Positions 1 through 60,279 of a stretch of 60,279 nucleotides of DNA are shown here, in pieces. The DNA lies in the NCBI GenBank assembly GCA_030156895.1, contig JASGLP010000011.1, forward strand, positions 1 through 60,279. Reading direction: 5' to 3'. The position numbers were made by a program, and so were the translations under genes. Within the stretch, counting starts at the first letter, position 1. The number at the start of each line of letters is the position of its first letter. The notes under the pieces are model-generated. The model searched no databases. It was not told the DNA's origin and worked only from the letters and a program-made list of their open reading frames with translations. This DNA is from Eubacteriaceae bacterium. GTDB lineage: Bacteria; Bacillota; Clostridia; Eubacteriales; Eubacteriaceae.

Positions 1-233
1 ATATGGGCAACCCCGGTGCTGTCAATCGATGGCGTTTTAAAGGCGATGGAAAAGACCTTATTATCGTCCTCAGTGGATAAATATAAAAGCCTGGCCCCGG
101 TTTTTTTATGTTCAAAAGTTCGGGCAAAGCCGTCGGCTTCTTCAACCAGTTCCTCTTTGACAAGAACAAATCCGCTGATTTCCTGGCCAATTTTAAAAAG
201 TGTTTCCTGTTTATTTTTAAATGCTTCTTTCAT
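1..233 (-). CDS. M16C insulinase-family peptidase, N-terminal fragment
   Basis: Read on the minus strand, an ATG at 233 with a GAGAGGAG ribosome binding site opens a frame that runs off the window (77 codons visible). It begins MKEAFKNKQETLF and ends TPSIDSTGVAH, which matches the segment just before the inverted zinc motif HxxEH of PreP/Cym1-like presequence peptidases; the last visible His should be the first zinc ligand. Family members are zinc metallopeptidases of nearly 1000 residues that degrade short peptides. The catalytic Glu and the rest lie outside, so activity cannot be judged. Identification rests on the short but characteristic segment. Confidence 0.75.
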   Translation of the reverse strand, partial: MKEAFKNKQETLFKIGQEISGFVLVKEELVEEADGFARTFEHKKTGARLLYLSTEDDNKVFSIAFKTPSIDSTGVAH

Positions 234-299
234 ATGGTACTCCTCTCAATTTATAAGGTTTAGGGTTTCTTATTAATTGCCTTATATTTTAGCATCTGA

Positions 300-343
300 G
301 CACCGACCAATTGGATTTTCTCTTGTACCCAATTGGTCGGTGC
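300..343. repeat. Internally deleted copy of the hairpin element
   Basis: A perfect 15-bp inverted repeat (GCACCGACCAATTGG at 300-314, its complement at 329-343) with a 14-nt loop. The same termini bound the larger copies near 3.8, 5.3, 39.9 and 57.3 kb, and the outer flanks (CTGAGCACC on the left, GGTGCGGGG on the right) also match, so this is a copy that lost its middle. It lies between rarA and the M16C gene. No T-run follows on either strand, so it is not a normal intrinsic terminator. Confidence 0.75.
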
Positions 344-363
344 GGGGTATATCATCCCTCACT

Positions 364-1707
364 CTAATCTTGCTGATTATTCTTAATCGCCTCAATTTTC
401 TCTAAATAAGCTTTCATTTTCTTTTCATGCCCCAGTTGGCCGGGAATGTAAAAGTGGACATCCTTTAAATCATCCGGCAGATACTGCTGGGGGATATAGT
501 GGCCGGGAAAATTGTGGGGATACAAGTAATTAAGGCCTCTGCCCAAATCCTTGCTGCCCTTGTAATGGCTGTCCTGCAAATGCGCCGGCACCCGGCTGTT
601 GGAGGCTTTTCTGACTGCCTGCAGGGCATCGTCGATGGCCAGATAAGAGGCATTGCTCTTGGGCGAACAGGCCAGAAAAACCACCGCCTGGGCCAAATTA
701 ATGCGGGCTTCCGGCATGCCGATAAAATCAACCGCCTGGGCCGCCGCCATGGCCACCGTTAAGGCCAAAGGCTCAGCGTTGCCAATATCTTCCGAGGCCG
801 AAATTACAATCCGGCGGGCAATAAATTTTGGATCTTCACCCGCCGCCAGCATTTTGGCCATCCAGTAAAGAGCCGCATCGGGATCAGAGCCGCGAATGCT
901 TTTAATAAAGGCCGAAATGGTATCGTAGTGATTATCGCCGTCTTTATCATACTGGACGGCCTTCTGCTGAATACATTCCTGGGCATTTTCCAGATCAAAA
1001 TAAATCTGCCCCTCTTCATTTTTATCAATGGTCAGAATCCCCAGCTCCAGGGCATTAAGAGCCCGCCGGACATCGCCATTGGAAACATCCGCCAGGTAAT
1101 CCAGAGCCTCAGGCGTCAAAACAACCTTCATCAGCCCATAGCCCTTGTGGGGGTCGGTGATGGCCCTTTTAATCAGGGCGGTCAGATCCTCTTTGGTTAA
1201 ACCCTTAAACTCAAAAATCGTGGACCGCGACAAGAGGGGGGAGTTGATTTCAAAGTAGGGATTCTCGGTGGTGGCTCCGATGAGGGTGATGAGCCCCTTT
1301 TCGACGCTGGGCAAAAGGGCGTCCTGCTGGGCTTTGTTAAAACGATGGATTTCATCAATAAATAAAATCGATTTCTGATTGTAGACACCCAGATTGTTTT
1401 TGGCCTTTTCCAGCACCTCGGTGATTTCCTTTTTGCCGGAGGTGACCGCATTGAGCTCATAAAAAACCGAATTGGTATGATTGGCAATCACTTTTGCCAG
1501 GCTGGTCTTACCGGTTCCGGGGGGACCGTAAAAGACCACGGAAGATAATTTGTCCGCCATGATCAGCCGATACAGGAGTTTGCCCTTACCGACGATATGG
1601 GTCTGACCCACAAATTCGTCCAGTGTTTTAGGCCGCATCCGAACTGCCAGCGGCGCCTGATCAGAGATTTTTTCGTCAAAATTCAGATCAAAAAAACTTT
1701 TCTGCAT
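364..1707 (-). CDS. rarA: Replication-associated recombination protein A (RarA/MgsA AAA+ ATPase)
   Basis: AAA+ ATPase of the RarA/MgsA/WRNIP1 family, a clamp-loader-like protein acting at stalled replication forks. Walker [12 protein letters not shown] lies near residue 50 and Walker [10 protein letters not shown] near 105, followed by sensor motif GATTENP and the C-terminal family region (HLQDSHYKG). Length is typical. A start at 1719 is possible, but GAGGTTAGGG lies correctly before the second ATG at 1707, so that start is preferred (448 residues). The upstream methylase ends at 1716-1718, so the genes are nearly overlapping and probably co-transcribed; the pairing may be chance. Confidence 0.93.
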
Positions 1708-1715
1708 CCCTAACC

Positions 1716-3728
1716 TCATCTTTCAATTTCATTTATTTCTTCATCGGATAAATCAAAAAACTGATACAAGTAGTGGTTCAGCGATTCGCTGATTCCTTCG
1801 TCGGAATCATTACGGCTGTATCCCTTTAGGATACCAGTCTTTTCTTTAATTTGAATTATTTGTTGGGGATTAAAATCCGGAATTTTTAACTGCATGACGG
1901 TGTTGGGATAATATTCGTACAAATCATTCCCCAGTTTTTTGGCAAAGGATTTAAAATAATAGTCGTAGACCCGGCTGTTTAAAAGCGCCGTCAATGCGTC
2001 TTCATGGTAATTTCGTTTGAGTAGGGGGATCAATTTCAGGCCATAAATATCGGCGCTGAAATAAGCTCCCTGATGATCCACCGCAAAACGGTTTTGCGAC
2101 GCTTTATAAGGAAAAACAATTTTTGTCGTCTCAAAATTCTCCCGCTTACGCCCCCATTGCAAAAAATACCAGGGGCGGATACCCGTCCGGCATTCCCGGC
2201 GGTTTGACAGCCTGTCCTTAAAAGCATTCAGATACTCAAGGAGCTGGGGCTCATGCTCAAGCCGATCCAGCTGGTCTGTGTAGATCAAAAGCTTTTGGGC
2301 CGGCAAAAGGCTGCCGACTTTCAGATCCTTGCTTTTGAGCCAGGGCTTTAGAAGGATCTGATCTGTCAAATCAAAGGGGACTTGATCTTTTTCAAAGACA
2401 AAGGCCTTGTCACAACCCGTGATAATCCCCTGAAAACATTCCGCCAGATCGCTCAGCGCCAGACTGGACCGCTTTTCGATTTTGTCAATGATGCTTTTGG
2501 TCACCGGCTTATAGAGACGCCAGCATTGATGGGAAAGATCAATCTGCCTGACGCTAAAGCTTTCAACAAGCTTTGCATCATTTATAAAGAGCGCCGCCAC
2601 CACATCATCGATCTGGCTGCCATCCCGAGGCAGGGCAAAACGCTTAACCACCAGCTGGTGGCTTTGAGCCAGATGGTCTTTTTTGGCCAGGACAACAATG
2701 GCCGGATCAACCCCCACCCCTTTGATGACACGATGACCGTTAAAATCGGTCAGATGCAGCATTTCAAAATGACCGGCAATAAACTGCCTCAGTTTTTTGC
2801 CGTTATAGGCTTCCATAAAATAACGGGAAGTGATATAAACCATCAGTCCATTTTCCTTGAGTAATTGCCATCCGCGATAAACAAAACAATAGGAAAGATC
2901 GCTTTTATCCGTATAAACCGACGCAAATTTTTCTTTGAGCTGCTTCATATAGTCACGATCGATTTCCTTGTGGCCCACATAGGGCGGATTGGCGATGATC
3001 AGATCAAAATCATGCCCAAAGGGGCTCTGATCCAATAAGAAATCCCCCTGTAGGATACCCGTCGGTGCAACAAAGGATGATCCCTTTAAGATCAGGACCA
3101 GCTTTGTCACCAGGCAGGCCAGGGCGTCCTGATCGCATCCGTTCAAAACTTGGGTCAGCAGATAGCGGTGGATCTGGGCACCCTCCATTTGCGACTCATC
3201 AGCAAGCTTTTTAAAGAGATGATCGTACAGGGCGCTCAGCAAAGCGCCGCTGCCGCAAGCCGGGTCCAGAGCCGTGTAAGCTTTCCCTTCAATCAAGTCC
3301 TGGTAGGATGCCATATAAAGAGCGATTTGACGCGGCGTATAAAAAACGCCGTGCTGCTTGCGATAGTGCTTCATGAGTATTTTTTCATATATATAAGCAA
3401 TTATATCGGGATTTGTGCCCTCAAACAAGGGAAAATCTTCGATAAATGAAATAATCCACTGCCACTGGCTGTCATCGATGGCGTCAGGATCTTCGGTCAT
3501 CAAGCTTTGAGCGTTTTTCTGGTCATCCCAGCTCTTTAAAATGCCGTCAAAAGTGAAGACATTTCTGATTGACCCCTGATTTTCTAAAAAATCAATCCGG
3601 TCATTATTGACCAGATATTTTAACAATAAACATTTGAGCAGAAAAAAAAGCCTGCTGTCTTCTTCATGATCCAAGAGATCAAATTTTTTAAATTTTGCTT
3701 CGATTGCCCGAATGACTTTTTTTTCCAT
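1716..3728 (-). CDS. Eco57I/TaqI-type N6-adenine DNA methyltransferase
   Basis: SAM-dependent DNA adenine methylase of 670 residues. Motif I (ALDPACGSGALL) lies near residue 160 and catalytic motif IV NPPY near 245 (DLIIANPPYVGHKEIDRDY). The C-terminal third resembles the TaqI-like specificity domain: a target-recognition stretch, then AKKLGNDLYEYYPNTVMQLKIP. No PD-(D/E)xK nuclease motif was seen in the N-terminus and no separate endonuclease adjoins, so it looks like an orphan methylase or the modification half of a system lost here. Its stop overlaps the alternative rarA start (ATGA). Recognition sequence cannot be inferred. Confidence 0.85.
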   Translation of the reverse strand: MEKKVIRAIEAKFKKFDLLDHEEDSRLFFLLKCLLLKYLVNNDRIDFLENQGSIRNVFTFDGILKSWDDQKNAQSLMTEDPDAIDDSQWQWIISFIEDFPLFEGTNPDIIAYIYEKILMKHYRKQHGVFYTPRQIALYMASYQDLIEGKAYTALDPACGSGALLSALYDHLFKKLADESQMEGAQIHRYLLTQVLNGCDQDALACLVTKLVLILKGSSFVAPTGILQGDFLLDQSPFGHDFDLIIANPPYVGHKEIDRDYMKQLKEKFASVYTDKSDLSYCFVYRGWQLLKENGLMVYITSRYFMEAYNGKKLRQFIAGHFEMLHLTDFNGHRVIKGVGVDPAIVVLAKKDHLAQSHQLVVKRFALPRDGSQIDDVVAALFINDAKLVESFSVRQIDLSHQCWRLYKPVTKSIIDKIEKRSSLALSDLAECFQGIITGCDKAFVFEKDQVPFDLTDQILLKPWLKSKDLKVGSLLPAQKLLIYTDQLDRLEHEPQLLEYLNAFKDRLSNRRECRTGIRPWYFLQWGRKRENFETTKIVFPYKASQNRFAVDHQGAYFSADIYGLKLIPLLKRNYHEDALTALLNSRVYDYYFKSFAKKLGNDLYEYYPNTVMQLKIPDFNPQQIIQIKEKTGILKGYSRNDSDEGISESLNHYLYQFFDLSDEEINEIER

Positions 3729-3759
3729 TTTCTACCTGCGTTTTGACTTTCTGATCGAA

Positions 3760-3923
3760 AACAAAGTTAATACCAGAGCACCGACAATTGGCTTTTCAGC
3801 TGTCTGCCTCGGGGCGAACAGTTGCTTGAAAACGTCGATAATTATATCTTCCAAATTAGGCAACTGTACGAATCCGCGCGCAGACTGCGAAATCCAATTG
3901 TCGGCGCGGCGTTTGTCAACGCA
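3760..3923 (-). repeat. Hairpin element, copy A (degraded)
   Basis: Core GCACCGACAATTGG starts at 3778 and ends with CAATTGTCGGCGC near 3907. Between them are the shared inner blocks CTGTCTGCCTCGGGGCGAAC, CAACTGTACGAATCCGCG and CAGACTGCG. The outer end ACAAAGTTAAT (from 3761) matches the ends of the copies at 5.3 and 57.3 kb, and GTTTGTC.ACGCA at 3911-3923 matches the other end. Orientation is opposite to copies B and D. It occupies most of the gap between the methylase start and the 101-residue gene. No clear flanking duplication remains. Confidence 0.8.
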
Positions 3924-4112
3924 TCAAAAGCGCTTTCTTCCTTTATTATTGCCAAATGATACAGGGAATTATAACATAAACTTTCTTAAATACAAAGAAG
4001 TTGCTGGTCGTTATCAGTCAAATTCCAGCTCTTTTTACTTGCCAGCCAGCCATCCTTACCCTATACTCTATTTATAAGCTGCTGCTTAAATCAACTTAAA
4101 AGGAGCATTAAC

Positions 4113-4418
4113 ATGGCCGATAATCAATATAATAATGAAGAAATCCCTGAAGAAAAAATTATTCCCATTGAAGATCTTCTAACCGATGAGTTTCTGAAAG
4201 AAAAAACATCCTTTGCCGATTATGACAGCTTCATCGAAGAAACCGCTTTGACCTTTGAATCCCAGGAAGCTTTTGATGCCATTGACCAGAACAAGCTCAA
4301 CCAGATCATTACCGCTAAGTCCCCCTTTGGCAGCCTGCAACAAATGCTTGACGCCGCCTGGGAAGTTTACATCAGCTGGGAAATGAACGAACGATTGGAC
4401 AATATGTTGGGGCATTAA
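4113..4418 (+). CDS. Small acidic hypothetical protein
   Basis: 101 residues with a strong ribosome binding site (AAAAGGAGC, 8 nt before the ATG). It is very acidic at the N-terminus (NNEEIPEEKIIPIEDLLTDE) and has a more conserved-looking C-terminal part around SPFGSLQQMLDAAWEVYISW. No signal peptide, membrane segment or known domain was recognised. Coding is supported by the ribosome binding site and the biased composition; function is unknown. It ends head-to-tail with a replication-protein remnant on the other strand. Confidence 0.75.
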   Translation: MADNQYNNEEIPEEKIIPIEDLLTDEFLKEKTSFADYDSFIEETALTFESQEAFDAIDQNKLNQIITAKSPFGSLQQMLDAAWEVYISWEMNERLDNMLGH

Positions 4419-4648
4419 GCCCCAAACACCTTCTTAACATGCGCAAAATTTTGTGTCCGCTTGTCATCCCGTTTATTGGGCCCGTCAAAGAAAAGTGGCA
4501 CACACTTTTCCAGAATCCGGTCGTATAGCCGGCTCTGAGCAATCGTTGTGGGATTTTCCAGCATCTGCAACGTCAGGTTGGTGGTAATAACCATTGCTTT
4601 ATTGTTTTTATAGCATTGATCAATGATGGCAAACATATTTTCTAGCAT
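4415..4648 (-). pseudogene. DnaC/IstB-like helicase-loader, C-terminal remnant
   Basis: 77 residues resembling the end of DnaC-type ATP-binding replication proteins of phages and conjugative elements: VITTNLTLQMLENPTTIAQS, then RLYDRILEKCVPLFFDGPNK. The sensor-1 like TTNL is present, but the Walker A and B regions are missing. The frame opens directly after a replisome-organizer fragment, which suggests one internal deletion joined two replication genes. Not expected to be functional. Confidence 0.6.
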
Positions 4649-4727
4649 ATAAAGACTTTCGCTTCTACTGTCGGAAACACTATCGCATTCACTTCATTTT
4701 TTGGAGTGTTTAATCTGTCAAAGCTGA

Positions 4728-4997
4728 TCATTTTATAACGATTGGGACTTCCTTTTTGCCTTTCCGGTATTCAAACAAGCCATTTTTTATCAAAGCGTCT
4801 CTGGCTCTCAGAAAGGTTGTTTCTGACTTACACTGGATTGAAAACATCAAACGCTGGTTATCTACACCAATCCACTCAGCCCAGCCACACCGATTGAACA
4901 GTGCCACCAATTTGTACCATAACAATTGTGATGTGGCGGACAAGTGATTTGTTTCGAGCCATCGTTCGAATGCATTAATCTCCAAAATATAATTCAT
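4728..4997 (-). pseudogene. Phage-type replisome organizer, N-terminal remnant
   Basis: 89 residues starting MNYILEINAFERWLETNHLS, the typical opening of DnaD-like replisome organizers on prophages and ICEs, with a winged-helix region (LWYKLVALFNRCGWAEWIGV...TTFLRARDALIKNGLFEYRKG). Family proteins continue with a DnaD/DnaB2 domain that is absent; a stop at 4728 is followed within 80 nt by the DnaC-like remnant. A perfect palindrome and a TATAAT-like box lie upstream. Probably a fossil of a lost mobile element, although a short DNA-binding protein could still be made. Confidence 0.6.
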
Positions 4998-5100
4998 AAC
5001 TTACCCTACGGGTCGTTAACCCGCTCCCCTCTTTTTATTTCTATTCATCTGATTGATGAAATGAATAGTCTGATTTTGAATGGCATTTCGTGCTTATGGG

Positions 5101-5120
5101 CATTTTTTACGTAAAAAATG
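5101..5120. promoter_or_regulatory. Perfect 20-bp palindrome upstream of the replisome-organizer remnant
   Basis: CATTTTTTACGTAAAAAATG is fully self-complementary. It lies about 100 bp before the remnant's start and about 50 bp downstream (minus strand) of a TATAAT-like box at 5168-5173. The form and position fit an operator, but no regulator gene is adjacent. Confidence 0.4.
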
Positions 5121-5262
5121 AATGATCGATTTTTGCTGATCAATTGTCATTTTCGTATTTTTTGCATATTATACACTTTTTTATTGATTTTGGGAGAAAC
5201 GGGTATTGCGGTTAAGTATTGATTAAGGATCTTTACATATTTTGACACTTGAGCAAAGAAAA

Positions 5263-5282
5263 AACCGGCACAGTGGCCGGTT
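5263..5282. terminator. Terminator hairpin, left copy (target duplication of element B)
   Basis: AACCGGCACAGTGGCCGGTT forms a GC-rich hairpin preceded by an A-run, so it is a terminator for minus-strand transcription. The same 20 bp (one mismatch) recurs at 5467-5486 on the other side of element B, there followed by a T-run. Confidence 0.7.
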
Positions 5283-5466
5283 CAGTGTGTAGACAAACCC
5301 CGCACCGACCAATTGGATTTCGCAGTCTGCGCGCGGATTCGTACAGTTACCCAATTTGAAAGCCAAAATATTCAGGGTTTTCCAGCAACTGTTCGCCCCG
5401 AGGCAGACAGCTGAAAAGCCAATTGTCGGTGCTCAGGTATTCGATATTAACTTTGTCTTCAGTCTG
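5283..5466 (+). mobile_element. Hairpin element copy B, MITE-like, inserted in a terminator
   Basis: 184 bp between two copies of a terminator hairpin. It starts CAGTGTGTAGACAAACC and ends TTAACTTTGTCTTCAGTCTG. The AGACAAA near each end is inverted and forms short terminal repeats. The inner arms GCACCGACCAATTGG / CCAATTGTCGGTGC and ACAGTT / AACTGT fold into a long interrupted hairpin. It contains no reading frame of interest. Non-coding, structured, multi-copy and bounded by a target-like duplication, it behaves as a non-autonomous mobile element; no transposase able to move it is in the window. Confidence 0.75.
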
Positions 5467-5486
5467 AACCGGCACAGTGGCTGGTT
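5467..5486. terminator. Terminator hairpin, right copy (target duplication of element B)
   Basis: AACCGGCACAGTGGCTGGTT followed by TTTTT, a plus-strand intrinsic terminator. It is identical to 5263-5282 except for one C-to-T change. The left copy keeps the A-run and the right copy the T-run, as if a single bidirectional terminator had been split by the insertion. Confidence 0.7.
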
Positions 5487-5571
5487 TTTTCTAAAAATCA
5501 ATCCTCATTAACTATTGCAATATACTATATAATTTTTCCCGGTAGCGCTTCATCAACGCCGCCACACTAAT

Positions 5572-5712
5572 TTAGAGCGCTAAATATTTTCTAACATCGT
5601 CCAAACTTTCAAAATCATCAATTTCGTAATTCAATATTTCCAGAGAAGTCGGATCAAGGCCATCGATTTTTTCTCTAAACTCAGCAGGCATAATGCCAAA
5701 TTTTTTGGTAAG
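5572..5712 (-). pseudogene. Rpn/DUF4351-like protein, C-terminal remnant
   Basis: 46 codons from LTKKFG through MPAEFREKIDGLDPTSLEIL to DDFESLDDVRKYLAL and a stop. This resembles the C-terminus of Rpn-family PD-(D/E)xK nucleases (transposase_31 / DUF4351-like tails). The N-terminal catalytic domain is missing; homology begins directly after an 18-bp sequence that recurs at two other truncation points nearby. Between this and element B, 5512-5566 also encodes VAALMKRYREKLYSILQ before a stop, similar to the end of the MmeI-like enzyme downstream. Both are too short to function. Confidence 0.45.
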
Positions 5713-5714
5713 TT

Positions 5715-5732
5715 AAGTTAGGCCTAGCACCG
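5715..5732. repeat. 18-bp scar repeat, copy 1
   Basis: AAGTTAGGCCTAGCACCG lies exactly where Rpn-like homology begins. It recurs at 6141 (one difference) and, more diverged, at 6390. In each case a 3' gene fragment (minus-strand reading) starts just beyond it. Confidence 0.55.
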
Positions 5733-5742
5733 TTTCTTTTGA

Positions 5743-5976
5743 CTAAGCAGCGTTATGATGAAAATCGATAACAGATATTTCACCAGCTAGTGATTTTGCC
5801 GCATTGACGATGTTTTCAAGTACTTCCATTGTTTCATCACTAAAATACTTTTCACCACACTGTTCACATTCTTCGCAAGGAACGTTCTTTATAATGATAA
5901 TACAATTTTTATAATTTACAACGTGTGTCGTGATACTATTAATTAAATCACCTTTACAATAAAAACACATTTTCAT
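5743..5976 (-). CDS. YgiT-type zinc-finger protein
   Basis: 77 residues with two CxxC zinc motifs typical of YgiT/MqsA N-terminal domains: CFYCKGDLINS at the start and CEECEQCGEKYFSDETMEVL in the middle. The usual C-terminal HTH of full MqsA is absent, as in the short proteins encoded beside DUF4258 genes, where the two are thought to form a toxin-antitoxin-like pair. Here the upstream DUF4258 gene overlaps it (ATGA) but is truncated and carries an internal stop, so this may be an orphan antitoxin-like protein. The ribosome binding site AAGGAGAAAATC is good. Confidence 0.8.
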   Translation of the reverse strand: MKMCFYCKGDLINSITTHVVNYKNCIIIIKNVPCEECEQCGEKYFSDETMEVLENIVNAAKSLAGEISVIDFHHNAA

Positions 5977-6137
5977 GATTTTCTCCTTGTTTTATAGTCT
6001 TCTTCAAATTTATTAAGGTTTTGATAATATGCCGTAATAATAAAAATACAATCACCATCAGATCCAACTACAACATGTATCGATTTTCCTTCATTGCTTT
6101 AACCCAAAATCAGGCAACTGGGGTTGGGATAATCATG
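5973..6137 (-). pseudogene. DUF4258 (RelE-like) protein, truncated, with internal stop
   Basis: The frame reads HDYPNPSCLILG, a TAA stop, then SNEGKSIHVVVGSDGDC and IFIITAYYQNLNKFEEDYKT, ending with a stop that overlaps the YgiT-type start. This matches the C-terminal half of DUF4258 proteins (pattern SCLILG, HVVV, ITAY, W/FExDFKxR). The N-terminal half is replaced by the 18-bp scar and a fragment of a C_GCAxxG_C_C gene in another frame. It is inactive as read. Confidence 0.6.
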
Positions 6138-6292
6138 GTTAAGTTAGGCCTGGCACCGAATATAAAACCACAAGCCATTTTTAATGCCGCTTCCTTATCT
6201 AAGCCAAATTCATCACCAAAGACTGCTAAAATGGCCTGGGCACAATTAAAGCCCTGACTGAAAAGATTTAAAGCTTCTTCAGATTTATTCAT
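6110..6292 (-). pseudogene. C_GCAxxG_C_C family protein, N-terminal remnant
   Basis: Starts MNKSEEALNLFSQGFNCAQA and continues LAVFGDEFGLDKEAALKMACGF, the standard opening of C_GCAxxG_C_C redox/metal-binding proteins (about 140 residues when complete). A good ribosome binding site (GGAGGG) precedes the ATG. Homology ends at ACGF, where the 18-bp scar begins; the remaining residues are read-through into the DUF4258 fragment. The motif cysteines that name the family are lost. Confidence 0.65.
6141..6158. repeat. 18-bp scar repeat, copy 2
   Basis: AAGTTAGGCCTGGCACCG, 17/18 identical to the copy at 5715. It sits exactly at the junction of the C_GCAxxG_C_C N-terminal fragment and the DUF4258 C-terminal fragment. 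Confidence 0.55.
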
Positions 6293-6389
6293 TGTTACCC
6301 TCCTGAAAAATCAGCTGTGTATGAAAGTTTAAAACGGACTGCTGCCGTAAATTGCTCCCGGTTCTAAGCAGCTTTTGATGACTCCAGTT

Positions 6390-6407
6390 GAGTTAGGCCT
6401 GCTAGCG
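6390..6407. repeat. 18-bp scar repeat, copy 3 (diverged)
   Basis: GAGTTAGGCCTGCTAGCG keeps the GTTAGGCCT core. It lies 8 bp beyond the stop of the MmeI-like enzyme. On its far side a short frame reads TGVIKSCLEPGAIYGSSPF and stops, possibly another 3' gene remnant of unknown family. Confidence 0.4.
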
Positions 6408-6414
6408 TATGCCA

Positions 6415-9201
6415 CTATAGCTGATCAGCCAAGGCCTGATACAAGGACATCAACGCCGCCACACAGTCAGATTCTTTGATATTACCAGCAAAACCATAAG
6501 TCGCTAATACCGCTTTATCATTTTGCTGATGGGCTTTTCGCAGTTGTGGCGGCATGGCCACTTCATCGTAGAGATCAGCCAGACTGCTGTCGGGAAATAA
6601 AGCGCGGGCATCCAAGATCCCCTGTGCCGTTTGTTCGATTGTGGCTTTTTGTTTTTCTGTCGGTTCTGGCCAGGGGAAGTTGTTGTAGACGATTGTATTG
6701 GAATAACTATAGTCACTCTTAAGCCGCCCCGCAACCGTCCGCATCCATGCCATATGGACATTTGATGTTAGAATGCCAAAATGAAATAATTCGGCATTTT
6801 CGATTACAAATAATTTATTACCCACAATCGTTTCCGGACTCATAAAATCCATTGGAATATAGCGACGCCGTTCCGATGAAACTACCGGTATTGCTACAAA
6901 ATTTGTTTCCGGCTGCTGATTTTCGTCAAAATACATTGGCGTTTCTGCTTTTTTTTGGGTAGCCGCTTTTTTACTGTTTTCTCGAAATTCCTTTACTTTT
7001 TGAACGCGTTCCATTACCCTTTTGCAATTTCTTACTTCCGATGGATTTGCATTTACTAACCATAAGCAGTATCGCGGTTTACGATCAATAAAGTCTTTCC
7101 CCATCATAAAAGGTCGAATCCATTTTTGAGCATCTGGTTCTTGTTCTATAAAGATTTCCATTTCCTCTTTTGTAAAAATTAAATTTCCATTATCCGTAGG
7201 TTTACTTCCGCTATACATTAATGGCACCTTACTAACTGGTTTTCGTAAAGCTTCAATAAAAATCACAGGCGCTTCCACTAAATAAGGATTGATCAAATTA
7301 ACCTTCGCAACAATATCCCCTGCATAAATCCGCCTTTCCTTGGCATTATCAGACTGGGAAAAACCAACAATCACGCAATGAACCGCCGCTTTTTCGCTGG
7401 CTTCGCTTTCCCATTTAAAGGTCTGGTAAGCAAAATCAATATGAATATCAAAGCGATCATAGAGGGGTTTCCAGACAGCTGCCACCTGTTCACCCTGGGT
7501 AATGGAATTCGTCGACACAAAAGCCGTTCTAACCGCCGTACCATCCATTAGCTGGGCCGCCTTGAAATACCAGCCCGCGACAAAATCAATTTTGCCGGCT
7601 GTTTTATAGGCCTTTCCTTTTTTATCGACATAAACGGATAAAAGATCATTCTTCTGTTCTTTTGACTGGAGTGAATATCCCACAAACGGCGGGTTCCCCA
7701 TAATAAAATCCAGCTCATCTTTAACCACAAGCGACTCCCAATCCAGGCGCAGGGCATTGCCCTCGATAATGTTGGCATAAGATTTCAAGGGCAGAAAATC
7801 CAGTTGCAGATGGATGATATCCTCGGTCCGTTTCATCATCTGAGCTTCGGCAATCCAAAGGGCAGTTTTAGCGACGGAAACAGCAAAATCATTTATTTCG
7901 ATCCCATAAAACTGATGGATAGACACCTTAATTGGCGTATGTAATTCTGTCGCAAAGGCAATCTGATCGCCCAGCTGAATTTTAAGCACTTCATTTTCCA
8001 GCTGTCGTAAGGCCAGGTAAGATTCGGTTAGAAAATTTCCGGAACCACAAGCCGGATCAAGAAATTTTAAATCAGCCAGCTTATCCTGAAAAGCCTCCAG
8101 CTTAAGCTTTCTGCTTTTTACAACTTTCTCCTGCCTGATCTGGTCAAATTCTTCCTGCAAATCATCCAAAAATAAGGGATCAATCACTTTGTGGATGTTT
8201 TCGATAGATGTATAATGCATCCCCCCAGACCGTCTGGTTTCCGGATTTAATGTACTTTCAAAAACAGCACCAAAAATGGTTGGACTGATGTGTTTCCAGT
8301 CAAATTCCTCGCTGGCATCGTGTATCAGTAGATCGACAATTTCCTGATTAAAGCCGGGGATTTCAATTTTATCCTGCTCAAATAAGCCACCATTCACATA
8401 AGGAAAGGCGCCGAGTCTTTCATCGATATAAGGATCACGATCTTGCGGTTTTTCATTCAAAAGAGCAAATAGCTCAATCAGGGCTTTTCGCACATCGGAG
8501 GGATTTTTATACTGTTTCAAAAAATCCTTGAACATGCCATGCTTACCAAAAATACCGGCATCTTCGGCATATAAACAGAAAACAAGTCGCACACAAAGCA
8601 TGTTTAGACTTTTTAGGGACTCAGGGTTTTGCGGATCTTTATACTGCTTCAAGAGGACATCATAGAGTTTTCCAACGATTTCGCCAGCCTTAATGGAAAT
8701 TTCCATCTCGCGGATAATATCTTCATTTTGGGCATCAATCAGAAACTCCAACCGGTATGTTTCATCGGGTAGGTTTTCAAGCAGGATTTCCTCCGGCTCG
8801 CCGTTGGGGTTTTCCATATCATAGACTAAAAAAGATTTGAAATTACAGGTAACTACCCATCTCGGGCGTTTTGAGTACGGTAATTCTGCCGAATAGCGTT
8901 TGGCTTGCTGGAAGGGATTTAACAGCGATCCATCCGATTGTTTAATGGCCTTTCGTAAATCCTTATCAATACTTTTCTGTTCGATCAGGACATGGGTTGT
9001 TGGAATATAGCCATCGATAAAACTGGTATGGTCCAGCATGACTTGATCTTCAAAATTGATGATCTGTTCCGGCTTGTCAACCCCATAAACATCCCGGAGC
9101 AGTGATAGCCAGAAGGGCTGACTTTGCCCCTTTTCGTAACCTTTACCCTGCCAGTGATCGGCAAACTTTTGAGCCGCTGTTCTTTTTTCAAGTTCTGTCA
9201 T
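6415..9201 (-). CDS. MmeI-like type IIL/IIG restriction-modification enzyme
   Basis: Single-chain restriction and modification protein of 928 residues. The N-terminal nuclease region carries a PD-ExK-like set, Asp63, Glu74 and Lys76 in FIDGYIPTTHVLIEQKSID. A helical spacer follows, then the methylase with motif I FLDPACGSGNF (near residue 380) and motif IV NPPFVGY (near 505), then a target-recognition domain and the family C-terminus. Length and order fit MmeI relatives, which cut at a fixed distance from the methylated site; one protein does both jobs, so no partner is needed. The start has AGGGGAA 7 nt upstream. The frame is intact although the surrounding genes are broken. Specificity cannot be read by eye. 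Confidence 0.88.
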   Translation of the reverse strand: MTELEKRTAAQKFADHWQGKGYEKGQSQPFWLSLLRDVYGVDKPEQIINFEDQVMLDHTSFIDGYIPTTHVLIEQKSIDKDLRKAIKQSDGSLLNPFQQAKRYSAELPYSKRPRWVVTCNFKSFLVYDMENPNGEPEEILLENLPDETYRLEFLIDAQNEDIIREMEISIKAGEIVGKLYDVLLKQYKDPQNPESLKSLNMLCVRLVFCLYAEDAGIFGKHGMFKDFLKQYKNPSDVRKALIELFALLNEKPQDRDPYIDERLGAFPYVNGGLFEQDKIEIPGFNQEIVDLLIHDASEEFDWKHISPTIFGAVFESTLNPETRRSGGMHYTSIENIHKVIDPLFLDDLQEEFDQIRQEKVVKSRKLKLEAFQDKLADLKFLDPACGSGNFLTESYLALRQLENEVLKIQLGDQIAFATELHTPIKVSIHQFYGIEINDFAVSVAKTALWIAEAQMMKRTEDIIHLQLDFLPLKSYANIIEGNALRLDWESLVVKDELDFIMGNPPFVGYSLQSKEQKNDLLSVYVDKKGKAYKTAGKIDFVAGWYFKAAQLMDGTAVRTAFVSTNSITQGEQVAAVWKPLYDRFDIHIDFAYQTFKWESEASEKAAVHCVIVGFSQSDNAKERRIYAGDIVAKVNLINPYLVEAPVIFIEALRKPVSKVPLMYSGSKPTDNGNLIFTKEEMEIFIEQEPDAQKWIRPFMMGKDFIDRKPRYCLWLVNANPSEVRNCKRVMERVQKVKEFRENSKKAATQKKAETPMYFDENQQPETNFVAIPVVSSERRRYIPMDFMSPETIVGNKLFVIENAELFHFGILTSNVHMAWMRTVAGRLKSDYSYSNTIVYNNFPWPEPTEKQKATIEQTAQGILDARALFPDSSLADLYDEVAMPPQLRKAHQQNDKAVLATYGFAGNIKESDCVAALMSLYQALADQL

Positions 9202-9337
9202 TTACGTTCCCCTTTATTCATTTCAGAAAGCACTGTTCTGTTAATGATTGCCTGTATTTTTTCTCTTAACTTATTATTATAGCTTATTTGTATCATCTAG
9301 TGAAGAAAAACCGGCTCGGTTTATTCATTTCAGAAAA

Positions 9338-9465
9338 TCAATCCTCATAATGTCCCTTTAATGACAAAACCAATACACTGCCATCCTGGTCAAGCATATA
9401 AACAATTGATGTTCCCGGTTGATCCCTCTGCTCCAGGCTTTCCCATCTTTAGTTAAAACTTTCAG
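9338..9465 (-). pseudogene. Txe/YoeB-family toxin, frameshifted C-terminal remnant
   Basis: One frame gives KDGKAWSRGINREHQLF and the next gives IVYMLDQDGSVLVLSLKGHY before a stop at 9338. Together they match the C-terminus of Txe/YoeB mRNA interferases (pattern WSRRINxEHRLVY ... LSxKGHYE). A one-base shift separates the halves and the N-terminus is replaced by IS66-like sequence. No YefM/Phd partner adjoins. Non-functional. Confidence 0.5.
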
Positions 9466-9689
9466 CACGGTTTCATCCGCTGTTTTGATGTCATGTTCCT
9501 GGCAGTAGCGGCAGGTATATACTTTTCTGACATGCTCCAATACCATCTGATTTTTGCCTGTGCTTCTTCAAGTTTTGAGTTTAAACGAGTATTTTCGTCC
9601 TTTAGTTCCGTAATGACAGACAGAAAATCCAGTGCCGGAGCCGCAGTTGTCGGCTCTTTTAAAGTGTCCTTTCGATCTTCCCAAAGCAT
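9466..9689 (-). pseudogene. IS66-family transposase fragment
   Basis: Reads VITELKDENTRLNSKLEEAQ, the leucine-zipper-like start of IS66 TnpC, then after an internal deletion and frame change VRKVYTCRYCQEHDIKTADE, similar to the IS66 zinc-binding CxxC segment. The DDE catalytic domain is absent. No inverted repeats were identified. A small relic joined to a Txe/YoeB relic. Confidence 0.5.
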
Positions 9690-9780
9690 CCAATTTTCAC
9701 TTTCTCCATAAAAAATACAATCCTTCCTTTTATATATGAAAGAATTGTATCAGTTTTTTTATTTGTTTGGTATGTGGTCT

Positions 9781-10115
9781 GTATTTGACGCTTACAAAGA
9801 ATTAACCGCTGGCCGGTTATACGAGGGACATCAGAAATTATCGGATCAACACAACAATAAGTAATCAGCGGAATCCCGAGACTCGGAAACTCTATGGCTG
9901 GGCATGGAAGCTTATCCACGATCGCTATATCAAAGCCCACCCGCTTTGTATGTTAGAATGGCAAACTGACCCTAGCCCAGGAAATTCATCGCATCACTCC
10001 CCTATCCAAAGGCGGCAACTATGACGAAGAAAACCTGATGGCATTGTGCAGCTGCTGTCACTCCACCATCACGGCTCAGGAAGGTGACCGGTGGAAATGC
10101 GAGACTACAAGATGC
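9781..10115 (+). pseudogene. HNH endonuclease (phage type) with frameshifts
   Basis: Three overlapping plus-strand frames rebuild one protein: ELTAGRLYEGHQKLSDQHNN, then QRNPETRKLYGWAWKLIHDR with YIKAHPLC, then LTLAQEIHRITPLSKGGNYD with EENLMALCSCCHS. This is the layout of small phage HNH endonucleases (C..C, H-I-x-P-L, N, CxxCH) usually beside terminase genes. Two frame changes, near 9855 and 9965, disable it. Its tail overlaps the 3' end of the convergent ParE-like gene. Confidence 0.65.
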
Positions 10116-10419
10116 GAAGCCAATCACGACGGGCATAAAGGATTCGTTCAAGGTTGACAACTTGGGATTGTTCATCGATGGTAAAGAACACAACATAGTT
10201 CTTAATCAAAAGTTTTCGGTATCCCATTGAAACCAGCCGGTCATCACGAACAGCCGGAGATTTCTGGGGCATTTCGGATAAGCCAAGCAGCGCTTCTTCA
10301 ATCGTATCCACCATCGTCATGACCGTCATTGGTGCTGACAACTGTGAAGATATGTATAGGATGATATCACGAAGGTCATTTTCGGCTGGTTCTGAGATCT
10401 CAATACTATACATTGCCAT
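10105..10419 (-). CDS. RelE/ParE-family toxin
   Basis: 104 residues: YSIEISEPAENDLRDIILYI at the N-terminus, then the core RKLLIKNYVVFFTIDEQSQV and the C-terminal RILYARRDWLRIL, a standard ParE/RelE toxin pattern. Toxins of this fold poison gyrase (ParE) or cleave mRNA (RelE); sequence alone does not decide which. The gene overlaps the antitoxin by 14 bp, which couples their translation. The frame is intact, so the pair is probably a working type II system and may stabilise the accessory region. Confidence 0.88.
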   Translation of the reverse strand: MAMYSIEISEPAENDLRDIILYISSQLSAPMTVMTMVDTIEEALLGLSEMPQKSPAVRDDRLVSMGYRKLLIKNYVVFFTIDEQSQVVNLERILYARRDWLRIL

Positions 10420-10678
10420 CGGTTAGCTCTTGTCGCAGGTCCTTCATGACATCAGTCAGAGGACATTTTTTCCCCGCTTTAATAGCAGCTCGACCTTCAT
10501 CAAGGGCGCGATAAAGTTCAACCTTGCCGTTTAACAATTCATAAGCTTCGATGCTCATCACAGCCAAGTCCCCCTGACCATTCTTCGTGATGAAGATGGG
10601 TTCTTCCTGTTCATGGCAGAATTTAGAGATTTCGTTGTAATTATTTCTTAGATCCGTACTGGATTTAATATTAGGCAT
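10406..10678 (-). CDS. Phd/YefM-family antitoxin
   Basis: The N-terminal DNA-binding domain IKSSTDLRNNYNEISKFCHE, then EPIFITKNGQGDLAVMSIEA, is typical Phd/YefM; the C-terminal helix (LDEGRAAIKAGKKCPLTDVM) should wrap the toxin. The ATG at 10678 has AAGGGGGAC at the right distance and is preferred over an upstream in-frame start at 10699 (90 residues result). The promoter lies inside a perfect palindrome just upstream, which points to autorepression by the complex. Confidence 0.88.
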   Translation of the reverse strand: MPNIKSSTDLRNNYNEISKFCHEQEEPIFITKNGQGDLAVMSIEAYELLNGKVELYRALDEGRAAIKAGKKCPLTDVMKDLRQELTDGNV

Positions 10679-10691
10679 TTGAGTGTCCCCC

Positions 10692-10738
10692 TTTGTCAAT
10701 CTAAAGATATTATACCAGAATATCTTTAGATTGACAAA
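10692..10738 (-). promoter_or_regulatory. Promoter embedded in a perfect 20-bp inverted repeat (toxin-antitoxin operator)
   Basis: Arms 10692-10711 and 10719-10738 are perfectly complementary (TTTGTCAATCTAAAGATATT and its reverse) with a 7-nt centre. On the minus strand TTGTCA (10732-10737), a 17-nt spacer and TATAAT (10709-10714) form a near-consensus promoter firing into the antitoxin. Operator binding would cover both promoter boxes. Confidence 0.8.
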
Positions 10739-10757
10739 AAATAGTCGGTGGGGGTAG

Positions 10758-11050
10758 TCAAATCGCTAAAAGGATTCGGATCTGCTCGGAAAGACTAATC
10801 TGAGAATAAGGGACGATCGCTGACAGCAGCAGGGCATGGGTTCTTTTGCAAACGGCACATTTCACCCGACAGATCCGCAGTGGCACCAGGTAATCCTTGA
10901 TGCTGCACCGGTAATAACCATGGACAGAAAGCCCCCTGAACAGCCACAGCTGCATGTAAGCTGGTGGAACTGAAGATCGTTAAGCGTATGATCATATAAA
11001 ATTTTCGAAATGGGAGTGCAATTATCCGTAAAAAACGTTATCACATAAAC
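10758..11050 (-). pseudogene. DUF6431-type zinc-ribbon protein, frameshifted
   Basis: One frame reads DLQFHQLTCSCGCSG; the next continues HGYYRCSIKDYLVPLRICRV with KCAVCKRTHALLLSAIVPYS and SLSEQIRI. The pattern (zinc ribbon, HGYY, RxKCxxCxxTHALLP) fits DUF6431 proteins often linked to insertion sequences. A frame change near 10950 and loss of the C-terminal part indicate decay. Confidence 0.45.
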
Positions 11051-11259
11051 TGTTATAGTAAGGTTACAACCTCTCTGCCATGTCATGAATGGCAGAAAGT
11101 TGACTTCGTTAGGGTTGTTTCTGCCACTCAATCAAACGTAATGTTTTCCTTCTGTTTCTGACAATTTCGACATAGCATTAAAAAGCTAATCCACACAAGG
11201 CAGACTGACTTTGGCAGCAAGAATCTCTTGCTGTTATAACGTCAAATATTCTTTTTATC
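11051..11259. other. Gap with a short hairpin
   Basis: No coding signal was seen. A hairpin CTGCCAT-GTCATGA-ATGGCAG lies near 11080. There is no clear promoter. Confidence 0.4.
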
Positions 11260-11820
11260 TCATTTTACTAATTGCAGATAAATCTTTATCTTAAAAAAAT
11301 AGCTGCAACCCTGAATAAATAATATTATTGCGACTACAACATTCATTCCCATAAATTCATCAACAGGTTTTAACAGCGAAGCAACGCCGGATATCAGTTC
11401 TATGCTGCCTAACAAGCAAAAGCAACGCCATCCAGACACTGCATCTTCCTTAAGTTCTTTGCAATCCAACAGTTTCAGTATACCAGTAAATAATTCCCAA
11501 ACACCTAAGAAGAACGGAATCAAGGCTGCCTGTATCATCTGATTAAAAAGCAAAAACAATGAAAGCAGCGAGGTGCTAACTCCATCAGCAAGCAGCCAGT
11601 GTGATCCATGTAGTGACTTTTCCGTTCTGCGATAGATATAAATATTTATCAATCCCGAAAACAACATGGACAATCCCAGATACGGCGCAATTTCAACGAG
11701 TGCGTTTTCACCTTTTAAGAAAGTGAATGCGCTAGCACTGAATAGGATGATTCCAGCAAGACCCCATAGTATCTGCACCTGGGCTAGTTTAGGGAACTTC
11801 ATTAAGTTTTTCTTGTCCAT
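11260..11820 (-). CDS. HdeD/DUF308-like membrane protein
   Basis: 186 residues with about six hydrophobic segments in pairs: VQILWGLAGIILFSASAF, YLGLSMLFSGLINIYIY, WLLADGVSTSLLSLFLLFN, ALIPFFLGVWELFTGILKLL, CFCLLGSIELISGVASLL and VVVAIILFIQGCSYFFK. The repeat-like layout and the G-x-W-E/x-TGI motif fit HdeD/DUF308 proteins, a poorly understood family linked to stress in enterobacteria. It lies downstream of a DegV-type remnant and a radical SAM gene on the same strand, possibly one former operon. Function is unknown. Confidence 0.7.
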   Translation of the reverse strand: MDKKNLMKFPKLAQVQILWGLAGIILFSASAFTFLKGENALVEIAPYLGLSMLFSGLINIYIYRRTEKSLHGSHWLLADGVSTSLLSLFLLFNQMIQAALIPFFLGVWELFTGILKLLDCKELKEDAVSGWRCFCLLGSIELISGVASLLKPVDEFMGMNVVVAIILFIQGCSYFFKIKIYLQLVK

Positions 11821-11907
11821 AAGCTATTTATTTTCAAACTCCATATTTTTACTTTTTACCAAAAATGAAAGTCAGGATATCCACTACTGTCTCTGCAATC
11901 AACGATA

Positions 11908-12233
11908 TTACAAAAATTGTACAAGGAATCCCTCGCCAACAGATGCACAAAGGGTATCTATATAGAGGATTTTTTGTTCCGGGTATTCCTGACGCAGTTC
12001 ATCCATGCACAGGCTGCAGACTGAATCGCATCTGACATACCCGAATAAAAGCACAGGTAAAGGATGTCGACCCCTTGATGAAGACACGGTTCAAAACATT
12101 CAAAATTAACCGTTGGATTAATCTGCGAAGTTCTGGCAAAATCTTCTTTACTATTCATCTTCTCTGCAACTGGTAAAACTTCTGCAATCTAATCAATAGA
12201 CGTGGCATCTGTGAATATCTGATAGGTCGCCAT
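11908..12233 (-). pseudogene. DegV-family fatty-acid-binding protein, broken
   Basis: From an ATG at 12233: MATYQIFTDATSID, a stop, then NPTVNFECFEPCLHQGVDIL with YLCFYSG, then after a frame change MDELRQEYPEQKILYIDTLC with ASVGEGF. This follows the DegV pattern (TDSTSDL, ILYIGFSSGLSGTYQSA, DSLxASxGxG) over the N-terminal third. A nonsense codon, a frameshift and loss of two thirds of the protein make it a pseudogene. Confidence 0.65.
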
Positions 12234-12251
12234 GGGTCACTCTCCCTTACT

Positions 12252-13601
12252 TCAGCCCGTGCATTTGTCGCCGCCCTGCCAGAGTCTTTCAGCTGTGGAA
12301 ATCCAGTTTTCAGCGTAAGGTGTTGTTTTATCGCAAAGATGGTCTACGCTTTCCAAACTTTGATAGTCGGTATTTACTGCGCCGGCATCCTTAACCATCT
12401 TCCGCAGTGCCTCCGGGTTCTCCAGCATGGGGCAGGGTCGCAGCATATTGTCATTGAAAGGCTGTCCGTCATGGTATGCCATAAATAAAGGACTTTTCAG
12501 CGCGTCCAGCAGGGAAACCTCGTGTATATTTGCATTAGAATAATGGATAAATACGCAAGGCTCCACATCTCCTTTCGCATTGATATGAAGGTAATTCCGG
12601 CCACCAGCGATACAGCCTCCTACAAACTCAGCGTCGTTTTGGAAGTCCATGCTGAAAATAGGCTTCGTCTCACGGTACCCTCTGATGCGGTTATACATCA
12701 TTTCGCGTTGCTGCGGCTTAGGCATCAACTCCACAGCGGCATCGTTGCCTACCGGCATATAGTGGAAAAACCAGACAAACAGTGCGCCGCTGTCAATCAT
12801 CAGGTCAAAATATTTTTCACTGCTCACATCGTCCACATTCTTACTAGTGTAGCAAGTGGAAATACCAAAGGGGAGTTTATGCTGTTTCAGCAGAGACATG
12901 GCGTTTAGCACCTTCTGATACATACCCTTTCCCCGGCGGCCATCGTTGGCTTCCTCGAATCCCTCCAGAGAAAGAGCCGGGACAAAATTCTTGACATGTA
13001 TCATTTCCTGACAGAATTGCTCGTCGATCAGTGTGCCGTTAGTGAAACAAAGAAATTCACAATCGGGGTGCATCTCGCATAGCCGAATTACGTCCTTTTT
13101 CCTGACCAGAGGCTCGCCGCCAGTGTAAATATACATGTAGGTACCCAATTCTTTACCCTGGCGGACGATGGAATCCAAATCCTCCAAAGTCAGGTTCAAC
13201 TGGTTTCCGTACTCAGCGGCCCAGCAACCGGTGCAGTGGAGGTTACAGGAAGAGGTGGGATCCAGCAGGATTGCCCAGGGAACATTGCAGCCCTCCTGCT
13301 CCTTGACTTCCTCCTGTATAGCACTACCTTTCAGGCTGGCGTTAAACAGGAAGTTTTGGAAAAAAGCCTTCCGACTACCGGGGTTAATGTCATATACCTT
13401 CAACATGAGTTGATACCAGTTGTTTTTTTCATCAATGACATTGCGGATTGCATCTCGCTGGCTAGTATACCACTCAGTTGGTGTAAACTTGTCCACCAGC
13501 GTCATCAGCTTGGGGATATTTTCTTCAGGGTTGCCCTCAATGTACTTCAGGGCTTGATTAATTGCAAAATTTTGCATACTGTCCTTTACTGATTTATTCA
13601 T
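12252..13601 (-). CDS. Radical SAM/SPASM-type protein
   Basis: 449 residues. The radical SAM motif is Cys119-x3-Cys123-x2-Cys126 (TSSCNLHCTGCW), followed by YIYTGGEPL. The C-terminus carries extra cysteines (GGCIAGG, GDVEPCVFIHYS, LRPCPML, LCDKTT) fitting a SPASM-like auxiliary cluster. Radical SAM proteins of this type modify peptides, proteins or cofactors; no precursor peptide is evident nearby. The ATG at 13601 has AGAAGGAGA upstream and is chosen over a longer in-frame extension to 13793, which lacks a ribosome binding site. A divergent homologue without the cysteines lies across the intergenic region, and a TetR gene follows it. Confidence 0.85.
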   Translation of the reverse strand: MNKSVKDSMQNFAINQALKYIEGNPEENIPKLMTLVDKFTPTEWYTSQRDAIRNVIDEKNNWYQLMLKVYDINPGSRKAFFQNFLFNASLKGSAIQEEVKEQEGCNVPWAILLDPTSSCNLHCTGCWAAEYGNQLNLTLEDLDSIVRQGKELGTYMYIYTGGEPLVRKKDVIRLCEMHPDCEFLCFTNGTLIDEQFCQEMIHVKNFVPALSLEGFEEANDGRRGKGMYQKVLNAMSLLKQHKLPFGISTCYTSKNVDDVSSEKYFDLMIDSGALFVWFFHYMPVGNDAAVELMPKPQQREMMYNRIRGYRETKPIFSMDFQNDAEFVGGCIAGGRNYLHINAKGDVEPCVFIHYSNANIHEVSLLDALKSPLFMAYHDGQPFNDNMLRPCPMLENPEALRKMVKDAGAVNTDYQSLESVDHLCDKTTPYAENWISTAERLWQGGDKCTG

Positions 13602-14118
13602 AGTTGTTAATCTCCTTCTATATTTTCTAAAATTAAAACAGTACCCACTCGACCAGTTTTTCAAGACCGCCGAGAGACTGCACATAGTCTTTTTTCCACG
13701 ATGAATAATTTTTTTTACAATAGATAATGCGTTCAACTTTACGGATGATTTTGTAATTACACGATAATTTTCATAACCAATCAGCACCTCCACGACGAGT
13801 TTAGTGTCAGGCGCTTGAGTATACCAAATCTACGATATCAGCGACAATTTTGTCTACCAACTTATCGGGATGACCGGGTTTCACTTTTTAACCATTAATT
13901 TATTCTCCCTAGCTGCCCTTTAATCAAATTATAAACAGGCAAGATCACTATGTCATTGGACATAAAAGAGCGAAAGTCTCAAATTAGGACGCAGCATGGA
14001 TTTTGTTACCTTTTAGGACACGGAGTGCTGTTTGTCTATTGTTTGTAGACTCTTGTATAGATAATATTTCGATATAGTAACAGAAAGTTAAACTTGCATT
14101 TTAGAAGGAGAAAGTAGA
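13602..14118. other. Divergent intergenic region between the radical SAM gene and its homologue
   Basis: About 515 bp. It holds presumptive promoters for both genes and an operator-like GTCTA-TTGTTTG-TAGAC near 14034-14050, about 70 bp before the plus-strand ATG. On the minus strand a 13633-13735 frame ends SWKKDYVQSLGGLEKLVEWVLF (read in two parts) and 13820-13888 encodes PGHPDKLVDKIVADIVDLVY, both short and lacking starts; they may be gene debris. The binding regulator is not known; the TetR at 15.2 kb is a candidate. Confidence 0.4.
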
Positions 14119-15135
14119 ATGGAAAACAGTACATCCAGAATTTTAACGGGATCTGTTGTAAAAAGAACATTAAAAAATATGAAGGAAAACCCGGAACGCA
14201 GTATCCGCAATCTTGTGGATATGGCCTTGCAGTTTACAAGCGGAAGGTTTCAGCAGGATTTTTTTGCTACGGCTCAAACCATGCTGCAAAATGAAAACAG
14301 CGCCTACTATAGATTGGTGAGGGACATTGTATCTCACGCAGACACCGACCGACTTTACACTTTTGGCATGAATCTTGGGTATAATGGCTGTACTACGGGA
14401 GCACAGCGTATTCGTGAAAATGAAAAAAAACTGAACTGCAATATCCCGTGGACAGTAGCCATCCAGATAGATGCAGAGCAATTTGAGGAAAAAGAACAGC
14501 AATATCAAGCCACAATACAAGCTGGTGAAAAACTTGGCATCTATGTATGGATACTCTTTTGCATGGAGCAACCGCAAAAATCTCTACTACTTGCCAAAAA
14601 CAACCCTGACAGCGCCTTTTTCCTTTTTTGTGAGCCGGAGGATCTGACTTCTGATTTCCTAGATGACGCAACCGAACTTTATAATCTGATGCTTGTTGTG
14701 CGTTGTGACGAAAACGCCTCTAGCACGTGCGCCAACCTCCGTAATTTAGGGTTGCTCTACTCAGTGTGGTATCAATATGGGCAAAAAGATACGGAAACGA
14801 TCATCAACGGCGATCTGTTTTACTGCGGCCAACAGCTTTCCCCCATTTTTTTCGTTCTCCTGCCCAATCTGGAATGTCCAGATGTCGTTCAGCACCTTGC
14901 GCATCAGGCCGTACAACAGGCCCGCAAAGAACAAAGCTATCACACCATGCTTTGGGAGTTGCAGGGGGATAATAGTTTGATTGACGCCATTATCTCCGAC
15001 GACACCTGCTCGGTCTACTTTAATATGGATGGGAATCTATGTGGCTGGCACAAAGAAATCAAGAGTGGACAAAACAATCTATTTCAGAATAACCTAACAG
15101 ACATTTTTGTGAGCGCCTGTCCAAAGAAAGTGTGA
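14119..15135 (+). CDS. Radical-SAM-like protein lacking the cluster cysteines
   Basis: 338 residues with a strong ribosome binding site (AGAAGGAGAAAG). The N-terminus follows the same plan as the divergent radical SAM protein: NPERSIRNLVDMALQF against NPEENIPKLMTLVDKF; NCNIPWTVAIQ against GCNVPWAILLD; then AGEKLGIYVWILF against QGKELGTYMYIYT. Where the enzyme has CNLHCTGC this protein has DAEQFEEKEQ with no cysteine, so it should not bind the radical SAM cluster. The C-terminus keeps SVYFNMDGNLCGW, similar to YLHINAKGDVEPC. It is probably a catalytically inactive paralogue acting as partner or regulator. Composition is ordinary and the frame is intact over its length, which argues against simple decay. 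Confidence 0.7.
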   Translation: MENSTSRILTGSVVKRTLKNMKENPERSIRNLVDMALQFTSGRFQQDFFATAQTMLQNENSAYYRLVRDIVSHADTDRLYTFGMNLGYNGCTTGAQRIRENEKKLNCNIPWTVAIQIDAEQFEEKEQQYQATIQAGEKLGIYVWILFCMEQPQKSLLLAKNNPDSAFFLFCEPEDLTSDFLDDATELYNLMLVVRCDENASSTCANLRNLGLLYSVWYQYGQKDTETIINGDLFYCGQQLSPIFFVLLPNLECPDVVQHLAHQAVQQARKEQSYHTMLWELQGDNSLIDAIISDDTCSVYFNMDGNLCGWHKEIKSGQNNLFQNNLTDIFVSACPKKV

Positions 15136-15207
15136 GCAGCTATATGAACAAAGGCAAAATCGACGAAGTGAAAGGCGGCAAAAAGATTTCGCTCTGCCAC
15201 CCTGGTT

Positions 15208-15771
15208 TTATTCTGTGAGATTCATCTCATTATAGATTGCGGCTGCGCTTCCCTCAACAATTCGTTTTAGTTTTGAGACAAATTGAACAGGAGGCATGCA
15301 CTCTTTGTCTAAAAGCCAACGCTCGATGGCACAAATAACAGCGTCAGTGAAAAAATTAACTGTAAAATCCTCAGCCGCCTCATCACTGATTAAGTGTGCC
15401 ACACGGAGCTTCATTAGAGGAAAACAGTATTCCTGAAGATGATCGGAAAAAGAATTTTGCCCATTTATTTTTAGTGCCTTGCGGTAAAAGTTTCTGTTTT
15501 CATGAAAACATTTGCAAGCACGTTCAATCAGCCCCCAACGATCATCAGCCGGCATTTCATTAGCGGCCTCCATTGCGAGCATTATAAACTCAGTATCAAA
15601 AATCCAGTTGACTAAATCGTACTTATCCTTGAAATGGTAATAAAAACTCTTGCGGTTCATATCGCACCGCTCACAGATTTGTGCCACTTGAATTTTATCA
15701 AAAGGCTCTTCCTGCATCAGTTCCCGCAGAGCAGTTGCCAACGCCTGTTTGGTAATGTTGGAAGCCGCCAA
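15208..15771 (-). CDS. TetR/AcrR-family transcriptional regulator
   Basis: 187 residues. The N-terminal HTH reads ITKQALATALRELMQEEPFD, then AQICERCDMNRKSFYYHFKD, the DNA-recognition part of TetR proteins. The C-terminal domain (DAVICAIERWLLDKECMPPV) fits the TetR_C_8/DhaS-like ligand domain. The start is a TTG at 15771, with GGAAAGGG upstream and no ATG at a better place. It converges on the radical-SAM-like gene. Likely targets are that gene or its divergent partner, by position only. Confidence 0.88.
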   Translation of the reverse strand: MAASNITKQALATALRELMQEEPFDKIQVAQICERCDMNRKSFYYHFKDKYDLVNWIFDTEFIMLAMEAANEMPADDRWGLIERACKCFHENRNFYRKALKINGQNSFSDHLQEYCFPLMKLRVAHLISDEAAEDFTVNFFTDAVICAIERWLLDKECMPPVQFVSKLKRIVEGSAAAIYNEMNLTE

Positions 15772-15790
15772 AATAATTCACCCTTTCCTG

Positions 15791-16123
15791 CTATCCTCCT
15801 AAAACACCAAGATGCTCCAAAAGAATCTTTACCCTCATTATAATCAAGATAATACCTCCAGTCAACTCTGCTTTGGAAGGATACCGTTCACCAAATCGGT
15901 TACCGAGGTAGACACTGAAAGCAGAGAATCCAAAGTTAATGGCCCCAATCAGGAAAATAACTGGAACAGTTTCCCCCTCAATAACGGCAAAGGTTACACC
16001 CGCAGCCAGCGCATCAATGCTCTCAGCTATCGCTAAACGATTCTTTCCTTCTTTATCTAAATTGAAAGAGACAATCAGCAGCAAAAAAATTAGAAAAATT
16101 GCTAAAATTAAGCAACTACTCAC
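15791..16123 (-). pseudogene. MntP-family manganese efflux pump, C-terminal half
   Basis: 110 residues matching the second half of MntP/YtaF: a hydrophobic helix, then AIAESIDALAAGVTFAVIEG, VIFLIGAINFGFSAFSVYLG, and GERYPSKAELTGGIILII with VKILLEHLG. Complete proteins are about 190 residues with an inverted repeat of three helices each, and both halves carry a conserved Asp. Only one half remains, opened by a GTG at 16123 without a good ribosome binding site. The break lies about 180 bp from the tRNA-Leu gene, possibly an island boundary. Confidence 0.65.
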
Positions 16124-16263
16124 TTATGCAGCACTCGGTTCCGGCTAACGCTACCACCTTGTCGCGTCTGTCGCCAGATGGAATGAACTAATCAGCAACA
16201 ATGAAATATGTCAATTTATATGTCAATTTATATGTCAAATCATCTACCCCAATTATACGCATC

Positions 16264-16288
16264 AAAAAATCGGCATCCTCATGCCGAT
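16264..16288 (-). terminator. Intrinsic terminator of tRNA-Leu
   Basis: On the minus strand, ATCGGCAT-GAGG-ATGCCGAT followed by TTTTTT, 15 bp after the encoded CCA of the tRNA. Confidence 0.8.
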
Positions 16289-16303
16289 CTAAAGTTTCGT
16301 TAT

Positions 16304-16388
16304 TGGTGCGAGAGACGGGGGTCGAACCCGTACGCCTTTCGGCACACGCCTCTGAAACGTGCTTGTCTGCCAGTTCCAACACTCTCGC
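16304..16388 (-). tRNA. tRNA-Leu (anticodon CAG)
   Basis: 85 nt including an encoded CCA. The acceptor GCGAGAG pairs with CTCTCGC. The anticodon stem CACGT/GCGTG has loop TTCAGAG, giving anticodon CAG, which reads CUG. A long variable arm (TGCC GAAA GGCG) marks a class II tRNA, and the T arm is ACGGG TTCGACC CCCGT. Its 3' end faces the accessory region at 4-16 kb, but no second copy of the tRNA end was found to prove an attachment site. Confidence 0.95.
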
Positions 16389-16445
16389 TAAAATTAAAGT
16401 ACTTGCATAGTATACAGCTTTGAAGTATATTTGTCAAGCTTTGTA
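16389..16445. other. Short spacer upstream of tRNA-Leu
   Basis: AT-rich; should hold the tRNA promoter (minus strand). A TATACT-like box lies near 16410. On the other side of the tRNA, 16206-16240 holds a 12-bp unit ATATGTCAATTT in nearly three tandem copies of unknown meaning. Confidence 0.35.
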
Positions 16446-16724
16446 TTAAATAAAAAATATTTTTACAAGTATCAACAAAGCAGCCTGCAGCAGAAAAATC
16501 ACCGGGACGCCGATCCAGAAAATTTTCTTGCGGGTTTTATGTTTAAAATAACGCATGCCGATGGCTCCGCCCAGGCTTCCCCCGACCAAACAAAAAAGCA
16601 GCAGAACTTTTTCCGAAATACGCCACTTGTCTTTTCGCGCTTTACTTTTATCGATGCCAAACAGAAAAAATGTTATCAAATTTATCGAACAAAAATAAAT
16701 GGTTACGATATTACTCAGATCCAT
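16446..16724 (-). CDS. DUF1294 family small membrane protein
   Basis: 92 residues: a hydrophobic start (IVTIYFCSINLITFFLFGID), then KSKARKDKWRISEKVLLLFC, GGSLGGAIGMRYFKHKTRK and a terminal hydrophobic helix. The D-K-x-x-A, W-R-I-x-E and GG-x-x-G-x-x-G-M motifs with HKT are the DUF1294 signature. Three membrane segments are likely. Function is unknown. Confidence 0.85.
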   Translation of the reverse strand: MDLSNIVTIYFCSINLITFFLFGIDKSKARKDKWRISEKVLLLFCLVGGSLGGAIGMRYFKHKTRKKIFWIGVPVIFLLQAALLILVKIFFI

Positions 16725-16840
16725 TAAAACCTCAATTCCAGATCTGTCAAAATTTCAAAATAACAAATCCTGAAAACAATGGTAAGCTTTCAGTCCTAAA
16801 TCAAGCTTAAATACCCATTGTTTTCAGAATGTCTTAATCT

Positions 16841-18079
16841 TTACATCAATCCTGGATAAAGGGGATATTTTTCCGTTAAAAATCGCACTTTTTCCAGAGC
16901 CAGTGCTGGGTCTTTTTTAATCAGAGCCGCCTCTATAGCATCCGCCACAATTTCCATATCTGCTTCTTTTAGACCTCTGGTCGTCACCGCTGGCGTACCA
17001 ATTCGGATACCAGAGGTTACAAAAGGACTTTCCTTATCATAAGGAATGGCATTTTTATTGGCTGTGATATTGATTTTTCCCAGGGTTTCATCAGCTTCTT
17101 TACCGGTCAGGCCAACTTGACTGACATCAATCAGCATCAGATGGTTATCTGTCCCCCCCGATACAACCCGGAAACCTCGTTTTTCCAGTTCCTGGCTGAG
17201 GACTTTGGCATTTTTGACTACCTGTTTCTGATAGGCTTTAAATTCGTCCGTCATAGCCTCTTTAAAAGCTACCGCTTTAGCCGCAATGATATGCTCCAAG
17301 GGTCCACCCTGGCTGCCCGGGAAAACGCCTTTATCGATCTGTTTGGCAAATTCTTTTTTGCAGAGTATAACCCCACCTCTGGGACCTCGTAGGGTTTTAT
17401 GGGTAGTAGTGGTCACAAATTCGGCATAGGGTACAGGGCTCTGATGTTCCCCAGCAGCAACAAGACCGGCGATATGAGCCATATCAACCATTAGGTAACA
17501 ACCAGCCGCTTTGGTCATTTTAGAAATGCGTTCAAAGTCGATGGCACGGGGATAAGCGCTGGCACCAACAACTACCAGTTTTGGCTGATGCTCATTGATT
17601 AAATTCTGTATTTCATCATAATCGATCATTTCTGATTCCTGGTCAACACCATAGGAAACAAAATTATAATATTGACCGGATAAATTTGCCGGACTCCCAT
17701 GGGTTAGATGTCCCCCCTGATCAAGTCGCATTCCCAATACTGTATCACCTGGTTCCAGCATGGCGATATAGACTGCTGAATTAGCCTGGGCACCTGAGTG
17801 CGGCTGGACATTGGCATGTTCAGCACCAAATAGTTTTTTAGCTCGCTCGATGGCAATCCGTTCAATCTCATCCACATGGACACAACCGCCATAAAAGCGT
17901 TTTCCCGGCGTTCCTTCCGCATATTTGTTGGTCAGATGACTCCCCATGGTTTCCATTACCGCTGGCGACACAAAGTTTTCCGATGCAATCAGCTCTAGGT
18001 GATCCTGCTGCCGTTTTAATTCCTTTTCCATCAGGCCGTAAATCTCAGGATCCGCCTGTTTCACTTGTTCAAAAGACAT
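16841..18079 (-). CDS. glyA: Serine hydroxymethyltransferase
   Basis: PLP enzyme converting serine and tetrahydrofolate to glycine and 5,10-methylene-tetrahydrofolate; in acetogens it joins the folate branch of the Wood-Ljungdahl pathway to biosynthesis. Visible motifs: [20 protein letters not shown] near the N-terminus, [27 protein letters not shown], and the PLP lysine in [20 protein letters not shown]. The preferred ATG at 18079 has GGAGGAAGAG upstream (412 residues); the frame opens earlier but without a site. The upstream small membrane-protein gene overlaps it by 11 bp, suggesting coupled expression. Confidence 0.96.
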
Positions 18080-18287
18080 CTCTTCCTCCATTATTATCAT
18101 AATAGTCATTTCGCCGATTCGAAAGCTTTTCCAGGGACACAGCGATACTTTTCAGATAGTGAGACCACTCATCCATCTTCATCCGAACATAAAAGACAAA
18201 CATAATTCCCGCCATTAAAAAAAATAACGCCAGAATTGGGATAATTGTCCATGCTGCACTTGCCATGTTATTTAAAAACTGCTCCAT
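18069..18287 (-). CDS. Small single-pass membrane protein upstream of glyA
   Basis: 72 residues from an ATG at 18287 preceded by GGAGG. One membrane helix ([20 protein letters not shown]) is followed by a charged tail ([20 protein letters not shown]). No domain recognised. The strong ribosome binding site and overlap with glyA make it a credible gene. Confidence 0.7.
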
Positions 18288-18421
18288 ATTGTCCTCCATT
18301 TAAAGACACTTGTACGGCAATAACATCTACTATTGTAACACTAATTTTTAATAATACAAGTCATAACAGTACAAATTTTCTTATTTTTTTCCACTTGCAA
18401 TAAACTTATAGCCTCAAAATC

Positions 18422-18444
18422 AAAAAGCTCCTGTTAAGGAGCCT
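18422..18444 (-). terminator. Intrinsic terminator after the MOSC gene
   Basis: GGCTCC-TTAACA-GGAGC then TTTTTG on the minus strand, directly after the MOSC stop. It closes the molybdopterin operon before the gap to the glyA unit. Confidence 0.75.
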
Positions 18445-18450
18445 CTGATT

Positions 18451-18888
18451 CTATTCCTGAATTTCGATGGTATCGCCTGGCTTTATGATGCCACCTTCTA
18501 GTACAATCGTAAAAATACCTTCCCGGGGCATCACGCAATCGCCAACTTTTTGTGAGATTTCACAACCGGAATGGCATTTCTTGCCAATCTGGGTAACTTC
18601 CTGCAAAGTATCACCGATTTTTAAGCGGGTTCCCACCGGCAGTTCGTATAATACGATTCCCTGGGTGGTGATATTTTCCGCAAAATTTCCCGCCGTGAGT
18701 CCATCCCCTCCCAGCGCGATCATTTTATCGATGCTTTCCTGAGCCAGCAGGCTGACCTGCCGATGCCAGTTTCTGGCATGGGCATCACCCTCAAGACCAT
18801 GTTCGACAATGAAAAGTCCCTGCTCAATCGACTTTTTCATCTCACCCGTTTTTTCGCTGATATTAACAGCAATTACTTTTCCCGTCAT
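18451..18888 (-). CDS. MOSC domain protein
   Basis: 145 residues. The MOSC core is present: GLEGDAHARNWHRQVSLLAQ, LTAGNFAENITTQGI, LKIGDTLQEVTQIGKKCHSG with the conserved cysteine, and MPREGIFTIVLEGGIIKPGD. MOSC domains handle molybdenum cofactor and sulfur transfer (MOCO sulfurase C-terminal family). It is last in a five-gene molybdopterin operon, 17 bp after moaC, supporting a role in cofactor maturation, perhaps for formate dehydrogenase. Confidence 0.88.
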   Translation of the reverse strand: MTGKVIAVNISEKTGEMKKSIEQGLFIVEHGLEGDAHARNWHRQVSLLAQESIDKMIALGGDGLTAGNFAENITTQGIVLYELPVGTRLKIGDTLQEVTQIGKKCHSGCEISQKVGDCVMPREGIFTIVLEGGIIKPGDTIEIQE

Positions 18889-18905
18889 TTTTTCCCCTAA
18901 TCTTT

Positions 18906-19394
18906 CTAAACGTTCTTTCTGGAATGAACGAAGCGACCAGATTTTCCGCCGGTTTTTTCTTCCAGATAAATTTCTTCAATGACCATTTCTTTATCAATCG
19001 CCTTGCACATATCATAAATCGTTAAGGCCGTGACTGAAACAGCTGTTAATGCTTCCATTTCCACACCGGTCTGGCCGGTGTTTTTAACGGTAGCCACAAT
19101 CCCGATGCGATTATTTTTCTCATCCATTTCAAAATCGATATCAGAGCCGGAAATAAAAATATTATGGCACATGGGAATCAAATCCGCTGTTTTTTTCACG
19201 CCCATAATGCCTGCCACCTGGGCAACTCCCAGAACATCACCCTTTTTCATGGTACCGGCGGCAACTCTCGCAAAGGTTTCTTTTTTCATCTTAATCGATC
19301 CCCGAGCGATTGCAACTCGGTGACTTTCCTGTTTGTCAGAGACATCCACCATTTTCCCCCGACCCGCTTCATTAAAATGGGTTAATTCATCCAT
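18906..19394 (-). CDS. moaC: Cyclic pyranopterin monophosphate synthase MoaC
   Basis: Second step of molybdopterin synthesis: rearranges the MoaA product to cyclic pyranopterin monophosphate. Motifs: [53 protein letters not shown] with [12 protein letters not shown], and the closing KTGGKSGRF. The moaA stop sits inside GGAGGATGA; the second ATG at 19394 is 6 nt from GGAGG and is preferred over 19400, which abuts it. Length (162) is typical. Confidence 0.95.
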
Positions 19395-19396
19395 TG

Positions 19397-20356
19397 TCAT
19401 CCTCCAATTTCATTCATGTTTCGAACCATTTGTTTTTCATTATCTTCCAGTAAGTGCCGCTCCGGTTTGGCACCAATCGCTTTTTCCAGAATCTGCAGAT
19501 AGGTCAGACCTTCTTCTCTAAGTTTTAAAATATCAATTTCGAAATCCGAGTGTAGACAGGGTTTAATTTTCCCGTCGGTGGTCACCCGAATGCGGTTGCA
19601 TTCACTGCAAAAATGCTTGCTGATAGGATTAATCAGACCAACTCGCCCCTTGGCTCCCGATAACTGATAATATTCTGCCGGACCGGTTTTTTCCGGTTCC
19701 AGTACAGCAAGCAGCTCCGGCACTGCTTTTAAAACTTCGGCATTTGAAATATATTTATTCTGAGCGTAATTACTGGATTCACCCAGAGGCATCAGTTCAA
19801 TAAAGCGAACATCCACCGGATTATCAATCGTAAAATTCACGAACTTTTTAATTTCGTCATCGTTAAAGCCGTTAATCAAAACGGTGTTAATTTTAATTGG
19901 GCTCATTCCTACCGCCATTGCCGCTTCAATGCCCGCCATTACATCATCAAGCTTGCCCCAGCGGGTAATCTGGTGATATTTTTTTTCATCAAAAGTATCA
20001 AGACTGATGTTAACTCGATTTAGACCAGCGTTTTTAAGGTCTTTAGCATACTTGGGCAGCAATATACCATTTGTGGTCATGGTCAGGTCTTTTATGCCTT
20101 CAATCTGACCGATAGCCTGAACCAGTTCGACAATCCCATTTCTGACTAGGGGTTCACCGCCAGTTAGACGGATTTTATCGATTCCCAATTGGGTTCCGGC
20201 TTTGATTAGCGCGATTATTTCTTCAAAGGACATATTTTTTTTATGCAGATGCTTTTGCACCCCTTCTTCCGGCATACAGTAGACACACCGCAGGTTACAG
20301 AGGTCAGTAACTGAAATGCGCATATAATTTATTCTTCTTCCATAATGATCTTTCAT
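19397..20356 (-). CDS. moaA: GTP 3',8-cyclase MoaA
   Basis: Radical SAM enzyme starting molybdopterin synthesis from GTP. The N-terminal cluster site is CNLRCVYC in [18 protein letters not shown]; the C-terminal cluster site is [23 protein letters not shown] motif: [11 protein letters not shown]. The C-terminus ends NEIGG, retaining the GG tail needed for activity in MoaA. It overlaps moaC and follows the moeA-PBP gene by 14 bp. Confidence 0.96.
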
Positions 20357-20370
20357 ACTCGCCTGCTTTC

Positions 20371-22311
20371 TTAAACTGTAATGATTTGACCCGGTGACTC
20401 CAGCAGGTAGCCCCCCAGCTGATTCAGGTCATCGGCAAAAGCCTGAGACTTCAAAACGTCAATAAACCGCTTAACCCGCTCATCTGCCAGATTTTCTTTC
20501 AACATGGCAAAATCATATTCTTCATCGCCAATGGGAATAAAATCAAGTCCCATCATGTTTGCCGCCGATAAAACGCCAATTCCCACGTCGCTACTGCCTG
20601 ATTTAACGGCCGACGCCACCATCATATGAGTATTCATTTCCCGGCTGTAACCGAGAATATTATCTGCTTCAATCCCTTCTTTTTTGAGCAAATAATCAAA
20701 GAGCACCCGGGTGCCAGAGCCCCGCTGCCGGTTGACAAAGGAAATGTCCGAACCCGCCAGATCCCTGAATGTTTTGATGTTCTTGGGGTTTCCCTTTGGC
20801 ACCATTAACCCTTGGGTTCGTTTTACCCCTTTGATCAGAACCAACTCTTGATCACTTAAATAGCGTTTTAAATAAGGCAGATTGTAGATTCCGCTTTCTT
20901 CATCCAACAAATGAATTGGCGCCAGGTGGCATTCCCCTTTTTTTAGGGCCATAATCCCCCCCAGACTGCCAACATGGGCAGAAGACAGACTGACCATCCC
21001 CTTTTGTTTATGGATGATATCAGCAATCAGATCCATCAGTACATCGTGGCTGCCAATTGAAACCAGGGTTCGCGAAATGGCTTCCACCGACCGCATCAGC
21101 ACCAGCTCGACCTCTTCCCCAGCCTCATAGCCCTCAACATTTTTGGGAATTTTTAAAACGCCGTCGGCATTGACCAGGGACATGGTCACGCCAGCACCCC
21201 GATCCAGGGGAATGGCAACAATTTTATCATTGACGCGGCCGCACTTCATCCGCACAAACTCCAGGTATTTCAAGGTCGACATAACCCGTTTGGAAAGGAT
21301 GGCCTTAATTTTTTCCCCTTCCGTCATCAGCTGCCTGGTAAAAGCCATCAGGCAGGGTTTTACAAAATTCTCAAAGACAAAATAAGCCGAAACCGGATAA
21401 CCGGGAATGCCAATCACCGGTTTTCCTTGTATAAATCCCAAGACCGCCGGTTTACCCGGTTTAATGGCTACGCCATGAACCAGCACCTGACCCAGCTCTT
21501 CCATTAACTTGCGGGTGTAATCCTCGGTTCCAGCGGAAGAACCGGCCGAAATCAGAACCATGTCATTCTCGGCAACGGCCGCCATAATTCGTTTTTTGAT
21601 CAGGTCATACTGATCGGCAACCGGATCGTAGCGATGGGCCAGACCACCATATTCGTTAACCAATCCGGCAAACATATGGGTGTTGGAATCAATAATTTTC
21701 CCTTCGCTCATTTGGGCACCTGAATCAACAAGTTCGGTGCCGGTGGGAATAATCCCGACCCGAGGTTTTTTCAGCACTTCAATCTGGGTGATACCGCCGG
21801 CCAGCAGAGCTCCCAAGTCAATGGCTCTGATCTTTGAGTAAGCCGGAACAATCAGTTCCCCGGCCACGATATCCTCACCAATGGGCCGGACGTGCTGCCA
21901 GATGGCAACCGGCTGATTAATACTGACCTCGTCTTCACTGTCAACCCGCACATCCTCAATCATCACCACCGCGTTAAAAGGATCTTTAATGACATCTCCA
22001 GTATCCACAAAATTAAAATCTTGCCCTTTTTTCAGGATTTTGGGATGGCGTTCATCAATTCCTTTCATTTCAAGGGCGTTGACAGCAATGCCATCCATTG
22101 CCGAAGCATTATAATAGGGAGAAGAAATCTTTGCAAAGACCGGTTGCGCTGTCACATGATTCAAAGACTCTATAACCGCTAGGGTTTGGCTGCTGATCAG
22201 CTGATCATTTTTTTCAAACTCATTCATAAAAAGATCAATGGCATCTGCCAGATTTTCATTTTTCAAATAGAGATTTCGTTCATTTTTTTTTGCCTGATTT
22301 TCTGTATTCAT
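20371..22311 (-). CDS. MoeA-like molybdopterin molybdotransferase fused to a periplasmic-binding-protein-like domain
   Basis: 646 residues. Residues 1-420 are MoeA-like (SSPYYNASAMDGIAVNA, PTGTELVDSG, ISAGSSAGTEDYT, KPGKPAVLGFIQGKPVIGIPGYPVSA as spread motifs). Residues 440-640 form a PBP-like domain (SIGSHDVLMDLIADII, LSSAHVGSLGGIMALKKGEC, NRQRGSGTRVLFDYLLKKEG, VASAVKSGSSDVGIGVLSAA), the kind that binds molybdate or a cofactor precursor. No signal peptide, so it is cytosolic. A plain MoeA is encoded 15 bp upstream, so the cell has two; the fusion may serve a different metal (tungsten) or sense it. That split is inference. Confidence 0.92.
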   Translation of the reverse strand: MNTENQAKKNERNLYLKNENLADAIDLFMNEFEKNDQLISSQTLAVIESLNHVTAQPVFAKISSPYYNASAMDGIAVNALEMKGIDERHPKILKKGQDFNFVDTGDVIKDPFNAVVMIEDVRVDSEDEVSINQPVAIWQHVRPIGEDIVAGELIVPAYSKIRAIDLGALLAGGITQIEVLKKPRVGIIPTGTELVDSGAQMSEGKIIDSNTHMFAGLVNEYGGLAHRYDPVADQYDLIKKRIMAAVAENDMVLISAGSSAGTEDYTRKLMEELGQVLVHGVAIKPGKPAVLGFIQGKPVIGIPGYPVSAYFVFENFVKPCLMAFTRQLMTEGEKIKAILSKRVMSTLKYLEFVRMKCGRVNDKIVAIPLDRGAGVTMSLVNADGVLKIPKNVEGYEAGEEVELVLMRSVEAISRTLVSIGSHDVLMDLIADIIHKQKGMVSLSSAHVGSLGGIMALKKGECHLAPIHLLDEESGIYNLPYLKRYLSDQELVLIKGVKRTQGLMVPKGNPKNIKTFRDLAGSDISFVNRQRGSGTRVLFDYLLKKEGIEADNILGYSREMNTHMMVASAVKSGSSDVGIGVLSAANMMGLDFIPIGDEEYDFAMLKENLADERVKRFIDVLKSQAFADDLNQLGGYLLESPGQIITV

Positions 22312-22325
22312 CTTTTCCCTCCATC

Positions 22326-23549
22326 CTAAAACAGATTTACCTCTACCGCTTGCCCGGCATTTAAGCCTTCCATGTCTTCACTGATATCCAGGTAGCCATG
22401 AGAATCCGAAAGCAGGGTGATCATCCCCGATTTTCCGTAGGTGGGCCACACTTCTAGGCCTTGCCCGTTCTTTTTAATTTTTACCGTTTGAAAGGTGCGT
22501 CGACCTGGTGCCGCGTGGATATTTTCCATTAAAATACCGCTAGTCTTTTTCAAAGCTTCATCTTTTTTCTCATAAAAGATATCTTGCATCAAATCGCTGA
22601 CCATGGTAAAGACCATAATGGCTGCGGCAGGCTGTCCCGGCAGTCCGACCACCGGTTTATCATCGATTTTTCCCAGAATGGTCGGCTTGCCCGGTTTCAC
22701 AGCCAGTCCGTGGAGATAAACCTCCCCCAGTTCCTCAATCACCTTAACGGTATAATCCTTTTCGCCCATGGAAGAACCGCCGGATAACACAAGTAGATCA
22801 CTATCCACCAGCATATCGGTTATTTTATCTCTGATTTCCACGTAAGAATCATGAACATAATCAGTTTTTACCAGATCAAAACCACGACTGACTGCTAAAG
22901 CACTAAGGGCTGGTGTATTGATATCGATGATTTCTCCCGCTTTAGGTGTCTGACCCGGTCTGATGACCTCGTCACCAGTGGAAATAATGGCAATTCTGGG
23001 CCGTTTATAAACGAGTGCTTCGGTATAACCAAGTGCCGACAAAGCTCCGATATCCTGGGGTCTTAAAAGATGTCCTTTTTTAAAGACAAGCTGGTTTTTG
23101 CTGATATCATCGCCAATCAGCATCATATTTTCGTGCAGACCGGCGCTTGTGTAAACCGCCAGTTCTGATTGGCCCATTTTTTCTGTATATTCGATCATGA
23201 TCATGGCTTCAGTCCCAGCAGGAACCATCCCACCGGTAGGCACGTAGACTGTTTCCCCCTGATTAAGGCTTAACTTGGTTTCCTGACCCATTTTTGCTTC
23301 GCCGGTAATCTTTAAGAAACCCGGGATCGATTCACTGGCCCCCTGGACATCAGAAAGCTTTACGGCATAGCCATCGACCACTGAGCGGTTAAAATGCGGC
23401 ACATCCATCCCGGCGATGACATCTTTTGCCAAATAGCGATTTAGTCCCTCAAGCAGGTCCACTTTTTCCGAATCCAGCAGGTTATTTTTAAAGGCTGTCA
23501 AAACCATTTCTTTCATTTCATCAACTGATTTTACTTTTAATAATTCCAT
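22326..23549 (-). CDS. moeA: Molybdopterin molybdotransferase MoeA
   Basis: Inserts molybdate into adenylylated molybdopterin. Motifs: VPHFNRSVVDGYAVKLSDV, MVPAGTEAMIMIEYTE, ISTGDEVIRPGQTPKAGEI, VLSGGSSMGEKDYTVKVIE and GKIDDKPVVGLPGQPAA. The ATG at 23549 has AGGGAGAAAAG in front and gives 407 residues, normal for MoeA. First gene of the minus-strand operon and divergent from the thiF-like gene, about 180 bp away, where a shared control region should lie. Confidence 0.93.
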   Translation of the reverse strand: MELLKVKSVDEMKEMVLTAFKNNLLDSEKVDLLEGLNRYLAKDVIAGMDVPHFNRSVVDGYAVKLSDVQGASESIPGFLKITGEAKMGQETKLSLNQGETVYVPTGGMVPAGTEAMIMIEYTEKMGQSELAVYTSAGLHENMMLIGDDISKNQLVFKKGHLLRPQDIGALSALGYTEALVYKRPRIAIISTGDEVIRPGQTPKAGEIIDINTPALSALAVSRGFDLVKTDYVHDSYVEIRDKITDMLVDSDLLVLSGGSSMGEKDYTVKVIEELGEVYLHGLAVKPGKPTILGKIDDKPVVGLPGQPAAAIMVFTMVSDLMQDIFYEKKDEALKKTSGILMENIHAAPGRRTFQTVKIKKNGQGLEVWPTYGKSGMITLLSDSHGYLDISEDMEGLNAGQAVEVNLF

Positions 23550-23729
23550 ACTTTTCTCCCTGATTCCAGTCACTCATTGGCTTAAATCCCTTCTTTATAT
23601 ACTCTTATATGCTCTGGTCAAGATCATCTTAAACTCATGTAATTTAGGTCTTTTATTCTGTCATGAAAATTGATATACTTAATTAACTGCTTGACCTTTT
23701 CATTCTTTCTAACTAAGGAGGTGACAGTC

Positions 23730-24404
23730 ATGTCACGCTATGAGCGAAATTTCCCGGCATTTTCAGAAACTGATTTTGAAAAAATCCGCACAGCCAAAGT
23801 CTGTGTCGTCGGCTGTGGCGGCTTAGGCGGCTATATTATTGAAATGCTGTCCCGAGTTGGAATCGGATCACTGATTCTAATCGACGGTGATGTCTTTGAA
23901 GATTCCAATCTGAATCGTCAGTTAAACGCGACACAGAAAAACCTGGGTGACAGCAAATCAAAAGCTGCTGCCCAACGCGTTAAACTGATTAATAAAGATG
24001 TTAACACCTGTTACTATAAAGAATTCTTAACTGCCGAAAATGGCCAAGAGCTGATCGACGATGCTATTATTGTAATCGATGCCCTTGATAATGTCAAAAC
24101 ACGGCTAATTTTGCAAAAGCTTTGTAAAGAAAAGGGGGTTCCTCTGATTCATGGGGCCATTGGGGGCTGGTTTGCCCAGGTCACCACCGTTTTTCCGGAG
24201 GATGATACCCTTTCACGCCTCTATTCCGACAAAAAAGATACGGATTCAAAGGCGCTGGGCAATCCCTCTTTTACCCCGGCACTGGCCGCATCCATTCAGG
24301 TTTCTGAATGCTTAAAGGTCATCACCGAAAAAGATGATCTTTTGAGAAACCAGCTTTTATATATCGATCTGTTATCGAACGAATTGTTTAAATTCAACAT
24401 ATAA
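23730..24404 (+). CDS. HesA/MoeB/ThiF-family E1-like protein
   Basis: E1-like adenylating enzyme of 224 residues. The nucleotide-binding motif is VVGCGGLGGYIIEML near residue 30, then LILIDGDVFEDSNLNRQLNA and VKTRLILQKLCKEKGVPLIHG. Relatives activate the C-terminus of a sulfur carrier such as MoaD or ThiS. The CxxC zinc pair of full-length MoeB was not seen, as in many short HesA-like forms. AAGGAGGTGACAGTC precedes the ATG at 23730, which decides the start. mogA follows 10 bp later, pointing to molybdopterin synthesis. Confidence 0.88.
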   Translation: MSRYERNFPAFSETDFEKIRTAKVCVVGCGGLGGYIIEMLSRVGIGSLILIDGDVFEDSNLNRQLNATQKNLGDSKSKAAAQRVKLINKDVNTCYYKEFLTAENGQELIDDAIIVIDALDNVKTRLILQKLCKEKGVPLIHGAIGGWFAQVTTVFPEDDTLSRLYSDKKDTDSKALGNPSFTPALAASIQVSECLKVITEKDDLLRNQLLYIDLLSNELFKFNI

Positions 24405-24413
24405 GGAGGACTT

Positions 24414-24917
24414 ATGTACAAAACAGGTATTTTAACCCTGAGTGACAAGGGCGCCAAGGGTCAGCGCACTGATCTGAGCGGACCACAAATAAGCCAAATC
24501 CTGGCCGCAACCAATCTTTACCAGGTGCTTAAAACTGAAATTCTTCCCGATGACCGGGAAGCTATTAAAGCCAAACTGATCGAATGGGCGGATCAGGAGA
24601 AACTTGATCTGATTCTCACCACTGGCGGAACCGGCTTCTCTCCCCGGGACCAGACCCCGGAAGCCACCATTGCCGTCTGCGAACGGCTGACCCCGGGCAT
24701 CCCCGAAGCCATGCGTTATTACAGCCTGGCCATTACCCCCAAAGCTATGCTTAGCCGGGCGGCGGCGGGTATTCGCAATCGCACCCTGATTATTAATCTG
24801 CCCGGCAGTCCCAAAGCCGTTAAGGAGAATCTGGAGGCCATCCTGCCAGCTCTGGATCACGGCCTAGAAATGCTATTGGGTAGTGGATCAGCCAATTGCG
24901 CCGAACCTGCAAAATAA
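24414..24917 (+). CDS. mogA: Molybdopterin adenylyltransferase (MogA/MoaB family)
   Basis: Adenylylates molybdopterin before MoeA inserts the metal. Motifs: GILTLSDKGAKGQRTDLSGP, LILTTGGTGFSPRDQTPEAT (the GGTG and PRD signature), ALDHGLEMLLG at the end, and the P-G-S-P-K-A-V loop. 167 residues, typical for MogA. Ribosome binding site AAGGAGGAC. Strong terminator follows. Confidence 0.92.
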   Translation: MYKTGILTLSDKGAKGQRTDLSGPQISQILAATNLYQVLKTEILPDDREAIKAKLIEWADQEKLDLILTTGGTGFSPRDQTPEATIAVCERLTPGIPEAMRYYSLAITPKAMLSRAAAGIRNRTLIINLPGSPKAVKENLEAILPALDHGLEMLLGSGSANCAEPAK

Positions 24918-24920
24918 AAA

Positions 24921-24960
24921 AGAGTCGAAAGATGCCGGCAGATACCGCATTTTTCGACTC
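24921..24960 (+). terminator. Intrinsic terminator after mogA
   Basis: GAGTCGAAA ... TTTCGACTC stem with an inner GC block, then a short T-run (CTTTTTCTT). An A-run on the left makes it usable in both directions, also ending the ydbC-like unit. Confidence 0.75.
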
Positions 24961-24990
24961 ACTTTTTCTTCTGCCTTTAACAATAACAGC

Positions 24991-25212
24991 CTATAAGTCC
25001 ATGCCATTTAAAATTTCTCGTAGCTGTACCAATTCGTCAACTGTCAGGGTAATGCCCTTGCGCATTTTATCGTGATCGGCATTCCAGTCCCGCAAATCGT
25101 ATTTGGCATCACGTTCGTTCCAGCTGACCAGATTCAACTCCTTTTGCCAGCCACTGGGCAGCTCACTCAATACACCAATTTCTTCAACAATATCAAACGT
25201 TATACTCGCCAT
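24991..25212 (-). CDS. YdbC/PC4-like small DNA-binding protein
   Basis: 73 residues: VEEIGVLSELPSGWQKELNL, then YDLRDWNADHDKMRKGITLT. The pattern (W-x-K-E-L-N, W-N-x-x-x-x-KYDIR-W, D-x-x-KMGKGITL) fits YdbC/PC4-family single-stranded DNA-binding proteins. Good ribosome binding site (AAGGAGGAAT). It follows the glutaredoxin gene by 9 bp and is probably co-transcribed. Confidence 0.85.
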   Translation of the reverse strand: MASITFDIVEEIGVLSELPSGWQKELNLVSWNERDAKYDLRDWNADHDKMRKGITLTVDELVQLREILNGMDL

Positions 25213-25221
25213 AATTCCTCC

Positions 25222-25476
25222 TTATTTTAGCATTTGCGCCAATTGTCCACTTGCGTCCAATGCCCGCAATTCCGTAAACCCGCCAATAAATTTGTCATCA
25301 ATAAAAATATAGGGAACCGTATAATGACTGGTTTGATCCTGCAGTTTCCTGCGCATCTCTTCATCCCGAAAAATATCAAATTCTTCATATTGAAGGTTTT
25401 TCTCGTCCAGCAATTGTTTTGCCCCACGACAATAGGGACAATGGGTCCAAATATATAAACGAATTTCTTTTTGCAT
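25222..25476 (-). CDS. Glutaredoxin (GrxC-like)
   Basis: 84 residues with the dithiol active site CPYC (TWTHCPYCRGAKQLLDEK), the cis-proline TVPYIFIDDKFIGG and the GFTEL end. A thioredoxin-fold disulfide reductase. In anaerobic Bacillota the reductant may not be glutathione. The ribosome binding site is AGGAGAGG. Confidence 0.92.
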   Translation of the reverse strand: MQKEIRLYIWTHCPYCRGAKQLLDEKNLQYEEFDIFRDEEMRRKLQDQTSHYTVPYIFIDDKFIGGFTELRALDASGQLAQMLK

Positions 25477-25621
25477 GATTTACCTCTCCTAAAAATCTTT
25501 CCATTATTATTCCATAATTATTCAGACTTGTAAACTGACTTCCTGAAAATCTTAAAAAATTCTAGTATTATTCTTAAATCTGTCGTATTATTAACTCTGA
25601 AAAAAGAAAAAGGAGCAAGTC

Positions 25622-26251
25622 ATGGAAAATGTAACCATCGTCGATCATCCTCTGGTCGCACACAAACTAACACACCTGCGAAAAAAAGAAACCCCTTCGC
25701 GAGAATTTAGAGAACTCGTTAAAGAATTATCCAGTCTGATGGCCTGGGAAGTTACCAAGCATTTCCCTTTAAAAGATATTGAAATTGAAACCCCTGTCGC
25801 TAAAACCGTTAAACCGGTGCTGGCCGAAAAAGATGTGGTTATTGTACCGATTCTTCGCGCCGGCCTGGGCATGGTTGAGGGCTTTACCAATATTATCCCC
25901 AAGGCTAAAATTGGCCATATCGGTCTCTATCGTGATCCTGAAACCCTTCAGGCCGTTGAATACTACAAAAAACTGCCCACCGATATATCAGAACGAGAAG
26001 CCATCATCGTTGATCCCATGCTGGCAACCGGTGTATCGGTCATTCATACCATCCGCCTCTTAAAAGATGCCGGCTGCAAAAACATCAAGGTGGTTCATAT
26101 CCTGGCCTGTCCGGAAGGCATTAAAGCCTTAACGACCGCCTATCCCGAAGTGCCCATATTCTGTGCCGCCATCGATGAAAAGCTTAATGATCATGCTTAT
26201 ATCGTACCTGGTCTTGGCGATGCTGGTGACCGTCTGTTTGGCACTAAATAG
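25622..26251 (+). CDS. upp: Uracil phosphoribosyltransferase
   Basis: Pyrimidine salvage: uracil plus PRPP to UMP. 209 residues with HPLVAHKLTHLRKKETPSRE at the start, PILRAGLGMVEG, and the PRPP loop region IIVDPMLATGVSVIHTIRLL. GTCIVPGLGDAGDR-like ending (AYIVPGLGDAGDRLFGTK) is the family signature. AAAAGGAGCAAGTC precedes the ATG. Single-gene unit. Confidence 0.96.
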   Translation: MENVTIVDHPLVAHKLTHLRKKETPSREFRELVKELSSLMAWEVTKHFPLKDIEIETPVAKTVKPVLAEKDVVIVPILRAGLGMVEGFTNIIPKAKIGHIGLYRDPETLQAVEYYKKLPTDISEREAIIVDPMLATGVSVIHTIRLLKDAGCKNIKVVHILACPEGIKALTTAYPEVPIFCAAIDEKLNDHAYIVPGLGDAGDRLFGTK

Positions 26252-26596
26252 CCAATCATTCATACTGATTTCAAACTGACGTCGAACGTCATTTAAAAGC
26301 TGAACAGCGACATTTTTGCTTTTCAGCTAAAGCCAATTACCTGGCCGGAGATCGGTCTGAAAAGCAGATATGGCTAATGTGATTTAATTTTATTCGTGTG
26401 ATTTTATCTCACTATTTATTAAATGTTTCTTAATTTAATTCACTGATGTTTATCCCTCTGATTTGGGGTATAAAATCAATATAGCTTTTCTCCTCAAAAG
26501 TATATTACGAAGAAAAAGGATCGCCTGTCCTAGGTGATCCTTTTTCTGTGTGTCGATCAAAATTTCAGATCAATAAAAAATATCAGCATTAGAAAA
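26252..26596. other. Gap with a bidirectional terminator
   Basis: About 345 bp without coding signal. AAAAAGGATCGCC (26513-26525) pairs with GGTGATCCTTTTT (26533-26545), a terminator in both directions between the convergent upp and phosphatase genes. The 26270-26400 segment is plain sequence. Confidence 0.6.
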
Positions 26597-27760
26597 TCAA
26601 ATATAAATAATGTGAATATCCTTATTGAATTTTTCCAAAAGGCTGATCAGCTTCTGAGTAATTCGCCATTTGCTGCTTAAGGCTTCAGGAAAATCCGGGT
26701 TCTGATGGGCCGGATTAATGGAATTGCCCATAATGATATCGATATTGGTGGATTCATTGATTAAGTAATTGGCCAAAATGGCAGCGGCGTTTTTAACCTT
26801 GAAGATCTCACTGCCGACTTCATTGTTCAAATATGCTTCGATCAGACGTACTGTTTCCTGAATGGTCAAAACCCCTTCGGTCACCAGATCAATGCTTTTC
26901 ATCCGGCCAATTGGTGGCACCTCTTCCGACATGGTGCTTAAGTCGATTTTTATTTCTTCATCATATTCTCTGGCCACGATATTTCCGGCTGTTCCACCAC
27001 AGACAATCTTTTTGCCTTTGGCCAGATCAAGAAGTTTTTTAATCTCAGAATCCCGGGACTGATCCAAGGGCGGTCCGGTAAAAATGGTTAGATACTTGCG
27101 TTCTTCTGCACGGATAACCGCAACCGTGGTATCATCACCCGGTTCCTCACCGTAAAGCTGATAACAGGTGTCAATTAAAGCCATAGAAATATCCTTGGCA
27201 CGCTTGTCTTCGTAGGTTCTGGCCAGAACGTAGTCAGCGGCTTCATCCCATTCCCAGCCAAAGTTTAAACAGTTGCCAATACCCGCATGAATGACGCCAT
27301 CGCTGAAAAAGGCCAGCACATCCCCCTTTTCAATGACGATCATTGCTTCATAAATAGCCTTCTCCTGAAACTCCATTTTGCGTCGCCTTAAATTAAGGAC
27401 TTCCCCGTCGCGAATAAAAACCAGAGGCGGATTATCAAACTCAACAATATAAGCCATGCGGTTTCTGAAAATCTGGACGATGGTAAAAGTGGAGTAGGCC
27501 AGTTTTCTGACCTGACATTCCGGCAATGTCGCCTCTAAAGTTTCCAGCACATCTTGAATGGTCATCTTTTCTTCCAGCATGGTGGCCGTAATCGTGGAAG
27601 TCAGGGTCGACAAAATATTGGCTTTAACGCCACTGCCCAATCCATCCGCCAGCACCACAATAATACTTTCGTCATTAATCCGGACTTCCACATTGTCGCC
27701 GCACAGTTCCTCATTCACTTTATTGACCGAATCACTGGCAATATCCATAAATAACGGCAT
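26597..27760 (-). CDS. SpoIIE/PP2C-type serine phosphatase
   Basis: 387 residues. Metal-binding aspartates appear in VVLADGLGSGVKANIL (residues 35-50), in LAFFSDGVIHAG and in GDDTTVAVIRAEERK, the PPM/SpoIIE set. A further C-terminal region (TGPPLDQSRDSEIKKLLDLA, CGGTAGNIVAREY) is not part of the catalytic fold. It overlaps the end of the hydrogenase-like gene (TGATG), so translation is coupled. Sensory [FeFe] hydrogenases are known to sit with kinases and phosphatases, so it is the likely output of a redox signal; the target is unknown. Confidence 0.9.
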   Translation of the reverse strand: MPLFMDIASDSVNKVNEELCGDNVEVRINDESIIVVLADGLGSGVKANILSTLTSTITATMLEEKMTIQDVLETLEATLPECQVRKLAYSTFTIVQIFRNRMAYIVEFDNPPLVFIRDGEVLNLRRRKMEFQEKAIYEAMIVIEKGDVLAFFSDGVIHAGIGNCLNFGWEWDEAADYVLARTYEDKRAKDISMALIDTCYQLYGEEPGDDTTVAVIRAEERKYLTIFTGPPLDQSRDSEIKKLLDLAKGKKIVCGGTAGNIVAREYDEEIKIDLSTMSEEVPPIGRMKSIDLVTEGVLTIQETVRLIEAYLNNEVGSEIFKVKNAAAILANYLINESTNIDIIMGNSINPAHQNPDFPEALSSKWRITQKLISLLEKFNKDIHIIYI

Positions 27761-28081
27761 CAGATATCTTCCTCCCTGTTTCTCACCACTTTTTGCAGCT
27801 TGGTCAAAGTAACTTTTGTTTCAGCTGTCGTTTCACCCAGGAGACCGGCAATTTCATGAGCCACCCGCATCTGCTTGTCAATGACCCGCTGAGCCATGCT
27901 CAAGGTTTCTTCCTGCATTTTAATAAAAGCCTTTTCCTGTCTTTCCTGTTTGGTCACATCAATAAAAATCCCCATATAGAGCTGTTGCTCCGGAATAAAG
28001 GTTAAAATTTCCATGAAAACGCGGTTTTCCCGCTCATAAATACCTTTTCCGGTATAGGGCAAACTGAAGCTTTTTAAAGGG
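27760..28081 (-). pseudogene. PAS-domain tail of the sensory hydrogenase, out of frame
   Basis: After the A-run at 28071-28075 the reading continues in another frame: SFSLPYTGKGIYERENRVFM, then FIPEQQLYMGIFIDVTKQER, KMQEETLSMAQRVIDKQMRV and AHEIAGLLGETTAETKVTLT, stopping at 27760. The first part completes the PAS fold begun upstream; the rest is a coiled-coil-like signalling helix. One extra A accounts for the break. Without a natural restart (a possible ATG is at 28014) this tail is not made as part of the protein. Confidence 0.7.
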
Positions 28082-29452
28082 ATTATAATCCAAAATATCC
28101 GTAAAGCGATAATGAAAGATTTCTTCGCGTTTAATATTAAAAAGTCGCTCTGCCGCATCATTAAACTCGATTACCCGGAATTTTTTATCCAATACTGCAA
28201 TGGCGTTAGGGGTCGTGGTGATAATCAGATTAGAGATCGCCTCATTTTTGCTGGAAATCAGCGGCAGGCACATTTCAATTTCCGCCATATTTAAGTAAAC
28301 TGCCCGGGCTTTGTCACGACAGGTGTCATAGCCGCAGGTGCCGCAGTTGAGTTCATCCTTGGGCGAAAACTTGCCCATCTGAATCAAAATGTCTTCAAGC
28401 TCCTGGAGGGGAATTTTTTCCAGGCGTTTAACCGGGTTGGCTGAAAATTCTCTCCGATAATTAAGCTCCGGCAAAGGCTGACTATATTTTCGATCCCGGT
28501 TCAAATCGAGATAGGTATTAATCATTTCGACTTTTTCGTATTTTGAAAGGTGACTCATAATATTTCCGGGACCATTCATACAGCCTTCCTCACAGGCACG
28601 CATCTGAATCCAGTATTTTTTCTTTAACTTTCCAATCTCATTTAAAAAATCCATACTGTTTTCAATACTTTCAATACTGATAATGTTACGATCGCTATTC
28701 AGTTTTCGAGCATCCTTTTCGGTTAGCCCCACCGCCATCGGCCAATTGTTTAGCTGATTGCTGGCAAAAGCGTCAAAATCTTCGATCGCGGATACTTTCG
28801 GATCAATACCTTCTTCTCTAAACCACTGTCGGAGTTCATCAAAAGTGATAACCGCATCAATCACACCAGCCACTGGGGTGTCTGCAATTTCGGTCTTCTC
28901 TGCCAGGCAGGCACCGATAACCACAATTTTGCTGGCAGGATAACGTTCTTTTAGTATTTTCCCGTGAGCGATGGTAGGCGAAATGACTCTGCTTAAATAT
29001 TTAACATAGTCCGGGTAGTACTGTTCGATCAGATTTTTCACTGCCGGACAGGACGAATTGATCACAAATTGTTGATCGCTCTTAAATTCCTTTTCATTTT
29101 CCAGCGCAATCGCTTCCATCCCCACCGATACGTCTTCAATAATTGTAAAACCAAGTTTGCGCAAAGCTCCCAGATACTGACGGGGATGCTTCATATCCGA
29201 GCTGGCCGGAAAAACACCAGACAGACTAACGACAACTGAACTATCTTTGAGCCACTCCTTAACCATCACCACATCATTTTGAATTTCCTTGGCATTCTGC
29301 GGGCAGATTTTTATGCAATATCCACATCCAATACACATATCCGCAATAATCTGGGCGTGTTTATCCTTCAGTTTGATGGCTTTGACCGGACAAATTCGAA
29401 TACATTTATAGCAATTTCGACATTTTTCTTTAGAAAAATCAATAATACCCAC
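28034..29452 (-). CDS. Sensory-type [FeFe] hydrogenase (HydS-like), truncated by a frameshift
   Basis: Two 4Fe-4S motifs open the protein (CRNCYKCIRICP, CIGCGYCIKICP). H-cluster loops: L1 NSSCPAVKN with Ser in place of the usual proton-transfer Cys, L2 VVIGACLAEKTE, L3 MRACEEGCMNGPGN, so the four cluster cysteines are kept. Then comes a C-x2-C-x4-C-x16-C site (NCGTCGYDTCRDKA ... EMCLP), described for HydS sensors, and the start of a PAS domain. The frame shifts at 28071-28075, giving 472 residues instead of about 570. A 2Fe-2S protein precedes it and a PP2C phosphatase follows, an H2/redox-sensing arrangement by inference. The break could be a sequencing error. Confidence 0.82.
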   Translation of the reverse strand: MGIIDFSKEKCRNCYKCIRICPVKAIKLKDKHAQIIADMCIGCGYCIKICPQNAKEIQNDVVMVKEWLKDSSVVVSLSGVFPASSDMKHPRQYLGALRKLGFTIIEDVSVGMEAIALENEKEFKSDQQFVINSSCPAVKNLIEQYYPDYVKYLSRVISPTIAHGKILKERYPASKIVVIGACLAEKTEIADTPVAGVIDAVITFDELRQWFREEGIDPKVSAIEDFDAFASNQLNNWPMAVGLTEKDARKLNSDRNIISIESIENSMDFLNEIGKLKKKYWIQMRACEEGCMNGPGNIMSHLSKYEKVEMINTYLDLNRDRKYSQPLPELNYRREFSANPVKRLEKIPLQELEDILIQMGKFSPKDELNCGTCGYDTCRDKARAVYLNMAEIEMCLPLISSKNEAISNLIITTTPNAIAVLDKKFRVIEFNDAAERLFNIKREEIFHYRFTDILDYNPFKKLQFALYRKRYL

Positions 29453-29692
29453 TTAGTTATCTCCTCTAATCTGTTGAAAAACCGCTTCAGCCGTTTCAGC
29501 CGAAGCCGAATAGTGACGTCCTTCACACTCAATCGATACACCATTCTGACAGCGTCCCATACAAAATGATCCTTCCAGCTCAAACTGATCTTCCAGTTTA
29601 TTTTCTTTAATTAATCGTTTAAAAGCCTGCACCACTGCATAAGACCCCCTAATATGACAGGAAGAACCAATACACACTTTAATCAGTTTCAT
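29453..29692 (-). CDS. Thioredoxin-like [2Fe-2S] ferredoxin (NuoE/HydC-like)
   Basis: 79 residues. The cluster cysteines are CIGSSC near residue 6 and FCMGRC near 45, the spacing of thioredoxin-like ferredoxins related to NuoE. The ATG at 29692 with GGGGAA is preferred over an upstream TTG. The stop abuts the hydrogenase-like gene. Such proteins often pass electrons to or from [FeFe] hydrogenases, so it may feed the sensor. Confidence 0.85.
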   Translation of the reverse strand: MKLIKVCIGSSCHIRGSYAVVQAFKRLIKENKLEDQFELEGSFCMGRCQNGVSIECEGRHYSASAETAEAVFQQIRGDN

Positions 29693-29870
29693 ATTTTTCC
29701 CCAACTTTACAGATTTTAATCATAGTATCACTCACTATATACCCTGTCAACGGCTCTACAAAAATGGCACTGATGATTTTTTGTCATCTCAACTAATCGA
29801 TCCTATTTTTTGAAAATCGCTTATTGAGCCGTTATTTTATCTGCGAAAACACGCTATGGGTTTGTTTTTC

Positions 29871-29899
29871 TTGACTGACTCAAATATATTTGATAAACT
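29871..29899 (+). promoter_or_regulatory. Promoter of the tupABC operon
   Basis: TTGACT (29871-29876), a 17-nt spacer and TAAACT (29894-29899). Transcription would begin near 29906 and give a leader of about 190 nt before tupA. Confidence 0.65.
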
Positions 29900-29923
29900 A
29901 AATTAAATAAACAATCCGAACTT

Positions 29924-30070
29924 GCCGACCTAAAGAGTATTCCATGGTTTGCCAGTCGTTAGAGTGTTACTGGAAACGGTCTCACTTTCCAGTGTGTAGA
30001 GGATGGTTTTTATTCTTTGCGGCTGTTGTCAGTCGTTTTTTATTGCTCTAAAAATCAGGGTTTTCCCTTG
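29924..30070 (+). promoter_or_regulatory. Structured 5' leader of tupA, possible riboswitch
   Basis: Nested pairings close a branched structure: GCCG (29924) with CGGC (30020), AAAGA (29932) with TCTTT (30014), CCAT (29942) with ATGG (30003). Inside, CCAGT (29952), ACTGG (29969) and CCAGT (29989) offer two exclusive hairpins; the second is extended, ACTGGAAA/TTTCCAGT. A further hairpin AATCAGGG/CCCTTGATT precedes the ribosome binding site. Switching structures before a tungstate transporter suggest metal or cofactor control. It did not match the Moco/Tuco consensus as remembered, so the class is open. Confidence 0.45.
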
Positions 30071-30093
30071 ATTATAAATTTTAGGAGGATGAA

Positions 30094-30957
30094 ATGAAAA
30101 AGAAAAAATTGTCGGTCAAACTTGGTGTATTGTTGTTAAGTATTTTCACTGTTTTATTTTTTACAGCTTGCAGCCAGACAGCGAGTGATGAGCCACTGGA
30201 AGCTGGTTCAAACGGAGAAATTATTTTGGCAACCACTACCAGCACCCAGGACAGTGGCTTATTGGAAGTTATCCTTCCCGATTTTGAAGCCAAAACCGGA
30301 ATTGCCGTCAAAGTTGTTGCAGTTGGAACTGGCAAAGCTCTGGAAATGGGACAAAATGGAGAAGCAGATGTCCTTTTAGTTCATGCCAAATCGCAGGAAG
30401 AACAATTTGTTGCTGATGGTTATGGGGTAGAACGCTTTGATGTTATGTACAATGATTTTGTAGTTTTAGGACCAGGCACTGATCCTGCTCAGGTTAAAAC
30501 CACTGCCGCCGAAGATGCAACTGCCGCTTTCACACAAATTGCCAACACCCAATCCACATTTGTTTCCCGTGATGACAAATCCGGCACCAACACAAAAGAG
30601 CTGGCAATATGGGAAGCTGCCGGCATCACACCAACTGGTGACTGGTATATCAAAACCGGTTCAGGAATGGGCGACACCATTACCGTTACCAATGAAAAAC
30701 TCGGCTACACCTTAGCTGACCGGGCAACCTATCTGAACATGAAAGACAATATCGACCTTGAAGTTGTCTGCCAGGGCGATCCGTTGCTCTTTAATCAGTA
30801 TGGCATTATTGCCGTCAACCCATCAATCAATGATCAGATTAACGCTGACGGTGCGCAGGCCTTTGTAGACTGGATTCTTTCCGATGAAACCCAAACCCTG
30901 ATCGGCCAATATGAAGTGGGCGGTGAACCGCTGTTCACACCAAATGCCGGCCAATAA
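30094..30957 (+). CDS. tupA: Tungstate ABC transporter, substrate-binding lipoprotein TupA
   Basis: 287 residues. A signal peptide (VKLGVLLLSIFTVLFF) ends in lipobox TAC, so it is a membrane-anchored lipoprotein. The mature part has LATTTSTQDSGLLEVILPDF, the TTTS oxyanion signature of TupA, then GQNGEADVLLVHA and SRDDKSGTNTKELAIWE. TupA binds tungstate very tightly and excludes molybdate. AGGAGGATGAA precedes the start. It is first in tupABC and supplies tungsten for formate dehydrogenase or aldehyde oxidoreductase, by inference. Confidence 0.94.
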   Translation: MKKKKLSVKLGVLLLSIFTVLFFTACSQTASDEPLEAGSNGEIILATTTSTQDSGLLEVILPDFEAKTGIAVKVVAVGTGKALEMGQNGEADVLLVHAKSQEEQFVADGYGVERFDVMYNDFVVLGPGTDPAQVKTTAAEDATAAFTQIANTQSTFVSRDDKSGTNTKELAIWEAAGITPTGDWYIKTGSGMGDTITVTNEKLGYTLADRATYLNMKDNIDLEVVCQGDPLLFNQYGIIAVNPSINDQINADGAQAFVDWILSDETQTLIGQYEVGGEPLFTPNAGQ

Positions 30958-30963
30958 AATTAT

Positions 30964-30991
30964 AAAGCAGATTCCCAACGGAATCTGCTTT
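30964..30991 (+). terminator. Hairpin between tupA and tupB
   Basis: AAAGCAGATTCC-CAAC-GGAATCTGCTTT with a weak T-run. Probably a partial terminator or mRNA-stabilising stem that keeps tupA expression above tupBC, as is common for binding-protein genes. Confidence 0.6.
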
Positions 30992-31022
30992 AAATCTTTA
31001 ACCCCAATACGGAGACTTTAGC

Positions 31023-31730
31023 ATGGACTATATACTTGAAGGTTTTGTCGAAGCCATACAACTAATTTTATCTTTCGATCCTGAAATCTATCAAATCGTC
31101 TCGTTATCGCTATTTGTCTCCTTTACATCCACTGCTGTCAGCACTCTTATCGGTGTTCCTGCTGGTATTTTTTTAGGAATCCATCAGTTTAGGGGCAAAA
31201 AATGGGTCTCTCGTCTACTCTACACCTTTATGTCTTTTCCACCGGTAATTATCGGTTTATTTACAGCTCTGCTTTTATCCCGATCCGGTCCATTTGGCCA
31301 GTATAAGCTTATGTATACCTCAACAGCTATGATCATCGCCCAGACTTTATTAGTCACCCCTATCATTACGGGTGTTATCTTCAATTACACCAGCGGCAAT
31401 GGTCAAATCATTGTTGAAACTGGAAAAACACTCGGTGCAAAAGGCTTTTCTCTGCTTTTATTAATTGTTACCGAACTGCGGGCAACCATTATGATTGCTC
31501 TGGTTACAGGCTTTGGTCGAGCGATCTCAGAGGTTGGCGCTGTAATGATTGTCGGTGGAAACATAAAAGGTTATACACGCGTAATGACTACTTTTATTGC
31601 GATGAACAACAATATGGGAGAATATAGCTTATCGATTGCCATGGGACTTATTCTAATGACAATTTCTTTTATCACCAATTCAATTCTCTATAAATTTGTG
31701 ATTGGAGACCTGGATGAACTTAAAAATTAA
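31023..31730 (+). CDS. tupB: Tungstate ABC transporter, permease TupB
   Basis: 235 residues with about five to six membrane helices (VSLSLFVSFTSTAVSTLIG, FMSFPPVIIGLFTALLL, IIAQTLLVTPIITGVIF). The cytoplasmic coupling loop ETGKTLGAKGFSLL and the later EVGAVMIVGGNIKGYTRVM fit TupB/WtpB-type permeases. Its C-terminal end overlaps the TupC start. Confidence 0.92.
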   Translation: MDYILEGFVEAIQLILSFDPEIYQIVSLSLFVSFTSTAVSTLIGVPAGIFLGIHQFRGKKWVSRLLYTFMSFPPVIIGLFTALLLSRSGPFGQYKLMYTSTAMIIAQTLLVTPIITGVIFNYTSGNGQIIVETGKTLGAKGFSLLLLIVTELRATIMIALVTGFGRAISEVGAVMIVGGNIKGYTRVMTTFIAMNNNMGEYSLSIAMGLILMTISFITNSILYKFVIGDLDELKN

Positions 31731-32418
31731 TCAAATCAAAAAAATTTATGGTGAAAAAACAGTGCTATCCATACAACAGGAGAATCTCGTCTTTAGGAAC
31801 GGGCAGATTAATGGGATCATTGGGCCTAACGGTTCTGGTAAAAGTACCCTAATGCGCATTATCGCCGATTTGACAACTGCCACTTCAGGTACTATTTTTT
31901 ATGATAACAGCCCCCTTGATGATGATCTGCGAAAGTTATTGACTTACGCCAGTCAACAGGCCTTTATGCTCTCAAAAACCGTTGAAGAAAACATCCGTTA
32001 CCCTTTAAAGCTGCGCAATTATAGTAAAGTCGATCAACAACGCATTGCAGCTGAACAATTGGAAACTTTTCAACTTGAAGCAATCAGAACGCAAAAGGCA
32101 AAAAATCTTTCCGGCGGTGAAGCGCAAAAAACCGCCTTGGCTCGTGCCCTCTCTTTTAGCCCTAAACTTCTTCTTCTTGACGAACCAACGGCCAGCATTG
32201 ACCCGCAGAGTATCAAAATTATTGAATCGGCACTGCTTAAACGAAAAGTCGACCCGTCACTTAATACAATTATCATCACCCATAACCTCAGTCAGGCTTT
32301 TCGCATCTGCGACACACTGACATTTATCCACCAGGGAAATATTCTTTTCACCGGACTACCTGATGATTTAATGCACGATCCCAATCCCATTATTAAAGAA
32401 TTTATTTCTTTTAATTAA
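31714..32418 (+). CDS. tupC: Tungstate ABC transporter, ATPase TupC
   Basis: 234 residues. Walker A GPNGSGKSTL near residue 38, Q-loop TYASQQAFML, ABC signature LSGGEAQKTALARAL, Walker B LLLLDEPTASID and H-loop ITHNL. The ATG at 31714 lies behind GGAGACCTGG inside the tupB end, so the genes overlap and are translationally coupled. No C-terminal regulatory domain. Confidence 0.93.
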   Translation: MNLKINQIKKIYGEKTVLSIQQENLVFRNGQINGIIGPNGSGKSTLMRIIADLTTATSGTIFYDNSPLDDDLRKLLTYASQQAFMLSKTVEENIRYPLKLRNYSKVDQQRIAAEQLETFQLEAIRTQKAKNLSGGEAQKTALARALSFSPKLLLLDEPTASIDPQSIKIIESALLKRKVDPSLNTIIITHNLSQAFRICDTLTFIHQGNILFTGLPDDLMHDPNPIIKEFISFN

Positions 32419-32575
32419 AAAAACTTAAACAATTTCAATTTAGAAAATTTATCAGTTTCTTTTAAGTAAAAACATTGCCAAAAGCTTAGATTTCTGATAT
32501 AAATATTAGGTAAGACAATTATGGAACAAACTGCATTTATTGCATATTAATCAGCATACACTTCTGGAGGATCCT

Positions 32576-33658
32576 ATGAGATATGTACCAACATTTTGTC
32601 TCCGCGAAGGCATGGTACTGAGTAACAGCCTTTGGGGAAACAATGGTGAGTTGATTCTATCGCGAGATGTCACACTTACTGAAGATTATATTAAGCGCAT
32701 TAAAAAACTGAATTACAATGGTATATATATTGAAGACGACTTATCAAAAGACCTTTATATCTCTAATATTATCGATGATCGGGTGCGCGCCCAATCGGTA
32801 AAATGCATCAAAGAAGTGTTCATCCGCTCAGAATTAAATGGTGATCTCCCTGAAGATCAACTCCAACAGGTTGAAGATCAGGTCACCTCAATTGTTGATG
32901 AAATTCTCAATAATCAGAATATGATGATTAATATGGTTGATCTCAAAGTTTTTGATGATTACACCTATTATCACTCTGTGAATGTTGCGGTACTGTCAAT
33001 TGTACTTGGTGTATCTTTAGGCTTAAAGCGCCAGGAATTATGCGATCTGGGAATTGGTGCCATCCTTCATGATATTGGTAAGATTTTTGTGGGGCAGGAA
33101 ATACTTTGTAAGCCCGGCTCTTTAACAAATCAGGAACTTCAGGAAATGAAAAAGCACAGTTCTACAGGCTATGATTATATTTCAAAGCGCTTTAAAATCA
33201 GTGAGGCTTCCAAAATCGGTATACTTCATCACCACGAAAAATACAGTGGCGGCGGTTATCCAAATAACCTCAGAGGCACCGATATTTCTCTATACGGACG
33301 GATTATTTCGATTGCCGATGTCTATGACGCCATGACCTCAGACCGTCCTTATCGAAAAGGAATTGTGCCTTCCGAAGTCATCGAATATTTGATGGGCTCA
33401 ACCAACACTGTTTTCGACCCTGAACTGGTGGAGCTTTTTATTAAAAAAATCGCCCCCTATCCGATTGGCACCTATGTTCGCCTCAGCAATGGAAATATTG
33501 GCATGATTGTTAAAAATTATTCTAATTTTTGCATGCGACCAATGATTCGAATTTTTAAGCATGGGCACCAAAATGTAAAACCCTATGAAGTCAATTTAAG
33601 TGACAGTTCTACATTAAATGTTACAATCACAGAAGTGATTACCCCATCTTTCCAATAA
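32576..33658 (+). CDS. HD-GYP domain protein (probable cyclic-di-GMP phosphodiesterase)
   Basis: 360 residues. The HD-GYP domain occupies residues 120-310: YHSVNVAVLSIVLG, HDIGKIFVGQEIL, HHHEKYSGGGYP, and ADVYDAMTSDRPYRKG. HD and GYP residues are intact, so hydrolysis of cyclic di-GMP is expected. The N-terminal 110 residues form a short sensory or dimerisation part (LTEDYIKRIKKLNYNGIYIE). The ATG at 32576 has TGGAGGATCCT. Not part of tup; its own terminator follows. Confidence 0.92.
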   Translation: MRYVPTFCLREGMVLSNSLWGNNGELILSRDVTLTEDYIKRIKKLNYNGIYIEDDLSKDLYISNIIDDRVRAQSVKCIKEVFIRSELNGDLPEDQLQQVEDQVTSIVDEILNNQNMMINMVDLKVFDDYTYYHSVNVAVLSIVLGVSLGLKRQELCDLGIGAILHDIGKIFVGQEILCKPGSLTNQELQEMKKHSSTGYDYISKRFKISEASKIGILHHHEKYSGGGYPNNLRGTDISLYGRIISIADVYDAMTSDRPYRKGIVPSEVIEYLMGSTNTVFDPELVELFIKKIAPYPIGTYVRLSNGNIGMIVKNYSNFCMRPMIRIFKHGHQNVKPYEVNLSDSSTLNVTITEVITPSFQ

Positions 33659-33687
33659 AAAAAGATGCCAAGCGCATCTTTTTTTAT
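33657..33687. terminator. Bidirectional terminator
   Basis: AAAAAAAGATGC-CAAGC-GCATCTTTTTTT lies between convergent HD-GYP and ClC genes, overlapping the latter's stop, and serves both. Confidence 0.85.
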
Positions 33688-34913
33688 TTGTCTGCTTTTT
33701 TCTGATCCCTTAAAAGTTTAGGGAAGGCACCTCCGGCCATCGCTCCAAAAGTTACTGGAATCACACCATTAACCGGGAAACAAATCATCAGGAGCAGAAC
33801 AACAACAAGCGGTTTTTTTAGAATAAAACCGGTTAAAGAGGCCGTAACGATTGCAACTGTAAAAACTGGATCAACCGGTAAATAGGGTGCCAATGCATAC
33901 CCAATGCAGACACCTGAAAAAATGGTTGGAAAAATTTTTCCGCCTCGCCAGCCAAATTCCTTACAAATTACACCCACTAGTAGTTTTAAAAAGCCAGTTA
34001 ACAGCAAAACCAGTGAACCCATTGTCTGCCAAATCGCCATAATTTCTTTCATCTGATGTTCGCCGGCAAACATGGTGTAAGGTAAAAAAATACCAAAAGC
34101 TCCCAGTAACACGCCCCCTACAACAGCTTTTATAATAATCCTCTGCTCAAAGGGCTTGACTAGCCTTTGAATTCCTTTTTCTATTAAATTATCAAATAAG
34201 CCGGCTGTCACACCGACAAGTGTCAGCGGGATGGCAAACAACCATGTATGCAGTGTCAATTCAGAAATTTCCGGAAATTTTCCCCAGCCCATCTCTTTTC
34301 CGATCAATGAATTTAAAAGCACCAGGATACCCGTACCACAAAGAATCGCCAATAAATACAAAAATGTTCTCGTATTTTTGGGCAGTACAAGTTTTTCATT
34401 TTCATCTTCAATATCATTCATAAAACCGAATAGCGGTGATCCAAAAATAGCACCAACTGTTGCCGCAATACCAATCTGCGGAAGCAGCTCCGCTTCTTTT
34501 ATCACCGCTTTTAAACGATCTGAAAACCAGAAGCAAAGACCCGCGATCAGGCCCGTCAAACCTGCCTCTGGACCCAGACTACCGCCAAAAAGCAAGGGCA
34601 GGAGAGCAGCAATCGCTACAACATGTAAATTATTATATGGTATTCTTTTTCCTGCTTTAACCTCCTGCAAAATTTCAGCCATTTCATAGGGATAGGGGCC
34701 ATATTTTTTGCACCAAAGTCCAATCAGCAAGCCGCCAAATGCGCAGACAACAATCGGATAAAAAATAAAATCCACCTGCTCCGGTAAATATTTCCAGATA
34801 AATTCAATTCCCGCATTCATAACTGTCAGCACAAACCAGGTGATCCCCCCAATAAAAGCTCCCATAACTGCCACAGTTATCATCAGAAGCAGGTTTTGTT
34901 TTATTTCTTTCAC
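33684..34913 (-). CDS. ClC-family voltage-gated chloride channel/transporter
   Basis: 409 residues with about ten hydrophobic helices. ClC selectivity-filter segments: GGSLGPEAGLTGLIAGL (the GxxGPE region), KEFGWRGGKIFPTIFSGVCI (GxxGGxxxP). Start: GTG at 34913 with GAGGAGG 6 nt before; earlier ATGs lack a site. Function is anion transport or Cl-/H+ or F- exchange. The external gating glutamate cannot be assigned by eye. Confidence 0.85.
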   Translation of the reverse strand: MKEIKQNLLLMITVAVMGAFIGGITWFVLTVMNAGIEFIWKYLPEQVDFIFYPIVVCAFGGLLIGLWCKKYGPYPYEMAEILQEVKAGKRIPYNNLHVVAIAALLPLLFGGSLGPEAGLTGLIAGLCFWFSDRLKAVIKEAELLPQIGIAATVGAIFGSPLFGFMNDIEDENEKLVLPKNTRTFLYLLAILCGTGILVLLNSLIGKEMGWGKFPEISELTLHTWLFAIPLTLVGVTAGLFDNLIEKGIQRLVKPFEQRIIIKAVVGGVLLGAFGIFLPYTMFAGEHQMKEIMAIWQTMGSLVLLLTGFLKLLVGVICKEFGWRGGKIFPTIFSGVCIGYALAPYLPVDPVFTVAIVTASLTGFILKKPLVVVLLLMICFPVNGVIPVTFGAMAGGAFPKLLRDQKKADK

Positions 34914-35176
34914 ACAGCACCTCCTCATTTCAATGTTTTCATTATAGCTCCCACAATGGTTGAGAGTCAACAATAATCCCCTACTTGACTTTTTCACAAT
35001 CTAAAAACGAAGCCGAAAACCAGATCTGATAAAATAATCTGTTTCTCGCACTTCGTTTTTAACGTTTGTCGACGCTCCTTGAAACGTTACATCGCAGGTC
35101 GCAAACATGATAATTCGATTAATAAAATTGGAACAGTTCACCTGAAGAGTTTCAAATGGTCGCCGACTCACCACAT
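34914..35176. other. Spacer between ilvB and the ClC gene
   Basis: About 260 bp holding the presumed ClC promoter. An inverted pair CAGATC/TGATAAAATAATCTG near 35020 was seen. No gene or clear terminator for ilvB. Confidence 0.3.
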
Positions 35177-36838
35177 CTATTCATAATAGATTTCATCGAT
35201 TGCACAGCCCGCCGGAACAATGGGATAAACCCCTTCTTCATTGGAAATTTTAACCTGCACAAAAACCGGGCCTTCAATTTTTTTAATTTCCTGTAAAGTA
35301 ACATCCAATTCATTTAAGTCTGTTACCAAAAATCCGGGTATACCGCTTGCCTGAGCCAGTTTAATATAATCAGTGCATTGAGCAATGTCCGTTTGGGCAT
35401 AGCGTTTTTCACTAAACAGTTTTTGCCATTGTCTAACCATCCCTAAGGTTTGATTGTCGAAAACAAATATTTTAAGGGGTAGATTATATTTTTTGACGGT
35501 AATCAATTCCTGGCAATTCATTCTAAAGCTACCATCACCAGCAATCAATAACACATCACTATTGGGATTAGCTAACTGAACACCTATAGCCGCTCCCAAT
35601 CCAAAACCCATCGTTCCCAGACCACCGGAGGTAACAAACTGACCCGGCCATTTGACATTCCAGTACTGACCCGTCCACATCTGATGCTGGCCGACTTCTG
35701 TTACCACAAAGCTGTCAGGATATGCCTGATTCATATGGTTTAAAATATTTTTTGGTCCATATATATCAGCCGCTGGTTGCGGTAATCGCCACTTATCTAT
35801 CTGTTCAAGCCATTCAGGATAAGATTTTTCCTGAATCAATTTCGTCAGTAACGGCAGGACATCTTTAATATTCCCCTGAACCGGCAAATCAGTCTTGACA
35901 TTTTTAGCAAACTCCGTCGGATCGATATCAATATGGATAATTTTTTTGTTTTGTACAAAGGCTTCGCAATTACCTGTTACACGGTCACTGAAACGCGCGC
36001 CAATGGCAATCAGCAAATCTGATTTAATGACTGCCATGTTTGTTTCCTGTGATCCATGCATACCAACCAGACCCATGGACAAATGATGATCTCGAGGTAT
36101 CCCACCTAATCCCATTAACGAATTAGCTGTCGGAATACCTGATTTTTCTACGAAGGCTAACAGCTCACCATGAGTATTTGACCTGACCACTCCACCACCA
36201 GCATAGATAATTGGCCTTTCAGCTTGAGCAATCATTTCAGCAGCTTTCTCAATTGAAAGCTGAGAAATTTCCGGATAATTTATTTCGATATTTTGTAATG
36301 CCTGAGGGACATATTCCGCTTTGGTCAAAAATACATCTTTTGGCACATCGATTACAACTGGCCCCGGTCTACCCGACTGCGCCAGTTTAAAGGCTTCCCT
36401 AATCGTATCCGCTAAATCTTCAACCCGGGTAACCAGATAGTTATGTTTTGTTATCTGCATCGTTACACTGGTAATATCGATTTCCTGAAAAGAATCCTTT
36501 CCTAAAAGTGGTGTTGCGACCTGACCGGTAAAAACAACCAGCGGCACTGAATCCAGATAGGCATTGGCAATCCCGGTAATGGCATTGGTAGCACCTGGGC
36601 CGGAAGTTGTAATGGCAACCCCCACCGTATGACTGGTACGGGCATAGCCATCAGCTGCGTGAACCCCATTTTGCTCGTGACAGGGGCCAATTTCAGTAAT
36701 ATGATGATCCAACCGATAAAAAGCGTCAAAAAGTGGTATAACCGCTCCACCAGGGAAGGAAAAAACATGTTTAATTCCCTGTTCTTCCAGACATTTCACC
36801 ACAATTTCCGATCCCAATAACAAATTCTTCGTTTCCAT
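35177..36838 (-). CDS. ilvB: Acetolactate synthase, large (catalytic) subunit
   Basis: ThDP enzyme joining two pyruvates, or pyruvate and 2-oxobutyrate, in branched-chain amino acid synthesis. Catalytic Glu in GPCHEQNGVHAADGYAR; ThDP motif GDGSFRMNCQELITVKKYNL. ATG at 36838 behind GGAAGGGAAG, 553 residues. A regulatory subunit gene (ilvN) was not found nearby, so feedback control by valine cannot be assumed. Last gene of the minus-strand cluster, with hairpins in its leader. Confidence 0.94.
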   Translation of the reverse strand: METKNLLLGSEIVVKCLEEQGIKHVFSFPGGAVIPLFDAFYRLDHHITEIGPCHEQNGVHAADGYARTSHTVGVAITTSGPGATNAITGIANAYLDSVPLVVFTGQVATPLLGKDSFQEIDITSVTMQITKHNYLVTRVEDLADTIREAFKLAQSGRPGPVVIDVPKDVFLTKAEYVPQALQNIEINYPEISQLSIEKAAEMIAQAERPIIYAGGGVVRSNTHGELLAFVEKSGIPTANSLMGLGGIPRDHHLSMGLVGMHGSQETNMAVIKSDLLIAIGARFSDRVTGNCEAFVQNKKIIHIDIDPTEFAKNVKTDLPVQGNIKDVLPLLTKLIQEKSYPEWLEQIDKWRLPQPAADIYGPKNILNHMNQAYPDSFVVTEVGQHQMWTGQYWNVKWPGQFVTSGGLGTMGFGLGAAIGVQLANPNSDVLLIAGDGSFRMNCQELITVKKYNLPLKIFVFDNQTLGMVRQWQKLFSEKRYAQTDIAQCTDYIKLAQASGIPGFLVTDLNELDVTLQEIKKIEGPVFVQVKISNEEGVYPIVPAGCAIDEIYYE

Positions 36839-36870
36839 TTTTTCACTTCCCTTCCTCTTGTATACCAATA

Positions 36871-36970
36871 AAGCCAGAATCATCAATGATCTCTGGCTTC
36901 AAATTGAAGACAACTTACACTAGCCGCCTGAAACAGACAATTGCACTTGTCCGTTTCGGTGTGGGTCTAG
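36871..36970 (-). promoter_or_regulatory. Two hairpins between ilvD and ilvB
   Basis: Minus-strand order: a long stem CCGAAACGGACAA / TTGTCTGTTTC.GG flanked by CTAG, then AAGCCAGA ... TCTGGCTT with a short T-run (TTTATT), then the ilvB ribosome binding site. The second looks like a weak terminator or attenuator for ilvB; the first may be a pause or stabilising hairpin. No short leader peptide rich in Leu/Val/Ile was found. Confidence 0.5.
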
Positions 36971-37028
36971 TATGAAATCCAAAATCTATATTCCCATCGT
37001 TCTCGGGCTTTGTTTGATTTTTTAAGCT

Positions 37029-38693
37029 TTATTTTTCGAAAATAGCACCAGTTGAAGCAGATGTTACCAATTTACCATAACGCGCCAGATAGCCAGTTTT
37101 GATTTTTGGTTCTAATGGCACCCAGGATTCTTTTCGTTTAGCTAATTCTTCATCACTAACTTTTAAAGAAATTTTTCGCGCCAGAATATCAATAGCAATC
37201 AGATCGCCTTCCTCAACCAGAGCGATTGGTCCACCAGCAGCAGCTTCCGGTGATACATGACCGATAGATGCCCCACGGGTTGCTCCACTGAAACGACCAT
37301 CAGTGATTAATGCCACGTCTTTATCCAGTCCCATGCCGGCAATGGCCGAGGTCGGGAAAAGCATTTCGCGCATGCCGGGGCCACCTTTAGGGCCTTCATA
37401 ACGAATGACAATCACATCACCCTTATTAATTTTTCCGCCACGAATGGCTGCCGTTGCCTCTTCTTCACTGTTGAATACGCGAGCCGGTCCTTCATGGGAA
37501 AGCATTTCCGGAGCCACTGCTCCCTGTTTGACCACACATCCGTCTGGTGCCAGATTGCCAAAGAGAACTGCCAGGCCGCCTGTTTGACTATAAGGATTGT
37601 CGATTGGACGGATGACCTCAGGATTTTTATTAACCGCTGTTTCCAGATTCTCGGCAATGGTTTTTCCGGTTACCGTTATCAGAGATGTATCGATCAGATT
37701 TGCATCAGCCAGGGTTTTCATCAGTGCCTGAATGCCACCGGCATAATAAAGATCTTCAAGATGATGACCGCCTGCTGGTGCCAGTTTACACAGATGTGGC
37801 GTTCTGGCGGATATCTCATTAACTTCCTGTAAGTCGATGGTGACGCCAGCTTCGCTGGCAATAGCCGGTAAATGCAGGATGCTGTTAGTCGAGCAGCCCA
37901 GTGCCATATCACAGGCCAAAGCGTTGACGAAATTTGTTTGTGTCATAATATCTTTTGGTTTAATATCACGTTTGAACATTTCCATAACCTGAATCCCAGC
38001 TTTTTTTGCTAAACGAACGCGTTCAGCCAGAACTGCCGGGATGGTTCCATTACCAGGCAAACCAAGTCCCAGAACTTCAGTCAGACAATTCATAGAATTG
38101 GCAGTGAACATACCTGAACATGATCCGCAGCTGGGACAAACGGAATCTTCATATTCCTTTAACTGCTGCTCATCAATTTTGCCGGCATTAAAAGCGCCAA
38201 CCGCTTCAAAAGCCGTATTCAAGTCGCTGTCTTTGGCTCCAACCGATCTTCCAGCCAGCATAGGACCACCACTGACAAAGACTGCCGGGATGTTTAAGCG
38301 TGCTGCCGCCATTAACATTCCGGGCACAATTTTATCGCAGTTAGGAACAAACACTAAAGCATCAAGAGAATGGGCTGTCGCCATAATCTCGATCGAATCC
38401 GCAATCAGTTCCCGCGATGCCAGTGAATACTTCATGCCGCTATGACCCATGGCAATCCCGTCACAAACTCCAATAGCCGGGAACTCAATTGGCGTTCCGC
38501 CAGCCATTCTGACCCCTTCTTTGACCGCTTTGGTGATGGTATTGAGGTGAATATGTCCCGGAATAATTTCATTAAATGCATTGACTACACCAACCAGTGG
38601 CTGTTCCAGTTCTTCATCGATATAACCCATTGCTTTGAACAAAGACCGTTGCGGCGTTGTTTCAACACCTTTCTTGACCTGATCACTTTTCAT
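37029..38693 (-). CDS. ilvD: Dihydroxy-acid dehydratase
   Basis: Fe-S dehydratase forming 2-oxo acids for valine, leucine and isoleucine. 554 residues. Cluster cysteines lie in [32 protein letters not shown] and [18 protein letters not shown]. Conserved [19 protein letters not shown] near the end. It follows leuB by 34 bp. Confidence 0.96.
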
Positions 38694-38727
38694 GATAATT
38701 CCTTTCTGATTATAAATTCTACTGATC

Positions 38728-39789
38728 TTATAAGTTTTCTATAATTTTCTGACCCATTTCAACCGTATTAACCATTGTCATACCTTCTGAATAGATATCG
38801 CCGGTTCGATAGCCCTGGGCCAGAGTCTTTTTAACCGCAGCTTCAATGGCATCCGCTTCATCATTTAAATCCAGTGAGTAACGCAGCATCATGGCCACTG
38901 AAACGATGGTGGCAATGGGGTTTGCTTTATTCTGATTGGCAATATCCGGAGCTGAGCCATGGATTGGTTCGTACATGCCAAACTTGCCATCTGACATAGA
39001 AGCTGATGGCAGCATACCGATTGATCCGGTTAACATACTGGCTTCATCAGATAGAATATCCCCAAACAGGTTACCCGTTACGATCACATCAAACTGTTTT
39101 GGATTAATAACCAGCTGCATGGCCGCATTATCAACATATAAATGGTTTAATGTTACTTCCGGGAAATCTTTGGCTACTTCTTCTACGATGGATCTCCAGA
39201 AACGAGAAACTTCCAGGACATTTGCTTTATCAACATTAGTTACTTTTTTACCACGTTTCATAGCTATTGTAAAAGCAGTTCGGGCAATTCTTTCAACTTC
39301 CGGACGGGAGTATTTCATAATATCCCAGGCTGCATTTTCGCCGTCCCGACCTTTTTCGCCAAAATAGATACCACCTGTCAGTTCTCGTACGACCATGATA
39401 TCCAGGCCATCGCCAATTATTTCTGCTTTTAAAGGACAAGAATCCATTAATTCTTCATACAGAATGGCTGGTCTCAGATTGGCATAAAGGCCCAGGCTTT
39501 TTCGCAATGCCAGTAGACCCGCTTCCGGTCGTTTATCACCAGGCACATTATCCCACTTAGGACCGCCCAAAGCGCCTAAGAGCACGGCATCACTGTTTTT
39601 ACAAATATCAATGGTTTCCTGCGGCAGTGGCGTATCGCAAGCGTCAATCGCTGCACCGCCAGCTAATACTTCGGTATAATCAAAGGTATGATCAAACTTA
39701 TCTGCCACAGCATCCAAAACTTTCACACTGGCTGCCACAATTTCCGGTCCGATTCCATCTCCGGGAATCACTGCTATTTTATAATTCAT
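38728..39789 (-). CDS. leuB: 3-isopropylmalate dehydrogenase
   Basis: NAD-dependent decarboxylating dehydrogenase; in the citramalate route it also processes erythro-3-methylmalate. 353 residues: [91 protein letters not shown]. leuCD is not in the window. The 279-bp gap before it holds hairpin element C. Confidence 0.96.
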
Positions 39790-39877
39790 TCACTTTTCTC
39801 CTGCAATTTTTTTATATTCGCTAAATCTTTAATTCGGCATTTCTAATATGAAAACCATGACTTATTAGTCATATTTA

Positions 39878-40050
39878 AGACAAAGCTAATTTTGAATCCC
39901 TGAACACCGACAATTGGCTTTTCAGCTGTCTGCCTCGGGGCGAACAGTTGCTGGAAAACGCTTTTAATAATAGTTTCAAATTGAGCAACTGTACGAATCC
40001 GCGCGCAGACTGCGAAATCCAATTGGTCGGTGCGGGGGTTATTTCACGCC
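39878..40050 (-). repeat. Hairpin element, copy C
   Basis: ACACCGACAATTGG (39904) to CCAATTGGTCGGTGC (40033), same orientation as copy A, with inner blocks CTGTCTGCCTCGGGGCGAAC and CAACTGTACGAATCCGCGCG. The outer end AGACAAAGCTAAT at 39878 matches the other copies. It lies between cimA and leuB, probably inside the operon transcript. A small hairpin ATGACT-TATT-AGTCAT (39857-39872) adjoins on one side only, so no target duplication is visible. Confidence 0.8.
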
Positions 40051-40068
40051 ACAATTTAATCAGTTATT

Positions 40069-41646
40069 TCACTTTTTTTCTTCATCACAAAGAAGCTTAT
40101 ACTCAATTGAATCCGTCAGGGCGATCAGACTGGCTTCGATCACGTCTGTGGAAACCCCCACGCTGGTCCAGATATCTTGGCCATCAGAGCTTTCAATCAG
40201 TACCCGAACTTTAGCTGCTGTGGCCGATTTTGAATCAATCACACGGACTTTAAAGTCTGTCAGCCGGACATTTTTGATGGTCGGATAAAAGACTTCCAGG
40301 GCTTTTCTCAGCGCCTTATCGAGGGCATTAACCGGTCCATCGCCTTCCGCCGCATTAATCTCTGACTGACCATCCACATTAATTTTAACCACTGCTGATG
40401 AGGACAGACTTTCATCCGAGTGGGGCTTTTCGCCGATGGTTTTGAAATCTTCCAGGGTAAAGAAGGGTTTATGTTTACCCAGTTCTTTTCTGATCAGCAG
40501 TTTTACGCTGCTTTCCGCCCCTTCAAACTGATAGCCCTGATATTCCAGCTCTTTGATGCGATCCATTACCTGGGTCGTTTCTTCAGATTTTTTGGTCAGG
40601 GTCGGGTCGACTTCATTAATCAGCTGAATAATGGTCGAGCGGCCAGAAACCTCAGACATCAGAATTCGCCGTTCATTCCCCACCGATTCCGGTGGCACAT
40701 GTTCAAAGGAAGCCGGATTTTTCATGACTGCATCAATGTGCATGCCGCCCTTATGGGCAAAGGATGATTTTCCAACGAAGGGCATCTGGTTGCTTAAAGT
40801 AAAGTTAGAGATCTCCGCAATTCTAATAGCGGACGATGTTAACTTTTGCATTTCAGCTTCCGACAAACACTCATAGCCCATTTTTAGCTGTAAATTAGGA
40901 ATAATCGTCGATAGATTGGCATTACCGGAACGCTCACCATATCCCAAAAATGTTCCCTGCACTTGTCGCACGCCTGCTTCAACCGCCATCAGCGAGTTGG
41001 CAACCGCCAGACCACTGTCATTATGACAATGAATACCCAGGGGAATGGACAGCTTACTCTTAACATCCGTCACAATTTTAAAAATTTCTGACGGCAGAGT
41101 TCCACCATTGGTATCGCAGAGAGCCAGATAATCAGCGCCGCCTTCCTGAGCGGCCAGCAGGGCATCAATGGCATAAGCGGGATCAGCTTTATAGCCATCA
41201 AAAAAATGCTCAGCATCGAAGGTGACATCTTTGCCATGGGCTTTTAAATAAGCCATGGTATCCTGAATCATTTTTAGATTTTCATCTAAAGTAGTTTTGA
41301 TAATATCCGTGATGTGAAAGGTCCAGCTTTTTCCAAAAATCGCCACTGCCGGCGTTTGTGTATCAAGAATTGCTGCTAGATTAGCATCGTCCTCAACATG
41401 AATACCACCCCGCCGGGTACTGCCGAAAGCGACTAGTTTTGCATGCTTGAGTTTGGCATTTTTTATCCGATTAAAAAATTCGATATCTTTGGGATTGGAA
41501 CCGGGATTTCCGGCTTCAATATAGTCAACACCCATACGATCAAGCGTTTCCATTACCCGGATCTTATCCTCAACTGAAAATGAAATACCTTCCGCCTGCG
41601 CGCCATCCCGTAACGTTGAATCAAATACAAGTATCTTTTCACCCAT
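40069..41646 (-). CDS. cimA: (R)-citramalate synthase
   Basis: Condenses pyruvate with acetyl-CoA to citramalate, feeding isoleucine synthesis without threonine. 525 residues: FDSTLRDGAQAEGISFSVED, FGSTRRGGIHVEDD, LALCDTNGGTLPSEIFKIVT, GIHCHNDSGLAVANSLMAV; the C-terminal LeuA-dimer-like domain (VLIESSDGQDIWTSVGVS) should bind the regulator. Start at 41646 behind GGAGGCAGGC; it follows leuA by 13 bp. The LRDGAQAE form separates it from LeuA. Confidence 0.94.
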   Translation of the reverse strand: MGEKILVFDSTLRDGAQAEGISFSVEDKIRVMETLDRMGVDYIEAGNPGSNPKDIEFFNRIKNAKLKHAKLVAFGSTRRGGIHVEDDANLAAILDTQTPAVAIFGKSWTFHITDIIKTTLDENLKMIQDTMAYLKAHGKDVTFDAEHFFDGYKADPAYAIDALLAAQEGGADYLALCDTNGGTLPSEIFKIVTDVKSKLSIPLGIHCHNDSGLAVANSLMAVEAGVRQVQGTFLGYGERSGNANLSTIIPNLQLKMGYECLSEAEMQKLTSSAIRIAEISNFTLSNQMPFVGKSSFAHKGGMHIDAVMKNPASFEHVPPESVGNERRILMSEVSGRSTIIQLINEVDPTLTKKSEETTQVMDRIKELEYQGYQFEGAESSVKLLIRKELGKHKPFFTLEDFKTIGEKPHSDESLSSSAVVKINVDGQSEINAAEGDGPVNALDKALRKALEVFYPTIKNVRLTDFKVRVIDSKSATAAKVRVLIESSDGQDIWTSVGVSTDVIEASLIALTDSIEYKLLCDEEKK

Positions 41647-41659
41647 AAGCCTGCCTCCT

Positions 41660-43195
41660 TTACACTTTTTCCGCATGTACCTGCGTTTCATTAATATAGA
41701 TCATCTGATTGACTGCATCAATATAGGCTTTTAAACTGGCATCGATAATATCGGTACTTAAACCGCGGCCATGATAAACCTGATTGCCATCAGAAATTTT
41801 AACCTGCGCTTCGCCCTGAGCATCGGTACCGTCTGTTACCGCTTCCACGCCATAATCGATCAGGGTCAGGTTTGAGCCCACCAGTTCACTGATGGCTTTA
41901 AAGCCGGCGCTGATGGGACCATCACCTAAAGACACCCCTTCAATCAGGTCACCATTTTTTCTAAGCTGCACGGTTGCTGCTGTGGAAATCGTATTACCGG
42001 TGCTGATCACAAATCGCTCTAAGCTATAGACTTCAGGAATTGCCAGCTGTTTCTGTTCAACCAGAGCCAGAATATCCTTATCGGTAATATCCTTTTTCTT
42101 GTCGGCCAAAACCTTAAACTGTTCAAACAAGTCAAGAATTTCTTCATCTTTAAAGCTATAACCCAAGGATGACAGTTTGTCCACGAAAGCGTGTTTGCCA
42201 GAGTGTTTGCCCAGAACCATCTTGTTTTCTTTCAAGCCGATGGATTCGGGTGTCATAATTTCATAGGTCTGCTTGTTGGCCAGGACGCCATGCTGATGAA
42301 TGCCTGATTCGTGGGCAAAAGCGTTCTCGCCGACAATGGCTTTATTAGGCTGAACTTTGACCCCCGTCAACTTGGTTAACAAGCGGCTGGAACGATAAAT
42401 CTGAGTCGTATCAATATTGGTATCTGCCTGATAAATATCATTTCTGGTTTTTAAAGCCATGACGATTTCTTCCAGAGCCGCATTCCCGGCTCGTTCACCA
42501 ATGCCATTGATGGTACACTCCACCTGACCGGCGCCAGCCTGAATGGCCGCCAATGAATTGGCTACCGCCAAGCCCAAATCATCGTGTACATGGGCTGAAA
42601 TAACAGCTTTATCAATATTAGGAACATTATTTCTGATTCCTTGGATAAATCTAAAATATTCATCCGGGGTAGCATAGCCCACAGTATCAGGGACGTTTAC
42701 CACACAAACCCCTTGATCAATGACCGCTTCCAGCACCTGATATAAGAATTCCGGTCTTGTTCGCGAAGCATCTTCTGCTGAGAATTCCACTTCGCCGCAA
42801 AGATTTCTGGCATATTTAGCCATGGCAATGGCTTTTTCAAGCACCGCATCCGGCTTCATTTTTAACTTGTACTCCATATGCAAATCAGAAGTGGCTATGA
42901 AAAAATGAATTCTTGGATTAACTGCCGTTTTAATCGCCTCATAAGCTGTAGAAATATCTTTTTCAGTGCTTCTAGCCAGACTGGCAACGGTTGCGTTTTT
43001 AATTTCATTAGCGACTAACTGAACTGACTCAAAATCACCCGGAGAAGCAATGGCAAATCCGGCTTCGATGACGTCGATCTTTAGCCTTTCGAGCTGTTTG
43101 GCCATCTCCAATTTTTCTTTTAAATTCATGCTGCATCCTGGTGACTGTTCACCATCCCGAAGGGTGGTATCAAATATTTTTACGATTCTGCTCAT
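41660..43195 (-). CDS. leuA: 2-isopropylmalate synthase
   Basis: First committed leucine step, from 2-oxoisovalerate and acetyl-CoA. 511 residues: FDTTLRDGEQSPGCSMNLKE, SAHVHDDLGLAVANSLAAIQ, NGIGERAGNAALEEIVMALK, and the C-terminal leucine-binding domain (GDGPISAGFKAISELVGSNL). ATG at 43195 with AGGAGGAGATAAA. A hairpin terminator separates it from ilvC, so it may have its own promoter as well as read-through. Confidence 0.95.
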   Translation of the reverse strand: MSRIVKIFDTTLRDGEQSPGCSMNLKEKLEMAKQLERLKIDVIEAGFAIASPGDFESVQLVANEIKNATVASLARSTEKDISTAYEAIKTAVNPRIHFFIATSDLHMEYKLKMKPDAVLEKAIAMAKYARNLCGEVEFSAEDASRTRPEFLYQVLEAVIDQGVCVVNVPDTVGYATPDEYFRFIQGIRNNVPNIDKAVISAHVHDDLGLAVANSLAAIQAGAGQVECTINGIGERAGNAALEEIVMALKTRNDIYQADTNIDTTQIYRSSRLLTKLTGVKVQPNKAIVGENAFAHESGIHQHGVLANKQTYEIMTPESIGLKENKMVLGKHSGKHAFVDKLSSLGYSFKDEEILDLFEQFKVLADKKKDITDKDILALVEQKQLAIPEVYSLERFVISTGNTISTAATVQLRKNGDLIEGVSLGDGPISAGFKAISELVGSNLTLIDYGVEAVTDGTDAQGEAQVKISDGNQVYHGRGLSTDIIDASLKAYIDAVNQMIYINETQVHAEKV

Positions 43196-43387
43196 TTTAT
43201 CTCCTCCTGTGATTTTATTTATCCGCTTGAAAACCTGGCTGGACATTTTTCAATTTATTAAGGCTGCTTGCTTATTTTGCTTCAACCGGCCATTTATAAA
43301 TCAAATAAGATTTCGATTTTGCCACTTCTGTTCGGCGAATAGTGGGTTCGATCTCTAAATTGTTTTTTGTATTAACAATAGATGGTT

Positions 43388-43418
43388 ACAAAAAAGAGCA
43401 GAGGCCATCTGCTCTTTA
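43388..43418 (-). terminator. Intrinsic terminator after ilvC
   Basis: Minus strand: AAAGAGCAGA-TGGCC-TCTGCTCTTT then TTTT, just past the ilvC stop and before leuA. Confidence 0.75.
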
Positions 43419-43428
43419 AACTGGTTAA

Positions 43429-44424
<996 letters not shown>

Positions 44425-44529
44425 TTAATTTCCTCCTTGAAATCTAAAGCTTAATTTATATAAAATGATCGCCGGTCTCAACCGGGTCGATTTTTATATG
44501 CCTGTTTTGGGGATTTTCTGGTTCGTAGA

Positions 44530-44810
44530 TACAAAAAAACCGCCTCTGAAAAAACAGAGGCGGATAAATCCACGGTACCACTCTTATGCAAAATAACCTC
44601 ACAGTTATTCTCTCTTCAGGTCAAGATAATCCTTAACCATAGTCGTTTAACGTTGACACCCAATGGGTACGGCTTTCCCTACTCACATCAAAGATCCTTT
44701 CAGGTCAGCAGCTCGCAAGTGAGTATTACATACCATTGTTTATTGGATTCACACCATACTCCAACTCTCTGAAAATCAATTGACGGTATCTTTCTCTTGG
44801 TCATCGCTGT
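44530..44810 (-). promoter_or_regulatory. T-box riboswitch leader of ilvC, probable Leu specifier
   Basis: On the minus strand, stem I features appear first (AGAGAGTTGG ... GTGTGAATCCAA), then GTAATACTCACTTGCGAG, where CTC (44721-44723) is the best candidate specifier, a Leu codon. The conserved T-box AGAGTGGTACCGTGG is at 44570-44584, followed by a strong terminator CCGCCTCTG ... CAGAGGCGG and a T-run (44532-44563). Uncharged tRNA-Leu would favour antitermination. The specifier call is less certain than the T-box itself. Confidence 0.88.
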
Positions 44811-44924
44811 TCAATTCTTTTATTTGAGTCATTATATCGATTTATAAGGTCTTTGTCAATGCCTTATTTTTTTGATATCGGTTTCCAAAATGATTTGTTT
44901 TGGCCGGCTTCAAGCTGCTACGAT

Positions 44925-45395
44925 TTAACGTCGTTTTTTAAAAAAAGATTGCATCAAGGCCTTGCATTCTTCTTCGAGGATGCCCCCGTAAATTTGCATT
45001 GATGGATAATAATCAGGATGCTTTTCGATTTTAAAAGCCGATTCAATGCCCCCGGTCTGCCATTCATTGACACCAAAAACCAGAAAAGGTATCCGAGCCT
45101 GTAAAATTGCCGTCGTGCACATGAGACAAGGTTCGGCCGTAACAAACAGCTTACCCCGCTCGAGTCGCCAGTTCCCGAGTTTTTGTGAGGCTTCCCGAAT
45201 CACCAGCATTTCCGCATGCGCGGTCGGATCATTTAGGCTTTCTTTTAAATTATGCGCAGCCGCGAGAACTTTCTCTTCCCAAACGAAAACTGCCCCAATC
45301 GGCACCTCACCTCTATCATAGCCTATTTGACCCATTTTAACCGCCTGTTTCATATAGGTCTGTAAAACAGTTGTTGTTCCACCTTTATTGATCAT
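44925..45395 (-). CDS. tadA: tRNA-specific adenosine deaminase TadA
   Basis: Converts A34 to inosine in tRNA-Arg. 156 residues with zinc motifs HAEMLVIREAS and EPCLMCTTAILQARI, and catalytic Glu in HAEM. The first ATG lacks a clear ribosome binding site; a later Met (MKQAVKMGQIGYDRGEVPIG) could be the true start, giving about 142 residues. Confidence 0.9.
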   Translation of the reverse strand: MINKGGTTTVLQTYMKQAVKMGQIGYDRGEVPIGAVFVWEEKVLAAAHNLKESLNDPTAHAEMLVIREASQKLGNWRLERGKLFVTAEPCLMCTTAILQARIPFLVFGVNEWQTGGIESAFKIEKHPDYYPSMQIYGGILEEECKALMQSFFKKRR

Positions 45396-45514
45396 TCACT
45401 AACCCATCCGTCTTTTAATGGTAGACATAGCTTGGTAATTATCCTGCCCCATTGATCAGCACCAATTGGCTGTAATGATACCGACTGTTCTTTAAATCCA
45501 CACTTTTAAGTATT

Positions 45515-46726
45515 TTATGAAATCATCGCCAGCACGCTCACCCCCTGTTGGATCGCGTATTGATACTTCTGATAAAGCTCAATCTCGTCGATTGCCAAAG
45601 CCTGGCTTAAATTCTCAACCTCCGGCCAATCTCCTTTTTCGTATGCTATCATCAGGTGCAAGGTTGGATAAAGGGCGCCATCCTGCTCAATCAGCGCTGA
45701 CTTTATCACATCAGGTATGACCATGTCAGTCAGGGCTTCCTCAATACTTTGATCAAGAATCCCATCAAGACAGGAAAACAAGCCCATCAGATAGGCGTGA
45801 TGCTGACAGGATTTGGGCATTTGCATCAAATCCGATAATTCCTGGGCAAAATGACTTCTGAAAATGGACAATTTCATCAGCTCCAGGGGTTTATCCTTGG
45901 CCAGATCCTGAAGCATCAGGGTTGTCAGCCACCGTTCAATTTCGTCAAGGCCCATATAGGCCAAAGCCGTTTTAATAGATTTTAACTGATTCTTGCCGGA
46001 ACGGGCGCTGACCATTCGCATGATTCTATAACTAAGCAGGACATCCATCTGAATTTGTTCCGCCAGCTTTTCATATGAGGGGTCATCCTGGTGTAATTCT
46101 GATATCAATCGAAAATACTGCAGTTTAGTCGGTGACTTACTGCAAGATTGCCCCGCAATCAGAGGTTTACTGAAAAAATACCCCTGAAACAATTGAAAAC
46201 CAAGAGTCTTTGCTTGTAAATATTCCTGTTGTGTTTCAACTTTTTCTGCTAACAGCGTTTTACCAAGTTTTTTCGCTTCGAATATTTCCTGGTGAATCGT
46301 ATTTAGCGGGGTCGCCATCAGGTCAAATTTAATGATGTCTGCGTAAGGCACCAGTGGGTAGCTATTAAAATCCGCATCAAAATCATCAAGGGCAATCCGA
46401 TAACCTTTTTCCTTAACAGCTTTAATGCGCGCGATGAGAGCCTGGTCCACGACGACACTTTCAAGTATTTCCACCACCATATGACCAGGATCGATGAGTT
46501 CCAGGGCATCTGAATGAATAAACTCCTGATCAAAATTAATAAAGGCCTGCTTGTTTTCGACAAGCTGTGAGACACCGGCTTCATACAAACCCAATAAAAC
46601 CGAAGCACTGGCGGCTTGGGCACTTTGCCCATCAAATCCGGTGGACTTTTGGCCCTGTCTGAACAATAACTCATACCCAAAAACATTCAAGCCCTCATCA
46701 AAAATTGGCTGTCTGGCGATAAACAT
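45515..46726 (-). CDS. EAL-HDOD signalling protein (YuxH-like)
   Basis: 403 residues. The N-terminal EAL-like domain opens MFIARQPIFDEGLNVFGYEL (YELLFR replaces EAL, so catalysis is doubtful) and contains IALDDFDADFNS and KVETQQEYLQAKTLGFQLFQ. The C-terminal HDOD domain spans residues 200-380 (LMGLFSCLDGILDQSIEEAL). Such proteins bind or sense cyclic di-GMP in motility and stress control. Single gene; good ribosome binding site GGAGGAATT. Confidence 0.88.
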   Translation of the reverse strand: MFIARQPIFDEGLNVFGYELLFRQGQKSTGFDGQSAQAASASVLLGLYEAGVSQLVENKQAFINFDQEFIHSDALELIDPGHMVVEILESVVVDQALIARIKAVKEKGYRIALDDFDADFNSYPLVPYADIIKFDLMATPLNTIHQEIFEAKKLGKTLLAEKVETQQEYLQAKTLGFQLFQGYFFSKPLIAGQSCSKSPTKLQYFRLISELHQDDPSYEKLAEQIQMDVLLSYRIMRMVSARSGKNQLKSIKTALAYMGLDEIERWLTTLMLQDLAKDKPLELMKLSIFRSHFAQELSDLMQMPKSCQHHAYLMGLFSCLDGILDQSIEEALTDMVIPDVIKSALIEQDGALYPTLHLMIAYEKGDWPEVENLSQALAIDEIELYQKYQYAIQQGVSVLAMIS

Positions 46727-46965
46727 ATAAATTCCTCCATTAAGCGACTGTCATTACATTTTGCGTCATTATATTTTCGCATAGGATTATTCTAACACCC
46801 GATCAGGAATTGTTCAAGTTTAAGTAACAGTAAATTTACGACTTTTTAACTTGTATATAATTTTATAATGAATAAGAAATTTTGGCCTCGGACTGAATAT
46901 TTGACTAAATAAATTTAAGAGAAATACTATTTGACCGGCAGACCACTGCCAGCTTGTCCAGTCAA
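46727..46965. other. Gap upstream of the EAL-HDOD gene
   Basis: About 240 bp, AT-rich, presumably holding the EAL-HDOD promoter (minus strand). No gene. Confidence 0.3.
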
Positions 46966-47011
46966 GCAAAAAATCTCCCCTGTCAGCAGATGATCTGCCG
47001 CCGGGGAGATT
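46966..47011 (-). terminator. Strong intrinsic terminator after the ECF S-component gene
   Basis: Minus strand: AATCTCCCCGGCGGCAGAT ... ATCTGCTGACAGGGGAGATT then TTTTTT, a long stem with one mismatch bulge. Confidence 0.85.
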
Positions 47012-47035
47012 ATTATTTAGTTCATATTATTAGTT

Positions 47036-47665
47036 TTACAATAAAGCCGGTTTTTGCGTTATTTTCAATAAAACTTTACATACCGCCACCGTCAGAATAC
47101 CTGCAACAATCGCTTCCGGCACACCATTAATGGCAATAACTGACAGGATCACCGTGTACAGACCTGAAAAATCAGTCTCTTTAACCGACGCATAGCTTTC
47201 GCCAAAGAAGAGATAAATCATATTCATAACCAACAAGGTGTTGGTTAATGATCCCGCGACACCCGCAACTCCTAGCGCCAAGCCATCGTTATCTTTGAAT
47301 TTTTTCATTCCCTTATAAACATAATGGGGTACGATGCCCACCAGGATTCGCGGAACAAAACAGATAATCAGACTTAAAAAATTTCCGGAATAAGTTCCCA
47401 GTGAATAAAAGGGAGTAAATACAAATGATGTAACCGTCGGATTAAAAGTGCTTTTGATAAAACTGGTCAGTCCAAAAGCAAAACCCAGAACCCCGCCATA
47501 TACCGGTCCCATTAGAATACTGCCGATAATTACCGGCACATGTATGGTGGTCGCACTGGTGAAGCCAAGGGGGATGTAACCCAAAAACGGTGTTACTGCC
47601 ATCAACACAATAATCGCCACAAAAAAGGACAGCTTGACCAGATCACTGGTCTTTGAATTTCTCAT
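47036..47665 (-). CDS. ECF transporter S component, probably for pantothenate
   Basis: 209 residues with about six hydrophobic helices (LSFFVAIIVLMAVTPFLGYI, IHVPVIIGSILMGPVYGGVL, FGLTSFIKSTFNP). It has the layout of vitamin-binding S components that use a shared ECF energy module. ATG at 47665 with AGGAGGTAAG. It is divergent from coaBC, the next step of coenzyme A synthesis, which suggests pantothenate as substrate; this is context, not motif, evidence. Confidence 0.85.
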   Translation of the reverse strand: MRNSKTSDLVKLSFFVAIIVLMAVTPFLGYIPLGFTSATTIHVPVIIGSILMGPVYGGVLGFAFGLTSFIKSTFNPTVTSFVFTPFYSLGTYSGNFLSLIICFVPRILVGIVPHYVYKGMKKFKDNDGLALGVAGVAGSLTNTLLVMNMIYLFFGESYASVKETDFSGLYTVILSVIAINGVPEAIVAGILTVAVCKVLLKITQKPALL

Positions 47666-47755
47666 TTTCTTACCTCCTGCTATCGTTCCAATCAAGTCGG
47701 ATACAATGCATTATTATTATAACATCATTTTATAAAATTTCAAGGTAAAGATCTA

Positions 47756-47784
47756 TTTACCCTGCCACATCCCTTTGCTATAAT
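47756..47784 (+). promoter_or_regulatory. Promoter of coaBC
   Basis: TTTACC, 17-nt spacer, TATAAT, 30 bp before the coaBC ATG. Confidence 0.6.
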
Positions 47785-47813
47785 AGATTAAAACCGACTA
47801 ATCGAGGGAAAAT

Positions 47814-49016
47814 ATGAAATCATTACTAAAAGATAAAACAGTTGTTCTCGGCATCACCGGCTCTATCGCCGCATATAAAATGGCCAACGTCGCCAGTCAG
47901 CTTGTGAAAATGGGCTGTAACGTGCAAGTCATTATGACCAAAAACGCCCAGGAATTTATTTCGCCGCTGGTCTTTGAAACACTGACTGGACAGAAATGCA
48001 TTGTTGATACTTTCGACCGACATGTCAGCTATGATGTGGCCCATATCTCACTGGCCAAGCGCGCTGACCTCTTTATGGTGGCTCCGGCTTCAGCCAATGT
48101 GATTGGTAAAATCGCCGGTGGCATTGCTGATGATATGCTGACCACGACTATTATGGCCTGTCGCTGTCCCAAGCTGATAGCCCCCGCCATGAATACCGCC
48201 ATGTTCGAAAACCCTTTTGTCCAGGAGAATCTAAAAAAACTGATCACCCATCACTACAAAGTCATCAGTCCGGCAAGCGGTATTCTGGCCTGCAAAGATG
48301 TAGGCGCCGGTAAGCTGCCGGAAGAATCCCTTCTGGTCGAACATATCATCCGCGAGATTGCTTATCCCAAAGACCTGGCCGGCCAAAATGTTCTGGTGAC
48401 TGCTGGCCCAACCTGTGAAGCCATCGATCCAGTGCGCTATATCAGCAATCATTCCAGCGGCAAAATGGGCTACGCCATCGCCAGAGCCGCCATGTTAAGA
48501 GGGGCTGATGTAACCCTGATTTCCGGTAAAACCGCCCTCGCACCGCCGCCTTTTGTGCAGCTTATCTCTGTCTTTTCCGCCAGCGAAATGCTTCATGCTG
48601 TCATGGAGCATTTTGAAAAAACCGATATCACCATCAAAGCCGCTGCTGTAGCGGACTTTAAACCAGCCGAGTATGCTGACCATAAAATCAAAAAGAATGA
48701 AGCCCAAGCTGAAATCACCCTAGTTCCAACCATCGATATTTTAAAAACGCTGGGCCAGAAAAAACGTCATGATCAGTTTCTCTGTGGCTTCTCCATGGAA
48801 ACTCGCGATATGATTGAAAACACCATGACAAAACTTCGTAAAAAAAATGTCAACATGATGATCGCCAATAATCTTAAAGAGAGCGGTGCCGGTTTTAATA
48901 CCTCAACCAATCGCGTCACCATCATCACTGCTGACCACACCAAAGAATTGCCGCTGATGTCCAAGGGGGATGTCGCCCACAAAATTCTTGACGCAATTCT
49001 TAACGCAAGACAATGA
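47814..49016 (+). CDS. coaBC: Bifunctional phosphopantothenoylcysteine decarboxylase / phosphopantothenate-cysteine ligase
   Basis: Two consecutive steps of coenzyme A synthesis in one protein of 400 residues. CoaC half: VLGITGSIAAYKMANVASQL, catalytic His in SYDVAHISLAKRADL, and substrate clamp APAMNTAMFENPF. CoaB half: TAGPTCEAIDPVRYISNHSS, AVADFKPAEYADHKIKK. Its stop overlaps the next start (ATGA). Confidence 0.95.
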   Translation: MKSLLKDKTVVLGITGSIAAYKMANVASQLVKMGCNVQVIMTKNAQEFISPLVFETLTGQKCIVDTFDRHVSYDVAHISLAKRADLFMVAPASANVIGKIAGGIADDMLTTTIMACRCPKLIAPAMNTAMFENPFVQENLKKLITHHYKVISPASGILACKDVGAGKLPEESLLVEHIIREIAYPKDLAGQNVLVTAGPTCEAIDPVRYISNHSSGKMGYAIARAAMLRGADVTLISGKTALAPPPFVQLISVFSASEMLHAVMEHFEKTDITIKAAAVADFKPAEYADHKIKKNEAQAEITLVPTIDILKTLGQKKRHDQFLCGFSMETRDMIENTMTKLRKKNVNMMIANNLKESGAGFNTSTNRVTIITADHTKELPLMSKGDVAHKILDAILNARQ

Positions 49017-49783
49017 CACTATCGGAAATCGGCCATATCGCAATGGAAATGGGCACCCTCCTATTATCAAGCGGTGCTGAAACCTATCGGGTTGAAGAAT
49101 CAATTTCTCGTGTCTGTCTGTCACTGGGTGTTAAGGAAGCCGAGATTTTTGTCATCCCGTCAACGATTATTATTTATCTTCGCAAAAGCGGCGATGAAGC
49201 CATCACCCGCACCCGCCGCATTCATCACCGCGCCATTGACCTGACCACGGTTGACCAAATCAACGATTTATCAAGACGATTAGGCCGGGAAAAACTCAGC
49301 TATTTGGAAATTATCAAAGAAATCGAAACGATTCGGGCCATTCCCGAATACCCACTTTTTCTGCAGATTTTTTCGACTGGCTTTGCGGCCTTTATGTTTG
49401 CTCTTTTCTTCAATGCCACCATTAAAAATAGTCTCTTTGCCTTTATGATCGGCATTATGATTGATCTGCAAATCCGCTATATGGCAAAATTCGAGACCAA
49501 CCGCTTTTTTATGACCGTTATTGCCGGAATGCTGATCTCAACCGTTGCGGTGGTCGTCACTTTGCTGGGCTTTACCGACAGCTTTAACACCATTATTATC
49601 GGTTCAATTATGCCGCTGGTACCGGGACTAGCCATCACTCAGTCGCTGCGGGATGTTATTGCCGGCGATTACCTGGCTGGTATTACTAAAGGTCTTGAGG
49701 CCTGTTTAATCGCTGCTGCCATTGCGATTGGAATTGCGATTCCAATCAGCTTTTTTCATTCAATATTGGGGGTGATCATTTGA
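49013..49783 (+). CDS. Threonine/serine exporter, ThrE N-terminal-type subunit
   Basis: 256 residues. Soluble N-terminal part with GTLLLSSGAETYRVEESISR and the RTRRIHHRAIDLTTVDQIND segment, then five membrane helices. This is the DUF1212/ThrE N-terminal family, which works with a short partner for the other half. It overlaps coaBC upstream and the partner downstream. Confidence 0.9.
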   Translation: MTLSEIGHIAMEMGTLLLSSGAETYRVEESISRVCLSLGVKEAEIFVIPSTIIIYLRKSGDEAITRTRRIHHRAIDLTTVDQINDLSRRLGREKLSYLEIIKEIETIRAIPEYPLFLQIFSTGFAAFMFALFFNATIKNSLFAFMIGIMIDLQIRYMAKFETNRFFMTVIAGMLISTVAVVVTLLGFTDSFNTIIIGSIMPLVPGLAITQSLRDVIAGDYLAGITKGLEACLIAAAIAIGIAIPISFFHSILGVII

Positions 49784-50232
49784 ATTTCATAACTTGTCTT
49801 TACGCCTTTGGCGGCTCACTGGCTTTTGCAATTCTCATGAACATCCCTAAAAACAAACTTGTTCTGGCCGCATTTGGCGGTTTTATTGCCCAGTTCACTT
49901 TTATCCTGGGACATCTTTATTTTGACTCGACCGTTATCAGCTGTTTTCTGGCTACCCTGTCGCTAGCCTTTTATTCCGAGGTTATGGCCAGACAAACAGC
50001 TTCACCCGCAACGATTTATCTGGTTGTTTCCCTGATTCCACTGGTTCCGGGATCTAGTATTTATTACACAATGCTCTATTTTGTACAAGGTGATACTCAG
50101 ACTGGCATTGAGACAGGTCTTTACACCCTGGCTATTGCTGGCGCATTATCGATGGGGATCATTATTGTCTCCTCAACTTCAAAACTGATTCATCGTATTA
50201 ATCAAAAAAGAAATACTTCACAAGTTAAATAA
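49780..50232 (+). CDS. Threonine/serine exporter, ThrE C-terminal-type subunit
   Basis: 150 residues, four to five helices, with FGGSLAFAILMNIPKNKLVL and SLIPLVPGSSIYYTMLYFVQ, the DUF3815/ThrE_2 pattern. Start TTG at 49780 overlapping the partner's stop. Together the two form a split ThrE exporter; the substrate is inferred from family. Link with coaBC is positional. Confidence 0.88.
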   Translation: MNFITCLYAFGGSLAFAILMNIPKNKLVLAAFGGFIAQFTFILGHLYFDSTVISCFLATLSLAFYSEVMARQTASPATIYLVVSLIPLVPGSSIYYTMLYFVQGDTQTGIETGLYTLAIAGALSMGIIIVSSTSKLIHRINQKRNTSQVK

Positions 50233-50272
50233 AGGCTTTAGTAAAACGGAATTTTCTGTTTTACTAAAGCCT
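50233..50272. terminator. Bidirectional terminator
   Basis: AGGCTTTAGTAAAAC and GTTTTACTAAAGCCT form a 15-bp perfect stem between convergent thrE-type and usp genes, with T-rich flank. Confidence 0.75.
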
Positions 50273-50276
50273 CATT

Positions 50277-50684
50277 TTATATTTCCGGTACAATCACAAC
50301 AATACACTTGGCATACTTAACAACATAAGTCGAAACCGATCCAATCATTTGCAGAAATCCATGGCGCGTTGATTTCGTCATGATAATAATATCTGTATAA
50401 TGTTCTTCAGCATAATTCAGAATTTCTTCCCCCGGTTTCCCGGTCAAGAGATCACAATTGACCTCAAACCCTTCAAGTCCTTTGGCCGCTTCTAAAAGAA
50501 CGGGCATGACTTCCGCTCGCGCTGATTCATACTTTTCTTCTGAAAGAATTTCATCCATATCTTCACTAACCATAATCAGATCAATCGTGACCATATTCGG
50601 TTGATAAAGACTCTTAACCAGTTCAATTGATTTGAGACTTCTTTCACTGCCATCAATAGGCAGCAATAATCGTTTAATCTTCAT
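50277..50684 (-). CDS. Universal stress protein (single domain)
   Basis: 135 residues: IKRLLLPIDGSERSLKSIEL start, and the C-terminal nucleotide-binding motif MTKSTRHGFLQMIGSVSTYV (G-x2-G-x9-G-S/T form, slightly altered). ATP-binding UspA fold is likely. Ribosome binding site AAGGAG. Confidence 0.9.
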   Translation of the reverse strand: MKIKRLLLPIDGSERSLKSIELVKSLYQPNMVTIDLIMVSEDMDEILSEEKYESARAEVMPVLLEAAKGLEGFEVNCDLLTGKPGEEILNYAEEHYTDIIIMTKSTRHGFLQMIGSVSTYVVKYAKCIVVIVPEI

Positions 50685-50890
50685 GCTGTAAGCAACTCCT
50701 TATATTTCTTAATCTATAACACCATCATACATTTTCTGTGCATTACTGAAATTGGCACTTTGTCAAATGGTAATATTTTCAAAACTTTTAGTTGATAAGA
50801 TTATAATTCTTTTCAAACATCTATATTAAATTTAGTTTCGATCTCTTTATCCAAAATTTAAAGAATCCTGCAAATTGATAGACTAAGCGT

Positions 50891-51811
50891 TTAATTTAAA
50901 AATCCATCAATAATTTTCGCTTCTGCCTCAGCTTCTGAAAGTCCCAGAGTCATCAGTTTGATCATCTGATCACCGGCAATTTTTCCGATCGCCGCTTCAT
51001 GAATAAGCGTCGCGTCAAGATGATTGGCCGTTATTTCCGGTATTGCTTTGACGACACCATGATCCATAATAATGGCGTCACATTCGGAATGTCCTGTACA
51101 CTTGGTATTGCCATTGATTTTTGAAATAAACGTCTGTCGGGACTGTTCTCGAGCCACCGATCGAGAAATCAGATTAACACTGGAGTCCACCCCATCCATA
51201 TCCACTTCGAAGCTGGATTCTGCAAACTGATCGCCGTGAGTCATCAGTTTTTCTTTAATGACTAATTTAGCATCATCTTTTAATTTTGCTCTAGTGATAC
51301 GTCTGGTGGAATCAACTCCCTTAATCTGGGTGGTTTCCATTTCCATATAAGACCCTTCTTCTTGAAGAATTTCTGAAACTGGATCAATTACCCGTTTACC
51401 GGTTCCGTCCCCTTCGCCGATGTGTTTTTCAACATAACGCACTTTCGAATTTTTACCCAGAAAAAAACGGTGGATGCCATTATGTTCAGAACCATCACAG
51501 GAATCGCCGGTTCCCACACCACATCCGGCAATAATTGTGACATCGGCACTTTCGCCAATATAAAAATCATTATAGACCAGATCACTGACCCCACCGCAGG
51601 TAACCAGAGCCGGAATAAAAACATTCTCTGATTTAGTATTGGGTTTAACGATAATATCAATTCCTGAGTTATCTTTTTTGCTGACAATCTCAATATTTTC
51701 GCTGGATTGTTTAGCCAGACTCTTACTATTTTCTCGAATACTGTAGGCGCCTTTAGGCATTTCATCCAGGCCGGTTACTTCTTTTAATAATTTTTTTGCA
51801 ATATCATTCAT
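50891..51811 (-). CDS. SufB/SufD-like scaffold (SmsB-type, minimal SUF)
   Basis: 306 residues: SuFBD core with VTCGGVSDLVYNDFYIGESA, CGVGTGDSCDGSEHNGIHRF, CTGHSECDAIIMDHGV, NHLDATLIHEAAIGKI. Shorter than SufB (about 470). With one ATPase gene and no SufD, SufS or SufU here, it fits the minimal SmsCB Fe-S assembly pair of anaerobes. ATG at 51811 with GGAGGCCTAAT. Starts 2 bp after the ATPase gene ends. Confidence 0.9.
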   Translation of the reverse strand: MNDIAKKLLKEVTGLDEMPKGAYSIRENSKSLAKQSSENIEIVSKKDNSGIDIIVKPNTKSENVFIPALVTCGGVSDLVYNDFYIGESADVTIIAGCGVGTGDSCDGSEHNGIHRFFLGKNSKVRYVEKHIGEGDGTGKRVIDPVSEILQEEGSYMEMETTQIKGVDSTRRITRAKLKDDAKLVIKEKLMTHGDQFAESSFEVDMDGVDSSVNLISRSVAREQSRQTFISKINGNTKCTGHSECDAIIMDHGVVKAIPEITANHLDATLIHEAAIGKIAGDQMIKLMTLGLSEAEAEAKIIDGFLN

Positions 51812-51812
51812 A

Positions 51813-52541
51813 TTAGGCCTCCAGAACATCTTGACAATTCAGACAGTTTTTAGGATCTTCACAATGCAAGAGTTCAGGTAAAACCGCTTCTTTTGCACCT
51901 CTTCTGACAATCGCGCCATCAACCATGGCAATGATCTCATCAGCCACATCAAGAATGCGCTCCTGGTGAGAAATAATAACAATCGACTTTTCCTGATCCT
52001 GATGCATACGCATAAAGACATCAATCAAGTGATTAAAACTCCATAAGTCAATTCCGGCTTCAGGCTCATCAAAAATTGAAAAGTTTGTATCCCGAGCGAT
52101 AATTGTCGCAATTTCAATTCGTTTGATTTCCCCCCCGGAAAGTCCATCATTTAATTCCCGGAAAATATAATCCTTAGCACATAGGCCTACTTCCGATAAA
52201 AACTGACTGGCTTCATGGGTGTCAATTTTTCGATTGGCAGCGATCGATATTAAATCAAACACGGTAATCCCTTTAAAACGGACGGGCTGTTGAAAACCGA
52301 AACTGATCCCCTTATTAGCCCGTTCAGTAATATTAAGATCAGTAATATCTTCGCCGTTAAAGGTAATCTTCCCTTTTGTCGGTTTCAGTACTCCAGAAAT
52401 AATTCTGGCTAATGTGGATTTGCCGCCGCCATTAGGTCCGGTTATGGCAATAAACTTTCCTTTTTCAATGGTTAAATTGACATTCTTAAGAATCTCTTTT
52501 TCATTTTCCACTTCAAAAGAGATATTCTCCAGTTTTAGCAT
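51813..52541 (-). CDS. SufC-like ABC ATPase (SmsC-type) with a C-terminal cysteine motif
   Basis: 242 residues. Walker A GPNGGGKSTLARIISG, Q-loop FGFQQPVRFKG, signature LSGGEIKRIEIATIIARD, Walker B FSIFDEPEAGIDLWSF and H-loop VIISHQERI. The C-terminus adds HCEDPKNCLNCQDVLEA, a C-x5-C-x2-C run not typical for SufC of E. coli; it may hold a cluster or metal. Partner of the scaffold gene, forming a two-gene unit. Confidence 0.92.
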   Translation of the reverse strand: MLKLENISFEVENEKEILKNVNLTIEKGKFIAITGPNGGGKSTLARIISGVLKPTKGKITFNGEDITDLNITERANKGISFGFQQPVRFKGITVFDLISIAANRKIDTHEASQFLSEVGLCAKDYIFRELNDGLSGGEIKRIEIATIIARDTNFSIFDEPEAGIDLWSFNHLIDVFMRMHQDQEKSIVIISHQERILDVADEIIAMVDGAIVRRGAKEAVLPELLHCEDPKNCLNCQDVLEA

Positions 52542-52866
52542 AGTTTCGTCCTCACTTTTTGTGTATTAATTTTATTATATCAAAACGACATAAGCTCAAT
52601 TCCATACAAAACATATTTTTTAGCTTCCAAGTAAATATTTTACCACGAATTCTTATATTTAGAAGTCTTTTAATAAGTAAATTTTGTATTTCTAAAAATT
52701 TTATTACGATATCAGAAATTTTTTTCAACTTTATAAAGGCCATTCGACTCTGCACAAAAACGATCAGATTAAAATCATGCATGCTAAAAAACAATCGCTG
52801 AAACTATATAACAATAGTACTCAGCGATTATTTGTTGGCTTAGTCTTTCAATCAATCCTGTGAGGC
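52542..52866. other. AT-rich gap between the smsCB unit and the tandem usp gene
   Basis: About 325 bp, very AT-rich. It presumably contains the smsCB promoter (minus strand). Two antiparallel 80-residue frames occur here but lack ribosome binding sites and look like low-complexity artefacts. Confidence 0.4.
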
Positions 52867-53730
52867 TCAGAATGATTCTCTGTTTGCCGGAATTAAAAGA
52901 ACTGAAACATTGGCATGGCGGGCAATATTATGGCTCACACTGCCTAAAAAGACTTGTTCCAGAAAACCTCTTCCCTGGCTCCCCATAACGACTAGTGATA
53001 CACCCTTTTGATCAATTGTTTTTAAGATTTCACCCGTTGGAGAACCCAGGGGCAGTTCAATGGATATGTCAATATCACCCAAGGCTAATAATTCTTCTTT
53101 TAGCTCCTCAAGTCTTTCCTGATCAATTCTTTTAAAATTTTCAGCCTGATCCAAGAGATAAGGATTAATCACATCTTTATCCAGTACATGCATCAAGGTG
53201 ATCTTTTTAACTCCGCATCGAATTATTTCTTTTACATATGCATAAGCAGCTCGGGCATTGTCCGAAAAATCAGTGGCATAGAGTACATGATCTAAAAGTT
53301 TAGGAGTCTCGTCTTTTTCCTCACCTGATGTGCGAATCAACAGCAAAGGTCTGATCGCATGATACATCAGTTCATAGGCAACACCACCAAACAAGGATTC
53401 CCCCAAAATCGTATGCTTAGCCGCTCCTGAGACAATCAGATTGATTTTTTCATCAATTGTGATTCGATTAATCTCTTTTTTTGAGTTTCCCGCTAATACT
53501 TTTGTCTCGACCTGAAATCCCTGATCGACTAAAATATTTTTTTGCTTTTCCAGATTTTCTGCTGTGATTTTTTGCATATATGATGCAACATCAATATTCA
53601 GGTCAGCACGATTGACACATTGCAGCAGCAGACATTCTTCAGTTCCCAAAACTTTTAAATTCTCAACCTTATCGAAGATCTCGAAAGAGTCCATTGTCAT
53701 TTCCGAAGCGATCATCATTCGTTTAAACAT
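52867..53730 (-). CDS. Tandem universal stress protein
   Basis: 287 residues with two Usp domains: residues 1-135 (FKRMMIASEMTMDSFEIFDK, IVSGAAKHTILGESLFGGVA) and 150-287 (LDHVLYATDFSDNARAAYAY, LVVMGSQGRGFLEQVFLGSV). The second keeps the complete G-x2-G-x9-G(S) ATP motif. ATG at 53730 with AGAGGAGG decides the start over a longer frame. Confidence 0.9.
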   Translation of the reverse strand: MFKRMMIASEMTMDSFEIFDKVENLKVLGTEECLLLQCVNRADLNIDVASYMQKITAENLEKQKNILVDQGFQVETKVLAGNSKKEINRITIDEKINLIVSGAAKHTILGESLFGGVAYELMYHAIRPLLLIRTSGEEKDETPKLLDHVLYATDFSDNARAAYAYVKEIIRCGVKKITLMHVLDKDVINPYLLDQAENFKRIDQERLEELKEELLALGDIDISIELPLGSPTGEILKTIDQKGVSLVVMGSQGRGFLEQVFLGSVSHNIARHANVSVLLIPANRESF

Positions 53731-53955
53731 TACTTTGCCTCCTCTATTCACATTAGTCAAAATTGCGATAGTTTTATTATTACTATACCCCATAATCAAA
53801 GCTTGCAACATATAACGAAAGCAACTTTTCAAATTTATTTCATAATTGGCGATAAAACGCCATTGCAATTTATATCATTACTTTCTATAATGATAGTATT
53901 AGCAAATAATTGAAAACGTTTTTTAATCTTTTCAAAGTGAGAGGAGAAATAACAC

Positions 53956-55293
53956 ATGAAATTAATTATTATCGGCGCTGTCGCAGGCGGTACCTCTGCC
54001 GCTGCTAAAGCCAGCAGAAATAATCCGGATGCTGAAATCATCATCTATGAAAAAGACCAGGATATCTCCTATTCGGGATGCGGACTTCCTTATTATATTG
54101 GCGGCCGTATCAAAACCCTGATGGATGTGGCTCCCCGCCGGCCTGATTTTTTTAAATCCAAATACAATGTGGATATTAAGATCTGCCACGAAGTTTTAGA
54201 TTTATGCTTAGCTGATAAATCAGTAGAGGTGAAAAATCTTGAAACCGGTGAAATTTTTATTGATCATTATGATAAACTGATTATTGCGACTGGCGCTAAA
54301 GCCTTTTCCCCGCCTATTAAAGGACTTGATCAAAAACATGTTTTTTCGCTGCGAAATGTCCAGGATGCCATCCGTATTAAAAACTTTATTGATCAGACCA
54401 AACCCAAGACTGCGGTTATTATCGGTTCCGGCTTTGTCGGCTTTGAAGTATTGGAAAATCTGACTGAGCTGGGAATTCCAACAACGATGGTCGAACGCGC
54501 CGGAAAACTGACTCCTAACCTTGACCCGGATATGTCTGAGTATCTTGAAAAAAAACTGGATCAAAGAGATCTCTGCGTTTTGAAAAATGCCAATGTCGTG
54601 GAAATACTAAGTGATGGTGTCCTGCTCGAAAGCGGTCAGAAGATTTCTGGCGATCTTGTTCTGGTAGCGACTGGTGTTAAGCCGGAAGTTGAACTGGCAA
54701 AAAAAGCGGGCATCTTATTAGGCTCAACTGGAGCTATTAAGGTCGATGAACGGATGATGACTATCGATACCAATGTTTATGCCTGTGGTGACTGCATCGA
54801 AACCTGGTCTGTTCTCAATAAAAAACCGCATTATCGTCCCTTAGGCTCAACAGCCAATAAAACCGGACGTATCTGCGGGGATAATATTACCGGCGGGAAT
54901 GTCTTCTACCCCGGCAACCTGGGTACCGGCATTTTCAAATTTATGGATTTGACCATCGCCAGCACCGGATTATCTGAAAGCGAAGCTAGAAATCAGGGTT
55001 ATGATATCATCGTCGTTCACGATCGAAAACCTGATCGTCCGGCCTCCAGCGGCGGCCAGGAAATGATGATTAAAACCATTGCCGACCGCAAAACTCAAAC
55101 TATTTTAGGCGTCCAGATTGTGGGACACCAGGGCGTTGATAAACGACTGGATGTCTTTGTCACACTGATAACCTATCGCGCCAAAGTGGATGAGATTTTC
55201 CACCTGGATCTAGCCTATTCACCACCTTACTCAACGGCCAAGGATCCGGTTCATTTTACCGGCATGATTCTTGACAATCAACTCAATCATTAG
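53956..55293 (+). CDS. CoA-disulfide reductase (FAD-dependent)
   Basis: 445 residues. N-terminal FAD motif IIGAVAGGTSAAAKASRN, the single redox-active Cys in DISYSGCGLPYYIGGR (about residue 43), NAD(P)H motif IGSGFVGFEVLENL, and YACGDCIETWSVLNKKPHYR. A C-terminal dimerisation domain follows. CoA-disulfide reductases reduce CoA persulfides or disulfides with NAD(P)H; some relatives are NADH oxidases, so exact substrate is open. AGAGGAGAAAT ribosome binding site. Confidence 0.88.
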   Translation: MKLIIIGAVAGGTSAAAKASRNNPDAEIIIYEKDQDISYSGCGLPYYIGGRIKTLMDVAPRRPDFFKSKYNVDIKICHEVLDLCLADKSVEVKNLETGEIFIDHYDKLIIATGAKAFSPPIKGLDQKHVFSLRNVQDAIRIKNFIDQTKPKTAVIIGSGFVGFEVLENLTELGIPTTMVERAGKLTPNLDPDMSEYLEKKLDQRDLCVLKNANVVEILSDGVLLESGQKISGDLVLVATGVKPEVELAKKAGILLGSTGAIKVDERMMTIDTNVYACGDCIETWSVLNKKPHYRPLGSTANKTGRICGDNITGGNVFYPGNLGTGIFKFMDLTIASTGLSESEARNQGYDIIVVHDRKPDRPASSGGQEMMIKTIADRKTQTILGVQIVGHQGVDKRLDVFVTLITYRAKVDEIFHLDLAYSPPYSTAKDPVHFTGMILDNQLNH

Positions 55294-56279
55294 TCTTCAT
55301 AGCCCTGGGGATGGCTTTTATGCCATTCCCAGGCTGTTTTTATGATTGTTTCAATATCTGAGTAAAGTGGCTGCCAACCAAGTTCAGTCTTTGCCTTGTT
55401 TGACTCAGCGATTAAAATTGCCGGATCGCCTGCACGGCGAGGGCCCTCTTCTACAGCAAATTCTAATTGTGTCAATTCTTGACTTTTCTCAATGATTTCC
55501 CTGACCGAAAAACCATGTCCCTGACCCAGGTTAAAAATGTTACTTTTCTTGCCGCTAAAGAGGCTTTCCATACCAAGAATATGCGCTGACGCTATATCTA
55601 ATACGTGGATATAATCTCTAATACAGCTGCCATCATCAGTTTCATAATCTGTTCCAAATATCGAAATTTTCTCCCGCTGTCCCAAGGCTGTTTTTAAAAC
55701 TAATGGGATTAGATGCGTTTCCGGAGTATGGTCTTCGCCAATTTCACTGGAACTACTGGCTCCTGCCGCATTAAAATAGCGAAAAACCATATATTTAAGA
55801 CCATAGGCTCCTTCAAACCAGGGAAGCATATTTTCGACCGCCAGCTTAGTCGCACCATAAGTGTTCGTGGGATTTTTCTTTGTCTCTTCAATAATCGGCA
55901 GGATTTCCGGTTCCCCATAAACAGCAGCCGTTGAAGAAAAAATAAACTTGAGCACATTGTTTTGAACCATGGCTTTTAAAAGATTAAGGGTTCCGGCAAC
56001 ATTGTTTTCATAATAAAGAATCGGTTTTTCCATTGATTCGGCAACCAGTGAATTCGCACAAAAATGCATGACACCATCAATTTGATGCTTGGAAAAAATT
56101 CGGTTTAAAGCCTCCAGATCCCCGATATCAGCCTTTTCAAAACTTGCTGCCGCAGGAATAGCTTTTAAATGCCCGGTCGAAAGATTATCCAGAACCACAA
56201 CCTCATAATGCTTTTCAATAAGTACCTTAACGACATGCGAACCAATATAACCAGCTCCACCACAAACCAGAATTTTCAT
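55290..56279 (-). CDS. galE: UDP-glucose 4-epimerase
   Basis: 329 residues: NAD motif VCGGAGYIGSHVVKVLIEKH, catalytic Ser/Tyr/Lys in FSSTAAVYGEPEILP and YGATKLAVENMLPW, and YFNAAGASSS. SDR-extended fold; interconverts UDP-glucose and UDP-galactose for cell-surface sugars. It ends convergently with the CoA-disulfide reductase (4-bp overlap). Confidence 0.95.
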   Translation of the reverse strand: MKILVCGGAGYIGSHVVKVLIEKHYEVVVLDNLSTGHLKAIPAAASFEKADIGDLEALNRIFSKHQIDGVMHFCANSLVAESMEKPILYYENNVAGTLNLLKAMVQNNVLKFIFSSTAAVYGEPEILPIIEETKKNPTNTYGATKLAVENMLPWFEGAYGLKYMVFRYFNAAGASSSSEIGEDHTPETHLIPLVLKTALGQREKISIFGTDYETDDGSCIRDYIHVLDIASAHILGMESLFSGKKSNIFNLGQGHGFSVREIIEKSQELTQLEFAVEEGPRRAGDPAILIAESNKAKTELGWQPLYSDIETIIKTAWEWHKSHPQGYED

Positions 56280-56604
56280 ATTAACTCCTTATTTTTAACA
56301 TTTAATCTTTCAATTTTGCTGAGACAAACAACAATTTGATCAGTGAATTTAACCCATTTTGAAAAATTCAACTTAATTTTTAATCATTTCAGCCTGAAAA
56401 CAAAGTCTAATATTAACCACTCCCTATTCAAAATTAGCTTTTAAATAAGTCCGTAAGTGATACATATACGCTATAAAATCATTTTATCATAGTTTTAAAA
56501 TAATCGTCGTATTTTTTACTTATTTTTAAATGTGATTCTATGAAGAGATCTTGCAATCTTGTAATATTTATGGTTAAATTAAAAAAAGGTAGAAGGGAGT
56601 AGGT
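56280..56604. other. AT-rich divergent gap between galE and a TetR gene
   Basis: About 325 bp, no gene. It must hold promoters for both; no clear operator was recognised. Confidence 0.4.
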
Positions 56605-57294
56605 ATGAATAACACAGATCTTAATTTAAAACAGAAAATTTACGAAACCGCTAAACGATTATTTTTTGAAGATGGCTATGAAGTTGGTTTGCGCTATATC
56701 GCTGAAGCTGCTAACGTTCCTCAGGATCTGATCATTGAGTATTTTAAAAGCAAAAGAAACCTTGCCATCGAAGTCTATAAAGAGGATCATCAGATACTTT
56801 CAACTTATCTAAAATATGTGATTGATCCGGACCAGGATATTTTTCTTTATATTATTTCATTTGAAAATCTGGCTATGCGTATCCATAAAAATAATCCTCA
56901 GAAACAACAATTTTTATTGGATACAAAAAATGATGATATCGATCTGGAGGCCAGTTTTGAAACCAGCTTGTCTGACCGATATGCGCAACTGGTAAAAGCC
57001 ATAAAACCTAATGGTATGAGTTTTGAAAAAAATTTCCGGATTTTTATGAACTTGATTTTTTCTGCCTATCACAGTTTTCTCTTAGAACTTGATGATGAAT
57101 TTGATGACTATCAATTACTCTGGTACAGCACCAAATTACGATCCTGTTTTTTAGACTTTAATTATTCTGATGATCAGATTACAGACATTGTTAACTATTC
57201 AAATCAAAAAATCGATGAACTCTTAGCTCTATATCCCTATCTAATGGATGTTAATCAATATCTGATTAATACTCCCGGCGAACCTGTTTCATAA
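56605..57294 (+). CDS. TetR/AcrR-family transcriptional regulator
   Basis: 229 residues. HTH: QKIYETAKRLFFEDGYEVGL then YIAEAANVPQDLIIEYFKSK, typical though the turn sequence is less conserved than usual. The C-terminal domain (residues 60-220) is unmatched. AGAAGGGAG precedes the start. Target unknown; galE is the divergent neighbour. Confidence 0.8.
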   Translation: MNNTDLNLKQKIYETAKRLFFEDGYEVGLRYIAEAANVPQDLIIEYFKSKRNLAIEVYKEDHQILSTYLKYVIDPDQDIFLYIISFENLAMRIHKNNPQKQQFLLDTKNDDIDLEASFETSLSDRYAQLVKAIKPNGMSFEKNFRIFMNLIFSAYHSFLLELDDEFDDYQLLWYSTKLRSCFLDFNYSDDQITDIVNYSNQKIDELLALYPYLMDVNQYLINTPGEPVS

Positions 57295-57301
57295 CATTTT
57301 A

Positions 57302-57320
57302 AAGATGGTTTTTACCATCT
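57302..57320. terminator. Terminator hairpin, left copy (target duplication of element D)
   Basis: AAGATGGTTTTTACCATCT, hairpin AGATGG/CCATCT. An identical copy lies at 57503-57521 on the far side of element D, there followed by the T-run. Confidence 0.7.
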
Positions 57321-57502
57321 CAATGCGTAGACAAACCTCGCACCGACCAATTGGATTTCGTAGTCCGCACGCGGATTCGTACAGTTGCTCAATTTGAAAT
57401 CGCTAATTATTGACGTTTTCCAGCAACTGTTCGCCCCGAGGCGGACTACTGAAAAGCCAATTGTCGGTGCTCAGGTAGATAAAATTAACTTTGCTTCAGT
57501 CT
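57321..57502 (+). mobile_element. Hairpin element copy D, MITE-like, inserted in a terminator
   Basis: 182 bp, the same layout as copy B: starts CAATGCGTAGACAAACC, ends AACTTTGCTTCAGTCT. GCACCGACCAATTGG at 57340 pairs with CCAATTGTCGGTGC ending 57470. The arm segment TAGTCCGC pairs with GCGGACTA where copy B has AGTCTGC against GCAGAC, a compensatory change. Flanked by a perfect 19-bp repeat of the TetR gene terminator. Confidence 0.78.
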
Positions 57503-57521
57503 AAGATGGTTTTTACCATCT
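57503..57521 (+). terminator. Terminator hairpin, right copy (target duplication of element D)
   Basis: AAGATGGTTTTTACCATCT followed by TTTTT, a complete plus-strand terminator for the TetR gene. Identical to 57302-57320. Confidence 0.75.
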
Positions 57522-57554
57522 TTTTTAATACAATGGAATGCTGTTTTTCACACA

Positions 57555-57637
57555 AAGAGCCCGATTTTCATTTTGAAAACCGAGTTCTTTGACAATTTAA
57601 AGCGGGTTTGATGTTAATTCATCAAACCCGCTTTTTT
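57555..57637. terminator. Two tandem hairpins, terminator of nifJ
   Basis: The nearer stem, AAAGCGGGTTTGATG / CATCAAACCCGCTTT (57599-57634), is strong and has T on both sides; the farther one (57555-57592, CCGATTTTC/GAAAACCGAG) is weaker. They lie between the convergent TetR gene and nifJ. Confidence 0.75.
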
Positions 57638-57659
57638 GGTACGTTATTTATTCATCATA

Positions 57660-60279
57660 TTACATTTCTGACATTTTTTTGTAACCCAGGTATCGCTCCC
57701 AGGCTTCTTCTTTAGCAGTTTCATATAACGCTTTTGAAACTTCAGGGAATGTCAGCTTAAGTGATGTATATCGAACTTCTGTATCCAGGAATTCGGTAAA
57801 CTTATCCATTTCCGGTTCCTTTGAATCCAAGGTGAAAGGATTTTTACCTTCAGCTTTTAAGGTTGGATTGAAACGGTACAGATGCCAGTAACCGGATTCA
57901 ACAGCCAGTTTTTCATGGGTCTGAGTACGGCTCATGCCGCCTTTGATACCGTGATTAATACATGGTGCATAAGCAATAATCAAGGATGGGCCATCATAGT
58001 TTTCAGCTTCCTGAAGTACTTTCATAAACTGATTTTTATCAGATCCCATCGCAACCTGAGCAACATAAACATAACCATAGGTTGCTGCCATCATACCCAG
58101 ATCTTTCTTCTTGATTCTTTCACCAGCTGAAGCAAACTGGGCAACTGCCGCTGTTGGTGTCGATTTTGAAGCCTGACCACCGGTATTAGAGTAGATTTCT
58201 GTATCCAGTACCAGGACATTGATGTTTTTACGAGAAGCTAAGACATGATCCAGTCCGCCATAACCGATATCGTAAGCCCAACCGTCACCGCCGAATACCC
58301 AAACAGATTTTTTGATCAGGTAAGAGGCATTATCGAGGACGAATTTAACTTTAGTCGCCAATTCGCCGTCGGCTTTATATGTGCCAAGGGCTTCGACCAG
58401 TTTCGGTGATGTGATTTTACTTAATTCGCCATCATTTTTACTGTCAATCCAAGCCTGTGCAGCTTCTTTAACCGCCGCCGGCGCATCAGCTTCAATGATT
58501 GCACCCAGATAGCTGGCCAGGGTTTCTCTGATTTTTTCAGTTGCTTCCAACATCCCAAAACCAAATTCAGCGTTATCTTCAAAGAGTGAATTCGCCCAGG
58601 CTGGTCCTTTACCTTCAGCATTTTTGCAGTATGGTGTTGATGGTGATGAAGCACCCCAGATTGAAGAACAGCCTGTTGCATTGGCAACCATCATACGATC
58701 GCCGTATAACTGCGTAATCGCTTTAACATAAGGCGTTTCTCCACAACCGGCACAAGCGCCTGAGAACTCAAGCAATGGCTGACAGAATTGGCTGCCTTTA
58801 ACCGTCTTTTTATCTAATAAATTGTCTTTGACTTTTACGGTCATCGCATAGTTCCATAAAGGAATCTGTTCTGACTGCGTTTCAATTGGTTCCATAACCA
58901 GGGCTTTGGTTTTGGCCGGGCAAGCATCCTGACAGTTACCGCAACCGGTACAGTCAAGGGCACTAACCTGAATACGATAATCAAGGCCTTCCAGCTGTTT
59001 GCCTTTTGCTTCTACTGTTTCAAAGCCTGCTGGAGCAGCGGCTTTTTCATCCTGATCAACCAGAATCGGTCGAATAACTGCGTGCGGACAAACAAATGAA
59101 CACTGATTACACTGAATACAGTTTTCTGGCAGCCATTTTGGCACATTTACAGCAATACCACGTTTTTCATAAGCAGAGGAACCTGCCATAAAGGTTCCGT
59201 CTTCAGCACCGCTAAAGGCTGATACAGGAATATTATCCCCTTCCAGGCGGTTAATTGGGCGCAGAATTTTTTCAACAAATTCTGGCACCACTTCTTTTTC
59301 TGAAACAGCATCAGCAGCAGTTTTCCAGCTGGCAGGGATATCGATTTTGACTAAAGCTGCAATTCCCTGATCAACTGCTTCATTGTTCATATCAACAATT
59401 TTCTGACCTTTTTTACCATAAGACTTCTGAATACCCGCTTTAGAATAAGCAATAGCATCTTCAATCGGAATAATGTCAGCCAGTTTAAAGAATGCCGACT
59501 GCATAATCATATTGGTTCGTCGTCCCAATCCAATATCTTCTGCAATTTTTGTAGCATTGATGATATAGAAGTTGATTTCATTATCGGCCATGTATTTCTT
59601 TAATGAAGCCGGCAATTTTTCATCCAGCTCTTCTGGTGTCCAAACTGTGTTTAACAGGAATGTTCCACCTTTTTTCAGTCCTTTAAGCAGATCATACTGA
59701 TAAACATAGGCTTGCGTAGAACAGGAAATAAAGTCCGAATTAACGATTAAATACGTCGATTTAATCGGTTTTTTACCAAATCGCAAGTGAGAAACGGTAA
59801 CCCCACCTGATTTTTTACTGTCATAAGAGAAGTATCCCTGAGCATACAGGTCAGTATGGTCTCCAATGATTTTAATCGCTGATTTATTGGCACCAACGGT
59901 TCCATCAGAACCCAATCCCCAGAATTTACAGCCCTTTGTACCAGAAGGAATAGTATAAATTTCTTCACCTAACTCAAGGTTAGTGTGAGTCACATCGTCA
60001 ACAATTCCGATGGTAAATTTGTCTTTAGGCGCATCCAGTTTCAGGTTATCATAAACCGCTTTAATCTGAGTTGGAGTGGTATCTTTAGAACTTAAACCAT
60101 AACGTCCGCCAACAATGAGCGGCTGTTTTTCTTTTCCGTAGAAAACAGTACAAATATCCTGATATAATGGTTCGCCCAGAGAACCAGGTTCTTTTGTTCG
60201 ATCCAATACAGCAATTTTCTTAACGGTTTCAGGTAACGCTTTTAAGAAGTATTCAGGAGCAAACGGTCTAAATAATCGT
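57660..60279 (-). CDS. nifJ: Pyruvate:ferredoxin oxidoreductase, N-terminus outside the window
   Basis: Oxidises pyruvate to acetyl-CoA and CO2 with ferredoxin, or the reverse in acetogenic growth. 873 of about 1170 residues are visible; the frame runs off at 60279 with FRPFAPEYFLKALPETVKKI. Domain order: NTPP-binding end, gamma domain, two 4Fe-4S motifs (CIQCNQCSFVCPH and CTGCGNCQDACPA), a third set of cysteines with CAGCGETPYVKAITQLYGDR, and the ThDP motif GDGWAYDIGYGGLDHVLASR with NINVLVLDTEIYSNTGGQ. The single-chain type, normal length as far as seen. Confidence 0.96.
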   Translation of the reverse strand, partial: RLFRPFAPEYFLKALPETVKKIAVLDRTKEPGSLGEPLYQDICTVFYGKEKQPLIVGGRYGLSSKDTTPTQIKAVYDNLKLDAPKDKFTIGIVDDVTHTNLELGEEIYTIPSGTKGCKFWGLGSDGTVGANKSAIKIIGDHTDLYAQGYFSYDSKKSGGVTVSHLRFGKKPIKSTYLIVNSDFISCSTQAYVYQYDLLKGLKKGGTFLLNTVWTPEELDEKLPASLKKYMADNEINFYIINATKIAEDIGLGRRTNMIMQSAFFKLADIIPIEDAIAYSKAGIQKSYGKKGQKIVDMNNEAVDQGIAALVKIDIPASWKTAADAVSEKEVVPEFVEKILRPINRLEGDNIPVSAFSGAEDGTFMAGSSAYEKRGIAVNVPKWLPENCIQCNQCSFVCPHAVIRPILVDQDEKAAAPAGFETVEAKGKQLEGLDYRIQVSALDCTGCGNCQDACPAKTKALVMEPIETQSEQIPLWNYAMTVKVKDNLLDKKTVKGSQFCQPLLEFSGACAGCGETPYVKAITQLYGDRMMVANATGCSSIWGASSPSTPYCKNAEGKGPAWANSLFEDNAEFGFGMLEATEKIRETLASYLGAIIEADAPAAVKEAAQAWIDSKNDGELSKITSPKLVEALGTYKADGELATKVKFVLDNASYLIKKSVWVFGGDGWAYDIGYGGLDHVLASRKNINVLVLDTEIYSNTGGQASKSTPTAAVAQFASAGERIKKKDLGMMAATYGYVYVAQVAMGSDKNQFMKVLQEAENYDGPSLIIAYAPCINHGIKGGMSRTQTHEKLAVESGYWHLYRFNPTLKAEGKNPFTLDSKEPEMDKFTEFLDTEVRYTSLKLTFPEVSKALYETAKEEAWERYLGYKKMSEM

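Follow-up and report, generated by a model that had tools for sequence, protein, structure and literature searches.

The window analysed here is a 60,279-nucleotide stretch of a Eubacteriaceae bacterium (NCBI GenBank assembly GCA_030156895.1, contig JASGLP010000011.1, positions 1 to 60,279 of the forward strand), which lies in a 3.0-Mb draft genome estimated to be 85% complete. It contains four copies of a short non-coding element, two of them decayed, together with a deletion derivative, arranged as follows.

300..348 (+), deletion derivative in which only the outer stem of the element body is left
3749..3924 (-), element A, a copy without recognisable duplication
5263..5282, left copy of a duplicated terminator hairpin, which keeps the A-run
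5283..5466 (+), element B, 184 bp, with imperfect terminal inverted repeats CAGTGTGTAGACAAAC / CAGACTGAAGACAAAG and a palindromic body
5467..5486, right copy of the hairpin, 19/20 identical, which keeps the T-run
39870..40056 (-), element C, with decayed ends, an intact body and no duplication
57303..57320, left hairpin copy at element D
57321..57503 (+), element D, a second copy whose last base could equally belong to the duplication
57504..57521, right hairpin copy at element D, followed by a T-run

Element B lies between AACCGGCACAGTGGCCGGTT and a 19/20 identical copy of it, and element D between two identical 19-base copies of AAGATGGTTTTTACCATCT. The two elements are homologous to each other, whereas their hairpins are unrelated. 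No open reading frame of 80 aa or more covers B or D, such that the element encodes no transposase and is non-autonomous, and Rfam searches gave nothing at gathering score over the elements. Elsewhere in the window there is a molybdenum cofactor riboswitch (29902-30020, plus strand; RF01055, 50.8 bits), and a hairpin repeat of about 47 bp (57548-57594) that is 89-95% identical to the ends of the same-genus IS1182 elements described below (in genomes G007, G012 and G014), is found elsewhere in the genus, and is missing from the orthologous site in G014.

A sequence-only reading of this DNA had proposed that B and D each split a bidirectional terminator and are flanked by two copies of it, and that a small mobile element targets intrinsic terminators, making a 19-20 bp duplication of the whole hairpin that keeps termination intact. 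The observation is confirmed and holds genome-wide, except that the duplication is not of constant length. The interpretation is supported as to mobility, the preference for terminator-like hairpins, the duplication of whole hairpins and the suggestion of an IS1182-type transposase, although termination itself was not tested, and the length varies with the hairpin.

A genome-wide family that duplicates hairpins

A 19-base pattern from the element body has 111 matches in the genome (1 with the reversed pattern as a control) and a second core pattern has 126 (control 0), showing that the family has about a hundred or more copies. Among 61 genomes 16 match, comprising 15 of the 19 in the genus, Acetobacterium (this genome included), and 1 of 42 outside it, weakly. 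Flanks were collected for 100 of the 111 places and for additional BLAST hits, and merging of regions with an identical 100-base core (122 to 105) left 105 distinct copies or pieces; three of these lacked a flank and two short ones were dropped, leaving 100 copies of at least 150 bp. Because the copies were found mainly with a body pattern the collection favours intact bodies, and of 18 further places chosen from matches to the second pattern, 11 lack part or all of the inner body by our reading. A long form with an extra inner insert is also present (L009:166, L047, L054, L089, L096 and L098, of 255-270 bp, and L325 and L311; L numbers denote loci, with a position where one follows), and a similar-looking insert occurs in element L082 of genome G016. 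L325 folds strongly on both strands (z -8.5 and -7.3) without an Rfam match at gathering score.

The sequence-only reading would have failed had most copies lacked flanking duplications, and this is not the case. The left and right flanks align with a score of at least 24 in 62 of the 100 copies, compared with 0 of 1500 mismatched left/right pairs, and with a score of at least 20 in 73, compared with 13 of 1500; 38 copies score below 24. Of the 62, 57 hold a stem of at least 5 pairs and 5 hold none, 59 abut the element within 4 bp at both ends, and no two of the duplicated stretches are alike. This last finding, with the match of left to right only within a copy and the single hairpins at orthologous sites described below, refutes for the copies tested the alternative that the element is a composite repeat carrying its own hairpins, or that the duplications arose by local recombination, even though hairpins adjoin the element in most copies. 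Two copies about 1 kb apart (L020, at C50:69590 and C50:70568, where C50 is a contig) each lie in their own duplicated hairpin.

For measurement we took the 55 duplications with a score of at least 26 near both ends and dropped 4 with indels. Of the 51 gap-free cases, 50 span 16-33 bp and one is 10 bp, ruling out a fixed length of 19-20 bp. The centre of the duplication, with the hairpin centre sought only inside the duplication, falls on the hairpin dyad exactly in 29 and within 1 bp in 44, with 7 off-centre, and 40 abut the CAG and CTG ends of the element exactly. Mirror positions inside the duplication pair at ≥70% in 21 of 51, compared with 5 of 2032 random flank windows. Length correlates with stem-loop length, though modestly (Spearman 0.36 for all 51, and 0.44 for 43 symmetric ones); a cruder measure of palindrome extent gave 0.23 (n=40, p=0.16), but it penalised loops and is not used. 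In 42 of 44 symmetric sites at least 4 of the 8 bases after the hairpin are T or at least 4 of the 8 before it are A, although no background control was made, and of the 85 copies with both neighbouring genes called, 29 lie between convergent genes, 7 between divergent genes, and 32 and 17 between co-directional genes. We compared the two hairpin copies for compensatory changes and found that 4 of 34 changed pairs changed on both sides, but draw no conclusion because the stem was defined on the right copy.

Sites without the element in relatives were a further requirement set in advance by the sequence-only reading, and they exist. The relative G014, assembled in one contig, was examined at 12 copies: A, B and D of the window, five in region L110 and four in region L094; C was not included. 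At 9 of these, flanking sequence is found without the element, and at 5 of the 9 (D, L110:900, L110:8800, L094:11647 and L094:16431) there is one clear hairpin of 9-15 pairs where the present genome has two. Of the other four, L094:2352 has only a doubtful, diverged hairpin, seen by eye but called with only 4 pairs and therefore not counted, whereas A, L110:5120 and L094:973 show weak or no hairpins, and these copies lack a clear duplication in the present genome; L094:973 is not a clean site (616 bp against 15 bp). The comparison is between species, and B, L110:9922 and L110:11510 gave no decision, with a transposase-like sequence (IS5-like by our reading, not searched) lying next to the G014 site orthologous to L110:11510 (L220/L221, at about 198900-199500 of G014 contig C1). 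In 91 aligned copies, those with a duplication become rarer with divergence from the consensus (20/22, 18/22, 13/22 and 6/25 by quartile), as expected if the duplication forms at insertion and then decays.

IS1182-family elements as candidate mobilisers

The element is a MITE with CAG...CTG ends, being short, non-coding and abundant, with imperfect terminal inverted repeats and a target-site duplication. No IS1182 transposase was found in the draft genome in searches with the PF13751 profile and with the L128 protein, but IS1182-family elements and relics with the same or similar ends occur in relatives. Two same-genus elements of 1488 bp with ends CAGACTGTCAAA (CAGACTG ends), L127 in genome G007, whose gene has stop codons, and L128 in genome G012, are flanked by palindrome duplications of 20 and 22 bp. 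The L128 protein, which is also carried on a contig of A. wieringae DSM 1911, passes the IS1182 model NF033551 (362 bits, cut-off 270), as do those of L267 (434 bits) and L230 (408 bits); other loci were not scored. A third same-genus element, L125 in G014, has unlike hairpins at its two ends. A relic in genome G009 (L146), of which two pieces match IS1182 below the cut-off, ends in CTTCGTCTTCAGTCTG directly before a hairpin, 15/16 identical to the MITE right end CTTTGTCTTCAGTCTG; its other end was not found. Diverged relatives of the MITE itself in G009, G014, G015 and G016 also sit between duplicated hairpins: of 41 rows representing 39 distinct loci 12 passed, but L072 and L207 are one copy and L202 is not hairpin-centred, giving 10 distinct copies, of which 5 are in G009.

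A scan of genome contigs found 195 relatives, of which the best 80, IS1182 loci in Clostridia, were examined. Forty-three of the 80 have CAG...CTG ends and a duplication of 20-41 bp, perfect in 36 and centred exactly on the dyad in 40, with a Spearman correlation of 0.69 between its length and that of the stem-loop. The 43 do not represent 43 species, since nine of the loci examined are from Chakrabartyella piscis (8 qualify) and five from CCNA10 (3 qualify), while L228/L229 are the copies L127/L128; some of the 43 have short ORFs (from 317 aa). The other 37 did not qualify, some because contig ends cut them and others because ends were not found, and L281 has 16/16 ends without a duplication. 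Closest to the MITE ends among the 43 are L271, with 15/16 at one end and a stop in its matched stretch, and L267 of Desulfosporosinus hippei, with 13/16 at both ends and an intact 490-aa gene. No intact element with exactly the MITE ends was found among the loci examined, and these partial matches leave the identity of an autonomous partner undecided; the mobiliser, probably an IS1182-family transposase, is inferred. A different mobiliser, such as a site-specific recombinase, an HUH (IS200/605) transposase or a group IIC intron, is very unlikely: terminator preference alone would fit group IIC introns, but terminal inverted repeats together with target duplication do not fit those classes, there is no Rfam intron match in the window at gathering score, and the ends and duplication pattern match IS1182 elements.

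Proposed mechanism and comparison with known systems

The explanation that we favour, with high confidence, is that B and D are copies of a non-autonomous element moved in trans by an IS1182-family DDE transposase that recognises a DNA palindrome, usually terminator-like and probably extruded as a cruciform. A duplication that spans one dyad-symmetric hairpin and grows with it means that the two strand-transfer points are set by the target rather than by the enzyme, and the simplest geometry is attack at the 5′ foot of each arm of the cruciform, followed by gap repair of the single-stranded arms, which copies the whole arm on both sides and leaves one complete hairpin on each. In this view each side keeps a complete hairpin with its own T-run, and termination should survive insertion in both directions. 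Our data demonstrate the family, its duplications with their dyad symmetry and varying length, the absence of the element at orthologous sites, the fading of duplications with divergence, and the same pattern in transposase-bearing IS1182 elements with CAG...CTG ends; that an IS1182 transposase moved this MITE, that a cruciform is extruded, that attack occurs at the 5′ feet and that termination is kept are inferences, made without biochemistry. That larger elements with a transposase gene behave in the same way suggests that the enzyme recognises folded DNA rather than a sequence.

Two other accounts of the target seem unlikely. The first is that the transposase makes an ordinary fixed stagger and merely prefers symmetric sequences, which is consistent with the symmetry of most targets, with the occurrence of some cuts inside a longer stem and with the modest MITE correlation, but not with lengths that vary in both the MITE and IS1182 sets and correlate with hairpin length. 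The second is that the target is a paused termination complex (an RNA hairpin, R-loop or stalled polymerase) rather than a DNA cruciform. Most targets do look like terminators, with A- or T-runs by the above criterion at 38 of 43 IS1182 sites as well, also without a background control; however, the lack of such runs at 5 of the 43 weakens this account, some targets are loop-free palindromes (for example L228 and L258), and IS1272 also inserted at a site inside a helicase gene (PMC5678879).

An unexpected finding is the conservation of the palindromic body. When the 91 aligned copies are ordered by how well their ends are kept, the last quartile (25) retains 59% and 64% identity at the ends and 75% in the apical loop, but 94% and 95% in the two body stems, and some copies, such as L103_4092, have lost both ends and the duplication yet keep the body. 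Five of 34 body pairs show two-sided changes. G-U and A-C cells are about equally common in the stems (20, of which 9 are at one pair, and 17, by our count), so that no strand is favoured as an RNA and an RNA role on one strand is not supported. In addition to the bias in how copies were found, we cannot rule out that gene conversion homogenises the bodies, although the variable apical loop speaks against it; a selected host role is possible but not shown. A tentative extension is that a branch of IS1182 transposases is structure-guided, cutting at the feet of extruded hairpins, and that its MITE has seeded about a hundred terminators in one genome, turning each into a double terminator around a body that the host then keeps by selection, as a domesticated 3′-end module of unknown role.

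DDE transposases normally leave duplications of a length fixed by the enzyme, whereas in the 51 measured MITE copies and 43 transposase-bearing elements it varies with the target hairpin, which is natural evidence for strand transfer at cruciform feet. This offers an assay for cruciform extrusion in living cells and a class of insertions that should leave termination intact, and the conserved body opens a second question, that of what keeps it. Hairpin targeting by IS1182-family elements is already known; duplication of the whole hairpin, with a length that varies with the target, in dozens of copies, and a high-copy MITE that shows it, did not appear in our searches of the open-access literature.

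Of the systems closest to this one, group IIC introns also favour terminator hairpins, but are ribozyme retroelements without target duplication. Prokaryotic MITEs (PMC10969869) share with the element its short, non-coding nature, terminal repeats, target duplication and palindromic body, but the main text of that review does not mention IS1182 and nothing that we saw in it describes duplicated terminators. Palindromic targets have been noted for IS1182-family insertion sequences (Siguier 2015, as cited in PMC5678879), and IS family tables reportedly list IS1182 direct repeats of up to about 60 bp with a note on palindromes. The family is not uniform, acting with or without target duplication or deletion (PMC12056078) and including ISCaa15, which is listed with 4-bp direct repeats (PMC3196728); we saw in this literature no rule that the duplication equals the palindrome, and no MITE. 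IS1272 / TnSha1 (PMC5678879, PMC4923244), whose transposase is of the same family, targets hairpins, often terminators, by structure rather than by sequence, but it replaces the hairpin (PMC5678879) or partly deletes it (PMC4923244) and leaves no duplication, whereas here the hairpin is not lost but duplicated whole. Duplication of a whole stem-loop is drawn in PMC5678879, a 2017 paper, only as a hypothetical pathway b, of which the present data look like natural cases.
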